Source: Candidatus Fimenecus excrementavium (GTDB lineage: Bacteria; Bacillota; Clostridia; Oscillospirales; Acutalibacteraceae). From it: a DNA stretch of 64,000 bases. Where the stretch lies: contig DVGI01000009.1 of assembly GCA_018712805.1 (NCBI GenBank), forward strand, positions 1 through 64,000, given 5' to 3'. The notes beneath the pieces were generated by a model. It was not told the DNA's origin. It searched no databases and saw nothing but the letters and a program-made list of their open reading frames with translations. The translations under genes and the position numbers were made by a program. Shown here piece after piece: positions 1 through 64,000 of the stretch. The stretch's first letter is position 1, and every line of letters starts with the position of its first letter.

Positions 1-119
1 CTTTTGGGATTTTTCTCTTGAGAATACCGGGCGGACACAAATAGTATCAATCCAGTATCAAGAGCAGTATGGACGGGCAAAAAAGCCTGTATTCATGCGG
101 GTTTTCGCCGTTTCGAGCG
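1..119. other. Intergenic edge, nothing assigned
   Basis: This is the stretch downstream of guaA, up to the window edge. I see no gene, no clear hairpin with a T-tract and no RNA gene in it. Any terminator for the purA-guaA transcript must lie outside or be weak. Confidence 0.5.
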
Positions 120-1673
120 TCATTCCCACTCCACGGTGCCGGGGGGTTTGGAAGTGATGTCATAGACGACGCGGTTGATGCCGTCCACTTCGTTGGTGAT
201 GCGGTTGGAAACCGTCGCCAAAATGTCATAGGGGATCCGCGCCCAGTCCGCCGTCATGAAGTCGTCGGTGGTAATCGCGCGAATGGCGATGACATTTTCA
301 TAGGTGCGGTGGTCGCCCATTACGCCGACCGCCTTTGCGCCCGTGTAAACGGTGAAGAACTGGCTGAGATTTTTTTCGTAGCCGTTTTTCGCCATTTCGT
401 CGCGCAAAACCGCGTCTGCATCTTGTACGATACGAATTTTCTCCGCGGTAATCTCACCGAGAATGCGAACGCCCAGTCCCGGACCGGGGAACGGCTGACG
501 CCAAACGAGCTCGTGCGGAATGCCGAGCTTTTCGCCGACCGCGCGCACTTCGTCTTTAAACAAATCTTTCAAAGGCTCAATGACGCCCAAGAAATCAACG
601 TCGTCCGGGAGCGCTCTTTGGTTGTGGTGCGTTTTAATCACCGCACTGCCCGCGCCCTTGCCGGAAGCGCCTTTACCGCTTTCGATGCGGTCGGGATAAA
701 TCGTGCCTTGTGCGAAAAACGCATCGCCGTGGGCGCGTTTTTTAATTTCGTCCCAAAAGACTTCATAAAACGCGTCGCCGATGATGTGGCGTTTTTCTTC
801 GGGGTCGGTCACGCCTTTTAATTTCGATAAAAATACGTCGCCGCAGTTGACGCGGACGAACTGCATATCAAACAATTTGGTGAAGGTTTCTTCCACGAAG
901 TCACCTTCGTTTTTGCGCATCAAGCCCTGGTCCACGAAAACGCAGATGAGCTGCTTGCCGACCGCGCGGCTCAAAAGACCGGCCGCAACCGACGAATCCA
1001 CGCCGCCGGAAAGACCTAAAATGACGTGTTTGTCGCCGATTTGTTCGCGCAGCGCTTTGACGGTGTCGTCAATGAAGCTGTCCATTTTCCAGTCGCCTTT
1101 ACAGCCGCAGACTTTATATAAGAAATTTTCGAGCATTTTGTCGCCGTAGACGCTGTGGGTGACTTCCGGGTGGAACTGCACGGCATACAGCTTTTTTCCC
1201 GGATTCTGCATTGCGGCGCAGGGGCAGTTTTCCGTTTTCGCGATAACCTCGAAGCCCTCGGGCGCGGCGGATATGTAATCGGTGTGGCTCATCCAAACCG
1301 TGCTCGTTTTCGGCACATCAGCGAACAGCGGACTTTCTTCTTTTAAGACTGTCAGCTCAATTTTGCCGTATTCCGAAACCGGCGCGGTGCTGACCGTGCC
1401 GCCCGAAAGATACGCCATCAGCTGGCAGCCGTAGCAAATGCCGAGCACCGGCACGCCAAGCTCCAAAATGCCTTTTTCGTAATGCGGCGAAGTTTCGTCA
1501 TAAACGGAATTCGGACCGCCGGTGAAAATGATGCCCTTATAGCCGTTTTCGCGAATAACCGACAGGGGTGTGGTATAGGGCAAAATTTCCGCATAAATAT
1601 GATGGTCGCGGACGCGGCGCGCAATCAACTGGTTATACTGCCCGCCGAAGTCCAAAACTAAAATTTTCTCCAT
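120..1673 (-). CDS. guaA: GMP synthase (glutamine-hydrolysing)
   Basis: Converts XMP to GMP using ATP and glutamine, the last step of guanine nucleotide synthesis in the cytoplasm. The 517-residue protein has the full family layout. An N-terminal class I glutamine amidotransferase domain carries the nucleophile Cys80 in GICYGCQ and a later QFHPEV with the catalytic His and Glu. An ATP pyrophosphatase domain with the PP-loop [10 protein letters not shown] follows, and the C-terminal dimerisation domain ends in PPGTVEWE. I chose the ATG at 1673, which has AAGGAG five bases upstream; an in-frame GTG at 1679 overlaps that site. It lies 15 bases behind purA on the same strand and is probably cotranscribed with it, so both branches from IMP are made together. 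Confidence 0.98.
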
Positions 1674-1688
1674 AGGCACTCCTTTGGT

Positions 1689-2963
1689 TTATCTGACAAT
1701 AATCGCTTCGCGCTCCGGTCCGTTGGAAACCATGTCAATTCTGTAACCGAGCTGTTTTTCAATGAATTCCACATAGTCGCGCGCTTCTTTGGGAAGCTCA
1801 TCGTAGTTGCGGATGCCCTTGATGTTGCAGTGCCAGCCTTTGAGCGTTTCAAACACGGGTTTGCATTTTTTCAAAGTCGGGGTGGTCGGAAAATCTTTGA
1901 TGACTTTACCGTCCACTTCATAGCCGACGCAGACTTTGATTTCGTCGAGGTAAGACAGGCAGTCGAGCGCGGTCATGACCACTTTGGTTGCGCCCTGGCA
2001 GGCAATGCCGTAACGGGTTGCAACGCAGTCAAACCAGCCCACACGACGCGGGCGGCCGGTGGTTGCGCCGAACTCGCCTTTGTCGCCGCCGTGTACGCGC
2101 AGCGCCTGCGCTTCGTCTTCGTCAAGAATTTCCGAAACAAATTCACCGGCGCCGACCGCGGAGGAATACGCTTTGGTCACGCAAATAATTTCTTCGATTT
2201 TATAGGGCGGGATACCCGCACCGACCGCGCCGTAAGCGGCGAGGGTGGAGGAGGAGGTAACCATGGGGTAAATGCCGAAGTCGGGGTCTTTGAGCGTGCC
2301 GAGCTGGCCTTCGAGCAAAATTTCTTTGCCGTCTTCCATCGCTTTCGCAAGATAGGCGCGCGTGTCGCAGACATACGGCGCAATCATTTCACGATATTTC
2401 ACGCAGGTGTCGAAAAGTTCCTGTTCGTCTAAAAGCGGTTTGTGGTAAACATACTCTAAGGTCAGGTTCTTGAGCGTGCAAATGTTGTGGAGCTTTGCTT
2501 TCAAAGAGTCGTCGTCAAACAGCTCGTTGACCTGAATGCCGATTTTGGCGTATTTGTCGCTGAAGAACGGCGCGATGCCGCTTTTGGTGGAACCAAATGC
2601 ATTTTTGCCGAGACGCTCTTCTTCATATTCGTCGAATAAAATATGATAGGGCATCAAAATCTGGGCGCGCTCGGAAACGAGCAGCTTGGGGTTGAGCCCC
2701 GCCTTTTTGACATCGTCCAGCTCTTTGCAGAACTTCTGAATGTCGAGCGCAACACCGTTGCCGATGATGCAGGTGGTGTGGTCATAGCAGACGCCGCTGG
2801 GCATCAGATGAAACGCAAACCGGCCGCGGTCGTTGATGATGGTGTGGCCCGCGTTTGCACCGCCCTGAAACCGGATAACGATATCCGCTTTTTCTGCAAA
2901 CATGTCCGTAATTTTGCCTTTGCCCTCGTCGCCCCAGTTGGCGCCGACGATCGCCTTTACCAT
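1689..2963 (-). CDS. purA: Adenylosuccinate synthetase
   Basis: Joins IMP and aspartate with GTP to make adenylosuccinate, the first committed step to AMP. The protein has 424 residues, the usual length. The N-terminal GDEGKGK loop holds the catalytic Asp12, and GGANAGHTI holds His40. The TTGRPRR segment of the IMP site and the GTP-binding end of the family are also present. The ATG at 2963 follows AAGGAGG. It is the first gene of a two-gene purine operon with guaA, driven by a near-perfect promoter about 65 bases upstream. Confidence 0.98.
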   Translation of the reverse strand: MVKAIVGANWGDEGKGKITDMFAEKADIVIRFQGGANAGHTIINDRGRFAFHLMPSGVCYDHTTCIIGNGVALDIQKFCKELDDVKKAGLNPKLLVSERAQILMPYHILFDEYEEERLGKNAFGSTKSGIAPFFSDKYAKIGIQVNELFDDDSLKAKLHNICTLKNLTLEYVYHKPLLDEQELFDTCVKYREMIAPYVCDTRAYLAKAMEDGKEILLEGQLGTLKDPDFGIYPMVTSSSTLAAYGAVGAGIPPYKIEEIICVTKAYSSAVGAGEFVSEILDEDEAQALRVHGGDKGEFGATTGRPRRVGWFDCVATRYGIACQGATKVVMTALDCLSYLDEIKVCVGYEVDGKVIKDFPTTPTLKKCKPVFETLKGWHCNIKGIRNYDELPKEARDYVEFIEKQLGYRIDMVSNGPEREAIIVR

Positions 2964-3027
2964 TATGGTATCCTCCTTAAATTTGCTTTGCTTTTTTTAA
3001 AACAAAGCCGAAATCACAATACGATTT

Positions 3028-3056
3028 ATTATATAATACCGCGTGCTTCTTGTCAA
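3028..3056 (-). promoter_or_regulatory. Promoter of purA-guaA
   Basis: On the minus strand, TTGACA (3051-3056) and TATAAT (3028-3033) are separated by 17 bases. It is a full consensus housekeeping promoter. The leader before purA is only about 60 bases, too short for a purine riboswitch, and I see no clear repressor palindrome. Confidence 0.9.
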
Positions 3057-3206
3057 CGAGAAGGCTTTACAAACCGCGCGGTTTTCCGACGCTTTTTTTG
3101 TGAAAATAATTTTAAAAAAATTACCAAAACCGAAAAAAGTTTTCTCCTTATGATTTTCTCGTTTTCGCGCAAAATAGAAATACAAAAACTTTTGGGAGGG
3201 AAAAGC

Positions 3207-3392
3207 ATGAACAGTCAAATGAATACGGCAATGAAAGCCGTGGGCATGAGTCTTGCGGTCGGCGGTGCGGTCGCAATGGTCGGCAGCGCCATGAAAGGCA
3301 ATTCCACCAAGCGCAAGGCGAAAAAGGCGGCGAAAAAAGCGGTCAACACGTTCACCAATTTGGTGGATAATATGCAATATATGATGAAATAA
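3207..3392 (+). CDS. Small hypothetical protein, basic, 61 aa
   Basis: A 61-residue protein starting at an ATG that follows a strong GGGAGGG ribosome binding site. The first third is a Gly/Ala/Val-rich hydrophobic stretch (about residues 11-28). A Lys-rich block (NSTKRKAKKAAKKA, about 32-45) and a C-terminal NLVDNMQYMMK follow. I do not recognise a named family. It resembles small conserved proteins of Clostridia with one hydrophobic helix and a basic amphipathic tail, perhaps membrane- or nucleic-acid-associated. The open frame continues upstream of 3207 without a good start, so the frame itself is not evidence for a longer protein. The ribosome binding site and amino acid bias support expression. 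Confidence 0.7.
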   Translation: MNSQMNTAMKAVGMSLAVGGAVAMVGSAMKGNSTKRKAKKAAKKAVNTFTNLVDNMQYMMK

Positions 3393-3460
3393 CCGGCTGC
3401 GGGAAAATTCCGGCGCCTGCGGCTTTTGCTGCGGGCGCCGTGTATTTGGAGAACGAAAAA

Positions 3461-4453
3461 ATGAATAAAAGATTATTAACCGGCGCGGTGTGCTTAGGTC
3501 TTTGTCTCTCGCTGTGCGCCTGCGGGGGCGGCGATACACTTAGCGATGCAACCACGACGCAACCGGGTGCAACCGGGCGGTCGGCGGAGTCGGGCACCGA
3601 GACGCCGCAAAGTGAAACCACAATCGTGGCAACGCCGCTGCCCGTGACGGCACAAAAGCCGGTTTTGCAAAACGGCGAAACCTACACGGGGCTTCCGGCG
3701 CTGCCGCTGCAAAACTTTATTGTCAGCGACCCGGAAAACACCAAAGGGCTTTCAACCGAAAAGCACGGCTACGGCTACGGCGTTGCAAAAAACGGGCAGC
3801 CGCATTCCATCTCGGTGGGCAACCAGCAATATTTTGAAACGAACGGGTATAAGGCGGTGTGCCTCGACCAAAAAACCACAGACGAAAAGGTGTTGTATTT
3901 GACATTCGACTGCGGTTATGAAAACGGCTACACCGAACAAATTCTGGATGTCCTCAAAGAAAAGAATGTGCCGTCCGCCTTTTTCTGCACGCTGCCGCAG
4001 GTCAAGGATTACCCCGAGCTTATCGCAAGGATGATTGCGGAAGGGCATATCGTCGGCAACCACTCTGTAAAACACCCGTCCTTTCCGACGCTGACACGGT
4101 TGGAAATGGCGGAGGAAATAAAGGGCATGGACGATTACCTGCGCACCAACTTCGGTTACAGCGAACCTTATTTCCGCTTCCCGATGGGCGAGTATTCCGA
4201 TTGTGCACTCGACTTGGTCGGCTCGCTGGGGTACACAAGCGTTTTCTGGTCGCTTGCGTATTCCGACTGGGATTTAGAAAACCAAAAAGGGGCGGACTAC
4301 GCTTTTGAGACGGTGACCGCACGGCTGCACCCGGGCGCTGTCATTTTGCTGCACTCCGTGTCGCCGGACAACGCGAACGCCCTCGGGCGCATCATCGACG
4401 AAGCGCGGGCGCAAGGCTATGTATTCAAATCGCTTCGCGACTTGCCGGCGTAA
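3461..4453 (+). CDS. Polysaccharide deacetylase, PdaA-like, lipoprotein
   Basis: A predicted exported N-deacetylase of the NodB/CE4 family, closest in motifs to PdaA, which removes the N-acetyl group of muramic acid on the way to the spore-cortex delta-lactam. The 330 residues begin with a lipoprotein signal peptide (lipobox SLCAC, Cys21) and a Thr/Ser/Glu-rich linker to about residue 65. The metal site is visible as TFDCGYENG (Asp150) and HSVKHPS (His201, His205). FRFPMGEYS, FWSLAYSDWD and the C-terminal LLHSVSPDNA are typical of PdaA. I chose the ATG at 3461, which has GGAG nine bases upstream. A lipid anchor is less usual for PdaA, so a vegetative peptidoglycan role is also possible. Confidence 0.9.
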   Translation: MNKRLLTGAVCLGLCLSLCACGGGDTLSDATTTQPGATGRSAESGTETPQSETTIVATPLPVTAQKPVLQNGETYTGLPALPLQNFIVSDPENTKGLSTEKHGYGYGVAKNGQPHSISVGNQQYFETNGYKAVCLDQKTTDEKVLYLTFDCGYENGYTEQILDVLKEKNVPSAFFCTLPQVKDYPELIARMIAEGHIVGNHSVKHPSFPTLTRLEMAEEIKGMDDYLRTNFGYSEPYFRFPMGEYSDCALDLVGSLGYTSVFWSLAYSDWDLENQKGADYAFETVTARLHPGAVILLHSVSPDNANALGRIIDEARAQGYVFKSLRDLPA

Positions 4454-4454
4454 A

Positions 4455-4490
4455 AAAACATCCGCAACTAAAAGGTTGCGGATGTTTTTT
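4455..4490. terminator. Bidirectional terminator
   Basis: An A-run, then ATCCGCAAC / GTTGCGGAT around a six-base loop, then a T-run. It serves the deacetylase gene on the plus strand and the convergent E2-like gene on the minus strand. Confidence 0.93.
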
Positions 4491-4539
4491 ACTTTCACGG
4501 ACACTTTGTGTGGGAAGGGGGAATGTCGGTGGAGAAGTT

Positions 4540-5496
4540 TTAAGCGTCCATGGCGATGATTTTCTGATTTTTTTCTTGACCTTTCCAGGAATGCATGATT
4601 TTCGGATTTTCGAAAATGTTGTCCAAAGTTTTTAAGAACGGCACGATGTCGCCGAAATCGAGTGCTCTGTGGTCGAACGCAATGCAAATCGGCAGCACCT
4701 GGCGCGCTTCAATGCGTTTTTCGCCGAATTCGTCGGTAATAACAACCGGCTTATCCTGAACGGCGCCCACGCCGAACGCGGTGACCTGCGGCGGCACGAT
4801 TTCCAAAAGGGCGACAGCGCCTTTTTGCTGGCGGTAAATCGAACCGATATTGGAAATGGTTACGGTGCCTTGTTCAATGTCATGTTTGGTCAAACGCTCG
4901 GTAACGGGAAGCGCCTCGTATTCGCGTTTTGCTTTGCCGGACAGGGTCTTGACTTTGTGCTTGCCGGTTTTCGAGCCGATTAAACGGCAGACGGTCTGCG
5001 CGATTTTGCCGTGCTTGAGCGCGGTTAAAGTGTTATCCAAAGATACCTCAAACATCGCTTCGTTGAGGTCGGTATTTTTCGCACGGCGCGCAACGTCGGC
5101 AATGTAGTCGGTCATTTCGTCGAGGTTTTTGTTTTCAAAATTATGCAGGTTCACTGTCATCATTTCGCCGTTCGGCAAAATCATCGGCATGGAAATGTTG
5201 ATGTCTTCGAACGTGTCAATTTCGCCGCGGACGAGTTTGCGGTTGAAGTGGATATGCGAATTCATCAACGGGGCGGCTTTTAAGCCCTCGCTGATGACTT
5301 TGAGCATCAGCGTGTTGACCGTGATTTTGTCTTCGCCGCTTCTGTTCAAATTCAGTTTTTTGTATTCTTTCATAAAACCGGTGACGTCGGGCTCATACAT
5401 ATAGGTAACGTGCGGAATAGTCTCCCAGCTTTCGGAAGTCATATTTGCAACGATTTTTCTCTGGATGCCGAAGTGAATGGTATTTGTTTTTTTCAT
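4540..5496 (-). CDS. Stand-alone 2-oxoacid dehydrogenase acyltransferase (E2) catalytic domain protein
   Basis: A 318-residue protein that is almost entirely an E2/chloramphenicol-acetyltransferase-like fold. N-terminal residues 8-60 match the start of an E2 catalytic domain. GTVTISNIGS (210-219) and PPQVTAFGVG are typical E2 core motifs, and AFDHRALDFGD (His276, Asp280) is the active site. E2 enzymes normally have DHRxxDG; here Phe follows the Asp and Gly comes one later. There is no lipoyl or E1/E3-binding domain, and no E1 or E3 gene nearby. It may therefore be an acyltransferase acting on something other than lipoyl groups, or a protein with a structural role. AAAGGAG precedes the ATG. 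Confidence 0.85.
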   Translation of the reverse strand: MKKTNTIHFGIQRKIVANMTSESWETIPHVTYMYEPDVTGFMKEYKKLNLNRSGEDKITVNTLMLKVISEGLKAAPLMNSHIHFNRKLVRGEIDTFEDINISMPMILPNGEMMTVNLHNFENKNLDEMTDYIADVARRAKNTDLNEAMFEVSLDNTLTALKHGKIAQTVCRLIGSKTGKHKVKTLSGKAKREYEALPVTERLTKHDIEQGTVTISNIGSIYRQQKGAVALLEIVPPQVTAFGVGAVQDKPVVITDEFGEKRIEARQVLPICIAFDHRALDFGDIVPFLKTLDNIFENPKIMHSWKGQEKNQKIIAMDA

Positions 5497-5703
5497 AGTG
5501 GTAACGCTCCTTTTCTCAATTTAAAATATGCAGACGGAGTTGTCTTTTTGTCTTTTTTGTCCGGCGGCGTGTGTATCGTTTTGCCTCCCGGGAACACTTA
5601 CAGAATACACATTTTCCTCCGGTTGCGCCATACATTCCGGTTTCCAAACTACCAATTTTTGCCGTAATTTCGGTTTGCAAAATTCGGTTGCCGTGCAATT
5701 TTT

Positions 5704-5741
5704 ACAAAAAAATACCCGGCACAGGATTTTTCCTGTACCGG
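5704..5741 (-). terminator. Terminator of the cohesin-like gene
   Basis: The stem CCGGCACAGG / CCTGTACCGG (5716-5741) is followed on the minus strand by a run rich in T. It lies 34 bases past the stop of the gene at 5775-6362. Confidence 0.88.
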
Positions 5742-5774
5742 ATTACAAAGCCTTTTATTTTCTGAAAAGCGAAA

Positions 5775-6362
5775 TTACGCTGCGTTCTTTCTGCGTTTTA
5801 CGGCAACGCCGGTGATAACCGCTGCGGCAACAACCACCGCGCAAGCGGACCCAATCGCCGCATATCTGCCGGCGGTCGAGGGGATTTTTTCATCCACGGG
5901 CGGAAGTTCGCTTAAAGTTACGGAAAGCGGGCCGCCTGCAAACGAAAGGTCAAGGGCTTGGTCCGTGCTGTCAGTTGCTTCGGTATTTTTAAAAGCAATA
6001 TCCGTCGTGCCTGCGGCGTCCTCTTTTACTTTAAACGTAACTGTGGCGAGTGTATCCGCTGTGTTTTGCGAAGTGGACCAGACCATGTAAAGCCCGACTT
6101 CCCCCGCCGTGTTCGTGTTGGACGTGTACATATCGCCCGCGCCGAATTTAACTTCGGAAAACTCGAGCTTGTCGGCGTCATAAGTGAGCGTGGTGGCAAA
6201 CGTCGCAAGGTCTGCACCCGCGGGCAAGTCCAGCGTGACGGTAACAACGCCGTCGTCGGAAAGCACCGCTTTCGGGGTAACCGAAACAGACGCTGCAAAC
6301 GCAGGAATCATCAGCGCCGCCAAAAGAAGACAGGCGAGCAAAACAGAGAGGGTCTTTTTCAT
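5775..6362 (-). CDS. Cohesin-domain-like secreted, membrane-anchored protein
   Basis: A 195-residue exported protein. It has a signal peptide (MKKTLSVLLACLLLAALMIP, cleavage near AFA-A) and then a single beta-sandwich domain of about 120 residues. LDLPAGADLATFATTLTYD, LEFSEVKFG and LATVTFKVKEDA are typical of the cohesin/type-III-like fold. A short PP-containing linker, one transmembrane helix (about 168-188) and a basic tail (KRRKNAA) follow. It looks like a cell-surface anchored cohesin-like module, but no dockerin or cellulase lies in the window, so a cellulosome role is not supported. I chose the ATG at 6362, which has AAAGGGA upstream; a TTG two codons earlier is also in frame. Confidence 0.78.
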   Translation of the reverse strand: MKKTLSVLLACLLLAALMIPAFAASVSVTPKAVLSDDGVVTVTLDLPAGADLATFATTLTYDADKLEFSEVKFGAGDMYTSNTNTAGEVGLYMVWSTSQNTADTLATVTFKVKEDAAGTTDIAFKNTEATDSTDQALDLSFAGGPLSVTLSELPPVDEKIPSTAGRYAAIGSACAVVVAAAVITGVAVKRRKNAA

Positions 6363-6400
6363 AGTCAAACATCCCTTTCAAAGCCATTCAATTCTTTTTC

Positions 6401-6429
6401 AGTTTATCATAACCGCCGGCGTCTGTCAA
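6401..6429 (-). promoter_or_regulatory. Promoter of cohesin-like gene
   Basis: On the minus strand, TTGACA (6424-6429) lies 17 bases from TAAACT (6401-6406), about 40 bases before the ATG. The -35 is perfect and the -10 matches four of six. Confidence 0.7.
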
Positions 6430-6522
6430 ACAATTCTTATACAAGGAAAAGGAGAAATACGGCTTAAAAATGGACACGGAAAAAGCGGGTGTCCAATATG
6501 TTCGGTTTCGGTCGAAAGAGCG

Positions 6523-6550
6523 TTGACTTTAACGAAAAAAAGAATACAAT
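6523..6550 (+). promoter_or_regulatory. Promoter of glycerophosphodiesterase gene
   Basis: TTGACT (6523-6528), a 16-base spacer, then TACAAT (6545-6550), 36 bases before the chosen ATG. Confidence 0.75.
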
Positions 6551-6586
6551 AAAATTAGATTTCATTTTAAATTACAGGTGATTGCC

Positions 6587-7588
6587 ATGAAAATAAAAAC
6601 GGTATTGAAAGCAACCGGCGGTCTGGCGCTCGCGCTGTCTGCGTTTTATCTTGTGATTTCTCACGATTACGACGACCCGGTCGAGCCGGTTTTGCCGGCG
6701 GACAAATCCGGCGACAAAAAAAGAAATCCTTATATTGTGCCTAACGGCGAAACAATGGTTTCCGCCCACCGTTCCGGTGCGGGGATTGCGCCGGAAAACA
6801 CCTTGCGGGCATTTCGCAACTGTGTGGAAAGCGATTCGTTTTTTACCGATGTGTTTGAATTTGATTTGCATTTGACCGAAGACGGCGAGCTGATTTTGCT
6901 GCACGATGACACTTTCGACCGCACGAGCAACGCAAAAGAAGCCTTCGGCAAAGCGGGCGTGCTCCCGAAAGAGAAAACTTATGAAGAACTTTATAAGCTT
7001 AACATGGGCGAACATTTTGAAACCGCCGACGGCAAAACGCCGTATGCGGGCTTGCGCGGCGACCAAATTCCGGACGATTTGCATGTGATGCGCCTGCGGG
7101 ATATTTTCACCTATCTTGCGCCTTTTAAAAATTACAGATTTATCATTGAACTCAAAGACGGCGGCGACCGCGGGCGCCGCGCAGCGGACAAGCTTTACGA
7201 AACCTTGTCGGAATTCGGCCTTTTAAAGCGCGCGGTTATCGGCACGTTCCATGGGGAAATCAGCCGTTATATGTCTGAGAAATATCCCGACATGCTGCGC
7301 TCGGCGAGCGTGCGGGAGGTTTGCGGTTTTTATTTTTCGAGCCTGTTCGGGATTCACCACAAACCCGGGCACTACCGTTTTGCCGCGCTCCAAATTCCTT
7401 ATGACGACCACGTCTTTAATCTCGGCACGGCGCGGCTTGTCAACTACGCGCACAAAAACAATATTGCCGTGCAGTACTGGACCATAAACAAGCCCGAAAA
7501 AGTGCGGCACTTGATTCGTATCGGCGCCGACGCGATTATGAGCGATCTTCCCGATATGGTATATTCTGTCTTGCGCGGCAAGGCTTAA
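6587..7588 (+). CDS. Glycerophosphodiester phosphodiesterase family protein
   Basis: Predicted to hydrolyse glycerophosphodiesters to glycerol-3-phosphate and an alcohol. The 333-residue protein begins with one hydrophobic helix (about residues 5-25), a signal anchor that would put the enzyme outside the membrane. The GDPD TIM barrel follows, with SAHRSG and APENTL, then FEFDLHLTEDGELILLHDD with the metal-binding Glu/Asp and the second catalytic His, and later IELKDGG and the C-terminal VQYWTINKP with DAIMSDLPD. The start is the ATG at 6587 after ACAGGTG; a GTG three codons earlier is possible. It probably recycles lipid or teichoic acid fragments at the surface. Confidence 0.92.
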   Translation: MKIKTVLKATGGLALALSAFYLVISHDYDDPVEPVLPADKSGDKKRNPYIVPNGETMVSAHRSGAGIAPENTLRAFRNCVESDSFFTDVFEFDLHLTEDGELILLHDDTFDRTSNAKEAFGKAGVLPKEKTYEELYKLNMGEHFETADGKTPYAGLRGDQIPDDLHVMRLRDIFTYLAPFKNYRFIIELKDGGDRGRRAADKLYETLSEFGLLKRAVIGTFHGEISRYMSEKYPDMLRSASVREVCGFYFSSLFGIHHKPGHYRFAALQIPYDDHVFNLGTARLVNYAHKNNIAVQYWTINKPEKVRHLIRIGADAIMSDLPDMVYSVLRGKA

Positions 7589-7627
7589 CAGAAATGCAAC
7601 CGAATTGTTAAAATCCGGCACACATAA

Positions 7628-7656
7628 TTGACACAATTCGACTTTCGTTGTATAAT
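7628..7656 (+). promoter_or_regulatory. Consensus promoter of LCP gene
   Basis: TTGACA (7628-7633), exactly 17 bases, then TATAAT (7651-7656). It lies within what would otherwise be the upstream end of the open frame, which confirms that translation begins downstream at 7718. Confidence 0.93.
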
Positions 7657-7717
7657 CAACTCCATGTTTTACGGCATTTTTGAACGCCAAAGGGTTTATA
7701 ATGAACAGAGGTGTGTT

Positions 7718-9148
7718 ATGAGAAAGGACAGAAAGCGGACAGAAGAGCAGGAAATTGAGCTCAACCGCAAACTCGACGAAAAAGTTGAGAAAAAATTGGC
7801 GAAAGAAAAGCGGAAAGCGGAAAAAAGAGCCAACAGCAAATTCCGCAACAGCAAGTTCGGCAAAAAATGGTTTGCTTTAAAAAAGTGGAAACGCATTGTT
7901 GTTTATGTTTTGATTGCTTTGATTTTGCTTGCGCTGATTGCGTTTGCCACGGTTTACGGCATTTATAACAGCTTCAGAACGGACATCAACGAGGACAACC
8001 TCGGGATTTCTTCCGAAATCCAAGACAAATACGGCGACTCCGACATTTTCAACGTCGCGCTGTTCGGTGTAGATACCCGCGACGAAGACTCTTTCTCCGG
8101 GCGTTCGGATACCATTATTATTGCAAGCGTTGATAAAAAGAATAATGTGGTCAAATTAACTTCGATTTTGCGCGACAGTTATGTTGCGATTGAAGGACAT
8201 AAAAACCAAAAAATCACCCATGCTTATGCGTTCGGCGGCGCAGAACTGGCGATTAAAACAATTAACCAAAACTTCGGGATGAATATCACCGACTACGCCA
8301 CAATCAACTTCTATAAATTGGCAGATGCGATTGACATTCTCGGCGGTATCGACATTGAAGTGACCGAAGCGGAACGTAAGCATTTAAATGATATCGGAGA
8401 CGACGAAAACCCCGATTTCAATTATTTGGACGAAGCGGGTACGGTGCACCTGAACGGTGAGCAGGCGGTCGTTTACGCGCGGCTTCGTAAAATCGACTCC
8501 GACGTGGCTCGCTCCAACCGCCAGAGAAAGGTCATTGAAGCGTTAATTGTGCAGGCGAAAAAGGTAAGTCCCGCAAAATACGCGGAAATGGTGCGCACAA
8601 TGATGTCTCTTTGCGAAACCTCACTTTCGTTCTCCGAAATTATGTCTTTTGCACCGATGATTACCAAAGATATCACGATTCAGACATTGACCATTCCGGG
8701 CGACGAGGAGAATGCAATCGGCGGCATGTATGACGGCGCGTGGGTGTGGCGTTACGACCTGTCTGAAGCTACCCAGCACATTCACGAGTTCATTTACGGT
8801 GAGCCGCTCGATACGGTCCCCGACAGCGTAATTTCGGCAAACGATTCCGGCAGTTCCGGCAGCAAGTCGGATTCGGATGACGATGACAATAACAATAACA
8901 ATAAGAATTCCGATAAAGGCAATCAGGGTGGTTCTAATGCAACCACAAATCCTGCCGGCACAACAGCGCCCGCAACAACGGTAGCACCGCCGACAACGAC
9001 TACAACAAAGCCGGCGGAAACAACCACAGATCCTGCAACGGGCGATAAGGAAGAGCCGAACACAAACAACGGAAACGACGAAGAACCTGCAACGGCGGAT
9101 CAAGAAGAAAACACGGCAGAGGCCGCGAACGAAAACGCCGCCGCGTAA
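7718..9148 (+). CDS. LytR-CpsA-Psr (LCP) family cell wall polymer ligase
   Basis: LCP proteins transfer undecaprenyl-linked polymers such as teichoic acids onto peptidoglycan outside the membrane. This 476-residue protein has a highly charged cytoplasmic N-terminus rich in Lys/Arg/Glu (1-58) and one membrane helix (about 60-82). The LCP domain spans about 108-330, with FNVALFGVDTRDED, GRSDTIIIASVD and TSILRDSYV. The last 100 residues are low-complexity: a Ser/Asp/Asn block with runs of D and N, then Thr/Pro/Ala repeats and an acidic end, as in wall-spanning linkers. The start ATG follows AGAGGTG and sits 62 bases behind the promoter. Confidence 0.95.
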   Translation: MRKDRKRTEEQEIELNRKLDEKVEKKLAKEKRKAEKRANSKFRNSKFGKKWFALKKWKRIVVYVLIALILLALIAFATVYGIYNSFRTDINEDNLGISSEIQDKYGDSDIFNVALFGVDTRDEDSFSGRSDTIIIASVDKKNNVVKLTSILRDSYVAIEGHKNQKITHAYAFGGAELAIKTINQNFGMNITDYATINFYKLADAIDILGGIDIEVTEAERKHLNDIGDDENPDFNYLDEAGTVHLNGEQAVVYARLRKIDSDVARSNRQRKVIEALIVQAKKVSPAKYAEMVRTMMSLCETSLSFSEIMSFAPMITKDITIQTLTIPGDEENAIGGMYDGAWVWRYDLSEATQHIHEFIYGEPLDTVPDSVISANDSGSSGSKSDSDDDDNNNNNKNSDKGNQGGSNATTNPAGTTAPATTVAPPTTTTTKPAETTTDPATGDKEEPNTNNGNDEEPATADQEENTAEAANENAAA

Positions 9149-9164
9149 AATTAAACTGAATCTA

Positions 9165-9196
9165 GACCGCTTTCCTTTCGGAAGGCGGTCTTTTTT
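9165..9196 (+). terminator. Terminator of LCP gene
   Basis: The stem GACCGC(TTTCC) / (GGAAG)GCGGTC with a TTTC loop is followed by a run of six T. Confidence 0.92.
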
Positions 9197-9226
9197 CGGA
9201 ATGGGATAGATTTTCAAAACAATGTG

Positions 9227-9235
9227 TGATACAAT
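9227..9235 (+). promoter_or_regulatory. Possible extended -10 promoter of oligopeptide-binding gene
   Basis: TGA-TACAAT fits an extended -10 element. No good -35 is present at 17 bases. It is 30 bases before the GTG start. Confidence 0.45.
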
Positions 9236-9264
9236 ACGAATATTATAGTTTGTGAGGTATTCTT

Positions 9265-10902
9265 GTGGGAAAGAGAATTGTTTCTGTTTTACTCATTTGC
9301 ATATTGCTGAGCGTGTCCCTCTCCGGCTGTTTTGGAAAAACCAAGGCGGGAAAGACCTTTTCCATGCCCATAACCGATGAGCCGACCAGCCTTGACCCCC
9401 AGATTGCGGATTCCAACGCCGAACGGTTGGTGATTTCCAATTGCTATGAAGGGCTTGTGACCGTGGGTGCCGACGGCACCATTCACAACGGCGTCGCCGA
9501 AAGCTATTCGGTTTCCGACAATGGGCTGGTTTACACATTCAAACTGCGTCAGGACGCACACTGGGCGCTGTATTCCGGCCACAAAACGCTATTGGGCGAA
9601 AATTATAAAGAGACGTTTGACAAAACGGTGTATGCGCAAGATTTCGTCTTTGCGCTGCAGCGCGCCGTGGACCCACAGACCGGCTCGCCGGACGCCTATT
9701 TGTTCTCGGCAATTTCCGGTGCGCAGGCGATTTTTACAGGTGCCGCGCCCGTAAGTTCTCTCGGTGTGCAGGCGCTCGACAACTTCACCGTGCAAATCAC
9801 GCTTGCTTACGCCGATGACAATTTGTTATATGCGTTGACTTCTCCGGGCGCAATGCCGTGTGACGAAGAGTTCTTTAATCTTACCAACGGGCGCTATGGC
9901 CTCGAAGCGGGCTACACGCTCGGCAACGGACCGTTCCACGTTTCCAGTTGGCAGGAAAAGACCTTAATCAAAATGGTGCACAATGAAGATTATAACGGCG
10001 AAACCGATGTAAAGCCGTCAAGCCTTACGTTATATTATAATGACGATGCTTCCAAAATCCCGGAGAAAATGGCATCCGGCACCTATGACGCGGCGTTTTT
10101 GAGCAAGACGCAGTTTGACGCGTTGGAAGATACTTCGGATTTGGCGGTGCAGCCGTTGGAAAACACCACGCAATCTTTGATTTTCAACCAGCGCAACACG
10201 TCGCTTGCGAATGAGAACTTGCGAAAGGCACTTTGCTACGCGGCGGACTTGAGCGACTTTTCCGCTTTAGGGGAAAATATCGAGCACGCGACCGGACTTG
10301 TGCCGCCCTATTGCAAAATCGGCGCGGATGTTTACCGGCAAGAGGGGCAGAGCGCAAAACTGCTGCCTTATAACGCAGAACTTGCCAAATCCTGTTTTGA
10401 AGAAGCGCTTTTAGAACTGGGTGCGTCGTCGGTGGAATTGGAAATTCTCTGCACCGACGAGGACAGCAACTTTATTCGTAAAATCGTGCAGAACTGGCAA
10501 AAGGTGCTCGGCGTGAAGTTTGTCACCACGCTGAAAATTGTCAGCCAGACGGAACTCGAAGCCGAGGTTGCCGACGGCAACTTCACGGTTGCGCTGTATC
10601 CGCTGACTGCAACTTCCGTGATGACGGCGGATTTTTTGGAAACCGCTTTTTCGTCTGACAACCTGTTCGGCTTTACAGACGCAAACTACACGTCGATGCT
10701 CTCCGGCCTTCGCACAAGCGCGTCGGATTTCAGCAAACTTCGAACGGCTTGCAATGCGGCGGAAGATTATTTGCTGCAGCATGCTGTGATTTTGCCTTTG
10801 TTCTATCAGGAAAGCTATTTTGTCACTTCCGACGACACCGCGGGAATTTATTTTTACTCTTCGGAGGATTATGTGTACTTCATTGACGCAACCAAGAAAT
10901 AA
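9265..10902 (+). CDS. Peptide/oligopeptide ABC transporter substrate-binding lipoprotein (OppA-like)
   Basis: Family 5 extracellular solute-binding protein, 545 residues. The signal peptide ends in lipobox SLSGC (Cys22), so it is lipid-anchored. ITDEPTSLDPQIADSNAE and the region around GYTLGNGPFHVSSW are typical of OppA-type proteins, as are PEKMASGTYDAAFL and NTSLANENLRKALCYAAD. The GTG at 9265 has GTGAGG eight bases upstream. No permease or ATPase genes of an Opp system follow, so it is an orphan binding protein that must use a transporter encoded elsewhere. Confidence 0.93.
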   Translation: MGKRIVSVLLICILLSVSLSGCFGKTKAGKTFSMPITDEPTSLDPQIADSNAERLVISNCYEGLVTVGADGTIHNGVAESYSVSDNGLVYTFKLRQDAHWALYSGHKTLLGENYKETFDKTVYAQDFVFALQRAVDPQTGSPDAYLFSAISGAQAIFTGAAPVSSLGVQALDNFTVQITLAYADDNLLYALTSPGAMPCDEEFFNLTNGRYGLEAGYTLGNGPFHVSSWQEKTLIKMVHNEDYNGETDVKPSSLTLYYNDDASKIPEKMASGTYDAAFLSKTQFDALEDTSDLAVQPLENTTQSLIFNQRNTSLANENLRKALCYAADLSDFSALGENIEHATGLVPPYCKIGADVYRQEGQSAKLLPYNAELAKSCFEEALLELGASSVELEILCTDEDSNFIRKIVQNWQKVLGVKFVTTLKIVSQTELEAEVADGNFTVALYPLTATSVMTADFLETAFSSDNLFGFTDANYTSMLSGLRTSASDFSKLRTACNAAEDYLLQHAVILPLFYQESYFVTSDDTAGIYFYSSEDYVYFIDATKK

Positions 10903-11338
10903 GCGGCGGATTTTGCTTTTCGTCAGTTGGGCGTTTGTGGTTTTGTGCATGGCAATTATCTTCTTTTTGTCGCAGGAACCCGCAACCGAATCGCAAAGCC
11001 GAAGCGACGGCGTGATTGCGGCGCTGCTTTCGCGCTTCGGAATAGAGTTTTCCTCCCATTTTGTCCGAAAAGCTGCGCATGCACTCGAATATTGCGGGCT
11101 GTCCCTTTTGTTGTACGGTGCTTATTTTGTCAGTTTCCGTGCGCCGCAGCCGGCGCTTTCCGTTTTGACAGCGGCGCTTTACGCGGTGAGCGATGAAGCG
11201 CACCAATATTTCGTACCCGGGCGCGCCTGTCAGCTTCGGGACGTGTTTGTCGATTCTGTCGGCGCGGCGGCAGGCGTTCTGTTCTGCACGGCAATCTTTT
11301 TCCTTTTACATAGAATCTCGAAAAAAAGAGAGGTATAA
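10871..11338 (+). CDS. VanZ-like family membrane protein
   Basis: A 155-residue membrane protein with about four predicted helices. The VanZ signature is clear: FVRKAAHALEYCGL, then SDEAHQYFVPGRACQLRDV and DSVGAAAG. VanZ itself gives low-level teicoplanin resistance by an unclear mechanism, and most relatives have no known function. The ATG at 10871 has GGAGG three bases upstream and overlaps the end of the preceding binding protein gene by 32 bases, so translation is probably coupled. A longer start upstream is unlikely because it would read through the preceding gene. Confidence 0.88.
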   Translation: MCTSLTQPRNKRRILLFVSWAFVVLCMAIIFFLSQEPATESQSRSDGVIAALLSRFGIEFSSHFVRKAAHALEYCGLSLLLYGAYFVSFRAPQPALSVLTAALYAVSDEAHQYFVPGRACQLRDVFVDSVGAAAGVLFCTAIFFLLHRISKKREV

Positions 11339-11340
11339 AA

Positions 11341-12588
11341 ATGGCAACAGTTAAACCTTTTCGGGCGTATCGTCCGGCGGCGGGGTATGCCGACAAAATC
11401 GCGGCGCTGCCCTATGACGTTATGAATTCCGACGAAGCGCGGAAAATGGCGTTCGGCAATCCGTATTCGTTTCTTCATGTCGATAAAGCGGAAATCGATT
11501 TGCCGAAAACCGTGGATATTTATGACGACAAGGTCTATTTGCAGGCAAAGCGGAATTTAAGTGAATTGATTTCCGCCCAGGCGCTCGAACAAGACCCTGA
11601 AAACTGCTTCTATATATATGCCCAAACCTGGAAAGGACGCACCCAAACGGGCCTTGTCGCCTGCGCGAGCGTGGACGCGTATTTGGATAACCGGATTAAA
11701 AAGCACGAATTGACCCGCGCTGAAAAAGAAGCGGATCGTATTCGCCACGTCGATACGCTGAACGCCAATACCGGTCCGATTTTCTTAACCTATCGCGGCA
11801 AACAGGCAATTTCTGACTTGCTCAAAGCTTGGCAAACGGCGCACGAGCCGGTTTATGATTTCACCGCGGACGACGTTCGCCAAACGGTTTGGGTGATAGA
11901 TGACAAAGAAACCATTGTCGCGCTTCAAAAGCAGTTTGAAACCGTGGATTCGTTGTATATCGCCGACGGGCATCACCGCGCGGCTTCCGCGGTGCGCGTG
12001 GCGCAAATGCGGCGCGCGGCAAATCCCGACTATCAAGGCGACGAGGAATTTAACTTTTTCCTTTCCGTCCTTTTCCCGGCAGAGGAACTTCGCATTCTCG
12101 ACTATAACCGTCTGGTGAAAGATTTAAACGGCTATACGACCGCCGCTTTCTTAGAAGCGCTTTCCGCCGATTTCACCGTCGAGTGTGTCGGCGAAGCGGC
12201 TTATCATCCGCAAAAAAAGCACACCTTCGGGCTTTACCTTTCGGGAAAATGGTATGCGCTGACCGCGAAAGACGGTGTTGTGAACGAAAGCGACCCGGTC
12301 GCGCGGCTGGACGTTTCTGTTTTACAGTCGCGGGTTATCGGTCCGTTGCTCGGCATTGAAGACCCTCGAACCGACAAGCGGATTGATTTTGTCGGCGGAA
12401 TCCGCGGCCTTTCGGAACTTGAAAAACGTGTGAACAGCGGGGAAATGACCGCTGCGTTTGCCATGTACCCCACGACGCTCGATGATTTAATGGCGATAGC
12501 CGACGCGGGCGCCGTCATGCCGCCGAAATCCACTTGGTTTGAGCCAAAGCTTTTAAGCGGTTTGTTTATTCATTTTCTTTCGGATTAA
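11341..12588 (+). CDS. DUF1015 family protein
   Basis: A 415-residue cytoplasmic protein matching DUF1015 along its whole length. FRAYRPAAGYADKIAALPYD starts the domain, and ADGHHRAASAVRV is its most conserved motif. LDYNRLVKDLNG and the end DLMAIADAGAVMPPKSTWFEPK are also typical. The function of the family is not established; in some genomes it is linked to serine metabolism. It begins two bases after the VanZ-like gene with AGAGAGG upstream, so it shares that operon. Confidence 0.93.
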   Translation: MATVKPFRAYRPAAGYADKIAALPYDVMNSDEARKMAFGNPYSFLHVDKAEIDLPKTVDIYDDKVYLQAKRNLSELISAQALEQDPENCFYIYAQTWKGRTQTGLVACASVDAYLDNRIKKHELTRAEKEADRIRHVDTLNANTGPIFLTYRGKQAISDLLKAWQTAHEPVYDFTADDVRQTVWVIDDKETIVALQKQFETVDSLYIADGHHRAASAVRVAQMRRAANPDYQGDEEFNFFLSVLFPAEELRILDYNRLVKDLNGYTTAAFLEALSADFTVECVGEAAYHPQKKHTFGLYLSGKWYALTAKDGVVNESDPVARLDVSVLQSRVIGPLLGIEDPRTDKRIDFVGGIRGLSELEKRVNSGEMTAAFAMYPTTLDDLMAIADAGAVMPPKSTWFEPKLLSGLFIHFLSD

Positions 12589-12639
12589 ACGTCGATTTTC
12601 AGAGTTTGTAAACTTTTTGTGTCTTTTCCGTTTTTTTCC

Positions 12640-12668
12640 TTGCATGCCTGTTTTTATTGTGCTACTAT
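12640..12668 (+). promoter_or_regulatory. Promoter of small XRE gene
   Basis: TTGCAT (12640-12645), 17 bases, TACTAT (12663-12668). It lies 68 bases before the chosen ATG. Confidence 0.75.
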
Positions 12669-12735
12669 GTAGTCAAGAAAAGGGAATAAACAGTACCTTT
12701 TCAGAGAATGGATGCAGGAGGATTTGCGGAGGGTC

Positions 12736-12981
12736 ATGCGTGTTCGAAAACAAAATTTGGGGAATAAAAACTTGGTGGGAAGCCGCGTCGAGCAGCTTCG
12801 TCACGCTGCCGGTATGCGGCAAAAGGAATTGCTGGCACAGTTACAGGTGCGCGGCATTTCGATTAACGCTTCGGGGCTTTCAAAATTAGAAGGGCAGCTG
12901 CGCAGTGTTTCGGATTATGAGCTGCGGGCGTTGGCGGAAGTTTTTGATGTGCCGATTGAAGATTTGTTCCCGAAAGGATAA
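12736..12981 (+). CDS. Small XRE-type helix-turn-helix protein
   Basis: About 81 residues, nearly all one HTH_XRE domain: VGSRVEQLRHAAGMRQKELL, then SGLSKLEGQLRSVSDYELRA and the end VFDVPIEDLFPKG. It is a DNA-binding regulator with unknown target. The start is uncertain. An ATG at 12712 lacks a ribosome binding site. The ATG at 12736 follows two purine-rich boxes (AGGAGG and GGAGGG) at awkward spacing. TTG/GTG codons near 12772-12775 would give the most usual domain boundary. It is a single gene with its own promoter and terminator. Confidence 0.8.
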   Translation: MRVRKQNLGNKNLVGSRVEQLRHAAGMRQKELLAQLQVRGISINASGLSKLEGQLRSVSDYELRALAEVFDVPIEDLFPKG

Positions 12982-12995
12982 TTACATAAGATTTT

Positions 12996-13027
12996 AAAAA
13001 AGGCGCTGCTCTTGCGGCGCCTTTTTT
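12996..13027 (+). terminator. Terminator of small XRE gene
   Basis: An A-run, GGCGCTGC / GCGGCGCC around TCTT, and a run of six T. Confidence 0.9.
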
Positions 13028-13130
13028 CTGTCTTTTAAAACTGTACATGAAAAATACCGCAAAATTGGCTATTTATTTGTGCCACTTATTTTGCTACAAT
13101 GAGGACAAACAAAGAAAGAGATGATAAAGC

Positions 13131-13955
13131 ATGAAACGAATCGTAACCATTCAAGATATTTCTTGCCTCGGCAAATGCTCCCTTACCGTGGCGCTGCCGC
13201 TGATTTCCGCCATGGGTGTTGAAGCGGCGATTATTCCGACCGCAGTGCTTTCCACGCACACGATGTTCAAAAACTTTACCTGTAAAGATTTAGACGACCA
13301 AATCGTCCCGATTACCGACCACTGGAAACAGGAAGGTTTCCACTTCGACGGGATTTACACCGGCTACCTGGCTTCCGCCGCGCAGGTCAAAACCGTCATG
13401 TCCGTAATTGACAAACTGAAAACAGACGACACCATGATTATCGTCGACCCCGCTATGGCGGACAACGGCAAAATGTACCCGGCGTTTGACAGCGACTTCC
13501 CGAAAGAAATGGCAAAGCTTTGCGGCATGGCGGACGTTATTTTGCCGAATATCACAGAGGCAAGCTTCTTGACCGGCACACCTTATAAAGAGCAGTATGA
13601 CGAAGCTTATATCCGCGAGCTGCTCCATAAGCTTGCCGCCCTCGGCAGCAAAACCGTCATTCTCAAGGGCGTGCAGTTAGACGGCAAATACGGCGTTTTG
13701 TGCTATGACGCCGCGAGCGACAGCTATTCGGCTTACTGGCACGAAAAACTGCCCGTCGGCTACCACGGCACGGGCGACATTTTCTCCTCGGTGTTCGTCG
13801 GCGCGAGAATGCGCGGCAAAACAATCGAAGAAAGCGTCCGCATTGCAGCGGACTACACGGTGGAGTGCATCCGCGTGACCAACGACCGCAAAGGCTCGAA
13901 CTGGTACGGTGTGGATTTTGAAACCGTCATTCCGAAGCTTGTGGAAAAGCTTTAA
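13131..13955 (+). CDS. Pyridoxamine/pyridoxal kinase family protein
   Basis: Phosphorylates B6 vitamers (pyridoxamine, pyridoxal, pyridoxine) with ATP in the salvage route to pyridoxal phosphate. The 274-residue protein starts with VTIQDISCLGKCSLTVALP and contains GIYTGYLAS, VDPAMADNG and LPNITEASFLTG. The ribokinase-fold catalytic motif YHGTGDIFSS near residue 212 carries the general base Asp. The length matches PdxY/PdxK-type enzymes. It is a single gene. A TACAAT lies at 13095-13100, but no clear -35 is seen. Confidence 0.9.
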   Translation: MKRIVTIQDISCLGKCSLTVALPLISAMGVEAAIIPTAVLSTHTMFKNFTCKDLDDQIVPITDHWKQEGFHFDGIYTGYLASAAQVKTVMSVIDKLKTDDTMIIVDPAMADNGKMYPAFDSDFPKEMAKLCGMADVILPNITEASFLTGTPYKEQYDEAYIRELLHKLAALGSKTVILKGVQLDGKYGVLCYDAASDSYSAYWHEKLPVGYHGTGDIFSSVFVGARMRGKTIEESVRIAADYTVECIRVTNDRKGSNWYGVDFETVIPKLVEKL

Positions 13956-13975
13956 TTGAAACAAAAAATCGTTTG

Positions 13976-14003
13976 CATTGCCGTACCTTTTGGTGCGGCA
14001 ATG
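13976..14003 (+). other. Hairpin after pyridoxamine kinase gene
   Basis: The 12-base-pair stem CATTGCCGTACC / GGTGCGGCAATG has a four-T loop but no following T-run. It may be a weak or factor-dependent terminator or an mRNA 3' end stabiliser. Confidence 0.55.
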
Positions 14004-14020
14004 TGATTATTCAGCACATT

Positions 14021-14067
14021 TTCACATTGCGCGCCGAATATTTACTATAATATTTGCGATAGTAAAT
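14021..14067 (+). promoter_or_regulatory. Promoter with overlapping palindromic operator of XRE gene
   Basis: TTCACA (14021-14026) and TATAAT (14046-14051) are separated by 19 bases. A perfect 9-base inverted repeat, ATTTACTAT (14040-14048) / ATAGTAAAT (14059-14067), covers the -10 and the expected start site. This arrangement suggests repression, probably by the XRE protein encoded directly downstream. Confidence 0.72.
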
Positions 14068-14081
14068 AGGGGGCGCATTTT

Positions 14082-14489
14082 ATGGTAGGTCAGCGGAACC
14101 TCGGCGAGCAGATGCGACTGCTTCGCAAAGCAAACGGGTTAACTCAGACGCAAGTTGCGGAAATTCTGAACATTCACCGAACGACCTATACGGCTTACGA
14201 AACCAATAAAAACACACCGGACATTTTGCTTTTGCAGGCTTTCGCCGCGATTTTCGGCGTCAGCGTGGATTTTGTGCTGCACATCGACATCAAAAAAATG
14301 GACGTTTTGTGTGACGATGTGGAAGAATATGATACCGGGCGAAGTGAAACGCTGTTTTCGACGCTTACCCCCGATGAGCAAAAGCTGGTGGGGGAATTCC
14401 GCTTGCTTTCCGAAAATGACCGCGCAAAGCTGTTAAAAAGCATCGAAGCGAAAAATCCGTTTTATAAGAATAAGAAAAAGCCGAAATAA
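14082..14489 (+). CDS. XRE family transcriptional regulator
   Basis: A 135-residue regulator. The N-terminal HTH_XRE domain (residues 7-65) contains LGEQMRLLRKANGLTQTQVA, IHRTTYTAYETNKNTPDI and FGVSVDFVLH. A C-terminal part of about 60 residues, with LTPDEQKLVGEFRLLSENDR, is common in this type of Clostridia repressor. The end is Lys-rich. The ATG at 14082 follows AGGGGG. The palindrome over its own -10 suggests autoregulation. It converges on the flavodoxin-ferredoxin gene and shares a terminator with it. Confidence 0.92.
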   Translation: MVGQRNLGEQMRLLRKANGLTQTQVAEILNIHRTTYTAYETNKNTPDILLLQAFAAIFGVSVDFVLHIDIKKMDVLCDDVEEYDTGRSETLFSTLTPDEQKLVGEFRLLSENDRAKLLKSIEAKNPFYKNKKKPK

Positions 14490-14502
14490 CAAGCTGCAAA
14501 GT

Positions 14503-14538
14503 AAAACGCCGGTGGCGGAATTTCCGTCACCGGCGTTT
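14503..14538. terminator. Bidirectional terminator
   Basis: AAAACGCCGGTGGCGG / CCGTCACCGGCGTTTT with a short loop sits between the convergent XRE and flavodoxin-ferredoxin genes. Confidence 0.93.
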
Positions 14539-15327
14539 TGTGATTTTAAATGATTCGTTTTGGTTCGGTTCGTCCTTTTGCGCTTTTTCAACGGTGTAAC
14601 GAACCTGCCCTAAAGATTTTTTGCCGTATTCAATCGCTTCTGTCGGGCAATAGCTGATGCACGCCATACAGTGGGTGCAGTTACCGCCCCAAACCGGTTT
14701 TCCGTCTTTCAGTTTGATGTTTTGAAGCGGACAAACTTCGGCGCATTTCCCGCAGGAAACACAAGCTTCTGTTACATAAAACTTTTTGTCCGAAACGCAG
14801 GTTTTATAAAACAAGGGGTTAATCGGCGTGCTGTAAACGCGGTCGAGAAGCGTAATTTTCGGCGCGTCGAACACTTTGCCGTTTTGAATGGTTTCCGCCG
14901 CTTTTAAAAGCACGGGTTTTGCGTCCGCCAAAATTCGGCGCGCTTGCGGGAGTGTCGGCGAATCGAACATCGCAATGTAGTTTTCCGGCATGGCGACCTT
15001 TTGCACGCCGCAAAACCGAAGTCCCTTTTGTGTGCACAGCTTTTTAAGATATGCGCCCGCGTTTCCGATGCTGTCGCCGCAGGTCATCACGAAATACGCG
15101 TCTTTCGCGCCTGAAAAGGTTGTGCGTTTGATGAAGGCTTCCACCACGCGCGGAATCCGCCACGCGTAGGTGGGCGTCACGAACACAAACGGGGTTTCGG
15201 AAGTGTATTCGGCTTTCCCACCGTTTTTGAAAATATCGTTTAACGAGACCGGCGTTTCCCCGAGCACATCTGCAATCGTCTCGGCGGCAAACTTGCTGTT
15301 GCCCGTGCCGCTGAACCAAAAAATCAT
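14527..15327 (-). CDS. EFR1-type flavodoxin-ferredoxin fusion
   Basis: A 266-residue electron carrier with two parts. An N-terminal flavodoxin-like domain starts with FWFSGTGNSKFAAE for FMN binding, with TPTYAWRIPRVVEAF further on. A C-terminal two-cluster ferredoxin domain carries Cys189/192/195/199 and Cys217/220/223/227, in CVSCGKCAEVCP and CTHCMACISYCP, each expected to hold a 4Fe-4S cluster. Its ATG overlaps the stop of the upstream FAD oxidoreductase by ATGA, so the two are translationally coupled and may form one electron-transfer chain. The stop falls within the downstream shared terminator stem. Confidence 0.93.
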   Translation of the reverse strand: MIFWFSGTGNSKFAAETIADVLGETPVSLNDIFKNGGKAEYTSETPFVFVTPTYAWRIPRVVEAFIKRTTFSGAKDAYFVMTCGDSIGNAGAYLKKLCTQKGLRFCGVQKVAMPENYIAMFDSPTLPQARRILADAKPVLLKAAETIQNGKVFDAPKITLLDRVYSTPINPLFYKTCVSDKKFYVTEACVSCGKCAEVCPLQNIKLKDGKPVWGGNCTHCMACISYCPTEAIEYGKKSLGQVRYTVEKAQKDEPNQNESFKITKRR

Positions 15328-16745
15328 ACGGCGGCTCCTTCGTTATTTTCCAAAAGCTGTCTGCCCATGAGCACGCCCATGACGCTCGACATCATAAGGC
15401 CGTGCGTCCAGCCGCTGGAATCGCCGAGGCAGTGCAGGCCTTTGATATTGGTATTAAATTTCTCGTCCATTTTTACGCGGTTGGAATAGAACTTGATTTC
15501 CGGACCGTAAAGGAGCGTTTCTTCACTCGCGAAACCCGGAACGACTTTATCGACCGCTTCAATGAATTTGATAATGTTCATAAGCGTTCTGTACGGCATG
15601 GCGGAGGTTAAGTCGCCGGCCACCGCGTCAGGCAGGGTGGGGCGCACGTTGCTGCGCGCAAGCTCCTGCGGCCAGGTGCGTTTGCCCGCCAAAATATCGC
15701 CGTAGCGCTGGACCAAAATGTGCCCGTCCGCCAACATGTTGACCAGTTCCCCGACCTTTTTGGCGTAGGGAATCGGCTCGTCAAACGGCGCGCGGAAATT
15801 GTGGCTGCACAAAATGGCGAGGTTGGTGTTGTCACTCTTGGTATTTTTATAGCTGTGGCCGTTGACAACCGCCAGGCTGTTGTTGTCGTAATTTTCCTGG
15901 CTGACGAAGCCGCCGGGGTTCTGACAGAACGTGCGCACCTTGTTGGCGAACGGCTCCGGATACCCGATGAGTTTGGACTCATACAAAACCTTGTTCACTT
16001 CGTCCATAACTTCGTTGCGCACTTCCACGCGCACGCCGATGTCCACCGTGCCGGGCAGGTGGTCAATGCCGTGCTCTTTGCACATTTCCTCGAGCCAGTC
16101 CGCGCCCTTGCGGCCGGTCGCAATCACCACCGCGTCCGCATATTCCTCGCGCGTATCATCACTGCCGCAGGGCTTTACGACTGCGCCTTTGGCAACGCCG
16201 TCTTCAATAAGCAAATCCACACATTCGGTCTGAAAATAAATGGTCACGCCGTTTTCGAGTAAGTATTTTTCGATTTTGTCATACAGCTTTTGCGCCATTT
16301 CCGTGCCGAGGTGTCGAATCGGGCAGTCCACAAGCTTTAACCCCGCCTGAATGGCGCGAAGACGAATCCGCTTGACCTCTTCCGGGTGGTCGAGCCCTTC
16401 AACGTGTTTGTCCGCGCCGAAGTCGAGATAAATCCCGTCGGTATATTCAATCATCTTCTGCGCGAAATCAAAGCCGATAAGCTCCGGCAGATTGCCGCCG
16501 ACTTCATAGCTTAACGAAAGCTTGCCGTCCGAGAAAGCCCCCGCGCCGGAAAAGCCGGTCGTGATGTTGCAGTCCGGCTTGCAGTTGACACAGTGGCCGA
16601 CTTTCGCTTTCGGGCAGTTGCGCTTTTCCACCGGCAGCCCTTTTTCCACAATGGTAATGGATTTTTTGGTGCCGTTTTTCAGCATTTCCAAAGCGGTGAA
16701 AATGCCCGAAGGACCCGCGCCGATGATTAAAATATCCTGTTTCAT
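15324..16745 (-). CDS. FAD-dependent oxidoreductase (COG2509-like)
   Basis: A 473-residue flavoprotein. Rossmann FAD motif at the N-terminus: ILIIGAGPSGIFTALEML, with the usual acidic residue in IVEKG. A Cys-rich segment, NCPKAKVGHCVNCKPDC, comes before TGFSGAGAFSDGKL; this is conserved in the family and could bind a metal or Fe-S cluster. ALIVIATGRKGADW-type and C-terminal GDSSGWTHGLMMSSVMG motifs complete the FAD site. The substrate is unknown. I chose the ATG at 16745 with AAAGGA upstream. A predicted leader terminator (16764-16797) lies between promoter and gene. Confidence 0.88.
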   Translation of the reverse strand: MKQDILIIGAGPSGIFTALEMLKNGTKKSITIVEKGLPVEKRNCPKAKVGHCVNCKPDCNITTGFSGAGAFSDGKLSLSYEVGGNLPELIGFDFAQKMIEYTDGIYLDFGADKHVEGLDHPEEVKRIRLRAIQAGLKLVDCPIRHLGTEMAQKLYDKIEKYLLENGVTIYFQTECVDLLIEDGVAKGAVVKPCGSDDTREEYADAVVIATGRKGADWLEEMCKEHGIDHLPGTVDIGVRVEVRNEVMDEVNKVLYESKLIGYPEPFANKVRTFCQNPGGFVSQENYDNNSLAVVNGHSYKNTKSDNTNLAILCSHNFRAPFDEPIPYAKKVGELVNMLADGHILVQRYGDILAGKRTWPQELARSNVRPTLPDAVAGDLTSAMPYRTLMNIIKFIEAVDKVVPGFASEETLLYGPEIKFYSNRVKMDEKFNTNIKGLHCLGDSSGWTHGLMMSSVMGVLMGRQLLENNEGAAV

Positions 16746-16763
16746 GTGTTTCATCCTTTGCAT

Positions 16764-16797
16764 AAAAAAACCGCAAACGGAAAAATCCGTTTTACGG
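16764..16797 (-). terminator. Leader terminator/attenuator before FAD oxidoreductase
   Basis: On the minus strand, a GC-rich hairpin (CCGTAAAACGG / CCGTTTGCGG, one bulged A) with loop ATTTTT is followed directly by a run of seven T and then the gene's ribosome binding site. It lies inside the leader, between the promoter at 16837-16865 and the ATG at 16745, so it would stop transcription before the gene unless overridden. Confidence 0.7.
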
Positions 16798-16836
16798 CAG
16801 TCGGTTTTTTCTGTTGAAAAATTTAAACTGCATATT

Positions 16837-16865
16837 ATATTAGCATATCCGAAAGGCTTTGTCAA
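16837..16865 (-). promoter_or_regulatory. Promoter of FAD oxidoreductase operon
   Basis: On the minus strand, TTGACA (16860-16865), 17 bases, TAATAT (16837-16842). Confidence 0.82.
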
Positions 16866-16929
16866 TCGGCGCGGCCCGTTTGAAAAAAGCGCCCAATGAA
16901 AAATTCAGGTAAAATCTTCCGTTTTTTTA

Positions 16930-16958
16930 TTGCCATTGTGCCGAGATTGTTATATGAT
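16930..16958 (+). promoter_or_regulatory. Promoter of small ORF / GPH symporter operon
   Basis: TTGCCA (16930-16935), 17 bases, TATGAT (16953-16958). The only gene start close behind it is the small ORF at 16988. Confidence 0.78.
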
Positions 16959-16987
16959 TAAAACATCTATTTGTGGGAGGCGTTTGA

Positions 16988-17140
16988 ATGAAGCAAGTCA
17001 AAAGGCTGATTGCCGTTGTAGCCGCGATTTTATCTTTCTTCACAACGGTGCTGTGTATGCGAGACGTGTTCGCCGCGCGTGACGATTTGCAGCAGGCAAG
17101 CGGAAAAACCGGAAAGGAAAATCTTTGTGGGAAAAATTAA
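16988..17140 (+). CDS. Small protein with signal-like N-terminus, overlapping symporter start
   Basis: A 50-residue ORF beginning MKQVKRLIAVVAAILSFFTT, with one hydrophobic helix (about 6-23) after two or three basic residues, then a charged polar tail ending in NLCGKN. The ATG follows GGGAGG seven bases upstream and lies 30 bases behind a good promoter, which supports real translation. Its last 14 bases overlap the start of the GPH symporter gene in another frame. It may be a small membrane partner of the transporter or a leader whose translation opens the symporter start. No family is recognised. Confidence 0.62.
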   Translation: MKQVKRLIAVVAAILSFFTTVLCMRDVFAARDDLQQASGKTGKENLCGKN

Positions 17141-18653
17141 AAGCTTTTTAGACAGTAAAATCGTAAAGTCGGATGTCGGCGAGGAGACGTATCTTACCTG
17201 GCGCGAAAATATTTCGTACGCGCTCGGCCGCGGCGCACAGGGTATGTGCACCTCGATGACCAGTTCCAAGTACATCAACTACTTTTTGACCAACGTCCTG
17301 TTCGTCAACTTCGGCAAAAAGAATTTAGACCCGATGACCGTTGCGTCGAACATCCGCTTTTTCTGCGGCATTTTTGACGCCATAAACGACCCGATGATGG
17401 GCGTTGTTGTGGACCGTACCCGCACCAAAGACGGGCAGATGCGCCCCTACATCAAATGGGCGCCGATTTTCCTTTCCGTCATTATGGTGCTGTTTTTCGT
17501 CGGCAGCGGCAACGCGCCGATTTGGATGAACATTTTATGGACCACCGTCCTTTTCGTAGGTCTCGACGTAACCTATACCGCGTTTGACATTCCGATGGGC
17601 GCGCTGGCGTTTTCCATTACCCCGAGCGGGATTGAACGCACCAAGCTGTTCGGCATCGGCTCCATTGTCCGCTCTATTGTCGGCGCGCTGCCCATGCTGT
17701 TCGTTGCGGGCGCAAGCTGGCTTCCGTATTTTAAAGACCACACCCCGCAGGCCTATTTGACCTCGGCGATGGTTTCGGCAATCGGTATTATTTTCCTGAC
17801 GCGCTTAACCTACCGCAATACCAAAGAGCGCGCCCGCCACAGTGAGGACACGCCCTCGGTTAAGGAATGCTTCCGGCTTCTGTTAAAAAACCGCCCGCTG
17901 TTTATGTTGTTCCTTGCCAACATGTTTTTCCTGTTGGTCAAGGTCACCGAACAGGTCTCCTTCTATTTTGTTGCGGACTTAATGTTCACCACCAAATACA
18001 ATATCTTTATTGATATTGTGAAATTCCCCGGCTTTTTGGTCGCCGGTCTGGTCGTTCCGAAAATTGTGGAACGCCTCGGCCGAAAAGCGGACTCCAAGCG
18101 GTTCTATCAGGCGTGCTGTGTAATTGCCATTGTGCTACACCTTTTGTTCGCCGTGACCTGCTACAACGGGCTGATGAACAAAGAACCCGGCACGGCAGTC
18201 TCGCTGCCGACCGGTATTCTGATTGTGCTCTTTACCGGGCTTACCGCCATTCCGCTGGAGTGCAAAAACCTGATTCAGAAAGAAATGGAAGCCGAAACCG
18301 TGGACTATGTCGAGTGGAAAACCGGCAAGCGCGCAGAAGGGATTATGCTTTCCATTATGTCGTTCACCGGCAAAATTGAAAACACCTTCTCTTCCTCTAT
18401 CGGCTTGTTTGTGCTGGGCCTTACGCACTATCAGACTCACGAAAACGGCTCTTTGGTGCAGAACGATGCGACCAACTGGGCGCTGTTCCTGCTTACAACG
18501 GTTGTACCGGCTGTCGGCTACCTCTTAATGCTCCTGCCCATGGCGTTTTATAACATCACCGGCGACGGTCACCGCCGTATGATGCAGGACATCAAAGAAC
18601 GCCGCGCACAAGCGCAGGCGCAAGCGGAAAGCACAGCGGCGGCTGAGGGCTGA
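17127..18653 (+). CDS. GPH-family sugar:cation symporter (MFS)
   Basis: A 508-residue membrane protein with about 12 predicted helices. It belongs to the glycoside-pentoside-hexuronide:cation symporter family, judged by DAINDPMMGVVVDRTRTKDG, GQMRPYIKWAP and VDYVEWKTGKRAEGI, all family hallmarks. The sugar is not predictable from sequence here. I chose the GTG at 17127, which has AAGGA eight bases upstream; the first 16 codons of the longer frame (GTG at 17079) lack a ribosome binding site and overlap the small ORF fully. A metallophosphoesterase follows six bases later. Confidence 0.92.
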   Translation: MGKIKSFLDSKIVKSDVGEETYLTWRENISYALGRGAQGMCTSMTSSKYINYFLTNVLFVNFGKKNLDPMTVASNIRFFCGIFDAINDPMMGVVVDRTRTKDGQMRPYIKWAPIFLSVIMVLFFVGSGNAPIWMNILWTTVLFVGLDVTYTAFDIPMGALAFSITPSGIERTKLFGIGSIVRSIVGALPMLFVAGASWLPYFKDHTPQAYLTSAMVSAIGIIFLTRLTYRNTKERARHSEDTPSVKECFRLLLKNRPLFMLFLANMFFLLVKVTEQVSFYFVADLMFTTKYNIFIDIVKFPGFLVAGLVVPKIVERLGRKADSKRFYQACCVIAIVLHLLFAVTCYNGLMNKEPGTAVSLPTGILIVLFTGLTAIPLECKNLIQKEMEAETVDYVEWKTGKRAEGIMLSIMSFTGKIENTFSSSIGLFVLGLTHYQTHENGSLVQNDATNWALFLLTTVVPAVGYLLMLLPMAFYNITGDGHRRMMQDIKERRAQAQAQAESTAAAEG

Positions 18654-18659
18654 TAAGAA

Positions 18660-20075
18660 ATGAAACTGACTGTCCTTGCCGACTTACATTATTTCGACCC
18701 GTCGCTTGGCACGACGGGCGAGGCTTATGCGCTTCGAAGCGGCTCCGACCAAAAGTGCCTTGCGGAAACCGGGGCGATTCTGGACGCGGCGTTTGCCGAA
18801 ATTGCGGCAAGCGACACCGATGCTGTGCTCATCGCCGGGGATTTGACCAACGACGGCGAGCGCGTCTGTCACGAGGGCGTTTTAAAAAAATTGTACCGGC
18901 TTAAAGCGCAAAAGCCGGTTTATGTAACTACGGCCACGCATGATTGGTGCTGTGACAAAAATCCCCGCCGCTTTGTGGAGGACCGTGTTTTTGGCGATGT
19001 CGAAACGGTCTCTCCCGCAAAACTGCGGGAATTGTATTATGACTTTGGCGAACGGCAGGCAAGCGCGGTATATACCACGCACCTCGGCACTGTGTCTTAC
19101 CTTGTGGAACTGCCCGAAAACGTATCGCTTTTGGTGCTCAACGACGACCAGAACGGTAAGGGGAAAGCGGGCTACAAGCCGGCGCATCTTTGCTGGATAT
19201 TGCAAACCGTCCGCGAGCAGACTGCGCTTGGAAAAACGGTCGTCGCCATGCAGCACCATTTGCTCTATCCGCACATTTCACCGCTGCTCACCGGCGGGGC
19301 TTGCTGCGGCGACCGGGAAGAACTCCTCGAAGCGCTCAGCGAAGCGGGGCTTCGGTTTATGTTCGTGGGACATTCCCATATCCAGCACACCGCTCGGTAT
19401 GTTTCCGAAAGCGGCAGGGAGTTGTTTGAAATCAACGTCGGCTCTTTGTGCGGCTATCCGGCACCGATGGTGCAGGTGGAAATTACAAAAGATACCGTGC
19501 GGATACATACGGCGTTTTTAAAAACCTTTACCTATTTGGGCAAGACCTATGACGCGCAAACCTATTTGCAAACGCACGCGGTGCATATGCTCGGCGGCTT
19601 GCTCGATGCGCTCGCAACCGATAAAACGGCGGCGGCGAAAAAGCTGGCGGCGCTTGAGGTGAAGCAAAGTGAACAGATTGTGCGCAAATATTGGTGGTTC
19701 TTGCATTTTGCGGCTGTAAAGCTGAACGGCTTAACCGTCGAAAAAGCGGGCGCCATGCTTAACCGCCTGCCCGGCGGGGTAAAATTTAAAAAGGAAGACC
19801 TGCGCGCTTTGCAAAATGTGCCGGTGCTTGACCTTGTGTATACGGTGTTTTGCAGTATATTGTCCGGGCGCACCGTTGCCTCCGAAAAGTCGGAAAGTTA
19901 CGCGCGCGTCCTTTACACGGCAGGGCAGCTGCCGCAAAGCGTTTTGTGCGCGCTGCCGGCAAGCAAAGAAAGCGTGCAGCGTTTTTGCGAAGCGCTCGCG
20001 TCTGCATTTCAGGAAATCGTGTACGGCTCTGCACCGGACAATTTACAGTTTGAAACCGGGAGATGGCAACTATGA
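18660..20075 (+). CDS. Metallophosphoesterase
   Basis: A 471-residue calcineurin-like phosphoesterase. Metal-site motifs appear in order: LADLHYFD (D-x-H) at the N-terminus, IAGDLTNDGE (GDxxxDG-like), TTATHDWC where GNHD is usual, QHHLLYP (His), and FVGHSHIQHT (GHxH). The third motif has His-Asp but no Gly-Asn, an atypical form. The C-terminal 170 residues are outside the catalytic domain and unassigned. The substrate is unknown. It starts six bases after the symporter and overlaps the flavodoxin start, so the operon is small ORF - symporter - phosphoesterase - flavodoxin. Confidence 0.88.
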   Translation: MKLTVLADLHYFDPSLGTTGEAYALRSGSDQKCLAETGAILDAAFAEIAASDTDAVLIAGDLTNDGERVCHEGVLKKLYRLKAQKPVYVTTATHDWCCDKNPRRFVEDRVFGDVETVSPAKLRELYYDFGERQASAVYTTHLGTVSYLVELPENVSLLVLNDDQNGKGKAGYKPAHLCWILQTVREQTALGKTVVAMQHHLLYPHISPLLTGGACCGDREELLEALSEAGLRFMFVGHSHIQHTARYVSESGRELFEINVGSLCGYPAPMVQVEITKDTVRIHTAFLKTFTYLGKTYDAQTYLQTHAVHMLGGLLDALATDKTAAAKKLAALEVKQSEQIVRKYWWFLHFAAVKLNGLTVEKAGAMLNRLPGGVKFKKEDLRALQNVPVLDLVYTVFCSILSGRTVASEKSESYARVLYTAGQLPQSVLCALPASKESVQRFCEALASAFQEIVYGSAPDNLQFETGRWQL

Positions 20076-20569
20076 AAACGGCTATCGTTTATGCGACCAA
20101 ATACGGCTCGACCAAAAAAGCGGCGGAAATAATCGCCGAAAAGCTTTCAAATTGCACGCTGATTGACATTCACGCACTGCCGGAAAGTTTTGATGAATAC
20201 GATTGCGTGATTCTCGGAAGCTATGTGCATATGGGTGTTTTACAGCGGGATATCCGCGCGTTCGCGCTCGGGCAAATCCGGCTTTTGCTTCAAAAAAAGC
20301 TGGCGATTTTCGTCTGCTGCGCATTTCCCGAAAATGCTGAGACCTATTTCAACAACAACATTCCGCCCCAACTTTTAAAACATGCTTCGGCGTGCGAAGC
20401 TTTGGGCGGGGAAATTGACCGCAGCCGGTTAAAGGGCATGGACCGCATGGTCGCCCGCATGGTGCTTAAAGCCGACCACGCCAAAGGGATTTTGCGCACG
20501 TTTTCTTTGCATGACGACAAAATCGAGGCGTTTGTTGACAAATTGACAGACGGTGCAGCAACTGTTTAG
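20072..20569 (+). CDS. Flavodoxin-domain protein (HemG-like family)
   Basis: A 165-residue protein with a flavodoxin fold of the Flavodoxin_5 / protoporphyrinogen oxidase HemG type. AIVYATKYGSTKKAAE is the FMN phosphate loop, and DCVILGSYVHMGVL and FVCCAFPENAET follow. It has none of the other heme genes nearby, so a general flavodoxin oxidoreductase role is as likely. The ATG at 20072 overlaps the previous stop (ATGA) and has GGGAG nine bases upstream; an ATG three codons earlier is less well placed. Confidence 0.85.
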   Translation: MKTAIVYATKYGSTKKAAEIIAEKLSNCTLIDIHALPESFDEYDCVILGSYVHMGVLQRDIRAFALGQIRLLLQKKLAIFVCCAFPENAETYFNNNIPPQLLKHASACEALGGEIDRSRLKGMDRMVARMVLKADHAKGILRTFSLHDDKIEAFVDKLTDGAATV

Positions 20570-20708
20570 CGCCCGCAACCGAAGTTTACAAAAAACAATT
20601 GCCTGTAAAGCAAAATAGGTGGCGCAACCGGGAAAAAGGGCTTATTGTGAAAGAGAAGCGCAGACGTTTCGGGAAATGTCTGCATACGGAACGAAAAGGA
20701 GAAAAACA

Positions 20709-21380
20709 ATGGGCTATCTAGACAAAATCAAATTGGCAAACTACACCCGGTCGGAGGATTGGCTGAATTCCATTTCCCACATGGTCGGCGGCGGGCTTTC
20801 GGTTATTGCGCTGATACTGTGCCTTGTGCGCGCGATTGTCGTGCGCCGGTGGGATTACGCGCTTTTGGGGCTTGTTTACGGGCTTACAATGATTGCGATG
20901 TATTCCTGTTCTTCGGTTTATCACGCGCTGCGCCCGAACCGCGGCAAAAAAGCGATGCGTATGGTCGACCACGCGATGATTTACCCGATGATTGCGGGTA
21001 CAATTTCCCCGGTCGCCGTACTCGTCATTGTGCCGGTGCACCCGGCGCTCGGTTGGGCGGTGTTCGGCGTCGCTTGGGCGGTGGTGGCTGCCGCCGTTCC
21101 GATTACGCTGACCTTGTTTAATAAGACCAAAGTCACGCAAATGATTTTATACCTTGCGCTCGGCTGGATGATTATCGTTGCGCTGCGGGTGCTTTTGCAA
21201 ACCTTTGACCGAACCGGCACGCTGCTTTTGGTCGCCGGCGGCGTGGCGTATACGCTCGGCGCAATCATTTACGGCATCGGCTCGAAGCACCGCTATTTCC
21301 ACAGCGTGTTTCATTTCTTTGTGCTGGCGGGGTCGATACTCCATTTCTTCGCGCTGTATCTTTTCGTGTTTGTCAAATAA
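20709..21380 (+). CDS. Hemolysin III / YqfA family membrane protein
   Basis: A 223-residue membrane protein with seven predicted helices, of the hemolysin III (PAQR-related) family. SEDWLNSISHMVGGGLSVI near the N-terminus, SCSSVYHALRPNRGKKAMRMVDHAMIY in the middle and FHSVFHFFVLAGSILHFFAL at the end carry the conserved His residues thought to bind metal in this superfamily. The biological role in bacteria is unclear. The ATG at 20709 has AAGGAG upstream. 139 bases separate it from the previous gene, with no terminator seen between. Confidence 0.92.
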   Translation: MGYLDKIKLANYTRSEDWLNSISHMVGGGLSVIALILCLVRAIVVRRWDYALLGLVYGLTMIAMYSCSSVYHALRPNRGKKAMRMVDHAMIYPMIAGTISPVAVLVIVPVHPALGWAVFGVAWAVVAAAVPITLTLFNKTKVTQMILYLALGWMIIVALRVLLQTFDRTGTLLLVAGGVAYTLGAIIYGIGSKHRYFHSVFHFFVLAGSILHFFALYLFVFVK

Positions 21381-21390
21381 AATAAAACCT

Positions 21391-21436
21391 AAAAGTCCCT
21401 TGTTTTTGTCAGAAAACAGGGGACTTTGCTTTTTTC
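21391..21436 (+). terminator. Terminator of hemolysin III gene
   Basis: AAAGTCCCTTGTTTT / AAAACAGGGGACTTT with loop TGTCAG, then GC and six T. The T-run is also part of the next promoter region. Confidence 0.9.
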
Positions 21437-21454
21437 GGCAAAATGTGTTATACT
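21426..21454 (+). promoter_or_regulatory. Promoter of DUF5696 gene
   Basis: TTGCTT (21426-21431), 17 bases, TATACT (21449-21454). Its -35 overlaps the T-run of the upstream terminator. Confidence 0.72.
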
Positions 21455-21493
21455 GTCCCCGTTGTCGAAAACCGGATGAACAGGAGTTATTCT

Positions 21494-23749
21494 ATGCGAA
21501 AGAAAATCTCGTTGCGAAAAGGAGCTTGGCGTGTTGCGGCGCTTTTGCTGGCACTTATCATTGTGCTTTCCGGCTGCGGCGCGGGAAACGGCGTGCAAAC
21601 GTCTAAAATCGGGACGCTTGCCACGGTTCCGTCTGCATTTACCGACCGGCAATATCATATTTCGGACACGAACAATTTAATTTATGTAGCAAAATCCGGC
21701 TTAATCGAGCTGTATTTTGACAAAGTGACCTATGCTGTCTGCATTCGGGAAACCAACGCCGGCAAGCTTTGGACGGCTTTGCCCACGGCTTCCGAGGGCG
21801 ACGAAACCGCCCAGACCGCTTTGCTTACCGTGACCGTTTCCGGCGGCGGCAAACAATATGTGCTTAATTCTCAAGACAATTCCGTAGCGTTCGGTGCGGC
21901 TTCGTTTAAACCGCTGACCAACGGGATTCAGGTCACTTACGACATGGCGCTCGACAGCGAAACCGCCAACAGCGCGCTGGATTTGGTCGCTGCCGGGAAT
22001 TTATATGTTTCGGCCACCATTACCTATACGCTCGAAGACGGCGCCATGCACGCGACGGTGGATTGCAGCCAACTGCTCGCGAGCGCAGGCTTCACGGTGG
22101 AGTCTGTGACCATGTTAGATTTCTTCGGCGCTTCCGTTTCCGGTGCGGCGGGTGATTATATGTTTGTTCCCGACGGCAGCGGCGCTGTGGAAATGACGGC
22201 GGGGGATTACGAGGGCGACTATCCTTCGAAAACCTTTGTGACTTACGGCGAAGACCCGGCGCTCGGCGAAAAAGCTGCCGGCGATACGGTTTCTTCCGTG
22301 CCGTCGGTCATTCCGGCTTACGGTGTGAAATCCGGCACGAGCGCTTTTGTGGCGCTTGTGGAAACCGGCGCTGAAATTTCTTCGATTACCGAAACCCGCC
22401 GGCAGGGCAACGGCACTTATAACCGCGTCGGCCCGACGTTCCGCGTGACAGACACCGCTTACAGCGGCGACGAGGGGAAAGTAAAACAATATGTCGGCAC
22501 GTCCTATACCGGCAAACTCGGCATTTGCTACCGTTTCCTTTCTGATAAAAATGCAAGCTATTCCGGCATGGCGGCCGCCTGCCGCGAACTTCTGATACGA
22601 AGCGGACTTTTGTCTACGAAAATGGTATCGAATTCGGACTATCTGCCGTTCCTCCTGACAATAGAAGCATCTGCCGCGAAAAAGAACGCCAACAACACAG
22701 AAGTGCTGACCGATTACGAAGAAGCACTCGAACTTTTGCGGCAAATGAAAGCAAAAAGCGTGAACAATATTTTTGTACGCTATAACGGCGTGTTGGACGG
22801 TGCCAACGCGCAGGGACTTTTGAAAAGCAGCGACCCGCAAGGCAAGCTCGGCAGCGAAAAAGAATTCCAAAGCCTGGCACAATATGCCTCCACCCAACAG
22901 TTTACGCTGTTTTTGAATCTGGACCTTTTCACGTTCCACAAAAAGAGCGCGTCGATTTCCGGTAACGCAGCGGACAACATCTATGGCAAGTCCGCAAGCT
23001 TTACAGAAGAAAATGTATTCGCGGGCTATTTGGGCGAAGAAACCCAAACGAGATGGTTCTTGAAACTGTCCGATTTGGAAGAAAATATTTATGAATTTTT
23101 GGAAGATACCCGGGATTACACCGTCGGCGGATATTGTATTGACGACGCGGGCCGATTCTTGTATTCCGATTATTCCGACCAGCCTTACAGCCGAATAAGC
23201 GCTGAAAGCCTGCTTGTGCAGCAGGTGCCCGCGCTCGCGTCCGGGCACAAGCTGATGGTCGACACCGGCAACATCTATATGCTCAGCAACGCCGACGTGG
23301 TCGCTGATTTGCCGAGCGAAACCGGATACCCCGAAACCGAAACCTATTCGGCGGTCCCGTTTATGCAAATGATTTTGCACGGCATTGTGGAATACGCCCA
23401 AACGCCGATTAACCTTTCGGAAAACAGCGAAAAGGCTTTCTTGAAATCGGTGGAATACGGCGCGCTGCCGAGCTACGACTGGTCTTATCGCAAGACCGGT
23501 GTGGAAAGTGTAGACACCCTTTACAATTACGAGAGCCAAATTACCAAGGCGGCGGAAAATTACGCCAAAGCCGACGCGGCGCTCAAAGATTTGCGCAGCG
23601 CGCGCATGACGTCACACTATGAGGTGCAGGACGGTGTATATTGCACGGAATACAACAACAGCGTGCTGTTGTATTTCAACTATAATGACACCGCCGTCAC
23701 GGTGAACTCCATTACCATTGAACCGATGAGCTTTTTGCGGGTGAACTGA
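21494..23749 (+). CDS. DUF5696 family lipoprotein
   Basis: A 751-residue exported lipoprotein: basic N-terminus, hydrophobic helix, lipobox VLSGC with Cys28. The rest fits the DUF5696 family. A beta-rich first part (about 40-330) is followed by a likely TIM-barrel-like part with NNIFVRYNGVLDGA, FTLFLNLDLFTFHKKS, YCIDDAGRFLYSDY and ASGHKLMVDTGN, and a C-terminal domain of beta type. The architecture resembles glycoside hydrolases, with carboxylates in ...VRYNG and CIDDAG, but no activity is established. AGGAG precedes the ATG at 21494. It forms a single-gene transcript with its own promoter and terminator. Confidence 0.85.
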   Translation: MRKKISLRKGAWRVAALLLALIIVLSGCGAGNGVQTSKIGTLATVPSAFTDRQYHISDTNNLIYVAKSGLIELYFDKVTYAVCIRETNAGKLWTALPTASEGDETAQTALLTVTVSGGGKQYVLNSQDNSVAFGAASFKPLTNGIQVTYDMALDSETANSALDLVAAGNLYVSATITYTLEDGAMHATVDCSQLLASAGFTVESVTMLDFFGASVSGAAGDYMFVPDGSGAVEMTAGDYEGDYPSKTFVTYGEDPALGEKAAGDTVSSVPSVIPAYGVKSGTSAFVALVETGAEISSITETRRQGNGTYNRVGPTFRVTDTAYSGDEGKVKQYVGTSYTGKLGICYRFLSDKNASYSGMAAACRELLIRSGLLSTKMVSNSDYLPFLLTIEASAAKKNANNTEVLTDYEEALELLRQMKAKSVNNIFVRYNGVLDGANAQGLLKSSDPQGKLGSEKEFQSLAQYASTQQFTLFLNLDLFTFHKKSASISGNAADNIYGKSASFTEENVFAGYLGEETQTRWFLKLSDLEENIYEFLEDTRDYTVGGYCIDDAGRFLYSDYSDQPYSRISAESLLVQQVPALASGHKLMVDTGNIYMLSNADVVADLPSETGYPETETYSAVPFMQMILHGIVEYAQTPINLSENSEKAFLKSVEYGALPSYDWSYRKTGVESVDTLYNYESQITKAAENYAKADAALKDLRSARMTSHYEVQDGVYCTEYNNSVLLYFNYNDTAVTVNSITIEPMSFLRVN

Positions 23750-23772
23750 TTTCAGAAATCTATTGCAAAATA

Positions 23773-23820
23773 CGGGCTGTTCTTTGCCGAATTGTGACGC
23801 AAAGAACAGCCCGCTTTTCT
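23773..23820 (+). terminator. Terminator of DUF5696 gene
   Basis: The 14-base-pair stem CGGGCTGTTCTTTG / CAAAGAACAGCCCG is followed by CTTTTCT. Confidence 0.92.
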
Positions 23821-23841
23821 AATTTGGTGTGAAATAAAAGT

Positions 23842-23858
23842 TATGCTTTTTAAGCATA
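23842..23858. promoter_or_regulatory. Palindromic site upstream of flavodoxin operon
   Basis: TATGCTT-TTT-AAGCATA is a perfect 7-base inverted repeat. A TATAAT lies ten bases downstream (23868-23873). It has the look of a regulator binding site (LysR- or MerR-type targets are similar), but no such regulator is in the window. Confidence 0.5.
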
Positions 23859-23881
23859 GATAAGCTATATAATTTAAGTAT

Positions 23882-23910
23882 TTGATATATCAGAACCCTT
23901 CGCTTATAAT
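23882..23910 (+). promoter_or_regulatory. Promoter of tandem flavodoxin genes
   Basis: TTGATA (23882-23887), 17 bases, TATAAT (23905-23910). A second TATAAT at 23868-23873 lacks a good -35. Confidence 0.78.
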
Positions 23911-23960
23911 GTAAGTGCAGTCAGAAACGAAAAAATGTTCTGACCGTACTTGCTTTTTAT
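23911..23960 (+). promoter_or_regulatory. Leader hairpin (possible attenuator) before flavodoxin genes
   Basis: A 16-base-pair stem with one mismatch pairs 23911-23926 with 23938-23953 and is followed by CTTTTTAT, just before the ribosome binding site of the flavodoxin gene. It resembles an intrinsic terminator placed in the leader. With the promoter at 23882-23910 transcription would start inside the 5' arm, so the full hairpin forms only on transcripts from further upstream. Confidence 0.55.
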
Positions 23961-23979
23961 AAAAGAACGGAGGGTAACC

Positions 23980-24642
23980 ATGCAAAAAATGACAGCCGTT
24001 TTACTGGCATTTGTTTTGGCGTTCTCCCTTGCCTCTTGCACCGGCGGTGAACCGACCGACCGGGCGTCAGTCGGGGCAAACGCGTCAACAAGCGCGGAAA
24101 GTGTCTCTGCAGCAACGGAAAGCAAAGAAACTGAAAATGACGCGGGAGAGCAAAAGGTTTTGGTGGCTTATTTTTCCGCCACCGGCACAACAAAAGGCGT
24201 TGCCCAGCAAATCGCCGACGGGCTATCCTGTGACCTTTATGAAATTACGCCGCAAGACCCCTACACTGACGCGGATTTGAATTACAGCGACACAAGCAGC
24301 CGAACCACCTCGGAAATGAACGATGAAAATGCACGCCCTGCCATTTCCGGCGCGGTTTCTAATATGGCGCAATACGACGTGGTGTTCCTCGGTTATCCGA
24401 TTTGGTGGGGCGAAGCGCCCAGAATCATCAGCACATTTTTAGAAAGCTATGATTTTACCGGCAAAACGATTGTGCCGTTCTGCACGTCGGGCAGCAGCGG
24501 GATTTCATCTAGCGTATCCTCTTTAAAGCCTTTGACAAGCGGTGCAACCTGGCTTGAAGGTCAGCGCTTCGGCGGCGGTGTTTCGGACGAGACGGTTATG
24601 GAATGGGTCCGCAGCCTCAACTTGGCACCGGACACGCAATAA
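23980..24642 (+). CDS. Exported flavodoxin lipoprotein
   Basis: A 220-residue protein with a lipoprotein signal peptide (lipobox SLASC, Cys20), a Ser/Thr/Glu-rich spacer to about residue 46, and a full flavodoxin domain. KVLVAYFSATGTTKGVA is the FMN phosphate loop, VFLGYPIWWGEAPR the flavin-stacking loop with Trp, and VPFCTSGSSGI the third contact. The domain is like the cytoplasmic flavodoxin encoded next to it. A flavodoxin anchored outside the membrane would point to extracytoplasmic electron transfer. The ATG at 23980 has GGAGGG upstream. Confidence 0.92.
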   Translation: MQKMTAVLLAFVLAFSLASCTGGEPTDRASVGANASTSAESVSAATESKETENDAGEQKVLVAYFSATGTTKGVAQQIADGLSCDLYEITPQDPYTDADLNYSDTSSRTTSEMNDENARPAISGAVSNMAQYDVVFLGYPIWWGEAPRIISTFLESYDFTGKTIVPFCTSGSSGISSSVSSLKPLTSGATWLEGQRFGGGVSDETVMEWVRSLNLAPDTQ

Positions 24643-24676
24643 ACAGAGAAAAATTTTGAAAAAGGAGCATATGATT

Positions 24677-25156
24677 ATGAAAAAAGCATTGGTAGCCTAT
24701 TTCAGCGCAAGCGGCGTAACGGCGAAAGCTGCCGAAACGCTCGCGCAGGCGGTAAACGCCGATTTATATGAAATTCAGCCGGAAAAGCCTTATACCCGCG
24801 CGGATTTGGACTGGACGAACCGGCAAAGCCGCAGTTCCGTGGAAATGCGCGACCCCGATTCGCGTCCGGCCTTTTTCAAACGCCCGCTGGATTTAGAAGC
24901 GTATGACGTGGTTTTTGTCGGTTTTCCGATTTGGTGGTATGTCGCGCCGACGATTATCAACACCTTTTTGGAAAGCTATGATTTTTCCGGCAAAACGATT
25001 GTGCCGTTTGCCACCTCCGGCGGGAGCGGTATGGGTAAAACCAACGAGAAACTGGCGCCGAGCTGCCCGGGTGCAAAGCTGCTTTCCGGCAAGGTATTCC
25101 GCGGCGCTGTGTCCAAAGCAGATTTGCAGGCGTGGGCGGATTCTTTACAAGTTTAA
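24677..25156 (+). CDS. Flavodoxin
   Basis: A 159-residue cytoplasmic flavodoxin with no signal peptide: ALVAYFSASGVTAKAAETLA, then VVFVGFPIWWYVAPTII and IVPFATSGGSGMG. It is closely similar to the flavodoxin part of the exported protein 34 bases upstream, which suggests local duplication with one copy given an export signal. Motifs such as YEIQPEKPYTRADLDWTNRQ are usual in the long-chain Clostridia flavodoxin group, often annotated as reductases of quinones or as stress electron carriers. The ATG at 24677 has AAAGGAG nine bases upstream. Confidence 0.93.
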   Translation: MKKALVAYFSASGVTAKAAETLAQAVNADLYEIQPEKPYTRADLDWTNRQSRSSVEMRDPDSRPAFFKRPLDLEAYDVVFVGFPIWWYVAPTIINTFLESYDFSGKTIVPFATSGGSGMGKTNEKLAPSCPGAKLLSGKVFRGAVSKADLQAWADSLQV

Positions 25157-25237
25157 ACGGCATTTGCCGCCGGCTGCCTTTAGAGCAAAGGAAACAGAAG
25201 AAACTGCAAAATAGCACAACAAATGAAAAGACAAGAA

Positions 25238-25267
25238 AAAAGAGAGAAGTCAAAACTTCTCTCTTTT
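25238..25267. terminator. Bidirectional terminator
   Basis: AAAAGAGAGAAGT / ACTTCTCTCTTTT around CAAA, between the convergent flavodoxin and GtrA-like genes. Confidence 0.88.
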
Positions 25268-25290
25268 CTATGTTTTAAATTAGAGGCTGC

Positions 25291-25830
25291 TTATTTGGTT
25301 TCTTTGGCTTCTTCTTTGTCTTCTTTTTTCTTGTGGAACAGAAGTTTATCCACCGGGAAGTAAAGGAAGAACTGAATTGCGCCGCAAACCGCACCGGAAA
25401 TGGAAATCGCCGCGTTTTCGCCGACATAACCGGTGAAGAAGTTAATCAGCGTCGGAGAAAGCCAAGCCGAGAAGCAAATGAGCGCGATGGTGAACACGAT
25501 GTAAATGGGCAGCGTCACCGCAATGTTTGCGCTGGAATTGAAGGTCTTTTCACGGTTGATAAAGAACGAAACAATCTGCGCAATGATGTTGCTGACGTTG
25601 GCGGCAATGAAAATTCCAAGCCCGGTTTCGGCGGTGGATTTAAAAAGTCCCCAGTCGAAAGACTGATGCAGAAATGCGTCGGTCATCGGAAGCTTGATGA
25701 GCAACGGCAGGAACGTCTGAATGACGAATGCGCCGAGGCTTACCACAATGAATTTCACGAATTGCCACAGGGTTTCAATCCCCTTGCCTTTGCCTGCGGC
25801 GGCTTTGTCGATGTCGTTAAGTTTTGCCAT
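25291..25830 (-). CDS. GtrA-like membrane protein
   Basis: A 179-residue protein with four predicted membrane helices, fitting the GtrA family. These proteins help flip lipid-linked sugars during surface polysaccharide or O-antigen glucosylation. WQFVKFIVVSLGAFVIQTFL starts the domain, NIIAQIVSFFINREKTF carries the typical family motif before the third helix, and the C-terminus is rich in Lys/Glu. No glycosyltransferase lies next to it. The ATG at 25830 has AAGGGG upstream. Confidence 0.83.
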   Translation of the reverse strand: MAKLNDIDKAAAGKGKGIETLWQFVKFIVVSLGAFVIQTFLPLLIKLPMTDAFLHQSFDWGLFKSTAETGLGIFIAANVSNIIAQIVSFFINREKTFNSSANIAVTLPIYIVFTIALICFSAWLSPTLINFFTGYVGENAAISISGAVCGAIQFFLYFPVDKLLFHKKKEDKEEAKETK

Positions 25831-25906
25831 ACATAATCCCCTTATCTTAAGAAATTATGCTTATTTTATCACGCGCAATTTTGGAAAGCAAGAGATATAG
25901 TGAATA

Positions 25907-25947
25907 AAATTCCTTTTGGAATTTATGAACATTCCACAAAAGAATGT
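25907..25947. other. Two small hairpins between divergent genes
   Basis: AAATTCC-TTTT-GGAATTT (25907-25924) and ACATTC-CACAAAA-GAATGT (25929-25947) lie between the GtrA-like gene and tcdA. They are AT-rich and could be protein sites; no function is assigned. The rest of 25831-26056 holds only the tcdA promoter. Confidence 0.4.
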
Positions 25948-25995
25948 GCATAGATTTGTGAAACATTTAACAAGCTGTAAAAGCGGTGTTTGGGA

Positions 25996-26023
25996 TTGAA
26001 AAAATCAGATTATTTAGTATAAT
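25996..26023 (+). promoter_or_regulatory. Promoter of tcdA
   Basis: TTGAAA (25996-26001), 16 bases, TATAAT (26018-26023). Confidence 0.8.
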
Positions 26024-26056
26024 AAAATTTATCGAAACTTTCCGGCGGAGGCAGTT

Positions 26057-26755
26057 ATGGAAAATGCATTTCAAAGAACGGCGAGCCTGTTCGGCGAAGA
26101 CACAATGCGTCGCTTTTTTGCAGCGCGTGTCGCCGTGTTCGGTGTCGGCGGCGTCGGCGGTTACGTTTGTGAAGCGCTCGCGCGAAGCGGCATTGGAGCG
26201 CTCGACTTAATCGACAACGACGAAGTCCACGAAAGCAATTTAAACCGCCAAATTGTTGCGCTGCACTCGACGCTCGGGCAAGATAAAGTCGACGTGATGC
26301 GTGCGCGGATTTTAGACATCAACCCGCAAGCGCAGGTCACGGTACACAAAACTTTTTTCCTGCCGGAAAACGCCGACGACTTTGATTTTTCCGCCTATGA
26401 TTATGTCGTCGACTGTGTGGATACGGTCGCCGCAAAAGTGGAACTTGCCGTGCGCTGTTCTGACGCCGGAACGCCGCTGATTTCGGCAATGGGGGCGGGG
26501 AATAAACTTTACCCCGAACGCTTCGAAGTGGCGGATATTTTTGACACCAGCGTTTGCCCGCTGGCAAGAGCGATGCGCGCGCAGCTTCGCAAACGGGGCG
26601 TAAAAAAACTTAAAGTGGTGTATTCCAAAGAAGAACCGATTACGCCGCAGGGCGTCGAAGGACGCGTCCCGGGCAGCACGGCGTTTACCCCGTCAACTGC
26701 CGGATTGATTTTAGCCGGAGCAGTGCTTCGCGACCTTGCCGGCATAAACAGATAA
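26057..26755 (+). CDS. tcdA: tRNA threonylcarbamoyladenosine dehydratase
   Basis: An E1/ThiF-like enzyme that uses ATP to cyclise t6A at position 37 of ANN-decoding tRNAs to the ct6A form. The 232 residues show AVFGVGGVGGYVCEALARSG (nucleotide loop), IDNDEVHESNLNRQ with the catalytic Arg/Asp region, and YVVDCVDTVAAK. GEGRVPGSTAFTPS-like residues near the end are typical of TcdA/YgdL. The length is slightly under the E. coli protein. GGAGG precedes the ATG. It is probably cotranscribed with the aldo/keto reductase 25 bases downstream. Confidence 0.93.
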   Translation: MENAFQRTASLFGEDTMRRFFAARVAVFGVGGVGGYVCEALARSGIGALDLIDNDEVHESNLNRQIVALHSTLGQDKVDVMRARILDINPQAQVTVHKTFFLPENADDFDFSAYDYVVDCVDTVAAKVELAVRCSDAGTPLISAMGAGNKLYPERFEVADIFDTSVCPLARAMRAQLRKRGVKKLKVVYSKEEPITPQGVEGRVPGSTAFTPSTAGLILAGAVLRDLAGINR

Positions 26756-26780
26756 TACAACCCAAAAAAGAGGGATAGTT

Positions 26781-27905
26781 ATGCAATATCGTGAATTCGG
26801 AAAAACCGGTGAAAAGGTGTCCGCTTTGGGCTTCGGCTGTATGCGCCTGCCCACGCTCGGCAATCTGACCCGCAGCATTGACGAGCCGCAGGCGGTCCGC
26901 ATGATTCGCAACGGCATCGACAACGGCATTAACTATATTGATACGGCGTTTTTCTACCACGAGGGCCGAAGCGAAGGCTTGGTCGGCAAAGCGCTCGAAA
27001 ACGGCTACCGCAACAAGGTTTTGCTTGCAACCAAATCGCCGTTTACGGGTTTTAAACTCGGCGTGGAGTTTGACCGCATTTTGGATACCCAGCTCAAACG
27101 GCTGAAAACCGACCATATCGACATGTATTTGCTGCACGCCGCGAACCTCAAAGCGTGGAAAAATTCGGCGCTGAAATTCGATTTGCTTTCCAAAATGGAG
27201 CGTGCCCGCGAACAGGGCAAAATCCGTTATATCGGCTTTTCATTCCACGACAATTTGGACGCATTTATGACGATTTTAAACGGCTATGACCACTGGGATT
27301 TCTGCCAGATTCAATACAATTATGTCGACGTCGACCACCAGGCGGGCACCAAGGGCTTAGAAGCCGCGGCCGCCAAAGGGCTCGGCGTGATCGTTATGGA
27401 ACCTCTGCTCGGCGGCAAGCTGGCTTCACCCACCGACAATGTCCGCGCAGCGCTCCCCGCGGGCGTTTCTCCGGTGCAGGCGGCGCTTGACTTCGTTTGG
27501 GATCGCCCGGAAGTAAGTCTTTTGCTCAGCGGCATGGGCAGCGCGCAGCAGGTTGAGGACAATATCCGCTACGCGAGCGAAAGCCGCCCCGGCAAGCTGA
27601 CCGCAGAACAGAAAGCCTGCTACATAAAAGCGAAAACCGTGTTTGAACATTCCGCGCGGGTTAACTGCACCCATTGCGAATATTGCATGCCCTGTCCCGC
27701 CGGCGTGGAAATCCCCGAAATTTTCGCGCAGTACAACAAAAGCGTGACCGATGCCGACGCGGCGAAAAAGCAATATAAGAAAATCAAAGGCACGGTGCAG
27801 AAATGCGTTTCCTGCGGGCAGTGTGAAAATAAGTGCCCCCAACAGCTGCCCATTCGCGAACTTCTGCATGAAGCCGACGCCTTTTTTAAGGAGAAGAAAG
27901 CATGA
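26781..27905 (+). CDS. Aldo/keto reductase with C-terminal 4Fe-4S ferredoxin domain
   Basis: A 374-residue protein of the iron-sulfur aldo/keto reductase group. The barrel begins YREFGKTGEKVSALGFGCMR. It carries IDTAFFYHEGRSEGLVGKAL with the catalytic Asp and Tyr, and LATKSP with the Lys. DHIDMYLLHA and SGMGSAQQVEDNIRYA follow. From about residue 297 a ferredoxin-like end has CTHCEYCMPCPAGVEIP and then CVSCGQCENKCPQQLPI, for one or two clusters. The substrate is unknown; the fusion suggests a ferredoxin-type electron input rather than NADPH alone. The ATG follows GAGGGA. Confidence 0.92.
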   Translation: MQYREFGKTGEKVSALGFGCMRLPTLGNLTRSIDEPQAVRMIRNGIDNGINYIDTAFFYHEGRSEGLVGKALENGYRNKVLLATKSPFTGFKLGVEFDRILDTQLKRLKTDHIDMYLLHAANLKAWKNSALKFDLLSKMERAREQGKIRYIGFSFHDNLDAFMTILNGYDHWDFCQIQYNYVDVDHQAGTKGLEAAAAKGLGVIVMEPLLGGKLASPTDNVRAALPAGVSPVQAALDFVWDRPEVSLLLSGMGSAQQVEDNIRYASESRPGKLTAEQKACYIKAKTVFEHSARVNCTHCEYCMPCPAGVEIPEIFAQYNKSVTDADAAKKQYKKIKGTVQKCVSCGQCENKCPQQLPIRELLHEADAFFKEKKA

Positions 27906-28480
27906 CAGACGCCGTTCGACTGAAAACACGCTCGGCGGCACGCCGGGTTTCTCTTTCGGCGGTGATTTGCGCGCTTTCCGTCATCACCCCGCAAATTTTC
28001 CACTTGGTCGGCGGCCAGGTGGCGGGCAACGCCTTTCTGCCGATGCATATTCCCGTTTTACTGGGCGGCTTTTTGCTCCCGCCCGGTGCTGCAATGGTTT
28101 GCGGTGCGCTCTCGCCCGTGCTCAGCTTCTTTTTGACCGGTATGCCCGCTATGCCGCGGCTTATCTTTATGGTCTTGGAGCTTGGCGCTTACGGCTTTTT
28201 TGCTTCGCTGTTTGCGCGCAAACTTCACTTACCGACCTTTTTAAGCCTTGTGCTTTCCATGCTCTGCGGCAGAGCGGTCTATTTTGTCAGCGTTGTAGCG
28301 GTGCTTCATGTTTTGCATTTGCAGATTCCCGGCATGACCTCCGCCGCGGCGGCGGTTTGGGCGGCGGTAAGCACCGGCGTTCCCGGCATTCTTTTACAGT
28401 TGGTTTTGATTCCGGTCTTGGTGGCCGCATTAAAAAAGGCAGGTTTGATTCCCCGTGACAAAAGAACTCGAAAATTGTAA
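27902..28480 (+). CDS. ECF transporter S component family protein
   Basis: A 192-residue membrane protein with about six helices, similar to the substrate-binding S components of energy-coupling factor vitamin transporters. AARRVSLSAVICALSVITPQ at the N-terminus and MHIPVLLGGFLLPPGAAMVCG, with PMPAMPRLIFMVLELGAYG-like residues, resemble the BioY/FolT/PanT-type fold. The vitamin is not predictable, and no riboswitch lies upstream. It starts within the stop of the aldo/keto reductase gene (ATGA). The EcfA and EcfT partners are not in the window. Confidence 0.85.
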   Translation: MTDAVRLKTRSAARRVSLSAVICALSVITPQIFHLVGGQVAGNAFLPMHIPVLLGGFLLPPGAAMVCGALSPVLSFFLTGMPAMPRLIFMVLELGAYGFFASLFARKLHLPTFLSLVLSMLCGRAVYFVSVVAVLHVLHLQIPGMTSAAAAVWAAVSTGVPGILLQLVLIPVLVAALKKAGLIPRDKRTRKL

Positions 28481-28886
28481 ACAAAAGCGCATAGAAGGCG
28501 GGCACACCTGCGTGGCGCAAAACGACACGGAATTGCGCACAGACGACCGGCGCGGGATTTTGCCGCTGATGCAGTGGCTTTCCGACGGCGAATTTTTGCG
28601 CGGTGCGGTCGTGGCGGATAAAGTTATCGGCAAAGCGGCGGCGTTTTTGCTCGTCTTGGGTGGCGTGCGTGAAGTGTTTGCCGGCGTCATCAGCATTCCG
28701 GCGGCGGAGGTTCTCGAAAACGCAGGGATACCGTATACTTTCGAGAAAAAAGTGCAAAATGTTGAGAACCGGCGCCACGACGGCATTTGCCCGATGGAGA
28801 GCGCCGTCTTAAAAACTGAGGACCCGCAAGAGGCATTTTCGATTTTAGAAAAAAAGTGTGCCGAGTTTCAAGAAAAAAAGTATTGA
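28455..28886 (+). CDS. DUF1893 domain-containing protein
   Basis: A 143-residue protein fitting DUF1893 (the TM1506-like deaminase fold). RGILPLMQWLSDGEFLRGAV is followed by ADKVIGKAAAFLLVLGGVRE, the most conserved segment, and later NRRHDGICPMESAVL. It lacks the usual His-Cys-Cys zinc set of active deaminases as a visible motif, so its activity is unclear. It starts at a GTG at 28455, which overlaps the S-component gene by 26 bases. The ribosome binding site is weak (AGG eleven bases upstream), which points to coupled translation. Confidence 0.85.
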   Translation: MTKELENCKQKRIEGGHTCVAQNDTELRTDDRRGILPLMQWLSDGEFLRGAVVADKVIGKAAAFLLVLGGVREVFAGVISIPAAEVLENAGIPYTFEKKVQNVENRRHDGICPMESAVLKTEDPQEAFSILEKKCAEFQEKKY

Positions 28887-28911
28887 CAAGCCCCGCGCTT
28901 TATATTATAAT
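28883..28911 (+). promoter_or_regulatory. Consensus promoter of tRNA operon
   Basis: TTGACA (28883-28888), 17 bases, TATAAT (28906-28911). Its -35 overlaps the stop codon of the DUF1893 gene. A short AGCCGC / GCGGCT hairpin lies between promoter and the first tRNA. Confidence 0.93.
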
Positions 28912-28940
28912 AGCAAAGCCGCAGAAAAAGCGGCTGACAT

Positions 28941-29017
28941 GGCGGCATAGCTTAGTTGGCTAGAGCGTCCGGTTCATACCCGGAAGGTCACAGGTTCAAG
29001 TCCCGTTGCCGCTACCA
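28941..29017 (+). tRNA. tRNA-Met (CAT)
   Basis: A 77-base cloverleaf including an encoded CCA end. The acceptor GGCGGCA pairs with TGCCGCT (one G-U), the D arm is AGCTTAGTTGGCTAGAGC, and the anticodon loop TTCATAC with CAT at 28975-28977 sits in a TCCGG/CCGGA stem. The T loop is GGTTCAAGTCC. The anticodon stem fits elongator Met better than the initiator (no GGG/CCC run). A lysidine-modified tRNA-Ile cannot be fully excluded. Confidence 0.95.
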
Positions 29018-29043
29018 AAAGCGGCGCGCAGTCGCCGCAATAA

Positions 29044-29118
29044 GGCCCGGTGGTCAAGCGGTTAAGACACCGCCCTTTCACGGCGGTAACACGAGTTCGA
29101 TTCTCGTCCGGGTCACCA
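29044..29118 (+). tRNA. tRNA-Glu (TTC)
   Basis: A 75-base cloverleaf including CCA. The acceptor GGCCCGG pairs with CCGGGTC, the anticodon arm CCGCC-CTTTCAC-GGCGG carries TTC, and the T arm is CGAGTTCGATTCTCG. It lies 26 bases after tRNA-Met in the same transcript. Confidence 0.96.
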
Positions 29119-29124
29119 CAAGAG

Positions 29125-29156
29125 AAAATCTCATTGCGTTTGCAATGAGATTTTTT
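29125..29156 (+). terminator. Terminator of tRNA operon
   Basis: AAAATCTCATTGC / GCAATGAGA with a four-base loop, followed by a run of six T. Confidence 0.93.
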
Positions 29157-29202
29157 CAATGTCAAAAACAGTTTGGCAACTTTACAAGAAGGACGGATTA
29201 TT

Positions 29203-29934
29203 TTGCAACCCCAGGCTTCTTACATAAACAGCTTTCGACGCGGCTTAAAAGACGGCGTCCCGATTGCGCTCGGCTATTTGTCTGTGTCGTTCACGTTCGG
29301 CATGATGGCGGTTTCGGGCGGGCTTCCCGTTTCCGTTGCCGTGGCGATTTCGATGACCAACCTAACCTCCGCCGGTCAGTTTGCGGGGCTTTCCCTTTTG
29401 TTTGCGGGCGGCGGCTATTTTGAAATGGCGCTGACCCAGTTTGTGATTAATCTGCGTTATTCGCTGATGTCCGTTTCGCTTTCACAGAAGTTCCACAAAA
29501 GCGTGACGCTTTTAGAGCGCCTTTTGATTGCGTTCGGCAATACCGATGAGATATTTGCCGTTGCAAGCGGGCAAAAAGGCGAGGTCGGCGCAAAATATAT
29601 GTTCGGGCTTATCTCCCTGCCTTATGTCGGTTGGGCGCTCGGCACGTTTATCGGCGCCGCCGCAAGCGCACTTTTGCCCGAAAGCGTTCGTTCGGCTTTG
29701 GGCATTGCCATTTACGGGATGTTCCTTGCAATTTTCGTGCCGCCGATGAAAAAGTCTAAAGCGGTTTTGACCGTGGTGCTTTTGTCTGCCGGTTTGAGCT
29801 GCGCGTTTACCTATCTTCCGGGGCTCAACCGCGTTTCCTCCGGCTTTGTGATTATCATTTGCGCGGTGGTTGCCGCGGCGGTCGGCGCGTGGATGCGCCC
29901 GATAAAAGAGCAGAAAGCGGGGGACGCGTCATGA
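29203..29934 (+). CDS. azlC: AzlC family branched-chain amino acid exporter subunit
   Basis: The larger subunit of the AzlCD exporter for branched-chain amino acids and analogues. The 243 residues form about seven predicted helices. FRRGLKDGVPIALGYLSVSF is the conserved start, with NLTSAGQFAGLSL and FVINLRYSLMSVSLSQKF, all typical of AzlC. I chose the TTG at 29203, which has AAGGA nine bases upstream; a TTG ten codons earlier lacks one. Its stop overlaps the azlD start. No LIV regulator or aminotransferase lies nearby. Confidence 0.9.
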   Translation: MQPQASYINSFRRGLKDGVPIALGYLSVSFTFGMMAVSGGLPVSVAVAISMTNLTSAGQFAGLSLLFAGGGYFEMALTQFVINLRYSLMSVSLSQKFHKSVTLLERLLIAFGNTDEIFAVASGQKGEVGAKYMFGLISLPYVGWALGTFIGAAASALLPESVRSALGIAIYGMFLAIFVPPMKKSKAVLTVVLLSAGLSCAFTYLPGLNRVSSGFVIIICAVVAAAVGAWMRPIKEQKAGDAS

Positions 29935-30248
29935 CGAAATACCTGCTTTTCCAGCTTGCAGTCATGGCGGGCGTTACGTATCTTGTGCGTATGGTGCCGC
30001 TGGTTATCTTTCGCAAGAAAATTGAAAACACGTTTATTCGTTCTTTTCTTTATTATATTCCCTACGCGGTGTTGGCCGCGATGACGTTTCCCGCGGTGTT
30101 TTCTTCCACGGGCGGCGGGATTTGGTCGGCGCTTGTCGGGCTTTTGGTTGCGCTGCTTTTGGCGTTCTTTGAAAAAGGATTGGTCACGGTTGCGCTGTGC
30201 GCCTGCGCCGCCGTGTTTTTAGCTGAGTGGATTCCGACCTTGTTTTAA
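29931..30248 (+). CDS. azlD: AzlD family transport subunit
   Basis: The small partner of AzlC, 105 residues with about four predicted helices. YLVRMVPLVIFRKKIENTFI near the N-terminus and FLYYIPYAVLAAMTFPAVF are AzlD hallmarks. The ATG overlaps the azlC stop (ATGA) and has GGGGGA upstream, so the two subunits are translated together. Confidence 0.92.
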   Translation: MTKYLLFQLAVMAGVTYLVRMVPLVIFRKKIENTFIRSFLYYIPYAVLAAMTFPAVFSSTGGGIWSALVGLLVALLLAFFEKGLVTVALCACAAVFLAEWIPTLF

Positions 30249-30253
30249 TGCAT

Positions 30254-30286
30254 AAAACCCCCTGTCCGCGGACAGGGGGTTTGTTT
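30254..30286. terminator. Bidirectional terminator
   Basis: AAAACCCCCTGTC-CGCG-GACAGGGGGTTTGTTTT lies between azlD and the convergent carboxypeptidase gene. Confidence 0.93.
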
Positions 30287-30295
30287 TATTTCAGA

Positions 30296-31648
30296 TTATT
30301 TAAAATTGCGGAAATGCCGAATGGTCTTCGGGTGTTTTCGACGCTTTTTTTCGCGGTTGTGTCGTATAATCAGCCCGATATAGATTGCCAAAACCAAAAT
30401 GACCAGCGCAAATACAATACAGAAGATTTTGGATTGAAATACGCTTTTGATTGCGTAACCGATATAGAGAATCACACTCATGTGCACGTCTTCGGCGGCG
30501 ACCAAATTCACAGTTGCAATCTCGTTGCCGGCGTAAAGGATTCTGGCTTTACCGAGCACGTCACCTTTTTTAATCGGTGCGTTCACGGGGTTCGGCGTTT
30601 CCGAGTCAATCACTTCCAGCATGACGCTGGTTTCGTCGTTTCCGACCGGCACAAGCGCGGTAACTTCGGTTTCCGGCACAAGGCGGATGTGGTCGACGTT
30701 CCACGAAAGGTTGACATCGAGCACCGTTGCGATTTGCGTCGGGTCGGCAACTTTCGTTAAGCGGATATTTTCAAAGACCCACTCAAAAATCTTTTTGCAT
30801 TCCAAAAACGCGCAGTTGTCGGGGTTGCCGTCGCCGGTGACGTCCTCCTCCGGCGCACCCATGACAATCGCGAGGTAATTGTAGCCGTCTTTGCTGGCGG
30901 TCGAAATGATGCAGCGCCCCGCGTTCGAGGTCGTGCCGGTTTTGACGCCGCTTGCGTATTTATAATAATAAGTTTTAAAGTTCGGGTTAATCATCCAGTC
31001 GGTCGAAAGCAGGTTGCGCTCCGGGTTTTTGTTGGTTGCCGGAAGCTTGTAGCTTACTGTATTCGTAATCTCCGAAAACAACGGGAGTTTGAGTGCGTAC
31101 TGCGTGATAATCGCAAGGTCGTTTGCCGTGGTGTAATGCCCCTCGGCGTCGAGCCCGTGGGGGTTCATGTAGTGGGTGTTTTTGCAGCCGATTTTTTGAA
31201 CAAACTCGTTCATCATATCCACAAATTTCGAAACGCTGCCGCCGCCGACGTAATCCGCCAAAATGACCGCCGCTTCGTTGGCGCTTTTGACAAGCAGGCA
31301 GTAAAGCAGGTTGCGAATGGAAATCTGTTCGCCGGGCATGAGGCCCGCGGTGGAGCTGTTCGTACCGCTGATTGCGTCAATCGACGACTGTTTGACGGTA
31401 ATCACTTCGTCGAGATTTTTACAGTTCTCGAGCACCAAAATCGCGGTTGTGATTTTAGTAAGCGACGCGGGCGCGGCTTTTTGGTCGGCATTTTTGTCGA
31501 AGATGACCGCCCCGTTGTCGAGGCTCATCAAAAGGACAATATTGGCGCTTGTGTCGAGTTCTGAATTATAGGATGCCGCACTGTGCACCATACAAAGCGG
31601 CGAGAGCAGCAGCAAAACTGTAAGAAAAAGAGAAATTGCTCTTTTCAA
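30296..31648 (-). CDS. D-alanyl-D-alanine carboxypeptidase (PBP5/DacF-like)
   Basis: A serine-type penicillin-binding enzyme that trims the terminal D-Ala of peptidoglycan stem peptides. The 450-residue product has a signal peptide (cleavage near residue 25). The three penicillin-fold motifs are present: SLTK (Ser62, Lys65), SAN (122-124) and KTG (236-238). A C-terminal beta domain and one membrane helix (about 405-428) before a basic tail complete the protein. PBP5 proteins usually end in an amphipathic helix, so the full helix here is a small difference. The TTG at 31648 has GGGGG seven bases upstream and is the best start. Confidence 0.94.
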   Translation of the reverse strand: MKRAISLFLTVLLLLSPLCMVHSAASYNSELDTSANIVLLMSLDNGAVIFDKNADQKAAPASLTKITTAILVLENCKNLDEVITVKQSSIDAISGTNSSTAGLMPGEQISIRNLLYCLLVKSANEAAVILADYVGGGSVSKFVDMMNEFVQKIGCKNTHYMNPHGLDAEGHYTTANDLAIITQYALKLPLFSEITNTVSYKLPATNKNPERNLLSTDWMINPNFKTYYYKYASGVKTGTTSNAGRCIISTASKDGYNYLAIVMGAPEEDVTGDGNPDNCAFLECKKIFEWVFENIRLTKVADPTQIATVLDVNLSWNVDHIRLVPETEVTALVPVGNDETSVMLEVIDSETPNPVNAPIKKGDVLGKARILYAGNEIATVNLVAAEDVHMSVILYIGYAIKSVFQSKIFCIVFALVILVLAIYIGLIIRHNREKKRRKHPKTIRHFRNFK

Positions 31649-31691
31649 CGCGAATCCCCCTTGCAAAGAATCTGTAAAGCGTGTATACTCA

Positions 31692-31720
31692 AGTATAGCA
31701 AATTTTTGACACATTGGCAA
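31692..31720 (-). promoter_or_regulatory. Promoter of carboxypeptidase gene
   Basis: On the minus strand, TTGCCA (31715-31720), 17 bases, TATACT (31692-31697). Confidence 0.83.
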
Positions 31721-31745
31721 CAACATTTAGAGGATGTGAAAAATT

Positions 31746-32435
31746 TTGATTTATGTCACGGGCGACACCCACGGTGAGGTCGAACGGCTTTCTCCGTCGA
31801 AACTTAAAGCGCTCAAAGCAGGCGATACTCTGATTATCTGCGGCGATTTCGGCTTTTTGTGGGACGATAGCAAGAAAGAACAAAAGACCATCAAACAGCT
31901 GGGCAAGCGCAAATATAACATTTGCTTTGTCGACGGAACGCACGAAAATTTTTCACTGCTTAACAACTACGAAGTCAGCGAATGGAACGGCGGCAAGGTA
32001 CATAAAATTTACGGGAACCTTTACCACCTCATGCGCGGGCAGGTGTTTCATATTGACGGCCTGACGGTGTTTACTATGGGCGGCGGCGAAAGCCCCGACA
32101 TTGACATCCGCACCGAGGGCGACAACTGGTCGCGTGACGAAATTCCGACACGCGAAGAGCTTTTGGAAGGCGCCCACGCGTTGGAAAAAGAGGATTATCA
32201 CGTCGATATTGTCGTGACCCACGAACCGCCGATGCGCATCAAAGGCTTTTTACAGCTCAAAGATTATGATTCCCTGCGCGTCACCGCGCTAAACGCTTAT
32301 TTTGAGGAACTCTCGGATTCCTGCACCTTTAAAAAGTGGTATTTCGGCAGTATGCATATGGATAAATATATTTCAAGCACGCATATTGCGGTTTTCAAGA
32401 ATATCATCAACGCGCAGACCGGGGAAAAAGTCTGA
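31746..32435 (+). CDS. Metallophosphoesterase
   Basis: A 229-residue calcineurin-like phosphoesterase with a compact metal site. The motifs are VTGDTHGE (D-x-H), ICGDFGFLW (GD), VDGTHENF in place of GNHD, and VVTHEPP (His). The last His motif is MHMDK where GHxH is common. This form is widespread in Firmicutes, often as a stand-alone protein of unknown substrate. The start is a TTG at 31746 with GAGGA about 11 bases upstream. It is divergent from the carboxypeptidase gene and cotranscribed with the DHHW gene. Confidence 0.87.
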   Translation: MIYVTGDTHGEVERLSPSKLKALKAGDTLIICGDFGFLWDDSKKEQKTIKQLGKRKYNICFVDGTHENFSLLNNYEVSEWNGGKVHKIYGNLYHLMRGQVFHIDGLTVFTMGGGESPDIDIRTEGDNWSRDEIPTREELLEGAHALEKEDYHVDIVVTHEPPMRIKGFLQLKDYDSLRVTALNAYFEELSDSCTFKKWYFGSMHMDKYISSTHIAVFKNIINAQTGEKV

Positions 32436-32472
32436 GAAAAGCCGTTTCTGTTCTGAAAAGGAATGAAATCTT

Positions 32473-33591
32473 ATGGAAATGACGAAGCAAAAGAAAATTA
32501 TCGGTACAATTGAACTTGTAGCTGCCGCCGTGGTTTTAATCGCGGCGGTTGTTTTCGCTCCTGCCTATCAAAAGGCGGTCGAAGCACCCGTTACAGAGGC
32601 ACCGGTGTCCGAAACCAACACAGCGGCGGTGTCGGACACCGTGACCGACGCGGCCGAAACAACCGAGCCGACGACTGAACCGCCCGAAGTCGGGGAGTAT
32701 TCTGTCAAAAACTATATTGTTGTCACGAGCGACTCGGCAATGGAAATGTATTCGATTGCCAAAAAGAGCCTGAACCGTTACGCGGAATCGGTCAATACTT
32801 TAGCCAAGAAAGTGCCGGATACGAAAGTGTATGTCCTGCTCGCGCCGACGCGCATTGCGTTTTACGGACCGGAGGAATACCGCACGGGTTCCCACTATCA
32901 GCCGGACGGCATAAAGATTGCCTATGATGCGCTCGACCCGTCTGTCACGAGCATCGACGCGTATTCCGAACTTTCGCGCCACACCGACGAATATATTTAT
33001 TTCCGCACCGACCACCACTGGACTGCGCGCGGCGCCTATTATGCTTATGAGGCGTTTTGTGAAACGACCGGCCTTACCTGCAAGCCGCTTTCGGCGCATC
33101 AGACCGACCGGCTCGATGGTTTCGTCGGCAGTATGTATCGCTACACCCAAAGCGAGAGCCTAAAAAAGAACCCGGACTATGTCGAGGTGTTTTACCCCAC
33201 GGTCGAAGCAAGCGGCCAGTATTTTTCCGACCAGACGATGCGCGACGGCAAAAACCTGAAAATCATCTCTACGAATATCACCGGTGAGTCGGCAAAATAT
33301 ATGGCGTTTATTCAGGGCGACAAGCCGCTCATTAAAATGACGACCAACGTCGGCAACGGGCAGAAGATTTTATTGATAAAAGAATCTTACGGCAACGCGT
33401 TTGCGCCGTTCCTTTTGGAAAATTTCAGCGAAGTTTATGTGCTGGACCCGCGGCAGGAGAGCATTCAAAACATGAACCTTGCACAGTTTCTCAAAGACAA
33501 CGGGATTCAAAACGTGCTGTTCTTAAATTATTTGATGGCGCCTTCGAACTCCAAATATATGGACAGCTTAAACGCCATGATTAACCGATAA
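32473..33591 (+). CDS. DHHW family protein, membrane-anchored
   Basis: A 372-residue protein with an N-terminal membrane helix (about 9-30), then a Glu/Thr/Pro-rich spacer to about residue 78 and an extracellular SGNH-like domain. FRTDHHWTARGAYYAYEAF is the DHHW motif that defines the family, and the preceding VYVLLAPTRIAFYG and later ILLIKESYGNAFAPFL fit the AlgX/DltD-like fold. Relatives take part in O-acetylation of surface polymers, but no MBOAT O-acyltransferase gene is near, so its role here is unassigned. The ATG at 32473 lies 37 bases behind the phosphoesterase. Confidence 0.85.
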   Translation: MEMTKQKKIIGTIELVAAAVVLIAAVVFAPAYQKAVEAPVTEAPVSETNTAAVSDTVTDAAETTEPTTEPPEVGEYSVKNYIVVTSDSAMEMYSIAKKSLNRYAESVNTLAKKVPDTKVYVLLAPTRIAFYGPEEYRTGSHYQPDGIKIAYDALDPSVTSIDAYSELSRHTDEYIYFRTDHHWTARGAYYAYEAFCETTGLTCKPLSAHQTDRLDGFVGSMYRYTQSESLKKNPDYVEVFYPTVEASGQYFSDQTMRDGKNLKIISTNITGESAKYMAFIQGDKPLIKMTTNVGNGQKILLIKESYGNAFAPFLLENFSEVYVLDPRQESIQNMNLAQFLKDNGIQNVLFLNYLMAPSNSKYMDSLNAMINR

Positions 33592-33614
33592 AAGAAAAAG
33601 CAAAACAAAATCGA

Positions 33615-33652
33615 CCGGCGGTGTGCAGAACTTGCAGGCCGCCGGATTTTTG
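33615..33652 (+). terminator. Terminator of DHHW gene
   Basis: CCGGCGG / CCGCCGG with an inner TGCA/TGCA pairing, then ATTTTTG. Confidence 0.85.
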
Positions 33653-33756
33653 CCGCCAAAATTTTAGCAGTTTTCATAAAATCCGGTTTTTCTTTTTGTG
33701 AAAGTTGCTTTTTGAGGCGCAATATTTAGTGCAAAATTATTGAAAAATAAAAAAAA

Positions 33757-33772
33757 TATCTATATCTTGTGT
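33757..33772. promoter_or_regulatory. Possible NrdR-box half site upstream of nrdD
   Basis: The right half CTATATCTTGTGT resembles the NrdR box seen twice upstream of the second nrd genes, but the left half is poor. A second weak match (33791-33806) overlaps the -10 of the nrdD promoter. The centre spacing is not a clean number of turns. Offered with low confidence. Confidence 0.3.
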
Positions 33773-33780
33773 TTTGCCTA

Positions 33781-33809
33781 TTGCAAAACCAAATGGGATG
33801 TAGTAGAAT
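33781..33809 (+). promoter_or_regulatory. Promoter of nrdD-nrdG
   Basis: TTGCAA (33781-33786), 17 bases, TAGAAT (33804-33809), 44 bases before the ATG. Confidence 0.78.
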
Positions 33810-33853
33810 AGGCAGGTACTTGAAAATTACCCGAGAAGTGAGAGGGAAGAGTT

Positions 33854-36037
33854 ATGAAGATCATTAAACGAAACGGTGCCGAGGAAACTTTCGATCGGCA
33901 AAAGATCAAAAACGCCATTGAAAAGGCGAACAATGAAACCGACGGGAAGCCGGAATTAACCGAGCGCCAGATGGACTACATTTCTTATGTCATTGAAGAT
34001 TACTGCAAAGAAATGGACCGCGCGCTTTCCGTGGAAGAAATCCAGGAACTCGTCGAAACTCATATCATCAATCAGAACGCGCCCGAAACGGCAAAACGCT
34101 ATATCCGCTATCGCTTTACGCGCAACTTGGCGCGTGCCGCCAACACGACGGACAATCAGATTTTGTCACTGATTGAGTGCAACAACGAAGAAGTCAAACA
34201 GGAAAATTCCAATAAAAACCCGACGGTCAACTCGGTGCAGCGTGACTATATGGCGGGCGAGGTGAGCAAAGACCTCACGAAACGTATTTTGCTTCCCGAA
34301 GACATTGTCAAAGCGCACGAAGAGGGGATTATCCACTTCCACGACGCCGACTATTTTGCCCAGCATATGCACAACTGCGACCTTGTGAATTTGGAGGATA
34401 TGCTCCAAAACGGCACGGTTATTTCCGAAACGATGATTGAAAAACCGCACTCGTTCTCGACCGCCTGCAACATTGCGACCCAGATTATCGCGCAGGTCGC
34501 CTCCAACCAATACGGCGGCCAGTCGATTTCGCTTGCCCACTTAGCGCCGTTTGTCCAGATTTCGCGTGAAAAAATCCAAAAACAGGTGCGCGAAGAAATG
34601 GCCGAAGTCGGTATGGAAATCACCGACGAACAGCTTTCCACCCTTGTGGAAAAACGTGTGCGCGAAGAAATCAAGCGCGGCGTGCAGACCATTCAGTATC
34701 AGGTTGTAACGCTTTTAACCACCAACGGACAAGCGCCGTTTGTCACGGTGTTTATGTACCTCAACGAAGCGAAGAATGAGCAGGAGAAAAAAGACCTTGC
34801 AATCATTATCGAAGAGGTGCTTCGCCAACGCATCATCGGCACGAAAAACGAGGTGGGCGTTTGGGTTACCCCCGCGTTCCCGAAGCTTATCTATGTTTTG
34901 GAAGAAGATAACATTCACGAAGATTCGGAATATTGGTATTTGACCAAGCTTGCCGCAAAATGCACGGCAAAGCGCATGGTACCCGACTACATTTCCGAAA
35001 AAGTGATGCTGAAACTTAAAATCGACGAAAACGGCAACGGCAACTGCTATACCTGCATGGGCTGCCGCAGTTTCTTAACGCCTTATGTCGACGAAAACGG
35101 CAAGCCGAAATATTACGGCAGATTTAACCAGGGCGTTGTCACGATTAACTTGGTCGACGTTGCCTGCACCGCCTGTCAGGACGGCAAAAACGAAGACCGC
35201 TTCTGGGAAATTCTCGATGAACGTCTGGAGCTTTGCCACCGCGCGCTGCAGTGCCGCCACGAACGGCTCGAAGGCACACGTTCCGACGCCGCGCCGATTT
35301 TGTGGCAGTACGGTGCGCTCGCCCGCCTGAAAAAAGGCGAAACGATTGACAAGCTGCTGCACGGCGGCTATTCCACAATTTCCTTGGGCTACGCAGGCCT
35401 TTGGGAATGTGTCTATGAAGTGACCGGCAAAAAACTTACCGAGCCCGAGGGCGAGGCGTTCGGCCTTCGCGTCATGCAGGCACTCAACGACGCGTGCATG
35501 ACGTGGAGAAAAGCGGAAAACATCCACTATTCGCTTTACGGCACACCGTTGGAATCCACCACCTATAAATTTGCAAAATGCCTGCAAAAACGGTTCGGCA
35601 TTATCCCCGGTGTTACCGACCGCAACTATATCACCAACTCTTATCACGTCCACGTGACCGAAGAAATCGACGCGTTCAGCAAATTGGCGCTCGAATCGAA
35701 ATTCCAGGAGCTTTCGCCCGGCGGCGCAATCTCTTATGTGGAAGTGCCGAATATGCAGAACAACATCCCGGCGGTTTTGGAAGTCATGAAGTTCATTTAT
35801 GACAACATCATGTACGCCGAGCTCAACACCAAGAGCGACTACTGCCAGGTGTGCGGCTATGACGGCGAAATCCAGATTGTCAAAGAGGACGGCAAGCTTG
35901 TTTGGCGCTGCCCGAACTGCGGCAACGAGGACCAGTCCAAAATGAACGTTGCCCGCCGTACCTGCGGCTACATCGGCTCCCAGTTCTGGAACCAGGGCCG
36001 TACCCAGGAAATTAAAGAAAGAGTGCTGCACCTGTAA
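33854..36037 (+). CDS. nrdD: Anaerobic ribonucleoside-triphosphate reductase
   Basis: Class III ribonucleotide reductase that makes dNTPs without oxygen. It has 727 residues. The ATP-cone allosteric domain occupies about 1-95 (IKRNGAEETFDRQKIKNAIE). The ten-stranded barrel has active-site cysteines in CYTCMGCRSF (Cys398, 401, 404). The C-terminal zinc ribbon has Cys664/667 and Cys686/689. The glycyl-radical motif RRTCGY has Gly705 as the expected radical site. The ATG follows GAGGGAAG. The activase gene overlaps its stop region directly. Whether it uses formate or a redoxin as reductant cannot be read safely from sequence. Confidence 0.97.
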   Translation: MKIIKRNGAEETFDRQKIKNAIEKANNETDGKPELTERQMDYISYVIEDYCKEMDRALSVEEIQELVETHIINQNAPETAKRYIRYRFTRNLARAANTTDNQILSLIECNNEEVKQENSNKNPTVNSVQRDYMAGEVSKDLTKRILLPEDIVKAHEEGIIHFHDADYFAQHMHNCDLVNLEDMLQNGTVISETMIEKPHSFSTACNIATQIIAQVASNQYGGQSISLAHLAPFVQISREKIQKQVREEMAEVGMEITDEQLSTLVEKRVREEIKRGVQTIQYQVVTLLTTNGQAPFVTVFMYLNEAKNEQEKKDLAIIIEEVLRQRIIGTKNEVGVWVTPAFPKLIYVLEEDNIHEDSEYWYLTKLAAKCTAKRMVPDYISEKVMLKLKIDENGNGNCYTCMGCRSFLTPYVDENGKPKYYGRFNQGVVTINLVDVACTACQDGKNEDRFWEILDERLELCHRALQCRHERLEGTRSDAAPILWQYGALARLKKGETIDKLLHGGYSTISLGYAGLWECVYEVTGKKLTEPEGEAFGLRVMQALNDACMTWRKAENIHYSLYGTPLESTTYKFAKCLQKRFGIIPGVTDRNYITNSYHVHVTEEIDAFSKLALESKFQELSPGGAISYVEVPNMQNNIPAVLEVMKFIYDNIMYAELNTKSDYCQVCGYDGEIQIVKEDGKLVWRCPNCGNEDQSKMNVARRTCGYIGSQFWNQGRTQEIKERVLHL

Positions 36038-36570
36038 TGCGATACGGAGCAATTAAAAAACGAGACATCGCCAACGGACCGGGCGTCCGCGTCGTGTTGT
36101 TCGTTTCGGGCTGTACGCATCATTGCAAAGGCTGTTTTCAGCCGCAAACGTGGGATTTTGATTACGGCGACGATTACACCGCCGACACCGAGCAGGAAAT
36201 TATAGACGCGCTCGAGCCGGACTTTATGAACGGGTTGACGCTTCTCGGCGGCGAACCGTTTGAGCCGGATAATCAGCGTGCGCTTCTCCCGCTTTTGCAC
36301 CGCGTGCGCAACGAAATGCCGCAAAAAACCGTTTGGGCGTTTTCGGGTTATACGTTTGAGGAATTGACCGGCAAAACGGAAAGCCGCGCGCGCTGCGAAG
36401 TGACCGACGAAATGCTGTCGCTTGTCGACGTGCTCGTCGACGGCGAGTTTCAGCTCGACAAGCGCAATATCTCGCTGCAGTTCCGCGGCAGTGAAAATCA
36501 GCGTCTGATTGATTTGCCGAAAACGTTTCAAAGCGGCGAAATCGTCTGGTGGCAGGATACAACCAAATAA
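36037..36570 (+). CDS. nrdG: Anaerobic ribonucleotide reductase activating protein
   Basis: Radical SAM enzyme that puts the glycyl radical on NrdD using S-adenosylmethionine. The 177 residues include GPGVRVVLFVSGCTHHCKGC with the cluster ligands Cys26, Cys30 and Cys33, then LTLLGGEPF for SAM binding. The ATG uses the last base of the nrdD stop (TAATG), so it is translationally coupled to nrdD. The classical NrdG size and motif order differ from the second activase at 38788. Confidence 0.96.
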   Translation: MRYGAIKKRDIANGPGVRVVLFVSGCTHHCKGCFQPQTWDFDYGDDYTADTEQEIIDALEPDFMNGLTLLGGEPFEPDNQRALLPLLHRVRNEMPQKTVWAFSGYTFEELTGKTESRARCEVTDEMLSLVDVLVDGEFQLDKRNISLQFRGSENQRLIDLPKTFQSGEIVWWQDTTK

Positions 36571-36576
36571 AATAAG

Positions 36577-36608
36577 AAAACCGGATTGCTTTTGCAATCC
36601 GGTTTTTT
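36577..36608. terminator. Bidirectional terminator
   Basis: AAAACCGGATTGC-TTTT-GCAATCCGGTTTTTT lies between nrdG and the convergent citrate synthase gene. Confidence 0.94.
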
Positions 36609-36625
36609 GCTGTTTTGAAAGAAGA

Positions 36626-37987
36626 TCAGCGGTCTTCCAGCGCCACGTAAGGCTGCGGCGAAGAAACGCTCTTGTAAGCGGGGCGGATAATCTTATCCAC
36701 ATTGGTAAGCTCTTCAAGCATATGCGCGCTCCAGCCGACAATTCTTGCCATCGCGAAAATCGGCGTATACAACTCCAGCGGAATATCCAGCATACTGTAA
36801 ACAAAGCCGCTGTAAAAGTCGACGTTGGGGCTGACGCCTTTGTAAATCCGGCGGCGTTCGGAAATCACCTGCGGGGCAAGGCGGTCAATCATGGTGTAAA
36901 GCGCAAAGTCCTCATCGCGGCCTTTGGCAAGCGCCAGCTTTTTGACAAAACCCTTAAACACTTCCGCACGCGGGTCGGAAATCGAATACACCGCGTGACC
37001 CATGCCGTAAATCAAGCCTTTGCGGTCAAACGCTTCGCGGTTGAGCAGCTTTTCTAAGTAGGCGCGCACTTCGTCTTCGTCACGCGTGTCGCGGACGTGC
37101 TTTTTCAGGTCGTTCATCATTTCCACAACCTTGATGTTCGCGCCGCCGTGCTTCGGACCTTTCAGCGAGCAAAGCGCCGCCGCCATAACTGAGAATGTGT
37201 CGGACCCCGAAGAAGTCACCACGTGGGTGGTAAACGACGAGTTGTTGCCGCCGCCGTGCTCCATATGAAGAATCAGCGCAATATCCAGCACCTGCGCTTC
37301 GAGCGCGGAATATTTCATATTCGGGCGCAAAAGCCGGAGGATATTTTCCGCCGTCGAAAGCTTCGGGTCGGGGCGGTGTATGTATAAGCTGTCGTTGCAG
37401 ATATAGTGGTTATAAGCTTGATAGCCGTAAACCGAAAGCATCGGGAACCGGCTTATCAGCGAAAGGCATTGCCGAAGCACATTGTCCGGCGTCATTTCGG
37501 TCGGGTTGCTGTCATAGGCGGAAAGGGTCAAAACGCTGCGCGTTAAAGAGTTCATAATGTCTTTGCTCGGCGCTTTCATAACGACGTCGCGCACAAAGTT
37601 GGTCGGCAGGCACCGCAGCGTGGCAATGATGTCGCTGTAATCTTTCAGCTCTTGCCGATTGGGCAGCTTTCCGAACAGCAACAGGTAAGAAGCTTCTTCA
37701 AACCCGAAGCGGTTTTCGCGGATGCAACCGTTCACAAGCTCGGTCACGTTGATGCCGCGATAGCTCAAAACCCCGGGGCAGGGCTGTTTGCCGTGTTCGG
37801 TTTCTTCATAAGACTTGATGTCGGAAATCGTGGTAAGGCCCGCCAAAACGCCGGTGCCGCTTTTGTCACGCAGACCGCGTTTAACCGAATATCGTTCAAA
37901 AAGCTCCGGGTCGATTTTGCTGCAGGCGATATTTTCAACACTTTTGTTTTCGACATATTCCAAAATGTCCGCTCTGCTCTTCTTCAT
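36626..37987 (-). CDS. gltA: Citrate synthase
   Basis: Condenses acetyl-CoA and oxaloacetate to citrate. The 453-residue protein is of the Gram-positive/clostridial type. LSYRGINVTELV is the N-terminal hallmark. HMEHGGGNNSSF carries the first catalytic His, and YGMGHAVYSISDPRA carries the second with the following Asp region. The C-terminus shows VNVDFYSGFVYSMLDIP-like residues and RIVGWSAHMLEE. In an anaerobe it would supply 2-oxoglutarate for glutamate synthesis. The ATG at 37987 has AAAGGAG upstream. No aconitase or isocitrate dehydrogenase is adjacent. Confidence 0.95.
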   Translation of the reverse strand: MKKSRADILEYVENKSVENIACSKIDPELFERYSVKRGLRDKSGTGVLAGLTTISDIKSYEETEHGKQPCPGVLSYRGINVTELVNGCIRENRFGFEEASYLLLFGKLPNRQELKDYSDIIATLRCLPTNFVRDVVMKAPSKDIMNSLTRSVLTLSAYDSNPTEMTPDNVLRQCLSLISRFPMLSVYGYQAYNHYICNDSLYIHRPDPKLSTAENILRLLRPNMKYSALEAQVLDIALILHMEHGGGNNSSFTTHVVTSSGSDTFSVMAAALCSLKGPKHGGANIKVVEMMNDLKKHVRDTRDEDEVRAYLEKLLNREAFDRKGLIYGMGHAVYSISDPRAEVFKGFVKKLALAKGRDEDFALYTMIDRLAPQVISERRRIYKGVSPNVDFYSGFVYSMLDIPLELYTPIFAMARIVGWSAHMLEELTNVDKIIRPAYKSVSSPQPYVALEDR

Positions 37988-38047
37988 ACGTTCTCTCCTT
38001 TTCTCTTTGGATTTTGTAAAATACAAATCAAATTCTAACACACTTTA

Positions 38048-38077
38048 ACTATACCCGATTTTTTGTGACCGTGTCAA
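38048..38077 (-). promoter_or_regulatory. Promoter of citrate synthase gene
   Basis: On the minus strand, TTGACA (38072-38077), 18 bases, TATAGT (38048-38053). It points away from the marR promoter, 41 bases further on. Confidence 0.83.
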
Positions 38078-38117
38078 CGGATAAATTGTAAACAATATAT
38101 TAACTATCACATTTTTA

Positions 38118-38146
38118 TTGACAAAATTTTTGCTTCGTTGTATAGT
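38118..38146 (+). promoter_or_regulatory. Promoter of marR
   Basis: TTGACA (38118-38123), 17 bases, TATAGT (38141-38146). Confidence 0.9.
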
Positions 38147-38157
38147 GAAACTAACAA
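38138..38157. promoter_or_regulatory. Candidate MarR operator
   Basis: TTGTATAG-TGAAA-CTAACAA is an inverted repeat with one extra base in the left arm. It covers the -10 and expected start site of the marR promoter. Related ATAGTnAA sequences lie at the citrate synthase -10 and at about 38097-38109, on the minus strand. Confidence 0.5.
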
Positions 38158-38184
38158 AAGCCTTGTGTTTCAGGGGGTGCGGTT

Positions 38185-38619
38185 ATGGAAAATTCCACCA
38201 ACAAAGAAGTTGCCGATATGCTCACCGAGCTGATTTTTCGGTTTTCCGGCGTCTTGCACAGAAGCCCGAGCCAAATGGCGGGGCCGAAAATCCATTCCCA
38301 CGCGTTTCATGTGCTGTATTTGTTGGAGCGCTCCCAGGAAAAACGCCTTTCCATGAGTTTTTTGCTGACGGAGCTGAAAATGACCAAACAGCAGCTTTCC
38401 AAAATCATCAACGAACTTGAGGAACTGCATTTCATTGAGCGCGTGCGCACCGAGCGCGACCGCCGCAATGTGTTTATTAAACTCACCGACAGCGGCAGCA
38501 ATTATGTGAAAGAAAAGGCGAGGGCGGTTTCCGAATACATTGAGCAACGGCTTGACGAACGTGACCCTCAGCATACCGAGGCGATTCGCGCGTTGCTTTT
38601 GCAGCTGTTCACCTTTTAA
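38185..38619 (+). CDS. MarR family transcriptional regulator
   Basis: A 144-residue winged-helix regulator. The N-terminal helix is followed by HAFHVLYLLERSQEKRLSMS. The recognition helix is TKQQLSKIINELEELHFIER, and the wing is RVRTERDRRNVFIKLTDSG, with the DxRxxxV/FxLT signature of MarR proteins. No ligand is known. It is divergent from citrate synthase with both promoters in a 197-base gap, and it lies just upstream of the nrdG2-nrdD2-trxB set, so either could be its target. GGGGG precedes the ATG. Confidence 0.93.
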   Translation: MENSTNKEVADMLTELIFRFSGVLHRSPSQMAGPKIHSHAFHVLYLLERSQEKRLSMSFLLTELKMTKQQLSKIINELEELHFIERVRTERDRRNVFIKLTDSGSNYVKEKARAVSEYIEQRLDERDPQHTEAIRALLLQLFTF

Positions 38620-38633
38620 TTTTCAATTTTTCT

Positions 38634-38667
38634 AAAAACAGCGTCCAAAAAGGGCGCTGTTTTTTTG
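38634..38667 (+). terminator. Terminator of marR
   Basis: AAAAACAGCGTCC-AAAAA-GGGCGCTGTTTTTTT. Confidence 0.93.
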
Positions 38668-38691
38668 TGTAGTTTTGCCTTAGACAAGATT

Positions 38692-38748
38692 CACAATATA
38701 TTGTGTCAAAATTCGACAGATTACCAATTGCGCACAATTTCTTGTAGT
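38692..38748. promoter_or_regulatory. Tandem NrdR boxes upstream of second activase
   Basis: Box 1 is a perfect 14-base palindrome, CACAATATATTGTG (38692-38705). Box 2 (38733-38748), CACAATTTCTTGTAGT, is a near match. The centres are about 41 bases apart, close to four helical turns. Box 2 lies between the -35 and -10 of the promoter. Sequence and tandem placement fit the known NrdR box. The nrdR gene itself is not in the window. Confidence 0.82.
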
Positions 38749-38756
38749 GCTATAAT
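38728..38756 (+). promoter_or_regulatory. Promoter of second anaerobic RNR activase
   Basis: TTGCGC (38728-38733), 17 bases, TATAAT (38751-38756). The spacer is filled by an NrdR-like box. Confidence 0.83.
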
Positions 38757-38787
38757 TTTACTCGTACTGATTTTAGGAGGTGAAGTC

Positions 38788-39477
38788 ATGCGGATAGACG
38801 GGTTACAGACGCTGACGCTTCTCGACTATCCCGGCAAGGTCGCCTGCACAGTGTTCACAAGCGGCTGCAATATGCGCTGTCCGTTTTGTCACAACGCCTC
38901 TTTGGTGTGCGGCGAGGTGCCGCCGTTTATGGAAAAAGAAGAATTTTTCGCTTTTCTCAAAAAAAGAACGGGTGTGCTCGACGGTGTTTGCGTGACCGGC
39001 GGCGAACCGCTGTTGCAGGAGGGGCTGATTCCATTCCTTTTAGAAGTAAAGGAGAAAGGCTTTACAACGAAGCTCGACACCAACGGCCTTTTGCACGACC
39101 GTCTGCGCGCGGTGGTGGAAGCCGGCGCGGTCGATTATGTCGCAATGGACATTAAAAATTGCAAAGCGCGTTACGCCGAAACCGCCGGCGTGCCGGGGCT
39201 TGACCTTGCGCCGATTGAAAAAAGCGTGCAGTTTTTAATGGAGGGAAGCGTGGACTATGAATTCCGCACAACGGTGGTGAAGGAACTCCACAACAAAGCG
39301 GATTTCGACGAAATCGGGCGGTGGCTCAAAGGCGCGAAACGCTATTTTCTGCAAAGCTTCAAAGACTCGGGCGACATTTTAAGCCCCGGGCTTTCCCCGA
39401 TGGAAAAGGCGGATTTGTTGGAAATCCGCGACCGGCTGCGCGCTGAAATCCCGGGTGTGGAACTGCGCGGCGTATAA
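38788..39477 (+). CDS. Anaerobic ribonucleoside-triphosphate reductase activating protein, NrdG2 type
   Basis: A 229-residue radical SAM activase of the NrdG2 group (TIGR02495-like). It starts MRIDGLQTLTLLDYPGKVAC, which is diagnostic. The cluster motif is CNMRCPFC (Cys27, Cys31, Cys34), followed by VCVTGGEPLLQEG for SAM binding and TKLDTNGLLHD. The ATG has a full AGGAGGTGA upstream. It lies between two pairs of NrdR-type boxes and before the redoxin-fused NrdD, its likely substrate. It is unlike the shorter NrdG at 36037, so the two reductases appear to have separate activases. Confidence 0.94.
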   Translation: MRIDGLQTLTLLDYPGKVACTVFTSGCNMRCPFCHNASLVCGEVPPFMEKEEFFAFLKKRTGVLDGVCVTGGEPLLQEGLIPFLLEVKEKGFTTKLDTNGLLHDRLRAVVEAGAVDYVAMDIKNCKARYAETAGVPGLDLAPIEKSVQFLMEGSVDYEFRTTVVKELHNKADFDEIGRWLKGAKRYFLQSFKDSGDILSPGLSPMEKADLLEIRDRLRAEIPGVELRGV

Positions 39478-39520
39478 CAATATATTGTGTTAATTTTCTA
39501 AAAAACGCAATATATATTGT
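39477..39520. promoter_or_regulatory. Tandem NrdR boxes upstream of second nrdD
   Basis: Box 1 is the perfect palindrome ACAATATATTGT (39477-39488). Box 2 contains the perfect palindrome CAATATATATTG (39508-39519). The centres are 31 bases apart, three helical turns, the usual arrangement for NrdR binding. Box 1 begins at the stop codon of the upstream activase. The boxes end about ten bases before the -35. Confidence 0.85.
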
Positions 39521-39529
39521 GCTTTTTTA

Positions 39530-39559
39530 TTGACAAAAACCGGGGCACTGTGTTACTAT
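39530..39559 (+). promoter_or_regulatory. Promoter of second nrdD - trxB
   Basis: TTGACA (39530-39535), 18 bases, TACTAT (39554-39559). It gives a leader of about 65 bases. Confidence 0.8.
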
Positions 39560-39631
39560 AAAAGTGTTCCCGTCCAAACAATTTAAGAGCTTACAGCGAG
39601 GAAATAAATTAAAAAAGAGGGAGAAACAGTT

Positions 39632-41998
39632 ATGTATCAGGTAATCAAACGTGACGGCAAAAAAGTGGATTTTGACCTTTCCAAAATCACGGAAGCTATC
39701 CGCAAGGCTTTTGAAGCGCAGAACCGGCAATACAATATGGATATTATTGAAATGCTGGCGCTCAAAGTCACGGCGGACTTTGAAAAGAAAATCAAAGACG
39801 GGTTTATCGGGGTTGAGGACATTCAAGACAGCGTCGAAGCCGTGTTGATTGCCGCAGATTACGCCGACGTGGCGAAAGGTTATATCCTTTACAGAAAACA
39901 GCGCGAAAAAATCCGCAACATGAAATCCACCGTGCTGGATTATAAAGAAATCGTCGACAATTACGTGCACCTGACCGACTGGCGCGTCAAGGAAAACTCC
40001 ACCGTGACCTATTCCGTCGGCGGCTTGATTTTGAGCAACTCCGGCGCAATTACGGCAAACTACTGGCTGTCGGAAATTTACGACGAGGAAATTTCCCGGG
40101 CGCACAGAAACGCCGATATTCACATTCACGACCTTTCGATGTTAACCGGCTATTGTGCCGGCTGGTCGTTAAAACAGCTGATTCAAGAGGGATTGGGCGG
40201 CGTTCCCGGCAAAATTACCTCCGCCCCCGCGGCGCATCTTTCCACCCTTTGCAACCAAATGGTGAACTTCTTAGGCATTATGCAAAACGAGTGGGCGGGC
40301 GCGCAGGCGTTCTCTTCATTCGACACCTATCTTGCTCCATTTGTAAAGGTAGATAACTTAACATATAAAGAAGTCAAACAGTGCATTCAGTCGTTCATTT
40401 ACGGCGTCAACACCCCCAGCCGTTGGGGCACACAGTCACCGTTCACCAACATTACGCTCGACTGGACCGTGCCGAACGACCTTGCCGAACTCAACGCGAT
40501 CGTCGGCGGCAAGGAAATGGACTTCAAATATAAAGACTGCAAAAAAGAAATGGATATGGTCAATAAGGCATTTATCGAAATCATGGTCGAAGGCGACGCC
40601 AACGGCCGCGGTTTCCAATATCCGATTCCGACCTATTCCATCACCAAAGATTTCGACTGGTCCGAAACCGAAAACAACAAGCTGTTGTTTGAAATGACCG
40701 CCAAATACGGCACGCCGTATTTCTCGAACTATATCAACAGCGATATGGAGCCCAGCGACGTCCGTTCGATGTGTTGCCGTTTGCGTCTGGATTTGCGCGA
40801 ACTGCGCAAGAAATCCGGCGGCTTCTTCGGCAGCGGCGAAAGCACCGGCTCGGTCGGCGTTGTTACCATCAACATTCCGCGCATCGCCTATCTTTCCAAA
40901 GACGAAACGGAATTTTACAAGCGCCTGGACCATATGATGGATATTGCGGCGCGCTCCTTAAAAATCAAGCGTGACATCATCACCCGTCTTTTGAATGAAG
41001 GGCTTTATCCCTACACCAAACGCTATCTCGGCACGTTCAACAACCACTTCTCGACCATCGGCCTTATCGGCATGAACGAAGCCTGCCTCAACGCCAACTG
41101 GATTCGCGAAGACCTCGGCCACGAAAAGGCACAGCAGTTCACCAAAGACGTGCTCAACCACATGCGTGAGCGCCTGTCTGATTATCAGGAGCAGTACGGC
41201 GACCTGTATAATTTGGAAGCGACGCCGGCGGAATCCACGACCTATCGTTTGGCGAAACACGACGTGGAGCGTTACCCCGACATCATCACGGCGGCGGGCG
41301 ACTGCGGCACACCGTATTACACCAATAGTTCGCACCTGCCCGTGGACTTCACCGCGGACATCTTCGAGGCGCTGGACATTCAGGATGAATTGCAGACGCT
41401 TTACACCTCCGGCACGGTGTTCCACGCGTTCTTGGGCGAAAAACTGCCCAGCTGGCAGTCCGCCGCGAATCTCGTGCGCAAAATCGCCGAAAACTACAAA
41501 CTGCCGTATTACACGCTTTCCCCGACCTATTCGGTCTGTAAGGACCACGGCTATATCGCCGGCGAGCACTACACCTGCCCCGAGTGCGGCAATGTGACCG
41601 AAGTTTACAGCCGTATTACCGGCTATTACCGCCCGGTGCAGAACTGGAACGACGGCAAAGCCGAGGAATTCAAACACAGAAAACTTTATGACATTGCCAA
41701 TTCTCATTTGAGAAGAGAGCGTCCGACGGCGTCGCAAAGCGCCGCACCCGCAGTTAACAAGAATACGGCGGACAATCTCCTTTTGTTCACCACCAAAACC
41801 TGCCCGAACTGCAAAATGGCAAAGGCGGTTTTAGACAAAGCCGGCCTTGCCTATACCGTCGTGGACGCCGAAGAAAATGCGGACATGACCGAGCAGTATG
41901 GCGTGACCCAGGCGCCGACGCTTATTGCGGTCGGTGCGGATAAATTCACAGCATATGCAAATGCTTCTAATATCCGAGCGTTTGCAGAAAGGGCTTAA
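39632..41998 (+). CDS. nrdD: Anaerobic ribonucleotide reductase with fused C-terminal redoxin domain
   Basis: A 788-residue class III ribonucleotide reductase with an unusual tail. The ATP-cone is at about 1-90 (VIKRDGKKVDFDLSKITEAI). The barrel has MCCRLRLD (Cys381, Cys382) at the place of the active-site cysteine, and GMNEACLN (Cys485). The zinc site uses Cys636, His639 or another ligand, Cys649 and Cys652. RITGYYRPVQNWNDGK puts the glycyl radical at Gly664. After a linker of about 25 residues rich in Ala/Ser, a glutaredoxin/thioredoxin-like domain (about 714-788) has KTCPNCKMAK (Cys724, Cys727) and the cis-Pro motif QAPTLI. The redoxin probably reduces the active-site disulfide after each turnover. 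trxB follows three bases later. Confidence 0.95.
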   Translation: MYQVIKRDGKKVDFDLSKITEAIRKAFEAQNRQYNMDIIEMLALKVTADFEKKIKDGFIGVEDIQDSVEAVLIAADYADVAKGYILYRKQREKIRNMKSTVLDYKEIVDNYVHLTDWRVKENSTVTYSVGGLILSNSGAITANYWLSEIYDEEISRAHRNADIHIHDLSMLTGYCAGWSLKQLIQEGLGGVPGKITSAPAAHLSTLCNQMVNFLGIMQNEWAGAQAFSSFDTYLAPFVKVDNLTYKEVKQCIQSFIYGVNTPSRWGTQSPFTNITLDWTVPNDLAELNAIVGGKEMDFKYKDCKKEMDMVNKAFIEIMVEGDANGRGFQYPIPTYSITKDFDWSETENNKLLFEMTAKYGTPYFSNYINSDMEPSDVRSMCCRLRLDLRELRKKSGGFFGSGESTGSVGVVTINIPRIAYLSKDETEFYKRLDHMMDIAARSLKIKRDIITRLLNEGLYPYTKRYLGTFNNHFSTIGLIGMNEACLNANWIREDLGHEKAQQFTKDVLNHMRERLSDYQEQYGDLYNLEATPAESTTYRLAKHDVERYPDIITAAGDCGTPYYTNSSHLPVDFTADIFEALDIQDELQTLYTSGTVFHAFLGEKLPSWQSAANLVRKIAENYKLPYYTLSPTYSVCKDHGYIAGEHYTCPECGNVTEVYSRITGYYRPVQNWNDGKAEEFKHRKLYDIANSHLRRERPTASQSAAPAVNKNTADNLLLFTTKTCPNCKMAKAVLDKAGLAYTVVDAEENADMTEQYGVTQAPTLIAVGADKFTAYANASNIRAFAERA

Positions 41999-42000
41999 AT

Positions 42001-42915
42001 ATGATTGATATTTTAATCATCGGCGCCGGAACCGCCGGCCTGACCGCGGCAATTTATGCTGCGCGCGCCGGCAAATCCGTGACCGTGTTGGAATGTGAAA
42101 GCATCGGCGGGCAGATTAGCTCTTCGCCGCTGGTCGAAAACTACCCCGGCTATCAAAACATCAGCGGCAGCGCGTTCTCCGATGCGCTTTACGAACAGGC
42201 AACGGCGCTCGGCGCAAAATTAGAGTTTGCCCGCGCGACTTCCGTGCAGGACAAAGGCGACCGAAAGATTGTCACCACCGACAGCGGAACGACGTTTGAA
42301 TGCCGCGCGCTGATTGTGGCAAGCGGCGTAAAGCACCGCCATTTAGGCATCGACGCTGAAGCCGCCTACGCCGGCCGCGGGGTGTCTTATTGCGCGATTT
42401 GTGACGGCGCGTTTTTCCGCAATAAAATTACGGCGGTTGTCGGCGGCGGCAACGCTGCACTGCAAAGCGCCATTTATCTTTCCGACATCTGCGAAAAAGT
42501 TTATTTGATTCACCGCCGCACCGGTTTTCGCGCGGAACAGGCGGTTGTCGAGAAAATGCAGTCGATCGGCAATATCGAGCAGCTGCTCAATAAAACGGTC
42601 GCTGACCTTTCCGGCGAACCGACGCTTTCCACCGTCACATTGCGCGACACCGTGACCGGGGAGACCTCTGAAATCACGGTCAACGGCTTGTTCGTCTCGA
42701 TTGGCCAAGTGCCCGAAAACGACGTGTACCGTGATTTGATAAAGCTTGACGAAAGCGGCTTTATCGTCGCCGACGAGTCTTGCCTGACCTCTTGCCCGGG
42801 CGTGTTCGCGGCAGGGGATTGCCGGACAAAAAAGATTCGCCAGCTGACCACCGCTGCGGCGGACGGCAGCGTCGCCGCCCTCGCCGCCTGCGACTATGTC
42901 AACCAATTTGCGTAA
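42001..42915 (+). CDS. trxB: Thioredoxin reductase-like flavoprotein
   Basis: A 304-residue FAD/NAD(P)H pyridine nucleotide-disulfide enzyme. The N-terminal FAD motif is ILIIGAGTAGLTAAIYAARA. The redox-active CAIC (Cys131, Cys134) sits in SYCAICDGAFF, where CATC is usual. The second dinucleotide motif VVGGGNAALQSAIYLS is followed by HRRTGFRAE, and the C-terminal FAD contact is GVFAAGDC. HRR suggests NADPH use, as in classical TrxB, although some clostridial enzymes of this type take electrons from ferredoxin. It starts three bases after the redoxin-fused NrdD, which is its probable electron acceptor. Confidence 0.93.
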   Translation: MIDILIIGAGTAGLTAAIYAARAGKSVTVLECESIGGQISSSPLVENYPGYQNISGSAFSDALYEQATALGAKLEFARATSVQDKGDRKIVTTDSGTTFECRALIVASGVKHRHLGIDAEAAYAGRGVSYCAICDGAFFRNKITAVVGGGNAALQSAIYLSDICEKVYLIHRRTGFRAEQAVVEKMQSIGNIEQLLNKTVADLSGEPTLSTVTLRDTVTGETSEITVNGLFVSIGQVPENDVYRDLIKLDESGFIVADESCLTSCPGVFAAGDCRTKKIRQLTTAAADGSVAALAACDYVNQFA

Positions 42916-42928
42916 TTGATTCAACCAA

Positions 42929-42966
42929 TAAAAAACACCGGACGAAAATCCGGTGTTTTTTATTTT
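42929..42966. terminator. Bidirectional terminator
   Basis: ATAAAAAACACCGGA-CGAAAA-TCCGGTGTTTTTTATTTT lies between trxB and the convergent XRE gene. Confidence 0.94.
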
Positions 42967-43168
42967 ATTCCTCGGAAATCTCAAACAACTCGTTCGGCGT
43001 GCAGTTCAGCAGCAGGCAAAGCGTTTCTATGTTTTCGTAGCGAATGGATTTGGTTTGGTTGTTGACCATGCGGTTGAAATTTTGATAACTCATGCCGAGT
43101 TGTTTATATAACCAGTATTTTGTTTTTCCGTTTTTCTCGAGCAATTCCAAAACTCTTAACTTTATCAT
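42965..43168 (-). CDS. Small XRE-type (Cro/C1) helix-turn-helix protein
   Basis: A 67-residue protein that is nothing but one helix-turn-helix domain: MIKLRVLELLEKNGKTKYWL, then QLGMSYQNFNRMVNNQTKSI and the end LCLLLNCTPNELFEISEE. This matches the YozG-type small XRE group of Firmicutes. Its targets are unknown. I chose the ATG at 43168, which has GAGGAA about eight bases upstream; an ATG six codons earlier is also in frame but falls on that binding site. Confidence 0.85.
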   Translation of the reverse strand: MIKLRVLELLEKNGKTKYWLYKQLGMSYQNFNRMVNNQTKSIRYENIETLCLLLNCTPNELFEISEE

Positions 43169-43210
43169 AAGATATTTCCTCATCACTTATATTTTAATGA
43201 TTTTGTTCCG

Positions 43211-43245
43211 AAAAAAATTCTGCACCGCCGAGAGACGGTGCAGAA
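43211..43245 (-). terminator. Terminator of fhs operon
   Basis: On the minus strand, TTCTGCACCG / CGGTGCAGAA with an eight-base loop is followed by a run of seven T. Confidence 0.92.
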
Positions 43246-43259
43246 GAGAATTTTGACAA

Positions 43260-44930
43260 TTAGAACAGCCCGGAGATTTGACCGTCGGCGTCTACATCAA
43301 TGTTGTAGGCGGCGGGGACTTTCGGAAGCCCCGGCATGGTCATAATGTCACCGGTGAGCGCGACCACAAAGCCTGCGCCCGCGGAAAGCCGCACATCGCG
43401 CACGGTCAGTGTAAAGCCCTCTGGCTTGCCGAGAAGACTCGGATTGTCCGAAAGGGAATACTGCGTTTTCGCCACGCAAACCGGAAGTTTGTCTTTGCCC
43501 AAAGCTTCGATTTCCGCAATCGCTTTCTTTGCCGCGGCGGTGTAAGTTACACCGTCCGCGCGGTAAATTTCGCGCGCAATGGTTTCGAGCTTTTCGGGAA
43601 TGGAAAGCGCGGTGTCATAAAGCGGGTGATAATCGGAAGGCTTTTCTGCAATCGTAGCGCAGACTTTTTCGGCAAGGTCTTTGCCGCCTTCGCCGCCTTT
43701 CGCGAACACTTCGGTCAACGAGACGAGAACGCCCATTTCGCGGCAGAAGTCTTCAATGACAGTAATTTCCGCGTCGGTGTCGGTGCCGAAGCGGTTAATC
43801 GCCACCACGACCGGCACGCCGTATTTGTGCATATTTTCAATGTGGGTTTTTAAGTTCACAATGCCTTTTTTTAGTGCTTCCACATTTTCCGCGCCTAAGT
43901 CCGCCTTGGCAACGCCGCCGTTGTATTTCAGCGCACGAATTGTGGCAACCAAAACGATGCAGGCGGGTTTGAGCCCTGCCACGCGGCATTTGATGTCTAA
44001 GAATTTCTCTGCGCCGAGGTCCGCGCCGAAGCCGGCCTCGGTAATGCAGTAGTCGGCAAGCTTTAAGCCGAGCTTTGTCGCCGTTACCGAGTTGCAGCCG
44101 TGCGCAATATTAGCGAACGGACCGCCGTGCATAAGCGCCGGGGTGTTTTCGAGCGTCTGCACCAAATTCGGCTTAATTGCGTCTTTGAGCAGCGCCGCCA
44201 TAGCGCCGACCGCCTGTAAATCGCGCGCGTAAACAGGTTTGCCGTCATAGGTGTACGCCACAAGCATGTCGCCGAGACGGCGTTTTAAGTCTTCCAAATC
44301 GGTTGCAAGGCACAATATCGCCATAACTTCACTCGCCACGGTAATCATGAAGTTGTCTTCCCGCGGCACGCCGTTTACCTTGCCGCCGAGACCCACAACG
44401 ACGTTGCGCAGCGCGCGGTCGTTCATGTCTAAGCACCGTTTCAAAAGAATCCGGCGCGGGTCGATACCCAGTTCGTTGCCCTGTTGCAAATGGTTGTCTA
44501 AAATCGCGCACAAAAGGTTGTTTGCCGACGTGAGCGCGTGCATATCGCCGGTGAAATGCAGGTTGATGTCTTCCATCGGTACGACCTGCGCATAGCCGCC
44601 GCCGGCCGCGCCGCCTTTCACGCCGAACACCGGGCCCATGGACGGCTCACGCAGCGCGATAATCGCGTTTTTGCCGATTTTGTGCATCGCTTCGCCGAGC
44701 CCCACGGTGACGGTGGTTTTGCCCTCGCCCGCGGGGGTGGGGTTAATCGCCGTGACCAAAATCAGTTTGCCGTCGGGCTTGTCTTTTAATTTGTCGCGAA
44801 GCGACAGCGGCAGTTTCGCCTTGTATTTGCCGTAAAATTCCAAATCATCTTCGCCGATGGAAAGTTTTTTTGCAACTTCCGCAATCGGAAGCATTTTCGC
44901 GCCCTGCGCAATTTCAATATCCGAAAGCAT
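43260..44930 (-). CDS. fhs: Formate-tetrahydrofolate ligase
   Basis: Makes 10-formyl-tetrahydrofolate from formate, THF and ATP, feeding purine synthesis, formyl-Met and, in acetogens, the methyl branch of the Wood-Ljungdahl pathway. The 556-residue protein is full length. [18 protein letters not shown] is the ATP loop. [20 protein letters not shown] and [12 protein letters not shown] are both strongly conserved, and the C-terminus has [21 protein letters not shown]. The AGGAGG site lies inside the last codons of the response regulator gene, so it is cotranscribed with the two-component system. No other one-carbon genes are adjacent. Confidence 0.97.
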
Positions 44931-44931
44931 T

Positions 44932-45732
44932 TTATTTTCCTCCTAAAATCCTTTGAATGTGCACTCTTGTAGGCTGTGCCCAAGTATAGCCGACCATGTA
45001 TTCGCCGGAATAGTTTTCCATAGCGGATTCTTTTTTGTCGAGCAGTTCGTAAAAGTCACAAACGAATTTTTCCGTATCCACGCTTCGCTGGTTGCGCGCG
45101 TCAACCAAAATTTCGGAAATTCCCGCGTCCGCTAAGGATACGCGCAGGCTTTTAAGCACCTTGCGGAACAGCGACTGCACGGTTTCGTCATATTCGCGGT
45201 CCGGCCAAAGGGTGGCAATCGCGTTTTCCGTTGTCACACTGCCGCCGCGTCGGTCTACAAGAAGCGCTAAAAACTCTTTGGCTTTTGCGCTCGAAAAATA
45301 GACAGGTTTGTTTTGGTAAAACACGTCGAAATAGCCGAACGTGTGCACAAAGATATCCGGCCGCGGCTTCTTTTGGGGAAGGGCCTCCGCTTTTTCAATT
45401 TGTTCGCGAATCATCTCGTCGGAAAACGGCTTTAACACATAGCCGATCGCATTGACCGAAAACGCGTCATAGGCATATTCTTTAAAACCGGTGACAAAGA
45501 CAATGCGAATTTCCGGGTCGATGCGATTAAGCCTTTTTGCAAGCTCCAGCCCCGTCATCACCGGCATTTCGATGTCCAAAAACGCAAGGTCGATTTTGTG
45601 GCGCGCGGCGTGCTCAAGCGCGTCGGTAGGGTTGCTGAAGGCGTAAAAATCCTGTACGCTCGGGAACTGACTGCAAATATCCTGCAAGTCTTCTAAGGGG
45701 AGGCGTTCGTCGTCTACTGCGATGACATGCAT
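44932..45732 (-). CDS. Response regulator, REC plus winged-helix output
   Basis: A 266-residue regulator. The receiver domain spans 1-120 with the acidic pocket VDDER, phospho-acceptor Asp53 in [12 protein letters not shown], and Lys in YVLKPFS. After a short linker, an OmpR/SARP-like winged-helix domain follows (about 130-230): [20 protein letters not shown] and [20 protein letters not shown]. The C-terminal tail is short and basic. This REC-SARP layout is common in Clostridia next to 7TM sensor kinases. It pairs with the kinase upstream and is followed directly by fhs. Confidence 0.92.
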
Positions 45733-45750
45733 GTTGTTTTCTCCTTTTAT

Positions 45751-47664
45751 TTACTGTTCTTTTGTAGCTGAATTTTTGGGAATACGAATGATGACGCAAG
45801 TGCCGACGCCTTTTTCGCTTTCAATCGAAACGGTGGCGTGCATCATGTTTTCAAAACGATAGCGAATGTTCTGAATCCCGACGTGGGAGCGCCCGTCGTC
45901 TTCTTCAATGGCGCTCGGGTCAAAGCCGACGCCGTCGTCTTTGACAGTGACAATATAATCTTTGTCGTCCGAAGCAGTGGAAATGCGCACCGTGCCGCCC
46001 TCAGGCTTTTTGGTGACGCCGTGCTTAATGGCGTTTTCCACAATCGGCTGAATGCTCAAAGTCGGCACACAGAATTTCTTTTCTTGAATATCATATTCGA
46101 TTTTGAGCTTGTCCGAAAAACGCAGAAGCTCAATGTCGCAATAATATTTAACGTGGGCGAGCTCCGTTTCAAACGGAATGGGCTCGGTGTGGGTTAAACT
46201 GTCCATGTTGCCGCGCAGGTAATAGGAAAAATCAATGACCGCCTGCTCCGCTTTTTTGGGGTCGCGGCGAATCAGCGACTTAATCGTGTTGAGCGCGTTA
46301 TACAGGAAATGCGGCTGAATTTGGGAAATCATAACCGCCATATTGGCTTTTTCCACTTCGTGTTCCAATTCACGTGCTTCGCGGGCGCGCTGGAACAGCT
46401 TTGCGGCCTTGTCGGCGTGGATGATTGTCAGCTGCAGCGCGAACAGCGAAAGGCAAACCGGCATGAACGACGAGCACAAAAACGGCATCATACCGTTGGT
46501 ATAAAGCGCGTCGACCGTAATGCCCGCGAAAATAAACAGATAGGCAAAACAAAGCCGCCCGGCGTAAGGATCGCCTTTTGCGAGCTCCTGACAAAGCCGG
46601 TTAATCACGTAAAGGTCGGCGAGCGTGGATACCAGTTGTAAAACCACGAAATAATAATTGTTGTAAACCGAGGTCGGCAAGAACGAGACCCCGACCACAA
46701 CGAGCAAAAACGCCGCCGATAAAAACGCCGTAAATTCTTTGGAAAGCTTGAGCCGCAGTTCATCTTGCAAATAAATGAGCGACACAAGCTTAATAATAAA
46801 CGTGCTCGCAAACATCAAAAGCGTCATTCGCTCATAGCTGAGGTTAAAAAACCACGGCTGTGAAATGGCATAGCCCTCTGTGGAAATCATCATGCGAAAC
46901 GCAAGGCACAAAAACAAAACCGGAAGCCAGCCGGAGAAATAACGGACTTTTGACAAAAAGCCCAAAATGAATAAAATAATCGCGGCGTAGATAACAATCC
47001 CGATGAACGCGTAGCGAATTCCCAAAAAAGAATAGGTGTAATTTTGGGTGTAGGAATGGTCCGCAATAATGGGCGCCAAATAAAGCCCGGAATAAGATTC
47101 CGACGAAATCTCAATCACAATTTCGTGTTCCTCCGACGTAAGCAGGATTTTTTGCTTCGACGAAGAGGGGGTGGACCAGGTGTCCGTCGCCGATTTCGAA
47201 AGCGTACCGCTTTCCGTGACGAGTTGACCGTCTAAATAAATGCGGTAGGCGCTCGCAATGTTCGGAATGTATATCGTAACGGGGTCTTTATAAGAAAACC
47301 CTTTGATATAGGCGCGGTAAGAAGCATAGCCGCCGCTTTCATAAGGCGAGTCATAAAGCGGATTGCCCGCCCAAGAAGAAGGCACATTGAGCATTTCGGA
47401 CATTTTAGGTTCACCTTGCGGGTCGCTTTCGATAAACTGCCGATAATAAAATTCCCACTCGCCCTCTAAATAATAGCGGCTGTGTTTATGAAACGGGCGC
47501 GCGTCGGTGCAGTCAAACACCGCGTTCACAGGCGTTAGATTGTCCGATTTTAACGACAAATTGCCGAAAAAATGCATCAGAAAAACACTTCCGGCGGCAA
47601 GCAAAACAAAAAATAACAAAGCAAGGTTGGCGTTTTTCCTGCGCGGTTTTTGCCGTGCTTTCAC
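45751..47664 (-). CDS. Sensor histidine kinase with 7TM-DISM input
   Basis: A 637-residue membrane kinase. One N-terminal helix (about 13-35) leads to an extracellular jelly-roll domain (about 60-210; HSRYYLEGEWEFYY, YASYRAYIKGF, IASAYRIYLDGQLV) of the 7TMR-DISM type that binds carbohydrates in relatives. Seven predicted helices (about 220-410) and a coiled coil lead to a LytS-type kinase domain, with QIQPHFLYNALNTIKSLI carrying the phospho-acceptor His452, IQPIVENAIKHG (N box) and VKDDGVGFDP (G box). I chose the GTG at 47664 with AAAGGAGGTG upstream. It forms one operon with the response regulator and fhs. Confidence 0.93.
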   Translation of the reverse strand: MKARQKPRRKNANLALLFFVLLAAGSVFLMHFFGNLSLKSDNLTPVNAVFDCTDARPFHKHSRYYLEGEWEFYYRQFIESDPQGEPKMSEMLNVPSSWAGNPLYDSPYESGGYASYRAYIKGFSYKDPVTIYIPNIASAYRIYLDGQLVTESGTLSKSATDTWSTPSSSKQKILLTSEEHEIVIEISSESYSGLYLAPIIADHSYTQNYTYSFLGIRYAFIGIVIYAAIILFILGFLSKVRYFSGWLPVLFLCLAFRMMISTEGYAISQPWFFNLSYERMTLLMFASTFIIKLVSLIYLQDELRLKLSKEFTAFLSAAFLLVVVGVSFLPTSVYNNYYFVVLQLVSTLADLYVINRLCQELAKGDPYAGRLCFAYLFIFAGITVDALYTNGMMPFLCSSFMPVCLSLFALQLTIIHADKAAKLFQRAREARELEHEVEKANMAVMISQIQPHFLYNALNTIKSLIRRDPKKAEQAVIDFSYYLRGNMDSLTHTEPIPFETELAHVKYYCDIELLRFSDKLKIEYDIQEKKFCVPTLSIQPIVENAIKHGVTKKPEGGTVRISTASDDKDYIVTVKDDGVGFDPSAIEEDDGRSHVGIQNIRYRFENMMHATVSIESEKGVGTCVIIRIPKNSATKEQ

Positions 47665-47712
47665 ACGCGCACCTCCTTTGTCTTTCCGAATTTTGAGCGC
47701 ATTTACCCTTTT

Positions 47713-47741
47713 ATTATAGACGAAAAACCAAGATAAAACAA
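47713..47741 (-). promoter_or_regulatory. Promoter of two-component system - fhs operon
   Basis: On the minus strand, TTGTTT (47736-47741), 17 bases, TATAAT (47713-47718). Confidence 0.78.
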
Positions 47742-47765
47742 GCATTTTGTTGTATGGATTTTGAG

Positions 47766-47795
47766 TTGACAAAGGAAGCGGGAAAAGGGTATAAT
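47766..47795 (+). promoter_or_regulatory. Promoter of alaS operon
   Basis: TTGACA (47766-47771), 18 bases, TATAAT (47790-47795). The leader before alaS is only about 60 bases, too short for a T-box. Confidence 0.88.
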
Positions 47796-47859
47796 TTTTT
47801 CATTAAAAAGGAAAGTGCGGCTTTTTGCATTTTTCCGTTTTTTAAGGAGTATGGAACCT

Positions 47860-50499
47860 ATGGAATGGACTGGATTAAACGATTTACGGGAAATGTATTT
47901 GGAGTTCTTTGAAAGCAAGGGGCACTTGCGGCTTCCCAGCTTTTCGCTGATTCCCCAGAACGACAAAAGTCTTCTGCTGATTAACTCCGGTATGGCGCCC
48001 ATGAAAAAATATTTCACCGGCGAAATTACGCCGCCGAGAAAGCGCGTAACCACCTGCCAGAAGTGCATTCGCACGCCCGACATTGAAAACGTCGGCAAAA
48101 CCGCGCGTCACGGCACCTATTTTGAAATGCTCGGCAACTTCTCGTTCGGCGACTATTTCAAAAAAGAGGTTATCCCGTGGGCGTGGGAATTCTGCACGAA
48201 GGTCATGAAAATGGACCCCGAAAAGCTTTATATCAGCGTTTATAAAGACGATGACGAAGCGTATGACATTTGGACCAAAACCATCGGCGTGCACCCCGAC
48301 CATATGGTCCGCTTCGGCAAAGAGGACAACTTCTGGGAGCACGGCGCGGGTCCGTGCGGTCCCTGCTCGGAAATTTATTATGACCGCGGCGAAAAATATG
48401 GCTGCGGCAAGCCGGACTGCAAAGTCGGCTGCGACTGCGACCGCTATATCGAATTTTGGAACTTGGTGTTCACCCAGTTTGAAAACGACGGGCACGACAA
48501 CTACACCCGTCTTGCCCACCCCAATATCGACACCGGCATGGGCCTTGAACGTCTCGCGTGCATCGCGCAGGACGTCGACAACCTGTTTGAAGTCGATACC
48601 GTGCAAAATATCATGAAACACATCATGCGCATTGCCGGTGTGGAATATCACAAAGACGAAAAGGTCGATGTTTCTTTGCGCGTCATCACCGACCATATCC
48701 GCAGCACCACCATGATGATCGGCGACGGCGTAATGCCCTCCAATGAAGGGCGCGGCTATGTGCTTCGCCGGCTGCTTCGGCGCGCGGCGCGTCACGGGCG
48801 CTTACTCGGCATTGACCGCACGTTCCTTTATGAAGTTGCCGACACCGTCATTCAGGAAAACAAATCCGCTTACCCGAACCTTGTGGAAAAGCGCGATTTC
48901 ATTGTCAATGTTATCCGTGCGGAAGAAGAAAACTTCGCAAGAACGATTGACACCGGCCTTTCCCTGCTCGAAGAAAAACTGCAAAACCTTTCCGGGAACT
49001 GCCTGTCGGGCGAAGATGCATTCCTGCTTTCCGACACCTACGGCTTCCCGATTGATTTGACCAAAGAATTGCTCGCCGAAAAAGGGCTTACCGTTGACGA
49101 AGAACGCTTTAAAGAGCTTGTTCAGGAGCAGAAAGTCCGCGCACGCGCCGCGCACAAAGGCGCAGGTGCCGAGGCTTGGGAAGGCACCGGCAATGTGACG
49201 AAAGATATGCCGGCTACCGAATTTACAGGTTATACCTCCCTTTGCGAAAAGACCGAAATTGCCGCAGTCATTGCGGACGGCGAAAGCCGCCAGTTTGCCG
49301 ACAGTGAAAGCAATATTACCTTGGTGCTCAAGAAAACCCCGTTTTATGCAGAAAGCGGCGGGCAGGTCGGCGATGTCGGTACGATTTGCGGCGAAGGGTT
49401 CACCTTTACCGTTGAGAATACCACCAAAACGCACGAGGGCGTGATTTTGCACCACGGCAAAATTACCGACGGCGAATCTTTAGCTGTCGGCGAAGCGGTC
49501 ACGGCGCAGGTGGACGAAGCCGTGCGCAGAAGCACCATGCGCAACCACACCGCGGCGCACCTGCTGCAGGCGGCGCTGCGCGATACGCTCGGTACCCATG
49601 TTGAACAGGCAGGTCAGCTTGTCAACGCCGCGCACGTTCGTTTTGATTTCACTCACTTCTCCGCGCTGACGGCGGACGAGCTTAAAACCGTCGAACGCAA
49701 AGTCAACGATGCGGTTTTGGCGGCTGTGCCGGTCGAAACCAAAGAAATGCCGATTGACGAAGCGAAGAAACTCGGCGCGATGGCGCTGTTCGGCGAGAAA
49801 TACGGTGACATTGTCCGCGTGGTGCGCGCCGGCGATTTCTCCACCGAGCTTTGCGGCGGCACGCACGTGCAGAACACCGGCAACATCGGGCTGTTCAAGA
49901 TTGTTTCCGAATCCTCTGTCGCTTCGGGCGTCCGCCGTATTGAAGCGGTCACGGGCTTAAATGTGCTTCAATTTATTGACGACAACTTAAATACCATTCA
50001 CGAAGCGGCGGCCGCGCTGAAAGTCAACAATCCGGCGGAGCTTGTCTCCAAAGCCGCGGCGGCGACCGCGGAAGTGAAAGCGCTCACCCGCGAGCTTGAA
50101 ACCTTGCACGCCCAGATTGCCGCCGAAAAAGCAAAATCCATGCTTTCCGACGCAAAAGACATCGGCGGCGTGCGCCTGATTGTCCAAAACCTCGGCAGCG
50201 AAGCGCCGGATGCTCTGCGCTCGATGTGCGACAAAGCGCGTGAAAGCGGCGACGACATTGTCGCGCTGTTTGCGGGCGTCAACCCCGAAAAAGGAACGGT
50301 CACGTTCTCCTGCGCGGCGGGCAAAGCGGCCATTGCCAAAGGCGCTCACGCCGGCAACATTGTGCGTGAAGTGGCGAAACTCGCCGGCGGTTCCGGCGGC
50401 GGCAAACCCGACAGCGCCATGGCCGGTGCGAAAGATGCTTCTAAAGTGGACGAAGCGCTCGCCGGTGCTGCGGATATTATCCAATCTATGCTCAAGTGA
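47860..50499 (+). CDS. alaS: Alanine-tRNA ligase
   Basis: Charges tRNA-Ala and edits mischarged Ser and Gly. The 879-residue protein has all four parts. The class II catalytic domain has motif 1 and RTPDIENVGKTARHGTYFEM. The tRNA-recognition helices follow. The editing domain's zinc ligands lie in NHTAAHLL and CGGTHVQNTG, and the C-terminal DHHA1 domain ends GGSGGGKPDSAMAGAKD. A Cys-rich insert (YGCGKPDCKVGCDCDRY, about residue 183) is typical of clostridial AlaRS. I chose the ATG at 47860 (MEWTGLNDLR), ten bases after AAGGAG; an ATG three codons earlier abuts that site. First gene of a six-gene operon. Confidence 0.97.
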   Translation: MEWTGLNDLREMYLEFFESKGHLRLPSFSLIPQNDKSLLLINSGMAPMKKYFTGEITPPRKRVTTCQKCIRTPDIENVGKTARHGTYFEMLGNFSFGDYFKKEVIPWAWEFCTKVMKMDPEKLYISVYKDDDEAYDIWTKTIGVHPDHMVRFGKEDNFWEHGAGPCGPCSEIYYDRGEKYGCGKPDCKVGCDCDRYIEFWNLVFTQFENDGHDNYTRLAHPNIDTGMGLERLACIAQDVDNLFEVDTVQNIMKHIMRIAGVEYHKDEKVDVSLRVITDHIRSTTMMIGDGVMPSNEGRGYVLRRLLRRAARHGRLLGIDRTFLYEVADTVIQENKSAYPNLVEKRDFIVNVIRAEEENFARTIDTGLSLLEEKLQNLSGNCLSGEDAFLLSDTYGFPIDLTKELLAEKGLTVDEERFKELVQEQKVRARAAHKGAGAEAWEGTGNVTKDMPATEFTGYTSLCEKTEIAAVIADGESRQFADSESNITLVLKKTPFYAESGGQVGDVGTICGEGFTFTVENTTKTHEGVILHHGKITDGESLAVGEAVTAQVDEAVRRSTMRNHTAAHLLQAALRDTLGTHVEQAGQLVNAAHVRFDFTHFSALTADELKTVERKVNDAVLAAVPVETKEMPIDEAKKLGAMALFGEKYGDIVRVVRAGDFSTELCGGTHVQNTGNIGLFKIVSESSVASGVRRIEAVTGLNVLQFIDDNLNTIHEAAAALKVNNPAELVSKAAAATAEVKALTRELETLHAQIAAEKAKSMLSDAKDIGGVRLIVQNLGSEAPDALRSMCDKARESGDDIVALFAGVNPEKGTVTFSCAAGKAAIAKGAHAGNIVREVAKLAGGSGGGKPDSAMAGAKDASKVDEALAGAADIIQSMLK

Positions 50500-50509
50500 G
50501 GGAAATAAA

Positions 50510-50848
50510 ATGGAAGATTGTTTGTTTTGCAAAATCATAGCGGGGGAAATCCCTTCGAAGAAACTTTATGAGGACGAGCAGTGCTATGCGTTCTACGACA
50601 TCAATCCCCAGTCGGACACGCACTTTTTGGTTGTCCCCAAAACCCATATCTGCTGCGCGAAGAAAATCACTGCGAAAAATTCCGCTGTCGTGGCGCACAT
50701 TTTTGAAGTGATTGCAAAATTGACCGAAGAGTTAGGGCTCGACAGCTACCGCATTATCAACAACTGCGGCGAAGGCGCGGGTCAAACGGTGATGCACCTG
50801 CATTTCCACGTGCTCTCCGGCAAAAATCTCGGCGAGCGGCTTGTTTAA
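50510..50848 (+). CDS. HIT family nucleotide hydrolase/transferase
   Basis: A 112-residue histidine-triad protein, similar to the HinT group that hydrolyses AMP-lysine and other adenosine phosphoramidates. CLFCKIIAGEIPSKKLYEDE at the start includes the zinc Cys pair seen in many bacterial HITs. FLVVPKTHI and the active-site HLHFHVLSG (H-x-H-x-H) complete the family. It lies ten bases after alaS with GAGGGAA upstream, so it is part of the same operon. Confidence 0.95.
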   Translation: MEDCLFCKIIAGEIPSKKLYEDEQCYAFYDINPQSDTHFLVVPKTHICCAKKITAKNSAVVAHIFEVIAKLTEELGLDSYRIINNCGEGAGQTVMHLHFHVLSGKNLGERLV

Positions 50849-50851
50849 CCG

Positions 50852-53059
50852 ATGAAACGGCCGCTTTGCGTCACGGGCTTTACAATGCTGTTTGCATTGT
50901 TCTTGCTCTGTAAAGCCAATCAAAAAGCGATAGGTGCGGTGTGTCTCGCCGCGCTTATCGCTTTTGTTGTCTCGCTTTTTATAAAGTCTGTCCGACGCGA
51001 TAAAACTTTGCCGACTGCATTCTTAAGCATCGCCGTTGCCGGGGTGTTGCTACTTTCGGCAGGGGCGCAAAACGCGGCGCTTTCTGTTTATACGGGAGCA
51101 AAAAGCGTGTATGTCGAGGGGAGCCTTTCGGATTTGCCCTACCGCGAAAACGGGCGGTATTATTACGTTTTGCGCACCTCTCGTATCGGCGAAAACGAAG
51201 CGTCCCAAAAAGTCCGTCTGGTTTCGAGCGCACCGCTGGATTTAACCCCGCGCGACACATTTTGCGGGGACGTGCGTATGTTCCTTTTGGGCGACAGCGC
51301 GCAAGACGATGAAATTACAGCCTATTACCGTTCAACAGGTCTCGTCCTCGGCGCTTACCCGACGGGCGAGTCACGCATTACCCGCCAGACGCAAAACGAC
51401 CTTTATGCCTTAATTTTGTCGTTCCGGCAGTCGATTGTGCAAACTGTTTTGACCGCGCTGCCGGGGGACTGCGGCGCGCTGATTACGGGCATTTCTCTCG
51501 GCGCGGCGGATGAACTTTCGGGGCAGGCGACCAACGCCTTTCGCGTGTCCGGCGTTTCCCACCTGTTGGTCGTGTCGGGGCTCCACCTGACCACGTGGTC
51601 GATGCTTTTGCTTATGGGGCTGCAAAAGTTAGGTTTTCGCCGGCGGCAGTGCGCTGTTTTCGGCATCGGCTTTGTTTTGCTGTTTGTGGTTTTAACCGGC
51701 GCGGCGCCGTCGGTTGTGCGTGCCGCCGTGATGCTCGGGGTCGTTTACGCCGCCGATTTGTTCCGGCGCGAAGCGGAACCGCTCAATTCCATCGGCCTCG
51801 CGCTTACCGGCATGCTCCTTGTAAACCCCTTTGCCGCGCGTTCGCTTTCGCTTCTTTTGTCCGTTTTCTCGACGGTCGGCATTTTGCTGTTCGCAAAACC
51901 GATTGAAGCCTTTTTAAACCGTCCGGCAAAACACCTCGAAACCCACAAAATCCTTTTGCGGGTTTATCACTTCGTCACTTCCGTTGTGTCGGTCACCTTT
52001 GCCGTGACCGTTTGCACGCTGCCGATTCAGCTTTGGGCGTTCGGCACGTTTTCGCTTGTGTCTCTGCCTGCGAATCTCCTGCTTTTAACCGCGGGAAGCG
52101 CCTGTATGGTCTGCGGGCTTTTAGGCGCGGTGTTTTCCCTTTGCGGGCTCCTATTTCTCGGCAATCCGCTGCTTTTTTGCGCGGCGGGTCTTTCGCGCTA
52201 TCTGCTCGCGGTGACCGGCTGGTTTGCAAACAGCGACTTCGCGGTTCTGCCGGTGAATTCCGCTTACGCAAAACTGCTTTTGGCAGCTGCATTTTTCGCG
52301 GCGGCCGTGTTCCTGCTTTGGAAATCTCCGCCGAAAAAGCTGCGCCGCGCGGTGTGCGCCGTGCTTGTCGTGCTGTTTCTGTTTAGCAACTTGGCGGTCT
52401 ATGCCTTTTCCGAACGTGCGCTTCGGCTGACGGCGGTCGATGTCGGCGACGGTATTGCGGTAGTACTTCGCTGTCAGGGTGAAACGGTCGTGCTCGGCGC
52501 GGGCGGGGATTACTATGCAGATTCGGAAATTTGTGCAATACTATCTGCATACGGCGCAACCCACATTGACGCGCTTGTCTTACCCGCTTCGGGTGATGAA
52601 TATATTTCGGCGGCGAAGCCGGTTTCCGACTCGCTCGCGGTGGAAACTGTGTATTACGCGCCCGAACTGCGATCGGCGGATTTGTCGTTCGGCGAACAAA
52701 AAATCCCGATTAACAAAACGGTTTTGTCTTTGGCAAACGGCGACTTGACCGTGGCTCTGCAAAGCAAAGGGAATTACCGTTACGCCGAAATTCGCTACGG
52801 TGCGTTTCGTGCGCTCGTTTCGTTTTCGGCGGGCAACGATTTTCAAGGCGACGGCGCTTCGGTTTTGATAAGCGCCGCGAATACCCCGCAAAATATCCAC
52901 CCCGCCGACTTCGGGCTTGTCATTTTGTCTGTCGCGGACGCGAGCACAGCCGATTTTCTGTCCGCTTACGGCGGCAACGTCTGTACCACCGCCGAAAACG
53001 GCAGCATTTCCGTGTTGGCGCGTCCGAACGGCGATTTTCAATATCAAAGGAGTGTTTAA
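50852..53059 (+). CDS. comEC: ComEC/Rec2 family competence channel protein
   Basis: The transmembrane channel for single-stranded DNA uptake. The 735 residues comprise an N-terminal membrane pair, an extracellular OB-like DUF4131 region (about 85-175), the Competence domain (about 195-465, with SGVSHLLVVSGLHLTTWSMLL and APSVVRAAVMLGVVYAADLF), and a C-terminal metallo-beta-lactamase-like domain from about 525. In the C-terminal domain the usual metal motif (THxDxDH) is replaced by PASGDEY, so nuclease activity there is probably lost. It starts four bases after the HIT gene with no clear ribosome binding site, implying coupled translation. Other com genes are not in the window. Confidence 0.92.
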   Translation: MKRPLCVTGFTMLFALFLLCKANQKAIGAVCLAALIAFVVSLFIKSVRRDKTLPTAFLSIAVAGVLLLSAGAQNAALSVYTGAKSVYVEGSLSDLPYRENGRYYYVLRTSRIGENEASQKVRLVSSAPLDLTPRDTFCGDVRMFLLGDSAQDDEITAYYRSTGLVLGAYPTGESRITRQTQNDLYALILSFRQSIVQTVLTALPGDCGALITGISLGAADELSGQATNAFRVSGVSHLLVVSGLHLTTWSMLLLMGLQKLGFRRRQCAVFGIGFVLLFVVLTGAAPSVVRAAVMLGVVYAADLFRREAEPLNSIGLALTGMLLVNPFAARSLSLLLSVFSTVGILLFAKPIEAFLNRPAKHLETHKILLRVYHFVTSVVSVTFAVTVCTLPIQLWAFGTFSLVSLPANLLLLTAGSACMVCGLLGAVFSLCGLLFLGNPLLFCAAGLSRYLLAVTGWFANSDFAVLPVNSAYAKLLLAAAFFAAAVFLLWKSPPKKLRRAVCAVLVVLFLFSNLAVYAFSERALRLTAVDVGDGIAVVLRCQGETVVLGAGGDYYADSEICAILSAYGATHIDALVLPASGDEYISAAKPVSDSLAVETVYYAPELRSADLSFGEQKIPINKTVLSLANGDLTVALQSKGNYRYAEIRYGAFRALVSFSAGNDFQGDGASVLISAANTPQNIHPADFGLVILSVADASTADFLSAYGGNVCTTAENGSISVLARPNGDFQYQRSV

Positions 53060-53061
53060 CC

Positions 53062-54108
53062 GTGCCGGAACTTCATGAAAGCGAATTGAAACAACAGCTG
53101 AAAAGCGGCGAATTTTCACACGCCTATTTGCTCTACGGCACGGAAGGCTATTTAAAGCAGTTTTATGCCGAGCGCATCGCGAAAAAATGCGTCACCCCCG
53201 GCATGGAGGGCTTCAACTATAAAAAATTCGACGCGGGCGACGGCGTTGGGCTTTCTGAAATTTTAGAAGCGGCGGAAACCTTGCCGGCGTTCGGCGGCAG
53301 CATGTGCATTTTGGTGCGTGATTTCCCGTTGGATTCGCTTTCCGAACCCGATAAAAAGCAGTTCACGGCGTTTATGGAGGATTTGCCCGAAAGCCTTGTG
53401 CTGATTTTCTGGGAAGATACACTCGAAATAAATCCTAAGAAAAATGCCAAATGGCGCTCCGTGCTTTCGCTTTTTAATAAATACGGCGTAAGCGTTGCAT
53501 TGGACCGGCTCGACACCGCGTCGCTTTGTAAGCTTTTACAGTCCGGCGCGAAAAAACGCGGCTGCGAGCTTACGCGCAGTGAAGCGGAATTTTTGCTCCA
53601 AACCGTCGGCAACGATTTGAATTTGCTGCTCGGGGAACTCGAAAAGCTTTGTAACTACAAGCAAAGCGGCGAAATTCAAAAAGCGGATATTGAAGCGGTC
53701 GCCACAAAATCCCTTGAAGCGAATGTGTTTGACCTTTCCAAAGCGCTGGTTGCGGGCAACTGTGCGCGTGCGCTCATGCTTTTGCAAAAGCTTTTATCCG
53801 AAAAGGAACGACCGGAAATGATTCTCGGCACGCTGATTTCCGCTTATGTCGATATGTATCGCGTGAAACTCGCACTTGTCGCCGGGGAAAAAGCCGAATA
53901 CCCCGCGCAGTTCTTTAACTATAAAGGCCGCGAATTTCGTTTGCTCAATGCCGCGCGCGACGCAAACACGTTAAGCGTGGAGGAACTGCGGCGGTGCCTC
54001 GATTTGTTAGGCACGGCGGACCGGGCGCTCAAATCCGGCTCAGCGGACGAAAAAACAGTGCTGGAACGCTTGCTTGTGCAGCTTTCCGGCGTGAGAGCAA
54101 GGCGATAA
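53062..54108 (+). CDS. holA: DNA polymerase III subunit delta
   Basis: The clamp-loader subunit that opens the beta clamp. The 348 residues match HolA of Firmicutes: AYLLYGTEGYLKQFYAERI at the start, LPAFGGSMCILVRDFPLD, then LLQTVGNDLNLLLGELEKLC and the C-terminal LDLLGTADRALKSGSADEKT. The start is a GTG at 53062 with AAAGGAG upstream, two bases after comEC. The order comEC-holA is a common Firmicute arrangement. Confidence 0.95.
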   Translation: MPELHESELKQQLKSGEFSHAYLLYGTEGYLKQFYAERIAKKCVTPGMEGFNYKKFDAGDGVGLSEILEAAETLPAFGGSMCILVRDFPLDSLSEPDKKQFTAFMEDLPESLVLIFWEDTLEINPKKNAKWRSVLSLFNKYGVSVALDRLDTASLCKLLQSGAKKRGCELTRSEAEFLLQTVGNDLNLLLGELEKLCNYKQSGEIQKADIEAVATKSLEANVFDLSKALVAGNCARALMLLQKLLSEKERPEMILGTLISAYVDMYRVKLALVAGEKAEYPAQFFNYKGREFRLLNAARDANTLSVEELRRCLDLLGTADRALKSGSADEKTVLERLLVQLSGVRARR

Positions 54109-54112
54109 AATT

Positions 54113-54715
54113 ATGCGCATGCAGGTAAAGCAAGCGGTTATAGTCGAAGGAAAATACGACAAAATCAAGCTGTCCGGGTTTTTGGATGCCATCATTCTCG
54201 AAACGGACGGCTTTCAAATCTTTAAAGATAAAGCGAAGCAAAAGCTCATTCGCCGGCTTGCCGAACAGCGCGGTATAATCATTTTGACCGACAGCGATTC
54301 CGCAGGCTTTTTGATTCGCTCTTTCCTTTCCGGGATTACGGACCCGAAAAATATTACAAATGTCTATATTCCTGACATTTTCGGAAAAGAAAAACGCAAA
54401 GACGCGCCCTCCGCAGAAGGCAAGCTCGGCGTCGAGGGCGTGCCGACTGAAATCTTGTTAGAAGCGTTCCACAAAGCGGGGATTGACTGCGAACACGCCG
54501 AAAACGAAACCCCGCGGCGGCTTGTGACCAAAACCGATTTGTTTGAAGACGGGCTTTCGGGGGGGACGGACAGCGCCGGAAAGCGCCGGGCGCTTTTAAA
54601 GGCGCTGGATTTGCCCGAGCATATGAGCGCAAATGCAATGTTACAGCTGATTAACTCGTTTATGACTTATGAAGATTACAAGGCGGTTGTCGCCGAGCTG
54701 GAGGGAAACATATGA
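54113..54715 (+). CDS. rnmV: Ribonuclease M5-like Toprim protein
   Basis: A 200-residue protein. An N-terminal Toprim domain (about 5-100) shows VIVEGKYDKIKLSG with the catalytic Glu and ILTDSDSAGFLIR with the Asp pair. A C-terminal DUF4093-type segment with LGVEGVPTEILLEAF follows. RNase M5 performs the final cleavage of 5S rRNA precursor. The family assignment is good, and the match of motifs to RnmV rather than to other small Toprim proteins rests on the C-terminal part. The ATG lies four bases after holA, with an alternative ATG two codons later. Confidence 0.88.
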   Translation: MRMQVKQAVIVEGKYDKIKLSGFLDAIILETDGFQIFKDKAKQKLIRRLAEQRGIIILTDSDSAGFLIRSFLSGITDPKNITNVYIPDIFGKEKRKDAPSAEGKLGVEGVPTEILLEAFHKAGIDCEHAENETPRRLVTKTDLFEDGLSGGTDSAGKRRALLKALDLPEHMSANAMLQLINSFMTYEDYKAVVAELEGNI

Positions 54716-55740
54716 AAATATTGGTCGCGGCAACCGGCGGCACGATAGGCAGCGCCGCAAAAGACGGTGTGATTTCGACTGATAAAGGGCAAACGCTTTT
54801 GCTTTTGGAGCTTTTCCGAAACGCATACGGTAACGTTGCCGAATTCCAAGTTGAAACACTTTGCAGCGTGCTTTCGGAAAATGCGGACGACACATTTTCC
54901 GAAACGCTTTGCGGCTTTTTAAAAACGGTCAATTCGCGCGACTGCGACGGCGTGATTCTTTTGCACGGCACCGATACGCTTTCTTTTTCCGCCGCGCTTT
55001 GCGCGATGGCGGTGCGCGAGGTGACAAAACCCGTCTGCTTCGTCTCTTCCAACCATGTGCTGACCGAAAAAGACGCGAACGGGCTTGCGAATTTTTACGC
55101 CGCCGTGCGTTATATCGAAGCGGGATTTTCGGGCTCCGTTGTGCCTTACCGCAACTCGGACGGGCAAACCCAGTTTCATTTGGCGACGCGCCTTTTAGAA
55201 GCCGATGCCTTTTTAGACGATTTCCATTCCGCCGGCGACTGTCCGCTTGCGTGGTTCAAAGACGACAAAATCATTTGCAATTCTGCGCCTTGTGTACCCG
55301 CGCAGTCGCTTTTACAAGAAAAACGCACGCCGGTATTCAATGAAGCGATACGATTTTCCAAAAAAATCCTGCCGCTTAAAATGTATCCGGGTTTAAATTT
55401 TGCGGCGATTACGCCAAATTCCAAAACTTGTGCCGCAGTGCTTTTGCTTGGCTACCATTCCGGCACCGCGCCCGAAAAGGCGGTCGAAGCGTTCGCGGCG
55501 CGCTGTTTTGACGCCGGAATTCCGGTTTATCTCGCTCCCGTGAAGCGGGGAGAGGACGTGTACGCGAGCGCGGACACACTGTTTAAGGGTAAAGTGATTC
55601 CGCTTTACAACATGACGCCCGAAAGCGCGCTGGCGAAGCTGAAAATCGCCTATAACCACCCGACAAAACCCGCAGCGGAAATCTTAAAAGAAACGCTGTA
55701 TTTTGAAGATACCGGCGTTTTCTCGCCGCAGTACGAATAA
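54712..55740 (+). CDS. Asparaginase (type I-like)
   Basis: Hydrolyses asparagine to aspartate and ammonia, probably in the cytoplasm because there is no signal peptide. The 342 residues contain the nucleophile motif VAATGGTIGS (Thr11) and the second catalytic triplet LLHGTDTL (Thr87, Asp88). CFVSSNHVL stands where many enzymes have ...GSQ/N..., and KMYPGLNF is the C-terminal marker. The ATG overlaps the rnmV stop (ATGA). A tRNA-amidase GatD-like role cannot be excluded. Confidence 0.9.
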   Translation: MKILVAATGGTIGSAAKDGVISTDKGQTLLLLELFRNAYGNVAEFQVETLCSVLSENADDTFSETLCGFLKTVNSRDCDGVILLHGTDTLSFSAALCAMAVREVTKPVCFVSSNHVLTEKDANGLANFYAAVRYIEAGFSGSVVPYRNSDGQTQFHLATRLLEADAFLDDFHSAGDCPLAWFKDDKIICNSAPCVPAQSLLQEKRTPVFNEAIRFSKKILPLKMYPGLNFAAITPNSKTCAAVLLLGYHSGTAPEKAVEAFAARCFDAGIPVYLAPVKRGEDVYASADTLFKGKVIPLYNMTPESALAKLKIAYNHPTKPAAEILKETLYFEDTGVFSPQYE

Positions 55741-55750
55741 AAACAATCGA

Positions 55751-55774
55751 TTGTAAAGCAATAAAGCTTTACAA
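55751..55774. repeat. Perfect inverted repeat upstream of flavodoxin-ferredoxin gene
   Basis: TTGTAAAGC-AATAAA-GCTTTACAA, arms of nine bases and spacer of six. It lies 34 bases before the ATG at 55808, in the position of a promoter or operator. It has no T-run after it, so it is more likely a protein-binding site than a terminator. No clear -10/-35 pair is seen. Confidence 0.6.
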
Positions 55775-55807
55775 ATAGGGATAAATTCAAACAAGGAAGT
55801 GTTTATT

Positions 55808-56566
55808 ATGGCACTGTATCTTTTGGTGTTCAGCCCCACCGGCGGCACAAAAAAGGCCGCCGAAGCGCTCTTGAAAGGCTTTGACGCGCCTTATAAAACA
55901 GTCGATTGCTTAAAACAGGCGGATTTGTCCGCGCTCTCATTTCAAAAAGATGATATTTGCGTGGTAGCGGCGCCGTCATTTGGCGGAAGACTGCCGCAGC
56001 TGTTCGCAATGAGATTGCAAACCCTTCGCGGAAACGGTGCGCGCGCCGTGCCGGTGGTCGTTTACGGCAACCGCGCTTACGAAGATACGCTTTTAGAACT
56101 TTCCGACCTGTTGACCGCGGCGGGCTTTGCCTGCTGCGCGGGCGTTGCCGCCGTCGCCGAACATTCGATTTTCCGACAGTTTGCCGTCGGCCGCCCCGAT
56201 GCGGACGACTGCGCCGCGCTCTTGCGTTTCGGGCAAGAAATTCAGCAAAAACTGCAAGGTGGGGACGCGAATCCGCTGGAATTTCCGGGCAACCGGCCTT
56301 ATAAACCGCTGAAAGACAATCCGATGAAGCCACAGGGGACAGACGCCTGTATTACTTGCGGCACCTGCGCGCGTGAGTGCCCGGCGGGGGCAATCCCGAA
56401 AGAAACGCCCAAAATGACCGACCCGGCGCTTTGCATTTCCTGTATGCGTTGTATTGCCGTTTGCCCCGTGGGCGCGCGGAAAAATGACGACGCGCTTTAC
56501 AGTGCGACGCTTGAATGGCTCACACCGTTGTGCGCAGGACGAAAAGAAAACAAATTGTTCTTATAA
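55808..56566 (+). CDS. Flavodoxin-like plus 4Fe-4S ferredoxin fusion
   Basis: A 252-residue electron carrier. The N-terminal flavodoxin-like domain (LYLLVFSPTGGTKKAAEALL) is of the short kind with AAPSFGGRLPQLF. The C-terminal double ferredoxin domain has Cys181/184/187/191 (CITCGTCARECP) and Cys209/212/215/219 (CISCMRCIAVCP) for two 4Fe-4S clusters. It is similar in plan to the protein at 14527-15327 but not close in sequence. I chose the ATG at 55808 with AAGGA ten bases upstream. It is a single gene with an inverted repeat upstream and a terminator downstream. Confidence 0.92.
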   Translation: MALYLLVFSPTGGTKKAAEALLKGFDAPYKTVDCLKQADLSALSFQKDDICVVAAPSFGGRLPQLFAMRLQTLRGNGARAVPVVVYGNRAYEDTLLELSDLLTAAGFACCAGVAAVAEHSIFRQFAVGRPDADDCAALLRFGQEIQQKLQGGDANPLEFPGNRPYKPLKDNPMKPQGTDACITCGTCARECPAGAIPKETPKMTDPALCISCMRCIAVCPVGARKNDDALYSATLEWLTPLCAGRKENKLFL

Positions 56567-56573
56567 AATAAAA

Positions 56574-56615
56574 AAGAACGGACGGAAAGCCTTAAAAACT
56601 TTCCGTCCGTTTTAC
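56574..56615. terminator. Bidirectional terminator
   Basis: AACGGACGGAAAG / CTTTCCGTCCGTT with a nine-base loop. It serves the flavodoxin-ferredoxin gene and the V-type ATPase operon. Confidence 0.9.
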
Positions 56616-56628
56616 TTTTATCTTGCAC

Positions 56629-57252
56629 TTACGTTTGCGCGTGCATAATCTCTTTGACTTTCATCAGGCGAATGGTGTTGCTTCGCTCGTTGTCCTCGAG
56701 TTTCGCGGTGATATATTTAATGGTCGCCTGCATTTCGGGGATCATCACGTATTCCAGCGCGTTGACCCGCCGGCGCGTGCGTTCCATTTCGTCGGAAAGC
56801 ATGTCGCAGGTCTTTTCCACCGCCGCGAGTTCATACAGCTTCGGCACAAGCTCGTTTATCGCAAGATACGCGTCGTCGAGTTTTTCCGAAGTAAAGGCAA
56901 AGCCATAGGAAATTTCGCCGCTCGTCTTTTCTGCGGGCGTGATTTTCGGCACTTTCATGCTCATAATGTTGCCCGTCGAAAGTTCCGGCGGTTCGGCGGC
57001 CGCGGAAATCATCAGCGCTTCTTCGAGCGCCGTGGTGCCCATTTGCGCCTCCGCCAACGACATTTTGCCCATCGCTTCGCCCAAAAGGCTCTCAATTTCC
57101 CGGCGCAGGGCGCGGTCTTTACGGATATAAACCATAAACTGCCGTGCCATTTCGTCCTGTTTGTCTTTTAACAGCTTGTGCCCGCGGGTCGCCGTCGCCA
57201 AACGCTTTTTGGTTTTTTGCAGCTCCATGCGGGTCGGGTTTACGGTCGCCAT
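56629..57252 (-). CDS. ntpD: V-type ATP synthase subunit D
   Basis: The central rotor stalk of the V1 part. The 207 residues are mostly helical coiled coil: NPTRMELQKTKKRLATATRG at the N-terminus, LLKDKQDEMARQF, and the C-terminal RTRRRVNALEYVMIPEMQAT, both V-type D signatures. It is the last gene of the ATPase operon, two bases after subunit B. Confidence 0.95.
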   Translation of the reverse strand: MATVNPTRMELQKTKKRLATATRGHKLLKDKQDEMARQFMVYIRKDRALRREIESLLGEAMGKMSLAEAQMGTTALEEALMISAAAEPPELSTGNIMSMKVPKITPAEKTSGEISYGFAFTSEKLDDAYLAINELVPKLYELAAVEKTCDMLSDEMERTRRRVNALEYVMIPEMQATIKYITAKLEDNERSNTIRLMKVKEIMHAQT

Positions 57253-57254
57253 GT

Positions 57255-58634
57255 TTATTCACCGCCCTTTGGCATATATTGGTCGATATATTCCGAGTGA
57301 ATACGCTTTAACTCCGTGCGCGGGAGCATGGACAAAAGCTTCCAGCCAATCGCGAGCGTCTCTTCAATGCTGCGGTCGGTGTCGTAGCCTTGCGAAACAT
57401 ATTGCTCTTCAAAGGCTTCTGCAAATTCGGCGTATTTTTTATCCATATCCGAAAGCGCCGAGTCGCCCAAAACCACGGCGAGTTCCGCCGCCTGTTTGCC
57501 GCGCGCGTATGCTGCGAACAGCTGGTTCATCGTGTCGGCGTGGTCCTCGCGGGTCTTGCCTTTGCCGATACCTTTGTTCTTGAGACGCGAAAGGGAGGGG
57601 AGGACGTTAATCGGCGGCTGCAAGCCTTTCATATACAGGTCGCGCGACAAAATAATCTGCCCCTCGGTGATATACCCGGTAAGGTCGGGAATGGGGTGGG
57701 TCTTGTCGTCTTCGGGCATCGTCAAAATCGGAATCTGTGTAATCGAGCCTTTCTTGCCGTTAATACGCCCGGCGCGTTCATACAAAGACGCAAGGTCAGT
57801 GTAAAGATAGCCGGGGTAGCCGCGCCGACCCGGGACTTCCTTACGCGAAGCGGAAACTTCACGAAGCGCCTCGGCGTAGTTCGTCATGTCGGTCATAATA
57901 ACCAAAACGTGCATGCCGAGCGTATAGGCGAGATATTCCGCGCAGGTGATTGCCATTCTCGGTGTGGCGATACGCTCGACCGCCGGGTCGTCCGCTAAGT
58001 TCAAGAACAAAACGGAACGCTCTATGGAGCCTGTGCGCCGGAAATCCTCGCGGAAGAATTCCGCCTGTTCAAACGTGATACCGATAGCGGCGAACACAAC
58101 GGCGAATTCGTCGTCGGTGCCGCGCACCTTGGCTTGTCTTGCAATCTGCGCCGCAAGCTGTTCGTGGGGAAGACCGGAGCCCGAGAAAATCGGGAGTTTC
58201 TGCCCGCGGACGAGTGTATTAAGGCCGTCAATCGCGGAAACGCCGGTCTGGATAAATTCCGCCGGATAGTCGCGCGCCGCCGGGTTAATCGGCGAACCGT
58301 TGATATTCAGCTTTTCGTCGGAAAGAATGGGCGCGCCGCCGTCAATCGGACGGCCGATGCCGTCAAACACGCGGCCGATAATCTCCGGCGCAACGGCGAG
58401 CTCCAGCCCGTGCCCTAAAAACCGCGCTTTGGATTCGGAAATCTGTAAGCCGTCCGCGCTTTCAAACAACTGCACAAGCGCCGTGTTGTCTTTCGCTTCG
58501 AGCACTTTGCCCAAGCGCACGCGGCCGTCTTTTTCGTGGATTTCGACCAACTCGTCGTATTTGACGTTTTCCACACAGTCTACCATCATCAGCGGGCCGA
58601 CGACTTCCCGAATGGTTTTATAATCTTTTCTCAT
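57255..58634 (-). CDS. ntpB: V-type ATP synthase subunit B
   Basis: The regulatory, non-catalytic nucleotide subunit of the V1 head, 459 residues. [20 protein letters not shown] starts the beta barrel. [21 protein letters not shown] stands where a Walker A would be, which is normal for [20 protein letters not shown] and [17 protein letters not shown] are typical. The ATG overlaps the end of subunit A (ATGA). Confidence 0.97.
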
Positions 58635-60427
58635 GCTTCGTCGCCTCCCGATTGTGCAAATTGTGCGAAAGTCTCGTGAATCTGTGCGCGTAACGCTTCG
58701 GCGTAGTTTGCAAAGGTTTCGTCCGGCTCATATTTCATCGCCGCGATTTTGGTAAGCACCGCTTCCGGCGTCGCCTCTTTACAGGTTACGCCGTCGTTCA
58801 CGGCGGCCTGTGCTTTGTCATACCACGCCAAAATAATCGAGAGCATCTGCGCCTGTTTTTCGGGCGGGGTGAAACGGTCGACTTCGCGGAACGCGTCCTG
58901 CTGTAAGAAGTCCTCACGAATCATGCGCGTGCATTCGAGCGTTAGGCGGTCTTTTTCACCTAAAGAATCAAAACCGACCAAACTCACGATTTCGTTGAGT
59001 TCCGATTCCTGTTGCAAAAGCGCCTTGATGCGGTCGATTTGTCTTGACCAGTCTTCGTCGATGTGCTCGTTAAAATATTGATTTAATTTATCGGAATATA
59101 AGGAATAGCTCTTCAGCCAGTCAATCGAGGGGAAGTGACGCTGATAGGCAAGGTCGGCGCTCAAGCCCCAGAACACCTTGACAATACGAAGCGTCGCCTG
59201 GGAAACGGGTTCGCTGGTGTCGCCGCCGGGCGGAGAAACCGCACCGATTGCCGTGACGCAGCCTTCGCGCGCGTCTTTGCCGAGACACACCACATTGCCC
59301 GCGCGTTCATAGAATTCCGCAAGACGGGTGGAAAGGTAGGCGGGGTAGCCCTCTTCACCGGGCATTTCTTCGAGTCGTCCGCTCATTTCGCGGAGCGCTT
59401 CCGCCCAGCGGGAGGTTGAGTCCGCAATAATCGCCACTTTATAGCCCATGTCGCGGAAATATTCGGCAATGGTGATGCCGGTGTAAATCGAAGCCTCGCG
59501 CGCCGCCACCGGCATGTCGGAGGTGTTCGCGATAAGCACCGTGCGCTTCATCAGCGGAAGCCCCGTGCGCGGGTCATGCAGTTCCGGGAATTCCTTTAAA
59601 ACGTCGGTCATTTCGTTGCCGCGTTCGCCGCAGCCGATATAAACGATAATATCCGAATCCGACCATTTGGCGAGCTGGTGCTGCACAACCGTTTTGCCCG
59701 AACCGAACGGGCCGGGCACGCACGCCACGCCGCCTTTGGCAATCGGGAACAGGGCATCAATCACGCGCTGACCGGTCACCATGGGTTCCGCCGGAATTTT
59801 CTTGCTGACATATGGTCTGCGGCGGCGAACCGGCCATTTTTGAAGCATCGGCAGTTCCACGGCTTCGCCTTTTTCGGTTTTAAGCTTTGCAATCGGCTCT
59901 AAAATCGTGGCTTCGCCGTCAAATACCCATTCCACCGTGCCGGAAACCCCGACCGGGACCATGATTTTTTGCGTAACGGCGGGGGTCTCTTCGACCGTGC
60001 CGAGCACATCGCCGGCGCTTACCTTGTCGCCGACTGCCGCTGTGGGCACAAAGCGCCATTTCTTTTCGCGGTCGAGCTTCGGCACTTCCACGCCGCGCGA
60101 AATGCGGTCGCCCTCGGCTTTGTAAATTTCGGTAAGCGGCCGTTGAATGCCGTCGTAAATGCTTTCAATAAGCCCGGGCGCCAATTCCACGCTCAACGGC
60201 TCGCCGGTCAAATAGACGGGCTCGCCGGGGCCGATGCCGGCGGTATCTTCGTAAACCTGTATCGAGGCCATATCGTCGCGCAGTTCAATGACTTCGCCGA
60301 TGAGCTTCTGGTCGCTGACGCGCACCACGTCGTGCATTTGCACATCGCGCATGCCGTCGGCGACAATCAGCGGGCCTGCAACTTTCCGGATAACTCCGGC
60401 GTGTTTGTTTTCTGTCAATTTGGGCAC
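58631..60427 (-). CDS. ntpA: V-type ATP synthase subunit A, catalytic
   Basis: The catalytic subunit of the V1 head, 598 residues. A barrel domain and the V-type 'non-homologous' bulge (about 110-200) come first. GPFGSGKT (239-246) is the Walker [30 protein letters not shown] and [11 protein letters not shown] follow. The start is a GTG at 60427 with a weak AGGCAG upstream. It follows subunit F by six bases. Confidence 0.97.
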
Positions 60428-60433
60428 CTGCCT

Positions 60434-60757
60434 TTATTCCTTATTAAATAGATTTGTGCCTAACGCCTTTTCCATGTTGGCGTTGATTTTCGCCATTGAG
60501 TAGCCTGTCGGTCCGCTTTTTTCGGGGACGGGCAAAATGACGGGGTAAGCCGTCGCGCGGTAGGGCTTCAAAGGTTCTTCCAGCGCTTCGGCGAAGTTTT
60601 CCGTTAAGAAAATGACGTCGGTTTTCTCGCGCACAAGCTGTCTTACGGCGTCGAGCGCCTGTTCGTCGGAGGTGACGGGCACGGTTTTGATGCCCGCGGC
60701 CGAGAACAGCAAAATGGATTCGTGCCGCCCGACAGCGGCGATTTTTGCATTGCTCAT
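60434..60757 (-). CDS. ntpF: V-type ATP synthase subunit F
   Basis: The small stalk subunit, 107 residues with a Rossmann-like fold: MSNAKIAAVGRHESILLFSA, then VREKTDVIFLTENFAEALEE and the end VILPVPEKSGPTGYSM. It overlaps subunit C by four bases. Confidence 0.92.
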   Translation of the reverse strand: MSNAKIAAVGRHESILLFSAAGIKTVPVTSDEQALDAVRQLVREKTDVIFLTENFAEALEEPLKPYRATAYPVILPVPEKSGPTGYSMAKINANMEKALGTNLFNKE

Positions 60758-61617
60758 GTCGTGCCCTCCGTTTGCGCCTGCGACGCTTTTTCGGCGAACA
60801 TCAGCCGCAGCGCGGCCGCCTCCGCCTTTTTGCGGAAATAATATTGCGCTATCGCACCGATGCCGTCATCGTAAGAAAGGTCCGTCAACACGTTTGAAAG
60901 TTTCGCGTCGGTGTCGGCTAAAATCTGCGCTTCGTCTTTCGATTCGTCCGCGGTGAATGCCACGGGCAGAAACGCGAAATCATAATCCGCCGCGTCTTTG
61001 TGAAGCCTTTTAAGCCTTAGGGCGGTCAGACGGTTTTTACCCGCACCGTAAACGGTGAACAACGCTTCGAGCGCGCGGCAGTGCTTCGCTTTCGCTTTAG
61101 AGAGCGCATAGGCGAACACCGCGTTGTCGACTTTACAGCTGATTTTGCACGGGTCGTCTTCCGCTTCAATACCGGTCAGAGCTTCTTCGAGCGTTTCGCC
61201 GAGCATCGAGTAGTCGCCCGTCTGCACGCAAACGCGCAAAAGTTCTTTTGAAAACCCGCCCTCGGTGAGCGTATCGGTGTTCACCGGCGTACCGGTTTTT
61301 TCCGCTTTCAAAAGGAATTTTAAATTCAGCGCGTCCTCTTCAAAAAACAAGAGGTTTACAAGCTCTTCGTCGGGGGAAATCTCCCGCACAAACGCCGCTA
61401 CGGTATTTTTTTCCTGTTCAATGACGTCGTAAATGCTTTGCCCGTCCGCTTTTTGCGGATAGCCGAAGTCCGCCAACAGTTTTTCGGCGGTCGGTGTGTC
61501 CGCTTCGCGCAGTCTGCCGAGCATTTCGACAGTTAAAATGCGGTGCGGTGTGCCGCTGATGCGTCCGAGCGCGTATTCATAAGACTTTTTGCCGTAAACA
61601 TTGTATTGCTCGCTCAT
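60754..61617 (-). CDS. ntpC: V-type ATP synthase subunit C (AC39/d family)
   Basis: The funnel subunit that links the rotor stalk to the membrane ring, 287 residues, almost all alpha-helical. Conservation is lower than for A and B. YEYALGRISGTPHRILTVEM at the start and KFLLKAEKTG are consistent with the family, but position in the operon (between E and F) is also part of the evidence. The family is often near 330 residues, so this is a short member. Confidence 0.87.
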   Translation of the reverse strand: MSEQYNVYGKKSYEYALGRISGTPHRILTVEMLGRLREADTPTAEKLLADFGYPQKADGQSIYDVIEQEKNTVAAFVREISPDEELVNLLFFEEDALNLKFLLKAEKTGTPVNTDTLTEGGFSKELLRVCVQTGDYSMLGETLEEALTGIEAEDDPCKISCKVDNAVFAYALSKAKAKHCRALEALFTVYGAGKNRLTALRLKRLHKDAADYDFAFLPVAFTADESKDEAQILADTDAKLSNVLTDLSYDDGIGAIAQYYFRKKAEAAALRLMFAEKASQAQTEGTT

Positions 61618-62267
61618 GATGCATCCTTTCCGGCGGCAAACAGACAGTCGGCAATCTGCTTTTCATGCTGTTCGAAAATGTCCGAAAGCAACGCGTCCAA
61701 CGACAAATCCATGTCATAGGTTTCGCCGCAAAGCAGGAACCCGCCGTCAATCGGGGCGGCGGTTTCATCTAATGTAAGCGTAAGGGGCGCGCCTTGCGCA
61801 TCACTTGCCGCTTGTTCCATCGCCGCAAGCAAAGTGCCGTCTTTCCCGGTCGCCTCTTTGTAAAAGGAAGAGGAGGTGTATTTGTCTTTGTCGGCTTTCG
61901 GAACTTGCAAACGCATTTTCTCGCCGCGGATATTTTCTTGCGCCAGCTTCAAGGCAAGCGCGCAAAACTCCGCCGCGCCGTAAGAAAGCAACGCCGCTTT
62001 CGCTTCGGATTTCGCCTTTTGCAAAAGCTCGTGTTTATGGTTTAAACAGTCGATTTTGCTGTCGAGGGACGCTTGCTGTGCGCCCGCGCGCAAAAGCATT
62101 GCCGCGTCCTCGCGCGCTTTTTCCAAAATGCCGTCGGCTTTCGCTTTGCCGTCTTTTAAAATGGCTTCCCGCGCCGCGTCAGCTTTTTGTTTGCCGTTTT
62201 CTAAAATTTCGTCGCATTGCGCCTGTGCTTTTTCTTGAATTTTTTGAATGACCGTGTTTGCGCTCAT
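61614..62267 (-). CDS. ntpE: V-type ATP synthase subunit E
   Basis: The peripheral stalk subunit, 217 residues. A long N-terminal Ala/Lys/Glu-rich coiled coil (about 1-110, with AREAILKDGKAKADGILEKA) is followed by a globular end, with LDETAAPIDGGFLLCGETYD as the family marker. Its place between K and C fits the usual operon order. The ATG at 62267 follows GGAGAG. Confidence 0.92.
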   Translation of the reverse strand: MSANTVIQKIQEKAQAQCDEILENGKQKADAAREAILKDGKAKADGILEKAREDAAMLLRAGAQQASLDSKIDCLNHKHELLQKAKSEAKAALLSYGAAEFCALALKLAQENIRGEKMRLQVPKADKDKYTSSSFYKEATGKDGTLLAAMEQAASDAQGAPLTLTLDETAAPIDGGFLLCGETYDMDLSLDALLSDIFEQHEKQIADCLFAAGKDAS

Positions 62268-62297
62268 GCTTTATCTCTCCTTTTTTCTGAATCCGGC

Positions 62298-62768
62298 TTA
62301 CAGCTGGATGCCGTAAATCAAAAGGATAGAAGTTAAAAGCGCAAGAATGGCGTAAGTTTCAACCAACGCGGTCATGGTGATGCCTTTACCGGAGGCGTCG
62401 GGCTGTTTGCCGGTCATGTGAATCGCACCGACAGCGGTTTTGCCCTGTGCAATACCGGAAACAAGACCGGTAATTGCCATCGGCATTGCCGCGCCGAAGA
62501 ACTGCCAGCCCTGCGCCGCGGTCAAATCCACCGCATTGCCGCCGAGCACGCCGATTTGTACCATGATGAGGATAGCGGTCAAGAAGCCGTAAATGCCCTG
62601 TGTGCCGGGGAGCGCCTGCAAAACAAGCAGTTTACCGAACAATTCGGGTTTTTCCGAAGTCACGCCGGCGGCGGCTTTACCTGCCGCCATAACGCCGATT
62701 GCCGAGCCGCAGCCCGCAAGAGCCGCACAAAGAGCCGCACCGATGATCGCAATAGAAAGTCCAGACAT
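62298..62768 (-). CDS. ntpK: V-type ATP synthase subunit K (membrane rotor)
   Basis: The c-ring subunit, 156 residues with four helices from a duplicated hairpin. The ion site is visible: Leu53, Thr56 and Gln57 in ALPGTQGIYGF, Gln108 in GIAQGKTAVG and Glu137 in ALVETYAIL. These are the residue types that bind sodium in Enterococcus hirae NtpK (Leu61, Thr64, Gln65, Gln110, Glu139), so the enzyme is probably coupled to Na+. The first hairpin has Gln where a second carboxylate would be, as in NtpK. Confidence 0.95.
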   Translation of the reverse strand: MSGLSIAIIGAALCAALAGCGSAIGVMAAGKAAAGVTSEKPELFGKLLVLQALPGTQGIYGFLTAILIMVQIGVLGGNAVDLTAAQGWQFFGAAMPMAITGLVSGIAQGKTAVGAIHMTGKQPDASGKGITMTALVETYAILALLTSILLIYGIQL

Positions 62769-62770
62769 AA

Positions 62771-64000
62771 TTATTTTCCTCCGTTATCTTTGATTTGAAT
62801 ATATTTGGGGTTGATGGAAAGCGGACGGAACAGCTGGCCGCTTCCCTCATAAAACTTGCCGTAAAATTCAATGTACTGTAAGCGGCAGTCGTGCACATAG
62901 GCCGACAATAAGCCGAGTACCAAATTGAACACGTGCCCGACAATGTAAATGACGAGCGAAAAGATAAATCCAATCACCGAGCCCTGAATCATGCCGGCGA
63001 GCATGTTCATGACCATGCCGACAACGCCGGTCGCAAGGCTTAGTGCCAAAATGCGCGAATACGAAAGAATATCGCTCAAATAGCTTGTCACCCCGTAAAG
63101 CCCGACAAGGCCGCCGGTGATTTTGCCGACCACGCCTTTTTTCGCGCGTCCCGCGGTGAACAGAATAATCACCGCGCCGAGAACGGCGAGCACAATGCCG
63201 ACGGTGCGCGCGGGCTTTATGAAGAAAAGCCCTAACCCGCTGATGACCAAAATCCACGAGACCTGGTCAAAAATCGCGTCGAGCCAGTGCCCGGCTTTCA
63301 CGCTGTTGATAATCTGCACGATAAGCCCTGTGAAAATATGCGCCACGCCGAGCACCATCGTGAGAATCAGCATGCGCACCGGGTCGTCTAAGGGGGAGAA
63401 CAAAATCGGGTGCCAGGTTTCGCCGAAATAGCTGCCGAACAGCACGCCGCACAAAATCGTGGTAATCGACGAATACAAAAGCACATTGGCAAGCTTTGCG
63501 GTTTCGCCTTTGGGTTTTAGAATCTTTTTGAAAAGCAGAATCAAAACCACCATCATTAACCCATAGCCTGCGTCGCCCATCATCATGCCGAAAATCACCC
63601 AATACCACGGCGCCATCACGGCGTTCGGGTCATAGCCGCCGTATTTCGGCACGCTGAACATATTGGTGATGCCCTCAAACTGCGAAACGGTTTTGTTGTT
63701 GTGCAGTTTCGTCGGGACGTCTTCGTCGGGGAGGGGGTCGCGCGCGGAAAGGTCATAAACCGCGGTGACGCTTTTAATCGCTTTTTCCGCGTTTTCGAGC
63801 TCGTCGGCCGGAACCCAGCCTTCCAAAAGAACGGTTTGCGCGGTCTCAATAAACGGCGCGTCCTCTAACTCGCTTTGTGCGCGGTATTGCTCACAAAGCA
63901 ACTGCGGCGCGTGGCTTTGGGAAGCCAAGGTTCGCAGTTCTTCCTGCCGTTTGTCCAACGTCTCTTGCGCGGTGCGTACCGCTTCTTTGCTTTGCTTTAC
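62771..64000 (-). CDS. ntpI: V-type ATP synthase subunit I, 5'-truncated by window edge
   Basis: The stator a/I subunit that carries ions past the c-ring. The frame is open through the window edge (the 14 codons from 63959 to 64000 continue it), so the start lies outside. About 409 residues are seen of a family that usually has around 650. The visible part has the end of the cytoplasmic domain (WVPADELENAEKAIKS, YDLSARDPLPDEDVPTK) and about seven membrane helices. It has GMMMGDAGYGLMMVVLILLF, SYFGETWHPI, DILSYSRILALSLATGV with the essential Arg, and VFNLVLGLLSAYVHDCRLQY. It is the first visible gene of the operon and lies two bases before ntpK. Confidence 0.95.
   Translation of the reverse strand, partial: VKQSKEAVRTAQETLDKRQEELRTLASQSHAPQLLCEQYRAQSELEDAPFIETAQTVLLEGWVPADELENAEKAIKSVTAVYDLSARDPLPDEDVPTKLHNNKTVSQFEGITNMFSVPKYGGYDPNAVMAPWYWVIFGMMMGDAGYGLMMVVLILLFKKILKPKGETAKLANVLLYSSITTILCGVLFGSYFGETWHPILFSPLDDPVRMLILTMVLGVAHIFTGLIVQIINSVKAGHWLDAIFDQVSWILVISGLGLFFIKPARTVGIVLAVLGAVIILFTAGRAKKGVVGKITGGLVGLYGVTSYLSDILSYSRILALSLATGVVGMVMNMLAGMIQGSVIGFIFSLVIYIVGHVFNLVLGLLSAYVHDCRLQYIEFYGKFYEGSGQLFRPLSINPKYIQIKDNGGK

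Follow-up and report, generated by a model that had tools for sequence, protein, structure and literature searches.

A class III ribonucleotide reductase with a tethered redoxin, encoded next to a thioredoxin reductase, in Candidatus Fimenecus excrementavium and related Clostridia

Genes and signals at the locus

The window, a stretch of 64,000 nucleotides from Candidatus Fimenecus excrementavium, carries on its forward strand nrdG2 (38788..39477), which encodes the radical-SAM activase of the glycyl radical, nrdD2::redoxin (39632..41998), which encodes a fused, oxygen-sensitive class III ribonucleotide reductase (RNR) of 788 amino acids, and trxB (42001..42915), which encodes an FAD thioredoxin reductase of 304 amino acids. 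The nrdG2 product matches TIGR02495 (NrdG2) with 194.9 bits (cut-off 131.15). The longer nrdG2 open reading frame listed extends from 38665 to 39477 and opens at TTG 38665; since the TIGR02495 alignment begins only at residue 44, the start is likely to be ATG 38788, ahead of which stands AGGAGGTGA. Open reading frame and profile matches divide the NrdD2 fusion into an ATP-cone (residues 3–92), the NrdD domain (121–686), a linker (about 690–714) and the redoxin (about 715–787). Two bases separate its stop codon from the ATG of trxB. An earlier note on this DNA had described an NrdD at 39632–41998 with Gly664 in RITGYY, a linker and a CPNC motif (Cys724/Cys727), preceded by an NrdG2-type activase and followed directly by a TrxB-like gene with CAIC, and open reading frames, motifs and profiles bear out this description. 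A formate-type NrdD (MGCR) and its own NrdG end 3.6 kb upstream of the nrdD2 unit, and we infer that the cell has two anaerobic RNRs with different electron sources.

The unit is flanked by predicted regulatory signals. The palindrome TCACAATATATTGTGT (38691..38706), upstream of nrdG2, has a single mismatch to what we take to be the NrdR consensus, and a pair of similar palindromes, at 39475..39490 (two mismatches) and 39505..39522 (two to three mismatches, about 31 bp from the first), places two boxes about three turns apart upstream of nrdD2, the arrangement predicted for a member of an NrdR regulon. With both strands counted, the window holds 11 matches at three mismatches or fewer, against 1.78 expected. 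Boxes with at most two mismatches lie upstream of 91 of 158 fused nrdD genes (0.5 expected; 0/158 in each of two control stretches), and the spacing is 31–33 in half (32/64) of the fused relatives that have two boxes at three mismatches or fewer. Such boxes also precede 29 of 53 unfused nrdD genes, and therefore are no hallmark of the fused unit. A match over cut-off to TIGR00244, presumably the NrdR model, is present in the window genome. A sigma-70-like promoter (TTGACA-18-TACTAT with TG, 39530..39559, forward strand, 10/12 matches) and, after trxB, a terminator-like stem-loop (42927..42964, forward strand, 16-pair stem and T tail) are predictions by consensus match; terminator-like sites in the region are fewer (5) than in shuffled sequence (8.5).

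The reductase core and its tethered redoxin

The nrdD2 product matches Pfam NRDD (PF13597) with 646 bits, ATP-cone with 84 bits and NF006126 with 1152.8 bits (cut-off 548); the NRDD domain and the glycyl-radical loop RITGYY, in which Gly664 (41621..41623) is the radical site by motif position, make it a class III RNR. The finger-loop motif MCCR (residues 380–383, 40769..40780) is invariant in 90 sequences and present in 217/217 classified loci. Glu529 (41216..41218), a putative proton source, aligns with Thermotoga maritima Glu495 (residue number as given in the accessible text of PMC9669993), and Cys175, the invariant barrel cysteine, with T. maritima Cys125. The residues of the thioredoxin-using subtype, C175, C381, C382 and E529, are all unchanged across 90 relatives. 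The NrdD2 subtype (Wei et al., as relayed in the portion of PMC4493059 consulted) is characterized by a third cysteine, an active-site Glu and the replacement of formate by thioredoxin; the double-cysteine finger loop, which supplies the third cysteine, and the Glu suggest that the window enzyme is of this subtype. MCCR also agrees with the passage of PMC4493059 on the RNRdb subclass NrdDh4 (MCCR variant). The earlier note had named Cys381/382 and Cys485 as active-site cysteines: the first two are invariant in 90 relatives, but position 485 is Cys in less than 50% of an alignment of 29 fused proteins and, where it can be located, is Cys in 42/99 and Gly in 49/99 fused proteins, a variability that rules it out as a conserved catalytic residue. 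Judged by conservation, Cys175 and not Cys485 is the likely disulfide partner.

The C-terminal domain (41774..41995, forward strand) is a thioredoxin-fold redoxin with CPNC at 724–727 and cis-Pro762, as indicated by Pfam, alignment and a structural model (pLDDT 95). It matches Pfam Glutaredoxin (36.3 bits, cut-off 22.9) and Thioredoxin (28.2 bits, cut-off 23.5), its model matches thioredoxin folds, and its CxxC, cis-Pro and fold place it in the glutaredoxin/thioredoxin superfamily. It scores only 24.9 bits against TIGR02194 (cut-off 85.75) and is therefore called Grx/Trx-like, not NrdH. In the AF2 model the redoxin is folded while linker residues 699–711 fall below pLDDT 50, as in a disordered segment.

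Distribution of the fusion and of the neighbouring trxB

We collected 221 distinct NrdD loci, of which four, truncated by a contig end, do not enter the fused and unfused counts. The redoxin is fused in 162 of the remaining 217, the window locus included; as loci were picked by similarity to the window protein, these frequencies describe that neighbourhood and not all NrdD. Within it the fusion is the common state and not an unusual single case, and rarity is ruled out. Nor is the fusion due to chance, because so many loci carry it and because an alignment of 29 fused proteins shows Cys724, Cys727 and Pro762 without exception. Exact CPNC is found in 151/162 fused proteins, which were recognised by the presence of CxxC, and redoxin domains differ on average at 52% of positions. 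The domain is nevertheless dispensable, since six relatives at 73–85% identity (L155–L159, L161) lack it, with MCCR and the Glu motif still in place.

A trxB gene adjoins 96/149 fused versus 0/52 unfused loci (median gap 15 nt), a contrast with few independent events behind it (four changes of fusion state, one to three independent pairs); adjacency itself switches state 23 times over the NrdD tree. Adjacency, whose frequency the earlier note had proposed to count, is not required: there are 28 fused genomes without an adjacent TrxB, and after dropping four with less than 1 kb downstream (G241, G308, G379, G418), TrxB is found only elsewhere in 24 of 55 judgeable fused genomes.

The window TrxB reaches 346.8 bits against TIGR01292 (cut-off 343.45) and has CAIC as its CxxC, which identifies it as a thioredoxin reductase. 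It keeps both HRRTGFR and GGGNAALQ, motifs that predict NADPH dependence, and with both NAD(P)H motifs present it does not belong to the FFTR class. Its counterparts in relatives are mostly different. Among the 93 adjacent TrxBs that passed a motif filter (CxxCD and GxGxAG) out of 96 flagged loci, 74 lack the NADPH motif; HRR is present in 19 and replaced by QNL or QDL in 60, while GGGNxAxQ is kept in most. These adjacent TrxBs form a lineage apart from 34 others (taken from 40 stretches), with 2 label changes versus 29.9 in shuffles, and their CxxC is CAVC, CALC or CAIC in 88/93, against CATC in 31/34 of the others. TrxB and redoxin distances remain correlated after regression on NrdD (Mantel test on 91 of the 93; r 0.40, 0/999 permutations).

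Of 67 distinct NrdD on viral contigs, 23 carry the redoxin as a fusion (22 in a single frame, plus L255, whose frame is broken and which was assigned by hand); for 24 of the 44 unfused nrdD genes a redoxin ORF is located immediately upstream, with one further redoxin match elsewhere. Five loci were checked for phage origin. The ATP-cone is clearly absent in L261–L266, with Pfam in agreement for L265; for L255, L306, L316 and L327 a "no cone" call cannot be trusted. The redoxin of L265 was recognised by our own profile only, the Pfam glutaredoxin model having missed 0.001. Taken at the level of gene content, these observations suggest a design common to related Clostridia and some phage genomes.

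Proposed electron chain and alternatives

We consider it probable that the locus encodes a thioredoxin-type (NrdD2-like) class III RNR with a tethered reductant that is recharged by the adjacent TrxB, the redoxin being, by inference, the physiological reductant and TrxB its reductase. Installation of the glycyl radical by NrdG2 is known chemistry of the family, and here NrdG2 would place the radical on Gly664. By analogy with the Neisseria bacilliformis enzyme, each turnover would leave a disulfide between Cys175 and one of Cys381/382. The CPNC redoxin, on its flexible linker, would reduce this disulfide within its own chain or in the partner subunit of the dimer, perhaps, speculatively, through an encounter with the mobile finger-loop cysteines when these are outside the barrel. 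TrxB would then re-reduce the redoxin, in the window with electrons presumably drawn from NADPH, as its motifs predict.

The redoxin might instead be a maintenance arm that rescues oxidised finger-loop or zinc-site cysteines after contact with oxygen, with formate as the turnover donor. Met380 is invariant in 90 relatives and leaves formate use compatible with the sequence, and PMC9669993 presents most double-cysteine class III enzymes with Met as suited to either formate or thioredoxin. The genome has a PFL-like gene, and the six redoxin-less relatives keep MCCR and Glu unchanged. However, the co-variation with TrxB, the NrdR-type boxes and the viral redoxin ORFs fit routine turnover better, although each is compatible with repair, and we regard a formate-driven enzyme with a repair arm as unlikely. 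That the tethered domain is the general glutaredoxin-like redoxin of the cell, brought onto NrdD by a gene-fusion accident, is highly improbable: it is the sole PF00462 match in the genome, but a redoxin is kept in 162/217 loci of many families, and in viral contigs it is fused to nrdD or encoded just upstream.

Somewhat less doubtful, yet still not favoured, is the proposal that the adjacent TrxB is the general TrxB of the cell and owes its position to operon convenience, with no dedicated chain. No TrxB but the window copy exceeds the cut-off in the genome (97% complete), which also encodes one free WCGPC thioredoxin, and 16 of 30 genomes with an adjacent TrxB have no other at 1e-60. On the other hand, the remaining 14 have a second TrxB, and adjacent TrxBs are a separate lineage with a different CxxC and 2'-phosphate motif. 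Because of this separate lineage we set aside the view that the adjacent enzyme is no more than a general TrxB. The self-fed chain with a dedicated reductase put forward in the earlier note therefore stands in part. The tethered redoxin, the separate TrxB lineage and the apparent NrdR control, as read from genomes, agree with it; exclusivity does not, as the absence of a second TrxB over cut-off rules out an exclusively dedicated TrxB in the window genome. Being alone with one free thioredoxin, the window TrxB probably serves, and would feed, both redoxin and thioredoxin; its dedication is a matter of descent and does not extend to exclusive use. In the preferred reading of a TrxB-recharged redoxin, the apparent NrdR control of the unit would make reductase and electron supply follow dNTP demand in step. 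With about even confidence, we extend this to a clade of Clostridia RNRs with a self-contained, NrdR-controlled chain, in which the redoxin works with a co-evolved TrxB subfamily that has mostly moved off NADPH (to NADH or a protein donor); phages would carry the reductase with its redoxin, some without the ATP-cone. If true, the cone-less phage enzymes would have the electron arm without the dATP brake.

Known systems and significance

The studied NrdD3 case is reportedly that of Methanosarcina barkeri, where NrdH is a separate protein accompanied by a ferredoxin disulfide reductase. NrdD3 resembles the proposed system in its glutaredoxin-like reductant (PMC9176816, in the part consulted) but is described as lacking the Glu (PMC4493059, likewise). 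The N. bacilliformis NrdD, a thioredoxin-reduced NrdD2, shares the two finger-loop cysteines, the barrel cysteine, the Glu and reduction by a protein thiol (Wei et al. 2014, via citing papers); unlike the window enzyme, it uses a separate thioredoxin and has an SCCR finger loop without Met, and the citing texts mention no fused domain. A Grx domain fused to NrdD was reported, as one named case from a RefSeq search, in Lachnospiraceae bacterium TWA4 (PMC6187632), the only mention of a Grx–NrdD fusion in the open-licence texts covered; its description there, in the text covered, includes neither the order of the domains nor a neighbouring TrxB nor how widespread the fusion is. The same source, as far as accessible, shows that the fused redoxin of Facklamia ignava Grx::NrdB reduces its own RNR, but this is a class I enzyme whose radical subunit carries the domain at its N terminus, and glutathione was used in the assay. 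Clostridioides difficile TrxA3/TrxB3 form a Trx system inside the grd operon of their client, which is however glycine reductase, and are separate proteins (PMC10880999, in excerpt). The atypical thioredoxin reductases FFTR, DvTRi and dcTR1 are described in the texts available as having lost HRRxxxR, as have 74/93 neighbouring TrxBs, whereas the window TrxB keeps HRRTGFR. The combination of QNL or QDL with GGGNxAxQ was not found in the accessible literature on atypical reductases, nor a TrxB neighbour of nrdD in the open-licence literature (subscription papers and supplements aside).

Because the natural fusion fixes the redoxin partner, a single polypeptide and a single reductase would suffice to test two questions: by which route protein thiols gain access to the buried class III RNR active site, and which of formate and thioredoxin the MCCR enzymes use. 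Our observations suggest that many anaerobes, and some phages too, couple dNTP synthesis to an electron supply of its own.

Domains and active site of the fused NrdD

The window, from a genome of 1.85 Mb (97% complete), holds two class III RNR loci whose nrdD genes are separated by 3.6 kb: nrdD1-nrdG1 (33854–36570), which has a formate-type MGCR finger loop (NF006732, 929.5 bits), and the nrdG2/nrdD2::redoxin/trxB unit (nrdD2, 39632–41998; trxB, 42001–42915; all on the + strand). NrdD2, of 788 residues, is composed of an ATP-cone (3–92), an NRDD core (121–686), a linker and the redoxin, which carries CPNC (Cys724/Cys727). In an AF2 model from 90 sequences (mean pLDDT 88) the redoxin is folded; pLDDT is below 50 at linker residues 699–711, and likewise at 390–401, directly after MCCR (380–383). 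Modelled by itself, the redoxin domain reaches a pLDDT of 95. Thioredoxin folds were recovered for it from the PDB (best E 1.7e-4), and the matches below 0.001 include entries for Grx2 and NrdH. The linker, of about 25 residues, could allow a reach of tens of angstroms.

Cys175 aligns to Cys125 of Thermotoga maritima NrdD, and Glu529 to its Glu495, the proton-source column according to PMC9669993. All of 90 relatives, with and without the fusion, share Cys175, Met380, Cys381, Cys382, Glu529 and the radical site Gly664; MCCR and the Glu motif occur in 217/217 classified loci. The earlier note had placed the active-site cysteines at 381/382 and 485: the first two are invariant; Cys485 is not conserved.

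Linkage of the fusion to nrdG2 and trxB

That nrdG2, NrdD2 with its redoxin and trxB are encoded together, as the earlier note stated, is borne out for the parts, their conservation and their linkage. Among loci with 1 kb of sequence, trxB is next downstream in 96/149 fused versus 0/52 unfused loci, a co-occurrence whose frequency the note had proposed to search for. nrdG2 lies upstream in 111/152 fused loci (those with 1 kb upstream) and downstream in 44/55 unfused ones. Among 59 fused genomes, TrxB is adjacent in 30, and in 16 of these no other TrxB is found at 1e-60. In 28 the gene occurs only at other places (4 of these have too little downstream sequence to be judged), and one genome has none. 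The window genome encodes a single TrxB over the cut-off and a single free thioredoxin (WCGPC); searches of it with PF02867 (class I/II RNR) gave no match, and with PF00462 nothing besides the fused redoxin.

In a FastTree phylogeny, 93 adjacent TrxBs and 34 others are separated by 2 label changes versus 29.9 in shuffles, with one warning, that long branches are joined among the 34. The CxxC is CAVC, CALC or CAIC in 88/93 adjacent TrxBs and CATC in 31/34 others. HRRxxxR is present in 19/93 adjacent copies, including that of the window, versus 22/34 others; at the HRR position the adjacent copies otherwise have QNL or QDL (60), TLF/TMF/TWM (10) or other letters (4), and most retain GGGNxAxQ. 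Loss of the 2'-phosphate site with retention of the dinucleotide loop suggests that adjacent TrxBs devoid of HRRxxxR may use NADH or another donor.

Distance correlations (n=91) are 0.72 for NrdD core–TrxB, 0.60 for core–redoxin and 0.67 for TrxB–redoxin, each reached in 0/999 permutations, and show joint inheritance. A direct TrxB–redoxin fit is hinted at only by the correlation of 0.40 left after regression on the core (likewise 0/999).

Spread of the fusion in genomes and viral loci

A scan of genome_contigs gave at least 594 stretches encoding a relative; the 80 kept all align as far as residue 776 or beyond (76 named Bacillota, 2 Lentisphaerota, 2 without assignment). The fused gene occurs in at least 59/393 genomes of the class, in one of which (G418) it is cut inside the redoxin, and is split over contigs in at least 5 further genomes of this set; in a phylum sample, the match extends into the redoxin in 14/398. 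The 249 loci examined yielded 241 with the gene and 221 distinct NrdD loci (162 fused, 55 unfused, 4 cut off). The fused CxxC is CPNC in 151, CPKC in 6, CAKC in 2, and CPRC, CVNC and CPQC in one each. The radical Gly lies 47–125 residues from the first Cys (median 62, 160 proteins): a tether of variable length and a redoxin domain that persists. A tree of 264 NrdD cores (50 viral) shows 4 changes of fusion state, compatible with a single gain and a few losses, a direction that the tree cannot prove.

Six unfused loci (L155–L159, L161), 73–85% identical, lack both redoxin and adjacent trxB and retain MCCR + Glu; they are probably natural losses, useful for comparison. The nrdD of L158 has a short terminal extension, SCTLC, which recalls the two cysteines at the C terminus of class I enzymes and is absent from L157, of the same genus code. 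Of the 55 unfused loci, L164 alone has a free redoxin ORF (6456–6698, − strand), 267 nt upstream of its nrdD, which came from a genome search and shows 50% identity.

The 80 loci from IMG/VR comprise 67 distinct NrdD, of which 23 are fused (L255 assigned by hand) and 44 unfused. In 24 of the 44, the end of a short redoxin ORF lies at most 50 nt from the codon at which the nrdD alignment starts; a single redoxin match lies elsewhere. In L277, redoxin, nrdD and nrdG are consecutive. Phage origin was examined in five loci: a terminase adjoins the fused nrdD in L250, and we found a virion protein and dUTPase in L256, a polymerase in L262 and L277, and a helicase and polymerase-like protein in L265. 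The ATP-cone is absent from the fused NrdD of L261–L266. The occurrence of the redoxin as a separate gene in some viral loci and fused in others independently supports the idea that it acts on NrdD. Viral nrdD of L279, L306 and L323 contain in-frame inserts, at or directly after the MCCR motif in L279 and L323; Pfam intein-splicing matches were found in L279 and L306 (the latter with an HNH endonuclease) and none in the L323 insert. A phage nrdD with an intein is described in PMC3653736. A faecal record titled 'Bacteriophage sp.' (MT835493.1, 47422–49815) encodes a full-length fused NrdD with 79% identity to that of the window.

Putative regulatory sites and electron path

Palindromes close to the NrdR consensus lie before nrdG2 (38691) and before nrdD2 (39475 and 39505–39507), the latter pair followed by a predicted TG-extended promoter; a terminator-like stem follows trxB. 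A box with at most 2 mismatches lies within 300 nt upstream of nrdD in 91/158 fused relatives versus 0.5 expected; two control stretches had none (0/158 each). Such a box also precedes nrdD in 29/53 unfused cases. Weak boxes (3–4 mismatches) precede nrdD1-nrdG1. Box-pair spacing is 31–33 bp in 32/64 fused relatives with two boxes; NrdR box pairs about three turns apart are described in PMC9110341. These box-like sites suggest that the unit may be under NrdR control.

The use of Trx by class III RNRs is already known, and one grx::nrdD fusion is listed in PMC6187632; in the portions of open-licence literature covered, we found no account of how widespread the fusion is, of a TrxB lineage particular to it, of NADPH-motif loss among these TrxBs, or of the viral forms. 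In the electron path inferred here, NADPH would be the donor to the window TrxB, TrxB would reduce the CPNC redoxin, and the CPNC thiols would reduce the active-site disulfide of NrdD2. More speculatively, the finger loop might flip to expose Cys381/382 to the redoxin, an idea drawn from the T. maritima structure, in which this motif lies outside the barrel (PMC4493059). Most double-cysteine enzymes retain the Met and would thus be equipped for formate or thioredoxin (PMC9669993). The sequence of NrdD2 alone is compatible with either, and the best hint as to its electron donor is the fused redoxin.
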